Origin: Candidatus Latescibacterota bacterium
GTDB lineage: Bacteria; JAAXHH01; JABIQT01
Assembly (NCBI GenBank): GCA_018667995.1
Contig: JABIQT010000976.1
Location: forward strand, 1-12,762
DNA length: 12,762 nucleotides
Direction of reading: 5' to 3'
This document shows positions 1-12,762 of this stretch, one piece after another; the first letter of the stretch is position 1; each line of letters begins with the position of its first letter. The translations under genes were made by a program, and so were the position numbers. Under the pieces are notes generated by a model. It saw nothing but the letters and a program-made list of their open reading frames with translations. It was not told the origin of the DNA and did no database searches.

Positions 1-156
1 GGGCTTTATGTGGGGATGGGAATGGGCGCAAACGAAGCCTTCGCGCTTAAGTGGGCCGCCAAAGGCACCCAGTGGATACAATTAGGTTGTGACTTCGAAT
101 ATCTGATCCAGCATTTTGACGGGCTGACTTCGGCGATTCGTCGCCAAATCCAATAG
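1..156 (+). CDS. HpcH/HpaI-type aldolase, C-terminal fragment (5' end outside window)
   Basis: Frame 1 is open from the first base to a TAG at 154-156 and gives the last 51 residues of a protein. The fragment contains GMGANEAFALKWAAKG followed by WIQLGCDFEYL. This resembles the C-terminal part of class II HpcH/HpaI aldolases, where a helix is followed by a strand ending in a G-x-D segment and a last helix. Those enzymes catalyse reversible, metal-dependent aldol cleavage of 2-oxo acids, usually releasing pyruvate or a related oxo acid. The active-site residues lie upstream of the window and cannot be checked. The next gene starts 13 bases later on the same strand, so the two are probably co-transcribed. 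It is not a close copy of the complete aldolase at 2277, whose C-terminus differs. The family call rests on a short stretch and is moderate. Confidence 0.6.
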   Translation, partial: GLYVGMGMGANEAFALKWAAKGTQWIQLGCDFEYLIQHFDGLTSAIRRQIQ

Positions 157-169
157 TGCACTACTCATT

Positions 170-1099
170 GTGATAATCGACGCGCATGCCCACATTTTCC
201 CCTCTGTAAACGGTCGTATCAGGGCCGGAAAGACCCGTTCTGCCAATTATGGTAAGATGACGACGGGCTCGAATCAGACGATTCGTGTATTGCCACCGTG
301 CGCTGTAGAAACAGCGTTCCCCCCTGAGGTCCTCCTGGAATACATGGACTGGGCCGGCGTCGACAAGACAGTCCTTCTGCAGGGCACCTTTTACGGGGAG
401 TGCAACCGATACGCCGCCGATGCCATCCGAAAATGGCCGGACCGTCTACTAGGACAAGCATTCCTTGATCCGTGGGATTCGGGTTGCCGTGCAATGTTTG
501 AACAAGCCGTAGATGAACTGGGATTTCAAGGAATCAAGTTGGAGTTGAGTGAACCTACAGGACTGTCCGGTCTACATCCCAATGTGCGCCTGGACGATCC
601 CGAGCTCTCCTGGCTGTGGAATGCACTATCCCATAGGCAACTGCTCCTGACACTTGACCTGGGAGCTATTGGCAGCCAGTCCTATCAAACTGAAGCCGTC
701 CGCAGCCTCACATCTGAATACAGTGACCTACCTATCGTGATCGCTCACCTCGGACAGCCCAATCCTATGATGGAAGATGATGAGCACCAATTGAGCCAAT
801 GGCGGGAGCAGGTGGCTTTGGGATGCAACGAGAATGTGTATCTCGACACCGCGGCCTTGCCAGCTTACCTTCAGGACGAAGGCTATCCTTTCCCCTCCGC
901 GAAACGCTATTTGAAGACCGCAGTGGATATTGTTGGTCCGGATAAAATCCTCTGGGGCACGGACATCCCGGGACTCCTAACCGTTGCGACCTATCCTCAA
1001 CTTGTGCGACTGGCACACGAGCATACCGACTTTCTCTCCACGCGCGACCAAGCGAAGATCCTTGGTAGCAACGCCCAACTGGTCTACGGAAGACCCTAA
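170..1099 (+). CDS. Amidohydrolase-2 family TIM-barrel metal hydrolase
   Basis: A 309-residue protein of the amidohydrolase-related family (COG2159 type), which hydrolyses or decarboxylates small organic acids and lactones in the cytoplasm. Visible motifs are the metal-binding DAHAHIF at residues 4-10 (H6, H8), GIKLE at 121-125 (K123), IAHLG at 191-195 (H193) and LWGTDIPG at 261-268 (D265). These match the order of metal and catalytic residues on the barrel strands, and about 300 residues is normal for the family. Where many members carry a His on the middle strand (pattern hhhHhG), this one reads LTLDLG with Asp163. The start is GTG at 170, because DAHAH must lie at the N-terminus and no usual in-frame start lies between it and the preceding stop; the Shine-Dalgarno is weak. 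It sits between an aldolase fragment and an Ldh2 dehydrogenase, which suggests hydrolysis of a catabolic intermediate. The exact substrate is unknown. Confidence 0.88.
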   Translation: MIIDAHAHIFPSVNGRIRAGKTRSANYGKMTTGSNQTIRVLPPCAVETAFPPEVLLEYMDWAGVDKTVLLQGTFYGECNRYAADAIRKWPDRLLGQAFLDPWDSGCRAMFEQAVDELGFQGIKLELSEPTGLSGLHPNVRLDDPELSWLWNALSHRQLLLTLDLGAIGSQSYQTEAVRSLTSEYSDLPIVIAHLGQPNPMMEDDEHQLSQWREQVALGCNENVYLDTAALPAYLQDEGYPFPSAKRYLKTAVDIVGPDKILWGTDIPGLLTVATYPQLVRLAHEHTDFLSTRDQAKILGSNAQLVYGRP

Positions 1100-1111
1100 C
1101 CGAGGATATTC

Positions 1112-2200
1112 ATGGTGCCCAAATCGTTGCTTCTTGATCCCTTCGTAACTCGTATCGACCGCAATGACCTTGTTAACTTCTGCCGCAGTGCCCTCCAGTC
1201 AGTAAACATGACAGACGCCGATGCCCTCACGACCTCCGAAGTCTTGGTCAGGACCGATATGCGAGGCATCTACACGCACGGCACCTTATCATTGCGACGG
1301 TATGTAGAGCTAATGCGAGACGGCGGGATTGACCCTGCAGCCATTCCTGACATCATAAATGAAGGCCCTTCCTGGGCGTTGATGGACGCGCATCAGGCCG
1401 TAGGGATGGTGGCGGGCACGCGCGGCATGGAGCTTGCGATAGAAAAAGCAAAAACGACAGGTGTTGGGATGACAACCGTTCGAAGAAGCAATCACTTCGG
1501 GGCTGCATCAGCCTATACGCTGATGTCGTTAGACCATGGCATGGCCGGTATCGCCATGAGCAATACGGATGTGGTCATGAGCATACCTGGCGGCCGGGGT
1601 GCCAGAATTGGTAACAATCCACTGTCCTATGCCATACCCGCGAAAGAGCATGATCCGCTGGTCCTCGATATCGCCATGAGCACCGTTGCCGGTGGAAAAG
1701 TGGCTTCCGCCAAGTCCAGGGGCAAAACCATTCCCGACGACTGGCTAACTGATGCCAATGGATTGCCCACAACCGATCCGAATGTATTTCTGGATGAAGG
1801 AGCTCTGACACCTTTCGGGGCCCATAAAGGATATGGCATGGCCTTGTTGGTTGAATCCTTCGCTGGAGTTCTGGCCGGCGCGGCCATGACCACAGACATT
1901 CTTTCGTGGGCAAAAGAGTCCCATGAAGTTTGTGATGAGGGACATGCATTCATAGCAATAGACGTCGCAGCCATGATGCCCGACGGGCAGTTCGAAGCAC
2001 GTACAGACGAGTTGATATCCCGCATGAAGGGAGCCCCCAAAGCGAAGGGAAGCGATCGCACCTATGTCCCAGGTGAAATGGAATGGGAAAGTGAAGCGAT
2101 TGCTCAAGAGCATGGCGTGCCACTGACGCAGATGGCCATTGAGAGTCTCAACGGATTGGCAGAAGACACAGGACAGAGTTCGCTGTTTCCAAGAGCCTGA
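1112..2200 (+). CDS. Ldh2/malate dehydrogenase family NAD(P)-dependent oxidoreductase
   Basis: A 362-residue member of the malate/L-lactate dehydrogenase (Ldh_2) family, which interconverts 2-hydroxy acids and 2-oxo acids, or reduces cyclic imines, using NAD(P)H; it is unrelated to classical Rossmann-fold LDH. Evidence is the N-terminal RTDMRGIYTHG at 47-57 (family form D-x-R-G-x-x-S-H-G, His56), SNHFGAAS at 126-133, the loop GGKVASAKSRGKTIPDDW at 194-211, LPTTDP at 218-223, and GAHKGYGMALLVE at 236-248. Length is typical. Two small departures are THG for the usual SHG and PDDW where PxGW is common. The ATG start follows a GAGG Shine-Dalgarno at 1102-1105, and the gene begins 12 bases after the amidohydrolase, so they are probably one operon. 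Its place beside aldolases suggests it supplies or consumes the 2-oxo acid they cleave. Substrate specificity is inferred only. Confidence 0.93.
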   Translation: MVPKSLLLDPFVTRIDRNDLVNFCRSALQSVNMTDADALTTSEVLVRTDMRGIYTHGTLSLRRYVELMRDGGIDPAAIPDIINEGPSWALMDAHQAVGMVAGTRGMELAIEKAKTTGVGMTTVRRSNHFGAASAYTLMSLDHGMAGIAMSNTDVVMSIPGGRGARIGNNPLSYAIPAKEHDPLVLDIAMSTVAGGKVASAKSRGKTIPDDWLTDANGLPTTDPNVFLDEGALTPFGAHKGYGMALLVESFAGVLAGAAMTTDILSWAKESHEVCDEGHAFIAIDVAAMMPDGQFEARTDELISRMKGAPKAKGSDRTYVPGEMEWESEAIAQEHGVPLTQMAIESLNGLAEDTGQSSLFPRA

Positions 2201-2276
2201 ATTGCGCATAATTTGTCCTATAGCATCATGTCCGGGTGGCCCCAACACGTAATGAATACCACGATCGGGGTTAGGT

Positions 2277-3143
2277 ATGTCGCGTATCAACCGCGCAATT
2301 GCATTACTTTCGCAGGATCAACCAATTTACTATGCAAGTCCCTCGAGTGTGACCTACGAGGGTGGCATAGAATCTGCGCATACGTGGGCCGACTATCTGC
2401 TCGTGGAGATGGAACACGGCGTATTCAACCTGACGGCGTTGGATGACTTCATGCGGGGACTCGTAGCCGGCGGCCCTACGCGAAGTGGGCATCACACGCC
2501 ACCAGTCATCGTAACGGTACCAACGGATGCCACCAACGAAGCCGTGATGCTGGCCAATGCCTGGATGGTCAAACAGGTACTGGCTCGGGGTGTTCATGGT
2601 ATCTTATTGTGCCATGCTCGGTCACCGGAGGCCGTGCGGGTCTTCGTAGAATCCGCTCGATTCCCGTTTCAGAAAGCCGGCGTAGGCGATAGCCTCGGTG
2701 AAGGACAGCGTGGCGCAGGAGGACAGGGCAGTGCCGCGATTACCTGGGGTGTATCAGAAGAGGAGTACCTTCAGAAGGCCGATGTGTGGCCTCTCAATCC
2801 CGAAGGTGAAATCATGCTGGGCTTGAAGATAGAGGACCGTCACGCATTGGCCAACGTAGACGCAAGCCTCGCTGTTCCGGGCATCGCTTTCGCGGAGTGG
2901 GGCCCCGGTGATATGGGAATGTCATTCGGATATCCGAACCAGCATGACCCGCCATATGCCCCGGAGATGGAAGACGCAAGAACGACAGTATTGCAGGCCT
3001 GTCGGGAGAATGGCGTCGCATTCCTCAATGCGGTGACCGCGGACGACGTGACATCCATGATCGATGAAGGTGTTCGTGTCTGCGGTGGTCCCGAGGCGGC
3101 CGCCAATGTTGGCCGGGAATACACCCGACGGACGATGCCTTAG
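2277..3143 (+). CDS. HpcH/HpaI aldolase family protein
   Basis: A 288-residue class II aldolase of the HpcH/HpaI family, which cleaves 4-hydroxy-2-oxo acids (or condenses oxo acids with aldehydes) using a divalent metal. The sequence shows LLVEMEHGVF at 41-50, where His47 fits the usual catalytic base of the E-H-G motif; GQRGAGG around 143-149, fitting the usual substrate-binding G-x-R-G; KIEDRHALANVD at 184-195 (metal ligand Glu186); VPGIAF at 200-205; and GPGDMGMS at 209-216 (metal ligand Asp212). Length is slightly above the common 250-270 residues, mostly from a long Gly-rich loop at 135-175. The ATG at 2277 has a GGGG at 2267-2270 as the best available ribosome site. A 76-base gap before it shows no clear promoter or terminator. 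It is a second, different aldolase beside the truncated one at the left edge. Confidence 0.88.
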   Translation: MSRINRAIALLSQDQPIYYASPSSVTYEGGIESAHTWADYLLVEMEHGVFNLTALDDFMRGLVAGGPTRSGHHTPPVIVTVPTDATNEAVMLANAWMVKQVLARGVHGILLCHARSPEAVRVFVESARFPFQKAGVGDSLGEGQRGAGGQGSAAITWGVSEEEYLQKADVWPLNPEGEIMLGLKIEDRHALANVDASLAVPGIAFAEWGPGDMGMSFGYPNQHDPPYAPEMEDARTTVLQACRENGVAFLNAVTADDVTSMIDEGVRVCGGPEAAANVGREYTRRTMP

Positions 3144-3189
3144 CAGGCGGTCCGGCGGTAACCCTATCTTAGAAATCGGAATCATTGCA

Positions 3190-3195
3190 GGGAGG
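3190..3195 (+). promoter_or_regulatory. Ribosome binding site deciding the start of the first monooxygenase
   Basis: GGGAGG lies four bases before the ATG at 3200. The longer open frame could begin at TTG 3185, but that start would place this strong Shine-Dalgarno inside the coding region. The paralogous gene downstream also aligns from the ATG. Confidence 0.75.
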
Positions 3196-3199
3196 CTGC

Positions 3200-4282
3200 A
3201 TGATCAACTACGGTATGTTTCTGATGCCGGTCCATGATCCGAGTAAGGCGCCCGAACAGAGTTTTGATGAAGATCTGGAATTGGTAGTTCGGTGCGAGGA
3301 ATTGGGATTTACGGAATTCTGGGTTGGGGAGCATCACTCTTCTAGTTACGAGAACATCGTCATGCCCGAAATCTTCATAGGTAAGGCCCTCGGAATGACA
3401 AAGTCCATACGCATGGGCGCGGCACCAATCTGTCTTCCATATCACCACCCGGCACACGTCGCGAGCAGGCTCGCATTTCTTGACCATCTGTCCCATGGAC
3501 GACTCAATGTATGCTTTGGCCCCGGAGCGATTCCGACGGACTTTGAGATGTATGGTATTGATCCGCGGCAAGCGGGGGCCATGGTTGGCGAGTCCATCGA
3601 GATGATCATGAAACTCTGGTCGTCGGATCCGCCCTACAAAATTGACGGCCGCTTCTGGAATATCCACGTGGAGAAGGAAGTCAGAACCAAACTCGGTTTG
3701 GGCGTCTATCTCAAACCGCTACAGAAACCGCATCCCCCAGTTTCTGTCCCTGTGGTAAATCGAAATTCAGCGGGTACACGAATAGCCGGTGAGAAGGGGT
3801 ACTCTCCCTTCAGCCATCATATGGTAGCTGGCAATGTGATGCAGAATCATTGGGAGGTATATTCCGAGGGCGCCGCCCTCAAGAATATCACCCCGGATCG
3901 AAAGAAATGGAAGATCTCGCGCAACATATTCGTATCAGAGACTACCACCGATGCGAAGAACAAGGCACGCCATGGATCCATGGGGCAGTGCCTGGATTAT
4001 ATCCTCCAACTGAGCGATCTGGGCCCCGGACGAGGCATGTGGAAACGTGATCCTGAGACCCCTGATGCAGACGTCACACTGGATTACCTGCTTAAGGACC
4101 AAGTCATAGCAGGCGATCCGGAAGAAGTCGTTCGTCAATTGCTTGAGATGAGGGATGAAACGGGTGATTTCGGTACACTGGTCATGGTAGCACACGACTG
4201 GGACGACAAGGAAGCGTGCCTGCGCAGCATTGAACTTTTTTCGCGAGAAGTGATGCCTCTCCTAAACGAGGCCGTCCCTTGA
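3200..4282 (+). CDS. Luciferase-like (LLM class) flavin-dependent monooxygenase, copy 1
   Basis: A 360-residue luciferase-like TIM-barrel oxidoreductase. Members use reduced FMN (some use F420) to insert oxygen into, or oxidise, organic substrates; the limonene/alkane monooxygenase-like branch looks nearest. Evidence is the N-terminal strand MINYGMFLMP, ELGFTEFWVGEHH at 34-46 (the conserved E-H of the family), PYHHPAHVA at 80-88, DHLSHGRLNVCFGPG at 95-109, TDFEMYGIDP at 113-122, and a C-terminal HDWDD at 332-336. A cysteine (C105) in the NVCFGPG strand is shared with copy 2. The ATG at 3200 is chosen over an upstream TTG because of the GGGAGG before it and because copy 2 aligns from there. 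It follows the aldolase by 56 bases and precedes a paralogue by 60 bases. Whether FMN or F420 is used cannot be decided, and no flavin reductase is visible in the window. Confidence 0.92.
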   Translation: MINYGMFLMPVHDPSKAPEQSFDEDLELVVRCEELGFTEFWVGEHHSSSYENIVMPEIFIGKALGMTKSIRMGAAPICLPYHHPAHVASRLAFLDHLSHGRLNVCFGPGAIPTDFEMYGIDPRQAGAMVGESIEMIMKLWSSDPPYKIDGRFWNIHVEKEVRTKLGLGVYLKPLQKPHPPVSVPVVNRNSAGTRIAGEKGYSPFSHHMVAGNVMQNHWEVYSEGAALKNITPDRKKWKISRNIFVSETTTDAKNKARHGSMGQCLDYILQLSDLGPGRGMWKRDPETPDADVTLDYLLKDQVIAGDPEEVVRQLLEMRDETGDFGTLVMVAHDWDDKEACLRSIELFSREVMPLLNEAVP

Positions 4283-4331
4283 GGCTGAAAGCCCACTCTC
4301 TTATACAGATTGCCACCTTACATCGTTAGGA

Positions 4332-4336
4332 AAGGA
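4332..4336 (+). promoter_or_regulatory. Ribosome binding site deciding the start of the second monooxygenase
   Basis: AAGGA lies six bases before the ATG at 4343. Other in-frame starts exist at TTG 4310 and ATG 4337. The ATG at 4343 has good spacing and aligns with the N-terminus of copy 1 (YGMF near residue 3). Confidence 0.6.
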
Positions 4337-4342
4337 ATGCCC

Positions 4343-5410
4343 ATGCAGTACGGGATGTTTATCATGCCATTTCACGATCCCGCCAAACCCCTGGCGCAGT
4401 GCTACGACGAAGATCTTGAACTTGTGGTCATGGCCGAGGAAATGGGGTTCAGCGAATTCTGGGTCGGCGAACACCATACCATGCTGTACGAGAACATCGT
4501 GATGCCCGAGGCCTTCATCGGCAAGGCTCTGGGGTTGACGAGCACGATTCGACTGGGCACTGCTCCGACGTGCCTGCCATACCATCACCCTGCCCTGGTA
4601 GCGGGACGGCTTGCATTTCTGGATCATCTATCTCATGGACGATTGAATGTTTGTTTCGGACCCGGAAGCGTCACTACCGATCTTGAACTGTTCGGCATCG
4701 ATCCGAAAGACAATGGAGCCATGGCTGACGAGTCGGCAGAGATGATCCTGAAAATATGGTCTCAGGATCCGCCATACCATCTGAATGGACGATTCTGGAA
4801 CATAGATCTCGAAAAGAACGTAGACGAGGAAACGTTGATAGGGTACCTGCACAAACCGCTTCAACAGCCCCACCCGCCCATTTTTGCACCAGCAATGAGT
4901 ATGAATTCCAACACGATGAAGACTGCTGGCAGGCGTGGCTGGCTGCCCATAAGCAGCAATCTGATAGCAGGGAATGTGGTTGCTGACAATTGGCAGACGT
5001 ACGAATCCGCGGCCCGAGAGGCAGGAGGTACACCCGATCGCGCCGACTGGCGGGTTTGTCGCAGCATTTTCATTGGCGACACCTGTGAGGAGGCGGAAGC
5101 CGCAGTACGCAGTAATTCTCTGGGGCGCAACTTCCAGTATATTGGTGGACTCTTCGACAAGGGTCTAGGCCGTAAGGTGATGAAGCGTAACCCCGATGCG
5201 CCCGACTCGGAGACCGGTCTGGACTATCTCATGCAGGAGCAGATCATTCATGGTGATGTGGATGAAGTCGTCCGTCGTCTCGGGAGTCTCATGGACGAAA
5301 CCGGAGACTTTGGAACCTTGCTGTTAATGGGGTATGACTGGGACGACAGAGACGCGTGGACAAAAAGTATGCGCCTATTTGTAGACAAGGTCATCCCTGA
5401 ACTCAGTTGA
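4343..5410 (+). CDS. Luciferase-like (LLM class) flavin-dependent monooxygenase, copy 2
   Basis: A 355-residue paralogue of the preceding gene, aligning along its whole length with over half of residues identical by eye. It has the same landmarks: MQYGMFIMPFHDP at the N-terminus, FWVGEHH at 39-45, PYHHPALVAGR at 79-89, DHLSHGRLNVCFGPG at 94-108 with Cys104, TDLELFGIDP at 112-121, and YDWDD at 331-335. Differences cluster at residues 155-240, a region expected to shape the substrate pocket in this fold, so the copies probably differ in substrate or form a two-chain enzyme as luciferase does. Both ideas are inference. The reaction is probably oxygenation of an organic compound with a reduced flavin. 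The 60-base gap from copy 1 includes a GGCT/AGCC mini-hairpin at 4283-4293 without a T-run, so read-through is likely. Confidence 0.92.
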   Translation: MQYGMFIMPFHDPAKPLAQCYDEDLELVVMAEEMGFSEFWVGEHHTMLYENIVMPEAFIGKALGLTSTIRLGTAPTCLPYHHPALVAGRLAFLDHLSHGRLNVCFGPGSVTTDLELFGIDPKDNGAMADESAEMILKIWSQDPPYHLNGRFWNIDLEKNVDEETLIGYLHKPLQQPHPPIFAPAMSMNSNTMKTAGRRGWLPISSNLIAGNVVADNWQTYESAAREAGGTPDRADWRVCRSIFIGDTCEEAEAAVRSNSLGRNFQYIGGLFDKGLGRKVMKRNPDAPDSETGLDYLMQEQIIHGDVDEVVRRLGSLMDETGDFGTLLLMGYDWDDRDAWTKSMRLFVDKVIPELS

Positions 5411-5522
5411 CGCTACCAGGAAGTTTATTCGCCATCAACAGGGCGGAATAAAAAACGCCGATAGGCGCGCACGTCCGACGAGACCGTTTGGCTTACTTTC
5501 TAAAGAGAACGAGAGGTATTCA

Positions 5523-6329
5523 ATGAAGGGCCCCCGTCTTCCGTATCGCTACGACCACTACACCTGGGTCGAATTGCGTGACATGGTATCCAAGCAACCC
5601 GTAATTGTCCTGCCTGTGGGCTCTACCGAGGACCACGGGCATCACATGCCTATGGACGTGGATACCTTTCTGGCCAGCAGCGTCTGTGAAGGGGCGGCAA
5701 AGATCATCCCTGACGAGGTGCTGCTACTGCCCGCCATTCCTTATGGGTTTGAAGATCATCATATGGACTTCCCCGGCACCATAACGATCCGGGATGATCA
5801 CATGCTGTCATTCGTGCTCGATATTACAAACAGCGTGGCACACCACGGGTTCAAGAAGATTCTGATCGTCAACGGGCACGGCTCCAATGCAACGATTCTT
5901 GAGATGGCCGCCAGACGCACAGTCATCGAGACCGACGTGCATTGTGGCATGCTGAACTGGTGGAGCATGGCTCAATCCAAGCTCTGGGAAATCGGAGATT
6001 CAGAACTGCAGTCGCATGCCGACGAGATCGAGACGTCTGTGTATAGGTTTCTAAACGATGACGCCGTGCAGATGGACAAAGCCACACGCGAAGTGAAGAT
6101 CCCTGATTCGAAATACTACTGGCGAGGCTGGGTGCGTGGGCAGGGAGCCTCACCGCTGCGGCTCATGGACCAATGGTCCCGGATTTCCGACTCGGGTGTG
6201 ATTGGGGATGCCACAGTCGCGACGGTAGAGAAGGGCGAGACTCTGTTTCACACCGCTGCCAAGGGATTGGCGGAACTCATACAGGAATTTCGACAGCTAC
6301 CCATAGAAACCAGAATCGATAGGCATTGA
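5523..6329 (+). CDS. Creatininase-family metal-dependent amidohydrolase
   Basis: A 268-residue creatininase/creatinine amidohydrolase-family protein, a dinuclear metal hydrolase fold that includes creatininase, FAPy deformylase (ArfB) and MftE. The motif GSTEDHGHHMPMDVDTFLA at 33-51 supplies likely ligands Glu36, His38 and Asp47. NGHGSN at 117-122 supplies His119, and SHADEIETS at 164-172 supplies the late acidic residues. Length is normal for the family. The ATG start is preceded by GAGAGG at 5511-5516 with good spacing. The 112-base gap before it is the largest between genes, so a new transcript may begin here, though no convincing promoter was found. The 3' end overlaps the start of the pabB-like gene in TTGA, which points to translational coupling. 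True creatininase activity is not implied: the family is functionally broad and the substrate is unknown. Confidence 0.9.
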   Translation: MKGPRLPYRYDHYTWVELRDMVSKQPVIVLPVGSTEDHGHHMPMDVDTFLASSVCEGAAKIIPDEVLLLPAIPYGFEDHHMDFPGTITIRDDHMLSFVLDITNSVAHHGFKKILIVNGHGSNATILEMAARRTVIETDVHCGMLNWWSMAQSKLWEIGDSELQSHADEIETSVYRFLNDDAVQMDKATREVKIPDSKYYWRGWVRGQGASPLRLMDQWSRISDSGVIGDATVATVEKGETLFHTAAKGLAELIQEFRQLPIETRIDRH

Positions 6330-7606
6330 CTACGCGATCATCTACATCCACCGACCAGCATTCCTTCCGTCTTGATACCGGCTATGGCTACGGTCACGTG
6401 GATGCCACCTCATATGCAGGTCGGAAACCCTTTCAGGTAATCAGGGCCTGGGGCGACCGAATCGAAATAGAAACGGCAGGTGAGATAGAGCATCTGGTCG
6501 GTGACCCACTCACGGCATTGAAGGCTATTCTGGACAGAAACACCCATGGTATCATTGAGGCAGAACCAGGACTGGCAAGTGGAGGAATGGTGGGCTATCT
6601 CGGATACGGCCTCCGTCGATGGACCGAGCGAGTCGATGCCACTACTGCTGACGATCTTGGTCTGCCGGATCTCTGGTTTGCCTGTTACGATAGCATCAAC
6701 AGTCATACTAATGATGATGCAGGGCGCGAGGACCCAGTTGCCTTTCCGAATGAGAAAACCGGGCATACTTGGCTGCCGGAACGCAGTACGTACTCCAAAG
6801 TCAAATACCTGAGCACCGTAGAGCACATAAAACGCTATATCACTGCAGGCGATGTTTACCAGGTGAATCTCACCCAGCGTTTTTCATATCCGTTTAGAGG
6901 TCCATCGGAAGCCCTTTACGACCACCTGATTCGCATCAATCCTTCCCCGTTTGCCGCATATCTGGATTGTGGCGCTTTTCAGGTGGTAAGCGCCTCTCCT
7001 GAGCGATTCATGAAGCTGAATCCGATTACACGAATCGTTGAAACAAGTCCCATAAAGGGAACCCGACCCAGGAGTGGTCATAGGATCGCGGATCAAGAGA
7101 TGGCCGACGAATTGCTTGCCAGTGGTAAGGACCGGGCCGAGCATCTTATGATCGTCGACCTGGAGCGGAATGATCTCGGTCGCGTATGCGACACCGGCAC
7201 GGTAAAGGTGCCGGATCTCATTTCGTTGGATCCCCATCCTTCGGTATGGCACCTCGTTTCCACCGTAACGGGCCACCTCAGGGACGATGCCGACCGTATT
7301 GATCTCATCAGGGCAGCGTTCCCCGGTGGTTCCATCACTGGTGCACCAAAAATCAGAGCAATGGAGATCATAGACGAACTCGAGCCTCTGGCGCGAGGGG
7401 TGTATACAGGTGCTATCGGGTATTTCGGGTTCGATGGTTCCATGGATTTCAATATCGCCATTAGATCCATAGTGGTGACCGGTGGGACGGCCCACGTCTA
7501 CGTGGGAGGAGGCATCGTGGCTGACTCCGATCCAGCAGCGGAATATCAGGAGACCCTCGACAAGGGACGCGCCATGTTCGAAGCACTATCAGAGGTCGAC
7601 TGGTAA
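6326..7606 (+). CDS. pabB: Aminodeoxychorismate synthase component I (PabB-like)
   Basis: A 426-residue chorismate-utilising enzyme of the PabB/TrpE family. PabB adds ammonia to chorismate to make 4-amino-4-deoxychorismate, the precursor of p-aminobenzoate for folate. Motifs include GGMVGYLGYGLRRW at 86-99, GDVYQVNLTQRF at 175-186, SASPERF at 222-228, TSPIKGTRPR at 240-249, HLMIVDLERNDLGRVC at 273-288, and YVGGGIVADSDP at 392-403. The Lys244 of PIKGT is the lysine typical of PabB; TrpE enzymes usually carry Ala there, which favours PabB. An in-frame TAG at 6320-6322 forbids any earlier start, so TTG at 6326, overlapping the previous stop, is the first possible. The N-terminal domain is therefore rather short against E. 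coli PabB. No PabA-type glutaminase gene is present in the window. The gene is followed four bases later by the pabC-like gene. Confidence 0.9.
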   Translation: MTTRSSTSTDQHSFRLDTGYGYGHVDATSYAGRKPFQVIRAWGDRIEIETAGEIEHLVGDPLTALKAILDRNTHGIIEAEPGLASGGMVGYLGYGLRRWTERVDATTADDLGLPDLWFACYDSINSHTNDDAGREDPVAFPNEKTGHTWLPERSTYSKVKYLSTVEHIKRYITAGDVYQVNLTQRFSYPFRGPSEALYDHLIRINPSPFAAYLDCGAFQVVSASPERFMKLNPITRIVETSPIKGTRPRSGHRIADQEMADELLASGKDRAEHLMIVDLERNDLGRVCDTGTVKVPDLISLDPHPSVWHLVSTVTGHLRDDADRIDLIRAAFPGGSITGAPKIRAMEIIDELEPLARGVYTGAIGYFGFDGSMDFNIAIRSIVVTGGTAHVYVGGGIVADSDPAAEYQETLDKGRAMFEALSEVDW

Positions 7607-7610
7607 ATCC

Positions 7611-8468
7611 ATGAGTGATCCCTTCGTTGCGCTCAACGGCACATTGATACCTACGGATACAGCATCTGTTCCCATCTCCGATCGGGGTCTGCTCTATGGA
7701 GACGGTTTATTTGAGACAATACGCATCTACAACGGTGTACCATTCAGGCTTCATTCCCATCTGAATCGTCTCTCGAAAGCAGCTGAGACACTGCGCTTCA
7801 GGACTACGTTGACAGAGCAGGCATTCGAAGCTACTATATCTGAGCTGCTTTCGGCGAACGTACGGAGTGACGGTGTCCTTCGAGTCATGGTCACACGCGG
7901 ATCAGGAGAACCCGGCCTCGATCCCAATGAGGCGTTGGTACCTACGGTTCTCATGACCACGTCTCCGGCGCGCGCTACACTGGCTCCCGGCTGTCATGTT
8001 GTTACGGTCCAAGCTCGCAGAGATGAGCGTTCACCTCTCAGTCTTCTCAAGTCGATTAATTACCTGCCAAACATTCTGGCTCGTTTCGAAGTCAAAGATA
8101 GAAATGCCGACGAAGGCCTGAGTCTAAACGTAGCGGGAGCCGTGGCCGAGGGCACCGTAAGCAACGTCTTCTGGATGAAGGGTTCCGTCTTGTACACGCC
8201 TGCGATCTCCTGTGGTATTCTCGCAGGGGTTACCAGACAAATTGTTCTCGAGATTGCCGAGAAAGAGGGAATACTCGTAGCGGAAGGATCATTCGGCTTA
8301 TCGGCTCTGAGGGGCGCCGAAGCGTTGCTGTTGACGAACTCACTGATAGAACTCGTGAGTGCCTCTCGTTTGGACGACCTGTGTTTCGAAAACAGAGATC
8401 ACCCGATTATCACGAAATTGCAGGATGCCTATCGCCAGATCGTAGGCCGGGAAACGACATCATCGTAG
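7611..8468 (+). CDS. pabC: Aminotransferase class IV protein, probable aminodeoxychorismate lyase (PabC)
   Basis: A 285-residue fold-type IV PLP enzyme. Adjacent to pabB it most likely converts 4-amino-4-deoxychorismate to p-aminobenzoate and pyruvate. Evidence is SDRGLLYGDGLFETIR at 23-38, LLKSINYLPNILAR at 145-158 with the PLP-binding Lys147, AEGTVSNVF at 179-187, and LLTNSLIE at 240-247. The same fold includes branched-chain and D-amino-acid aminotransferases, and sequence alone separates them poorly; the pabB neighbour decides the call. The start is ATG 7611, four bases after the pabB stop; a longer frame from ATG 7482 would overlap pabB by 125 bases and add 43 residues of non-family sequence. 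No strong Shine-Dalgarno is seen at the chosen start, so coupling to pabB translation is likely. The next gene begins 12 bases downstream. Confidence 0.86.
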   Translation: MSDPFVALNGTLIPTDTASVPISDRGLLYGDGLFETIRIYNGVPFRLHSHLNRLSKAAETLRFRTTLTEQAFEATISELLSANVRSDGVLRVMVTRGSGEPGLDPNEALVPTVLMTTSPARATLAPGCHVVTVQARRDERSPLSLLKSINYLPNILARFEVKDRNADEGLSLNVAGAVAEGTVSNVFWMKGSVLYTPAISCGILAGVTRQIVLEIAEKEGILVAEGSFGLSALRGAEALLLTNSLIELVSASRLDDLCFENRDHPIITKLQDAYRQIVGRETTSS

Positions 8469-8480
8469 TAAGGGAATAAA

Positions 8481-10613
8481 GTGACCACTGAAGACCATAA
8501 AACAGTAGGCAGGAGCCCGCAAATGAAATGGTTCTACTTCGGGCTTATCCTGCTGATCCTCAGCTTCTGGGTTGAGGCTATCCGCCCTCTGGCCTGGGCC
8601 GTCCTGGTGGTCGGTGGTGCCTACATCATAATAAAGCGTCGAGATCGTTTGTTCTCGAAGGTCCGAAGTCGTCTGTTGATCTCCTTTGTCTTCGTAGGTC
8701 TCGTTCCCATGGCTCTATTTGCAGTGATCGTCGTCGCCATGGCCTGGTTTTCTACGGGTGCTATCGGGGCTGCCCAGGTAAAGAAACACCTGGTAAGATC
8801 CCAGGAGCAGCTTGATCGGTTGCCCGGGCTGCTTCAGCAGGAGGTGTACCGATCCATTATTCAGTCTGATTCCGTTGACCACGTTGGAGCTGTTCAACGG
8901 ATGCTCTCCACGATGCCAGAAGCGACGACACCATCGATCCTGCTCTACGAGCTGGACAGTCTCATCTTTACCAGCGATGCAGGCTTGCCAGCTACCACCG
9001 TACCATCTTGGTATATTGGAACGCAACTGACCGCCATCACGGTTAACGACTCGGATCTGACTATAAGGACCATTGCCGATATTGATCTGGGGTACGGTCG
9101 CATGACCATGCTGGCGTCGCTGCCCATTGATACAGCTTATCAGGAAATGGTCTGGGAGGAAACCGGGGCTTTTGTTTTCGGAACTACGTTTATTGATCGA
9201 GGCAGTGAGTCAGACGATGAAGGTCGCCAGGTAGGGCAAGGCTTCCGAGTAGCACCAGACATTGAGATGCACCCGGACACGCTACACATCGCCCTTCCAC
9301 AGTGGCTGCACGATCTTAGGATTGTCTGGCTTGGTGCGATTGCAGCAATGGACTGGCAAACCGGGCAGGATGATCGGGAGATGGTACTTGGATTCGCAGT
9401 CCTCATAGATCCGGTTTACACACTCCATACTTCGACCTCTCAGGAGTATGACCAAGCGGGCTTTTTTATCCTGGTTCTTGGTATCCTCGCTGCGATTCTC
9501 CTGGTCGTCGAGCTCATTGCCTTCCTGATTGGCTTCATTATCTCACGCCGTATCACTTCTGCGGTCCATGGTCTATCTGAAGGAACGAAAGCCCTTCAAC
9601 AAGGCAACCTGGACTATCGCATTGAAACGCGCAGACATGACCAGTTAGGGGAGATGGGCAATTCCTTTAACACAATGGCTCAGAACATACAGGATCTTCT
9701 GGCAAAGCTCCAGGCCCATGCGGACGAGCTTGAGGTGCGAGTGGCAGAGCGTACCTCAGAAATAGAGAGGTCCTTGTCTGAATTGAAAGCGGCGCAATCG
9801 CAGATGATTCAGAGCGAGAAAATGGCGGCGCTTGGAAAGCTTGTAGCCGGAGTTGTTCATGAAATGAATACGCCAATTGGAGCCATCAATAGCGCAACCG
9901 ACACCTCCAACAGATGCGTGACAGCAATCATCGATACATTGGATACCGGCGATTCAATCGACGAAATCAAAGCCAATCCGGCTATGAAGCGTGCCCTTCA
10001 AACGCTGCCAGATGGCAACCGTGTCACAGTGGATGCCAGTCAGCGGCTGTCAAAGATCGTGAGCAGCCTGAAGAGCTTCACGCGTCTCGACGAAGCGACC
10101 GTCCAGGAAATGGACATCCACGAAGGGCTGGATGATACACTGACCTTGATGGAGCACGATCTCGCAGACCGTATCCAGGTAGTCAAAATCTATGGTGAGC
10201 TTCCGTTGGTAGTCTGCTACCCGGGTGAGATCAATCAGGTCCTCATGCATCTTATCTCAAACGCCTCTCAGGCGATCGCCTCGACAGGTGTCGTTACCAT
10301 TCGCACATCGGCCACAAGCAGCCACGTCACGATTCAAATTGCGGACACCGGAAGAGGCATTCCAGAGGAGCAACTGGCCAACCTTTTTGAACCGGATTTT
10401 TCGCATCAGGGCCCCCGGGTCAAAGCTGGCCTCGGTTTGTTTACTACGTACAATATCATAGAGAAACACGACGGCCGAATTGCTATAGAGAGTGAAGTCA
10501 ATCGCGGCACTACGGTGACTGTGACTCTTCCGGTCAGCGTTATATCCAGGACCTTGAATCAAGGATCTGATGACGGCAATGGAACTGTGTCAAACAGGGC
10601 ACTGGAATCTTAA
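8481..10613 (+). CDS. Membrane sensor histidine kinase with HAMP domain
   Basis: A 710-residue inner-membrane kinase. It has hydrophobic segments at about 17-32 and 36-52, another at about 66-90, an extracytoplasmic region at about 91-326, and a transmembrane helix at about 327-354. HAMP follows from SRRITSAVH at 355-363 to about 410, then a coiled coil at about 405-445. The kinase core carries GKLVAGVVHEMNTP at 452-465 (phospho-acceptor His460), the N-box HLISNASQAI at 590-599 (Asn594), ADTGRGIP at 621-628 and GLGLF at 650-654 for ATP binding. The segment between, FEPDFSHQG, departs from the usual FEPFFTTK. The start is GTG 8481 after AGGGA at 8471-8475. No response regulator is in the window. 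The input half is homologous to that of the following phosphatase, so both probably read related signals. The signal is unknown. Confidence 0.93.
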   Translation: MTTEDHKTVGRSPQMKWFYFGLILLILSFWVEAIRPLAWAVLVVGGAYIIIKRRDRLFSKVRSRLLISFVFVGLVPMALFAVIVVAMAWFSTGAIGAAQVKKHLVRSQEQLDRLPGLLQQEVYRSIIQSDSVDHVGAVQRMLSTMPEATTPSILLYELDSLIFTSDAGLPATTVPSWYIGTQLTAITVNDSDLTIRTIADIDLGYGRMTMLASLPIDTAYQEMVWEETGAFVFGTTFIDRGSESDDEGRQVGQGFRVAPDIEMHPDTLHIALPQWLHDLRIVWLGAIAAMDWQTGQDDREMVLGFAVLIDPVYTLHTSTSQEYDQAGFFILVLGILAAILLVVELIAFLIGFIISRRITSAVHGLSEGTKALQQGNLDYRIETRRHDQLGEMGNSFNTMAQNIQDLLAKLQAHADELEVRVAERTSEIERSLSELKAAQSQMIQSEKMAALGKLVAGVVHEMNTPIGAINSATDTSNRCVTAIIDTLDTGDSIDEIKANPAMKRALQTLPDGNRVTVDASQRLSKIVSSLKSFTRLDEATVQEMDIHEGLDDTLTLMEHDLADRIQVVKIYGELPLVVCYPGEINQVLMHLISNASQAIASTGVVTIRTSATSSHVTIQIADTGRGIPEEQLANLFEPDFSHQGPRVKAGLGLFTTYNIIEKHDGRIAIESEVNRGTTVTVTLPVSVISRTLNQGSDDGNGTVSNRALES
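9501..9716 (+). other. HAMP segment of the kinase, matched in the downstream phosphatase
   Basis: This stretch encodes the end of the last transmembrane helix and the HAMP domain of the kinase (about residues 341-412). Its counterpart at about 11649-11867 in the phosphatase is clearly homologous: both contain SRRITSAVH and LDYRIET, and both have the following DQL and SFN-MA blocks. The similarity marks a duplicated sensor module. Confidence 0.85.
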
Positions 10614-10616
10614 TCA

Positions 10617-12626
10617 ATGAACACTGAAGTCAAGCAACTCCCCATATCAACGAAGGACAGCGACGTGCCAGAGATGGATTTTGCGCACCGCTTGTGGTCC
10701 ATTCTATCACCAAACAGCCGCATGAAACGATGGACTTATGCGGGTATCATCATGGCAAATATTGGGGATCTGTGGAGCATTTTTCCAGTGATATCGATTC
10801 CAATGCTTGTGATCAGTGCGGTATACTATACCTACTGCGCCGGTAGCTGGCTTAAAGGCCGACTATTGTGGAAAGTACGCAATCGCATTCTGGCCTCATT
10901 CGTATTCGTTGGAATCGTCCCCCTATGCCTGGCTCTACTCATCAGCGTGACGATCGGGTGGTTTCTGATCGGAGCCATGGGAACGAACCTGACGAAGCGT
11001 CACTTCCAATCGACGACGGATCAGCTATCTCACTTATCTCAAGATGTGGAATTGGCCCTCTATCAGGCCGACAAAGAGGCTGGATTACCCTTTGTCGAGG
11101 CCATAAATAAAGTCGTTCAGACCAATCAAGAACTGCAAGGACTGGCTGTAGGAATCTTCGAACGTGACGGCGTTGGTGCCAGACGGCTGTATGCCTGGCC
11201 ACCCAATCGAATAGCGGACAAATTGCCTGAGTGGGCCGCCCGGTCGGATTATGCCGGTGCTGTAAGGGACAGCACAGATCGAGGCATCATCAACGAATTC
11301 CGAGCCGTTTCTGATATCGATGTCGACGGACGTCAATTATTTGTACTTACCTCTGTGCCCATAGACCAGATCTATCAGAATCGTGTTTGGGAGGATGCTG
11401 GTGTTCTCTTGACTTCAAGCCCCTTTCTGTTTGATCAACAATCACCGAAAACTGCATGGACACCTTTGCCCTGGGGTTTAGGGGAATTCAAATTGCCCTG
11501 GGGGACCATGTATTCATGGATTGACTGGGAGCAGAACGAGCCTCAGGGCGACCTCATCACCGGCATGATGGATCCGGCAAGAATCATCGCTGATACCATG
11601 AGTATGGAGGCGGATGTCGTTCAGATAGTGAGCGCAGCTCTGGTTGGGCTCTGCACAGTACTTGCCGGCGTGGAGTTTGTTTCATTTCTCATCGGATTGA
11701 TTATCTCCAGACGTATCACGTCAGCAGTACACAGTCTGTCCCGTGCCACCCAGGCGATTCGCTCGGGTCGACTCGACTACAGAATCGAAACCCAGCGTAA
11801 CGACCAATTGGATGAACTCTCCCGTTCGTTCAATGACATGGCAGGCAGCATCGAGGTACTCCTCAATCAGGTGCGCGACAAGCACCGGATCGAAGCAGAA
11901 CTGGAAATGGCCCGAGAAGTTCAAGCGCGTTTTCTACCGGGATCTCCTCCCGAGAACGGACGTCTGGAACTAGCCGCCACGTGGCATCCAGCTCGAATGG
12001 TGAGCGGCGATTATTATGATTTCATCGTACATGACAATCGCGTGATAGATATCGTTGTTGCAGATATCTCCGGCAAGGGAATGTCTGCGGCTTTAATGAT
12101 GGCAGGCCTGCAGTCCGCGTTGCGATCCCATTCCATGATCGGAGAGAATGACCTGGCACCCGGGCGAGTCTCAAGACTGGTCGACAGGCTGAATCAGCAT
12201 CTCTGCCTAAATTCAGCGCCTGATAAATTCGCCACCATGTTCATATGCTCCTACGACATCCATACCTCGCTGATGACCTATACATGTGCTGGGCACAATC
12301 CGCCGTATCTGTATCGCGATGACACACGCAGGGAACTGACGGTAGGTGGGTGTCCGATTGGTATGTTCACGGAATGGGAATATGAAGAGGAAACAATTGC
12401 GATTGAGCCGAAGGATCTTCTTGTGATTTATACCGATGGTATCACCGAGGCACAGAACACGCATCAGGAGGAATTCGGTGAAGAGCGGTTAGGGGCCGAA
12501 ATCGAGAACAGCCGCGAATTGCCGTGTGAAGAAATTCAGGACAGAATTCTGGCCGCAGTACGGGATTTCTCGCACGGGGCCGAGCAGTTCGACGATCAAA
12601 CGGTTGTCGTAGGACGAGCTATGTAA
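10617..12626 (+). CDS. Membrane-bound SpoIIE/PP2C-type serine phosphatase with HAMP domain
   Basis: A 669-residue membrane protein with hydrophobic segments at about 41-75 and 91-121, an extracytoplasmic region at about 122-333, a transmembrane helix at about 334-363, and HAMP from SRRITSAVH at 364-372 to about 417. A linker helix (about 418-437) leads to a SpoIIE/RsbU-type phosphatase. Catalytic motifs are MVSGDYYDF at 461-469 (Asp465), VADISGKGMSAAL at 481-493 (Asp483), AGHNPP at 558-563, YTDGITEA at 605-612 (Asp607) and FDDQTVVV at 658-665 (Asp659, Asp660), all intact. Such enzymes dephosphorylate anti-anti-sigma factors or other Ser/Thr phosphoproteins; no anti-sigma or STAS gene is visible here. 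The ATG lies three bases after the kinase stop with no good Shine-Dalgarno, implying coupled translation. The sensor half is a divergent copy of the kinase's. Confidence 0.94.
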   Translation: MNTEVKQLPISTKDSDVPEMDFAHRLWSILSPNSRMKRWTYAGIIMANIGDLWSIFPVISIPMLVISAVYYTYCAGSWLKGRLLWKVRNRILASFVFVGIVPLCLALLISVTIGWFLIGAMGTNLTKRHFQSTTDQLSHLSQDVELALYQADKEAGLPFVEAINKVVQTNQELQGLAVGIFERDGVGARRLYAWPPNRIADKLPEWAARSDYAGAVRDSTDRGIINEFRAVSDIDVDGRQLFVLTSVPIDQIYQNRVWEDAGVLLTSSPFLFDQQSPKTAWTPLPWGLGEFKLPWGTMYSWIDWEQNEPQGDLITGMMDPARIIADTMSMEADVVQIVSAALVGLCTVLAGVEFVSFLIGLIISRRITSAVHSLSRATQAIRSGRLDYRIETQRNDQLDELSRSFNDMAGSIEVLLNQVRDKHRIEAELEMAREVQARFLPGSPPENGRLELAATWHPARMVSGDYYDFIVHDNRVIDIVVADISGKGMSAALMMAGLQSALRSHSMIGENDLAPGRVSRLVDRLNQHLCLNSAPDKFATMFICSYDIHTSLMTYTCAGHNPPYLYRDDTRRELTVGGCPIGMFTEWEYEEETIAIEPKDLLVIYTDGITEAQNTHQEEFGEERLGAEIENSRELPCEEIQDRILAAVRDFSHGAEQFDDQTVVVGRAM

Positions 12627-12671
12627 GGCATCCCGACCGTGCGGAAATTAGTCTGAAGCCTGATTGCGATA

Positions 12672-12745
12672 GGTGAATGTGGGACGGCCAATGGAACCGG
12701 ATGGAGACCACAGCCGTCTTACAAGCAGAAGTGCCCACATTTACC
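12672..12745. repeat. Nested inverted repeat, possible structured RNA or small mobile-element end
   Basis: GGTGAATGTGGG at 12672-12683 pairs with CCCACATTTACC at 12734-12745 over 12 bases with one G-T wobble. Inside it, ACGGC at 12684-12688 pairs with GCCGT at 12713-12717. It lies downstream of the phosphatase stop. No T-run follows the outer arm, so a simple intrinsic terminator is not supported. It could be a processed RNA structure, a leader of the next gene, or a terminal-inverted-repeat element; the window ends too soon to choose. The rest of 12627-12762 shows no gene. Confidence 0.55.
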
Positions 12746-12762
12746 CAGAAACCTGCCCTGAA

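Follow-up and report, generated by a model that had tools for sequence, protein, structure and literature searches.

The question raised by this locus is whether two neighbouring receptor genes, one for a histidine kinase and one for a SpoIIE phosphatase, form a unit in which a duplicated sensor wires one signal into opposite outputs, as an earlier note on this DNA had inferred, and whether relatives conserve it. The window that we analysed is an entire contig of 12,762 bp, part of a fragmented genome of 6.06 Mb (G000), and the two genes lie on the same strand with a gap of exactly three bases, the spacing that had been reported before (Table 1). The first product, P0001, qualifies as a sensor histidine kinase: its Pfam matches to HAMP (48.3 bits) and HATPase_c (residues 584-685, 76.7 bits) are both over the cut-off and that to HisKA (residues 451-475) is weak, with 20.1 bits against a curated cut-off of 26.9, and the DHp histidine H460, the second N-box asparagine, DxGxG and GLGL are all present. 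The second product, P0002, qualifies as a SpoIIE/PPM phosphatase, since besides its HAMP match it carries a SpoIIE domain (PF07228, 156.9 bits against a cut-off of 25) with metal-binding aspartate motifs, the phosphatase motifs present being SGDYYDF, VADISGKG, TDGITE and FDDQT.

Table 1. Features of the window and parts of the two receptors (nucleotide positions, unless residues are indicated)
Feature	Position	Strand	Remarks
Ldh_2 (malate/L-lactate dehydrogenase type)	1112..2200	+	conserved cluster
HpcH/HpaI aldolase and two luciferase-like monooxygenases (LLM)	2277..5410	+	conserved cluster
Creatininase-family enzyme	5523..6329	+	adjoins the phosphatase gene in most relatives
Aminodeoxychorismate synthase component I (pabB) like	6326..7606	+	directly upstream of the phosphatase in G001 and G011
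Aminotransferase class IV, aminodeoxychorismate-lyase-like (pabC)	7611..8468	+	
P0001, transmembrane histidine kinase	8481..10613	+	GTG start, 710 aa
Kinase TM3 end and ectodomain	8736..9458	+	Cache/extracytoplasmic-PAS-like lobe (model)
Kinase core	9732..10550	+	phylum's nearest relatives (G013 orthologue aside) directly upstream of receiver-SpoIIE genes
P0002, transmembrane SpoIIE/PPM receptor phosphatase	10617..12626	+	ATG start, 669 aa
Phosphatase TM3 end and ectodomain	10950..11621	+	Cache/extracytoplasmic-PAS-like lobe (model)
P0001, membrane and extracytoplasmic parts	residues: N-terminal hydrophobic segments ~16-51; TM3 67-85; ectodomain ~87-327; TM4 328-346		
P0001, cytoplasmic parts	residues: HAMP 354-405; coiled-coil linker; DHp with H460; HATPase		
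P0002, membrane and extracytoplasmic parts	residues: N-terminal hydrophobic segments ~38-70; TM3 91-109; ectodomain ~112-344; TM4 345-363		
P0002, cytoplasmic parts	residues: HAMP 363-413; SpoIIE 477-665		

Alignment of the two proteins by BLASTP yielded 32% identity and 51% similarity over 426 alignment columns, a similarity that is far beyond chance given its E value of 1e-55. The homology takes in the N-terminal membrane helices and everything up to and including HAMP; shortly past that domain, at the output linker, the alignment ends (residue 422 of P0001 and residue 432 of P0002), which fits an exchange of modules at this point and agrees with the proposal that sensory domains and coiled-coil linkers are exchangeable among PPM phosphatases, histidine kinases and GGDEF enzymes (PMC12143880). 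Identity is uneven along the shared part, amounting to 23% between the ectodomains and 59% from TM4 to HAMP, so that the membrane and HAMP parts carry most of the similarity. Several details of the earlier note were found as it gave them, namely the matching ectodomain blocks (SLPIDTAYQEMVWEETG against SVPIDQIYQNRVWEDAG), the tryptophan-bearing stretch ahead of the last membrane helix (in P0001, W283 and W292) and the beginnings of the HAMP domains, which hardly differ (IISRRITSAVH). The shared motif that it had placed at the N-terminus also exists, but it reads R-x-R-x-L-x-S-F-V-F-V-G, with one x where two had been reported before the serine, and it begins the third membrane segment, hydrophobic segments preceding it. 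The Pfam domains and this homology support the view that the kinase and the phosphatase are paralogous membrane receptors with the same input architecture and different outputs.

To what family the ectodomain belongs was examined in the 17 proteins that carry it. None of the 17 ectodomains matched a Cache or CHASE sensor domain of Pfam up to an E value of 1, we found no solved structure related to them by sequence, and the named database scan brought up a single real relative, which belongs to a Candidatus Latescibacterota MAG. Among the matches listed for 368 sampled genomes of other phyla the ectodomain profile had no convincing one, two outside matches (E 0.003-0.004, over 40-60 positions) being taken as chance, and those of the whole module outside the phylum were, again among the matches listed, to TM4-HAMP only. 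Thirteen alignment positions are invariant in 17/17 proteins including both kinases, comprising P-x-W, two further tryptophans and D-P, and these may be structural. The AlphaFold2 models, built with three sequences per alignment, have a mean pLDDT of 62 for the phosphatase and 56 for the kinase and leave the membrane-proximal part of the ectodomain without a resolved structure; at this low confidence the two predicted structures both follow the order long helix, helix, two strands, short helix, three strands, helix, with the short helix of the kinase model being three residues long. Comparison with the PDB, made with the phosphatase model (pLDDT 62), pointed to the sensor domains of WalK, KinD, LuxQ, CHASE4 and PhoQ (Z 8-10, best chain 10.8), and Foldseek with the same low-confidence model gave E values no better than 3e-3. 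The claim that the input domain matches no named sensor domain holds for the sequence, which has no Pfam family, but the low-confidence models look similar to the known Cache/extracytoplasmic-PAS fold. We take the ectodomain to be a sequence family that Pfam lacks, with what the models suggest to be a known kind of fold, and the kinase and phosphatase ectodomains would share this Cache fold.

Such sharing of an input by different enzymes has precedents. Domains of the dCache_1 type are common to histidine kinases, chemoreceptors, cyclases and Ser/Thr phosphatases (PMC7584622, PMC10104139); the case described here is alike in having one extracytoplasmic domain family on different outputs and, in the models, a Cache-like lobe, and differs in that its ectodomain has no Pfam Cache match and is seen, in the sample searched, in this phylum only. 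BifA and SagS of Pseudomonas aeruginosa have divergent and structurally similar periplasmic sensory domains in proteins whose functions differ, with conserved signal transduction (PMC6669338), but neither a SpoIIE output nor the ectodomain found here. SiaA of the same species is, like P0002, a membrane receptor with HAMP and a PP2C-like output, and the SiaA family NF038263 is the best NCBIfam match of P0002, extending over TM4-HAMP-SpoIIE with 69.1 bits, far below the cut-off of 700; unlike SiaA, P0002 has no adjacent SiaB/SiaC-like genes, has extra N-terminal hydrophobic segments and bears an ectodomain that SiaA does not match.

The genomic surroundings of the phosphatase proved to be more constant than the pair itself. 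Our sample of the phylum comprised 16 genomes including that of the window, all of one order and only one of them from the window's family. A SpoIIE-type orthologue without a kinase of the same sensor is present in 14 of the 15 other genomes, at 45-51% identity. In these 14 relatives the genes follow a constant order, Ldh2, HpcH aldolase, LLM1, LLM2, creatininase and, in last place, the phosphatase (L064-L078), with some stretches covering the cluster in part and that of G001 having no creatininase match. The window keeps this order (1112-6329 and 10617-12626) with pabC and the kinase in addition; the open reading frame listed for pabC, starting at 7482, is over-extended into pabB. The phosphatase is hence a core element that closes a conserved metabolic cluster across the phylum, and the kinase gene, judging by its spacing and strand, would belong to the same predicted operon. 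We found no literature on SpoIIE proteins with creatininase or LLM genes. That a receptor phosphatase is tied to a metabolic cluster across the phylum is a more informative finding than the pair. The two tandem LLM monooxygenase genes of the window (3185-5410) share 54% identity, and each is kept in relatives as a separate orthologue. The cluster of G011 (L074:12440-15262) holds two additions between LLM1 and the creatininase gene, a hybrid histidine kinase of the CHASE8-HAMP type that has receiver domains, and an Hpt protein encoded separately; this is an unrelated kinase that was added to the same operon. In G012 the SpoIIE receptor is split over two frames (L075:7775-9888).

The kinase presents a different distribution. 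The pair occurs in one of the 16 genomes, that of the window, and the kinase lineage in two, G000 and G013, the latter having the kinase type only, in a gene that stands alone away from the cluster with its frames broken. In G013 the orthologue of the cluster's creatininase (87%) is succeeded by a converging gene where the phosphatase would normally stand, an absence that because of this converging gene is not merely due to a contig end there. The pair is therefore not conserved in the 15 other genomes surveyed, and they do not support the idea of a conserved wired unit, which the earlier note itself had tied to conservation in relatives. Patchy retention or transfer explains where the kinase is found, in a sample holding one genome of the window's family.

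What the kinase might act upon can be approached through its catalytic core, whose phospho-acceptor histidine aligns in 48/48 related cores. Leaving the G013 orthologue aside, the nearest cores in the phylum are those of a PAS kinase on contig C63 of the window genome (46%) and of a G001 kinase (43%), both encoded directly upstream of a receiver-SpoIIE gene, and G000 has two further kinases neighbouring such genes, on C958 and C490. Equally close cores are found in other phyla (up to 51%, in G073), mostly without SpoIIE neighbours, a receiver-SpoIIE gene coming directly after the kinase in a few of about 40 loci (G172, G205 and G072). This kinship, read from sequences and from neighbourhoods without a matched control, is suggestive. 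Signalling from a kinase to a receiver-PP2C protein is known from RsfS/RsfR of Mycobacterium smegmatis, a tested pair acting on partner switching (PMC10950880), in which, as in the window, a sensor kinase gene adjoins a PP2C-type phosphatase gene; the RsfR-type phosphatase differs in having a receiver that the kinase phosphorylates, in place of which P0002, with no Response_reg match in Pfam, has an ectodomain of its own. Given these neighbours and this precedent, opposite outputs are not a safe description of the two receptors and were not established, and both branches could converge. Such adjacency recurs in the window genome, where besides P0001 three genes for histidine kinases adjoin receiver-SpoIIE genes (L130:1688-4409, L128:989-5131 and L131:4329-6199), and at L127:4065-5231 a cyclic-nucleotide-binding domain is fused to SpoIIE in a protein of 388 aa.

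From these data the best surviving alternative can be formulated, namely that the kinase phosphorylates a receiver-SpoIIE protein encoded elsewhere, for example of the C63 type, so that the outputs of the two receptors are parallel and both feed partner switching. The receiver-SpoIIE genes directly downstream of the phylum's nearest cores and the mycobacterial precedent speak for it, but most other kinases with related cores adjoin other response regulators or none, and the C63 phosphatase is already paired with a kinase of its own. We regard it as a tentative possibility, which is compatible with the explanation that we favour below and specifies the target of the kinase.

The earlier proposal that one signal is split over two wires, both receptors recognising one ligand, perhaps as heterodimers formed at the level of HAMP, and serving a phosphorelay and a phosphatase branch, has to be judged against the history of the two sensors. 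In its favour are the three-base spacing, with which the two proteins are probably made together, the HAMP regions with their 59% identity and the 13 invariant ectodomain positions. In a tree of the 17 sensor-HAMP modules, which is unrooted, has long branches and for which we name no root, the kinases of the window and of G013 formed one clade (support 100/100), and a sister grouping of the window's kinase and phosphatase was rejected (AU test, P = 0.00026). Identities of 18-24% separate the kinase ectodomain from every phosphatase ectodomain, that of the window included, so that the 23% between the neighbours is no closer than pairs across species, and there is no sign in these identities of convergence or concerted evolution of the two ectodomains within the genome. 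The rejected grouping and these identities indicate that the split is old and was not followed by concerted evolution in the window genome. They rule out a recent tandem duplication; of the duplicated sensor that the earlier note saw, the paralogy stands and the recent tandem origin does not. Since the kinase is also missing in 14 of the 15 relatives, and the phosphatase apparently in G013, one signal shared by both receptors is in our judgement unlikely.

Somewhat more doubtful still is that the kinase has become dispensable, a relict that drifts toward loss and has no specific role beside the phosphatase. Its absence from 14 of 15 relatives would agree with this, as would the broken frames of the G013 homologue and the replacement of the first N-box asparagine by histidine (P0001 residues 589-593), which among the 48 aligned cores is observed in two, from the window kinase and its G013 orthologue. 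However, the window kinase is of full length and retains the catalytic motifs listed above, and its core is 67% identical between the two genera, which suggests constraint on the kinase. The G013 homologue (L076:387-2600) extends over three frames with two breaks, either sequencing error or decay, and one of these lies near a run of eight G and may thus be a sequencing error. Least credible of all is that a phylum-specific family of Cache-like ectodomains couples the cluster to the phosphatase and, in this lineage, also to the kinase in one operon, the two forming a switch, heterodimeric or ratio-sensing, that responds to a single extracellular compound; this we hold to be very improbable.

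Taking all these results together, we consider it reasonably probable that an old module came to serve two outputs, that the phosphatase senses a compound related to the cluster and that the kinase belongs to an old sister lineage. The sharing of the sensor-HAMP module by two output types is best read as ancient, and the kinase is an old sister lineage mostly missing from the phylum. In this explanation one old module, consisting of N-terminal hydrophobic segments, a transmembrane helix, the Cache-like ectodomain, a second transmembrane helix and HAMP, would have been joined after HAMP to two enzymes. Each receptor would most likely be a homodimer, in which TM4, HAMP and a helical linker would relay the state of the ectodomain to the output. 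The phosphatase would most likely sense an extracytoplasmic compound tied to the metabolic cluster, a ligand suggested by gene order only, candidate substrates of the cluster being guanidino/creatinine-like compounds, p-aminobenzoate and hydroxy acids; its HAMP and coiled-coil linker would control dimerisation and activity of the PPM domain, and this domain would act by removing phosphate from a STAS anti-anti-sigma protein whose gene lies elsewhere. In the kinase the same module would drive a core of the type sometimes adjoining receiver-SpoIIE phosphatases, and its putative target would be a receiver protein also encoded elsewhere. The 12,762-bp contig encodes no cognate receiver or STAS target; RsbW-like ATPases that stand free and small STAS proteins (C697, C1071, C52 and C903) are encoded in the window genome, none of them beside the pair.

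PPM phosphatases and histidine kinases are known to exchange inputs, and the pair is best read as a case of this, probably a lineage-specific example of such swapping of sensor modules. Dimerisation of the coiled-coil linker is the activating step of PPM phosphatases and the reason proposed for their exchange of inputs with kinases and cyclases (PMC12143880); that linker toolkit is a general proposal, of which the natural adjacent pair is a further instance. An adjacent receptor kinase and receptor phosphatase are new in the literature that we searched, and are not a conserved unit. Lying side by side, they provide a natural test of the way in which the same sensor-HAMP module drives two enzymes that are unrelated, which is a question opened by PMC12143880. 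The tie between the cluster and the phosphatase suggests that in these uncultured bacteria partner switching may report a specific extracellular compound, at whose identity the enzymes of the cluster hint.
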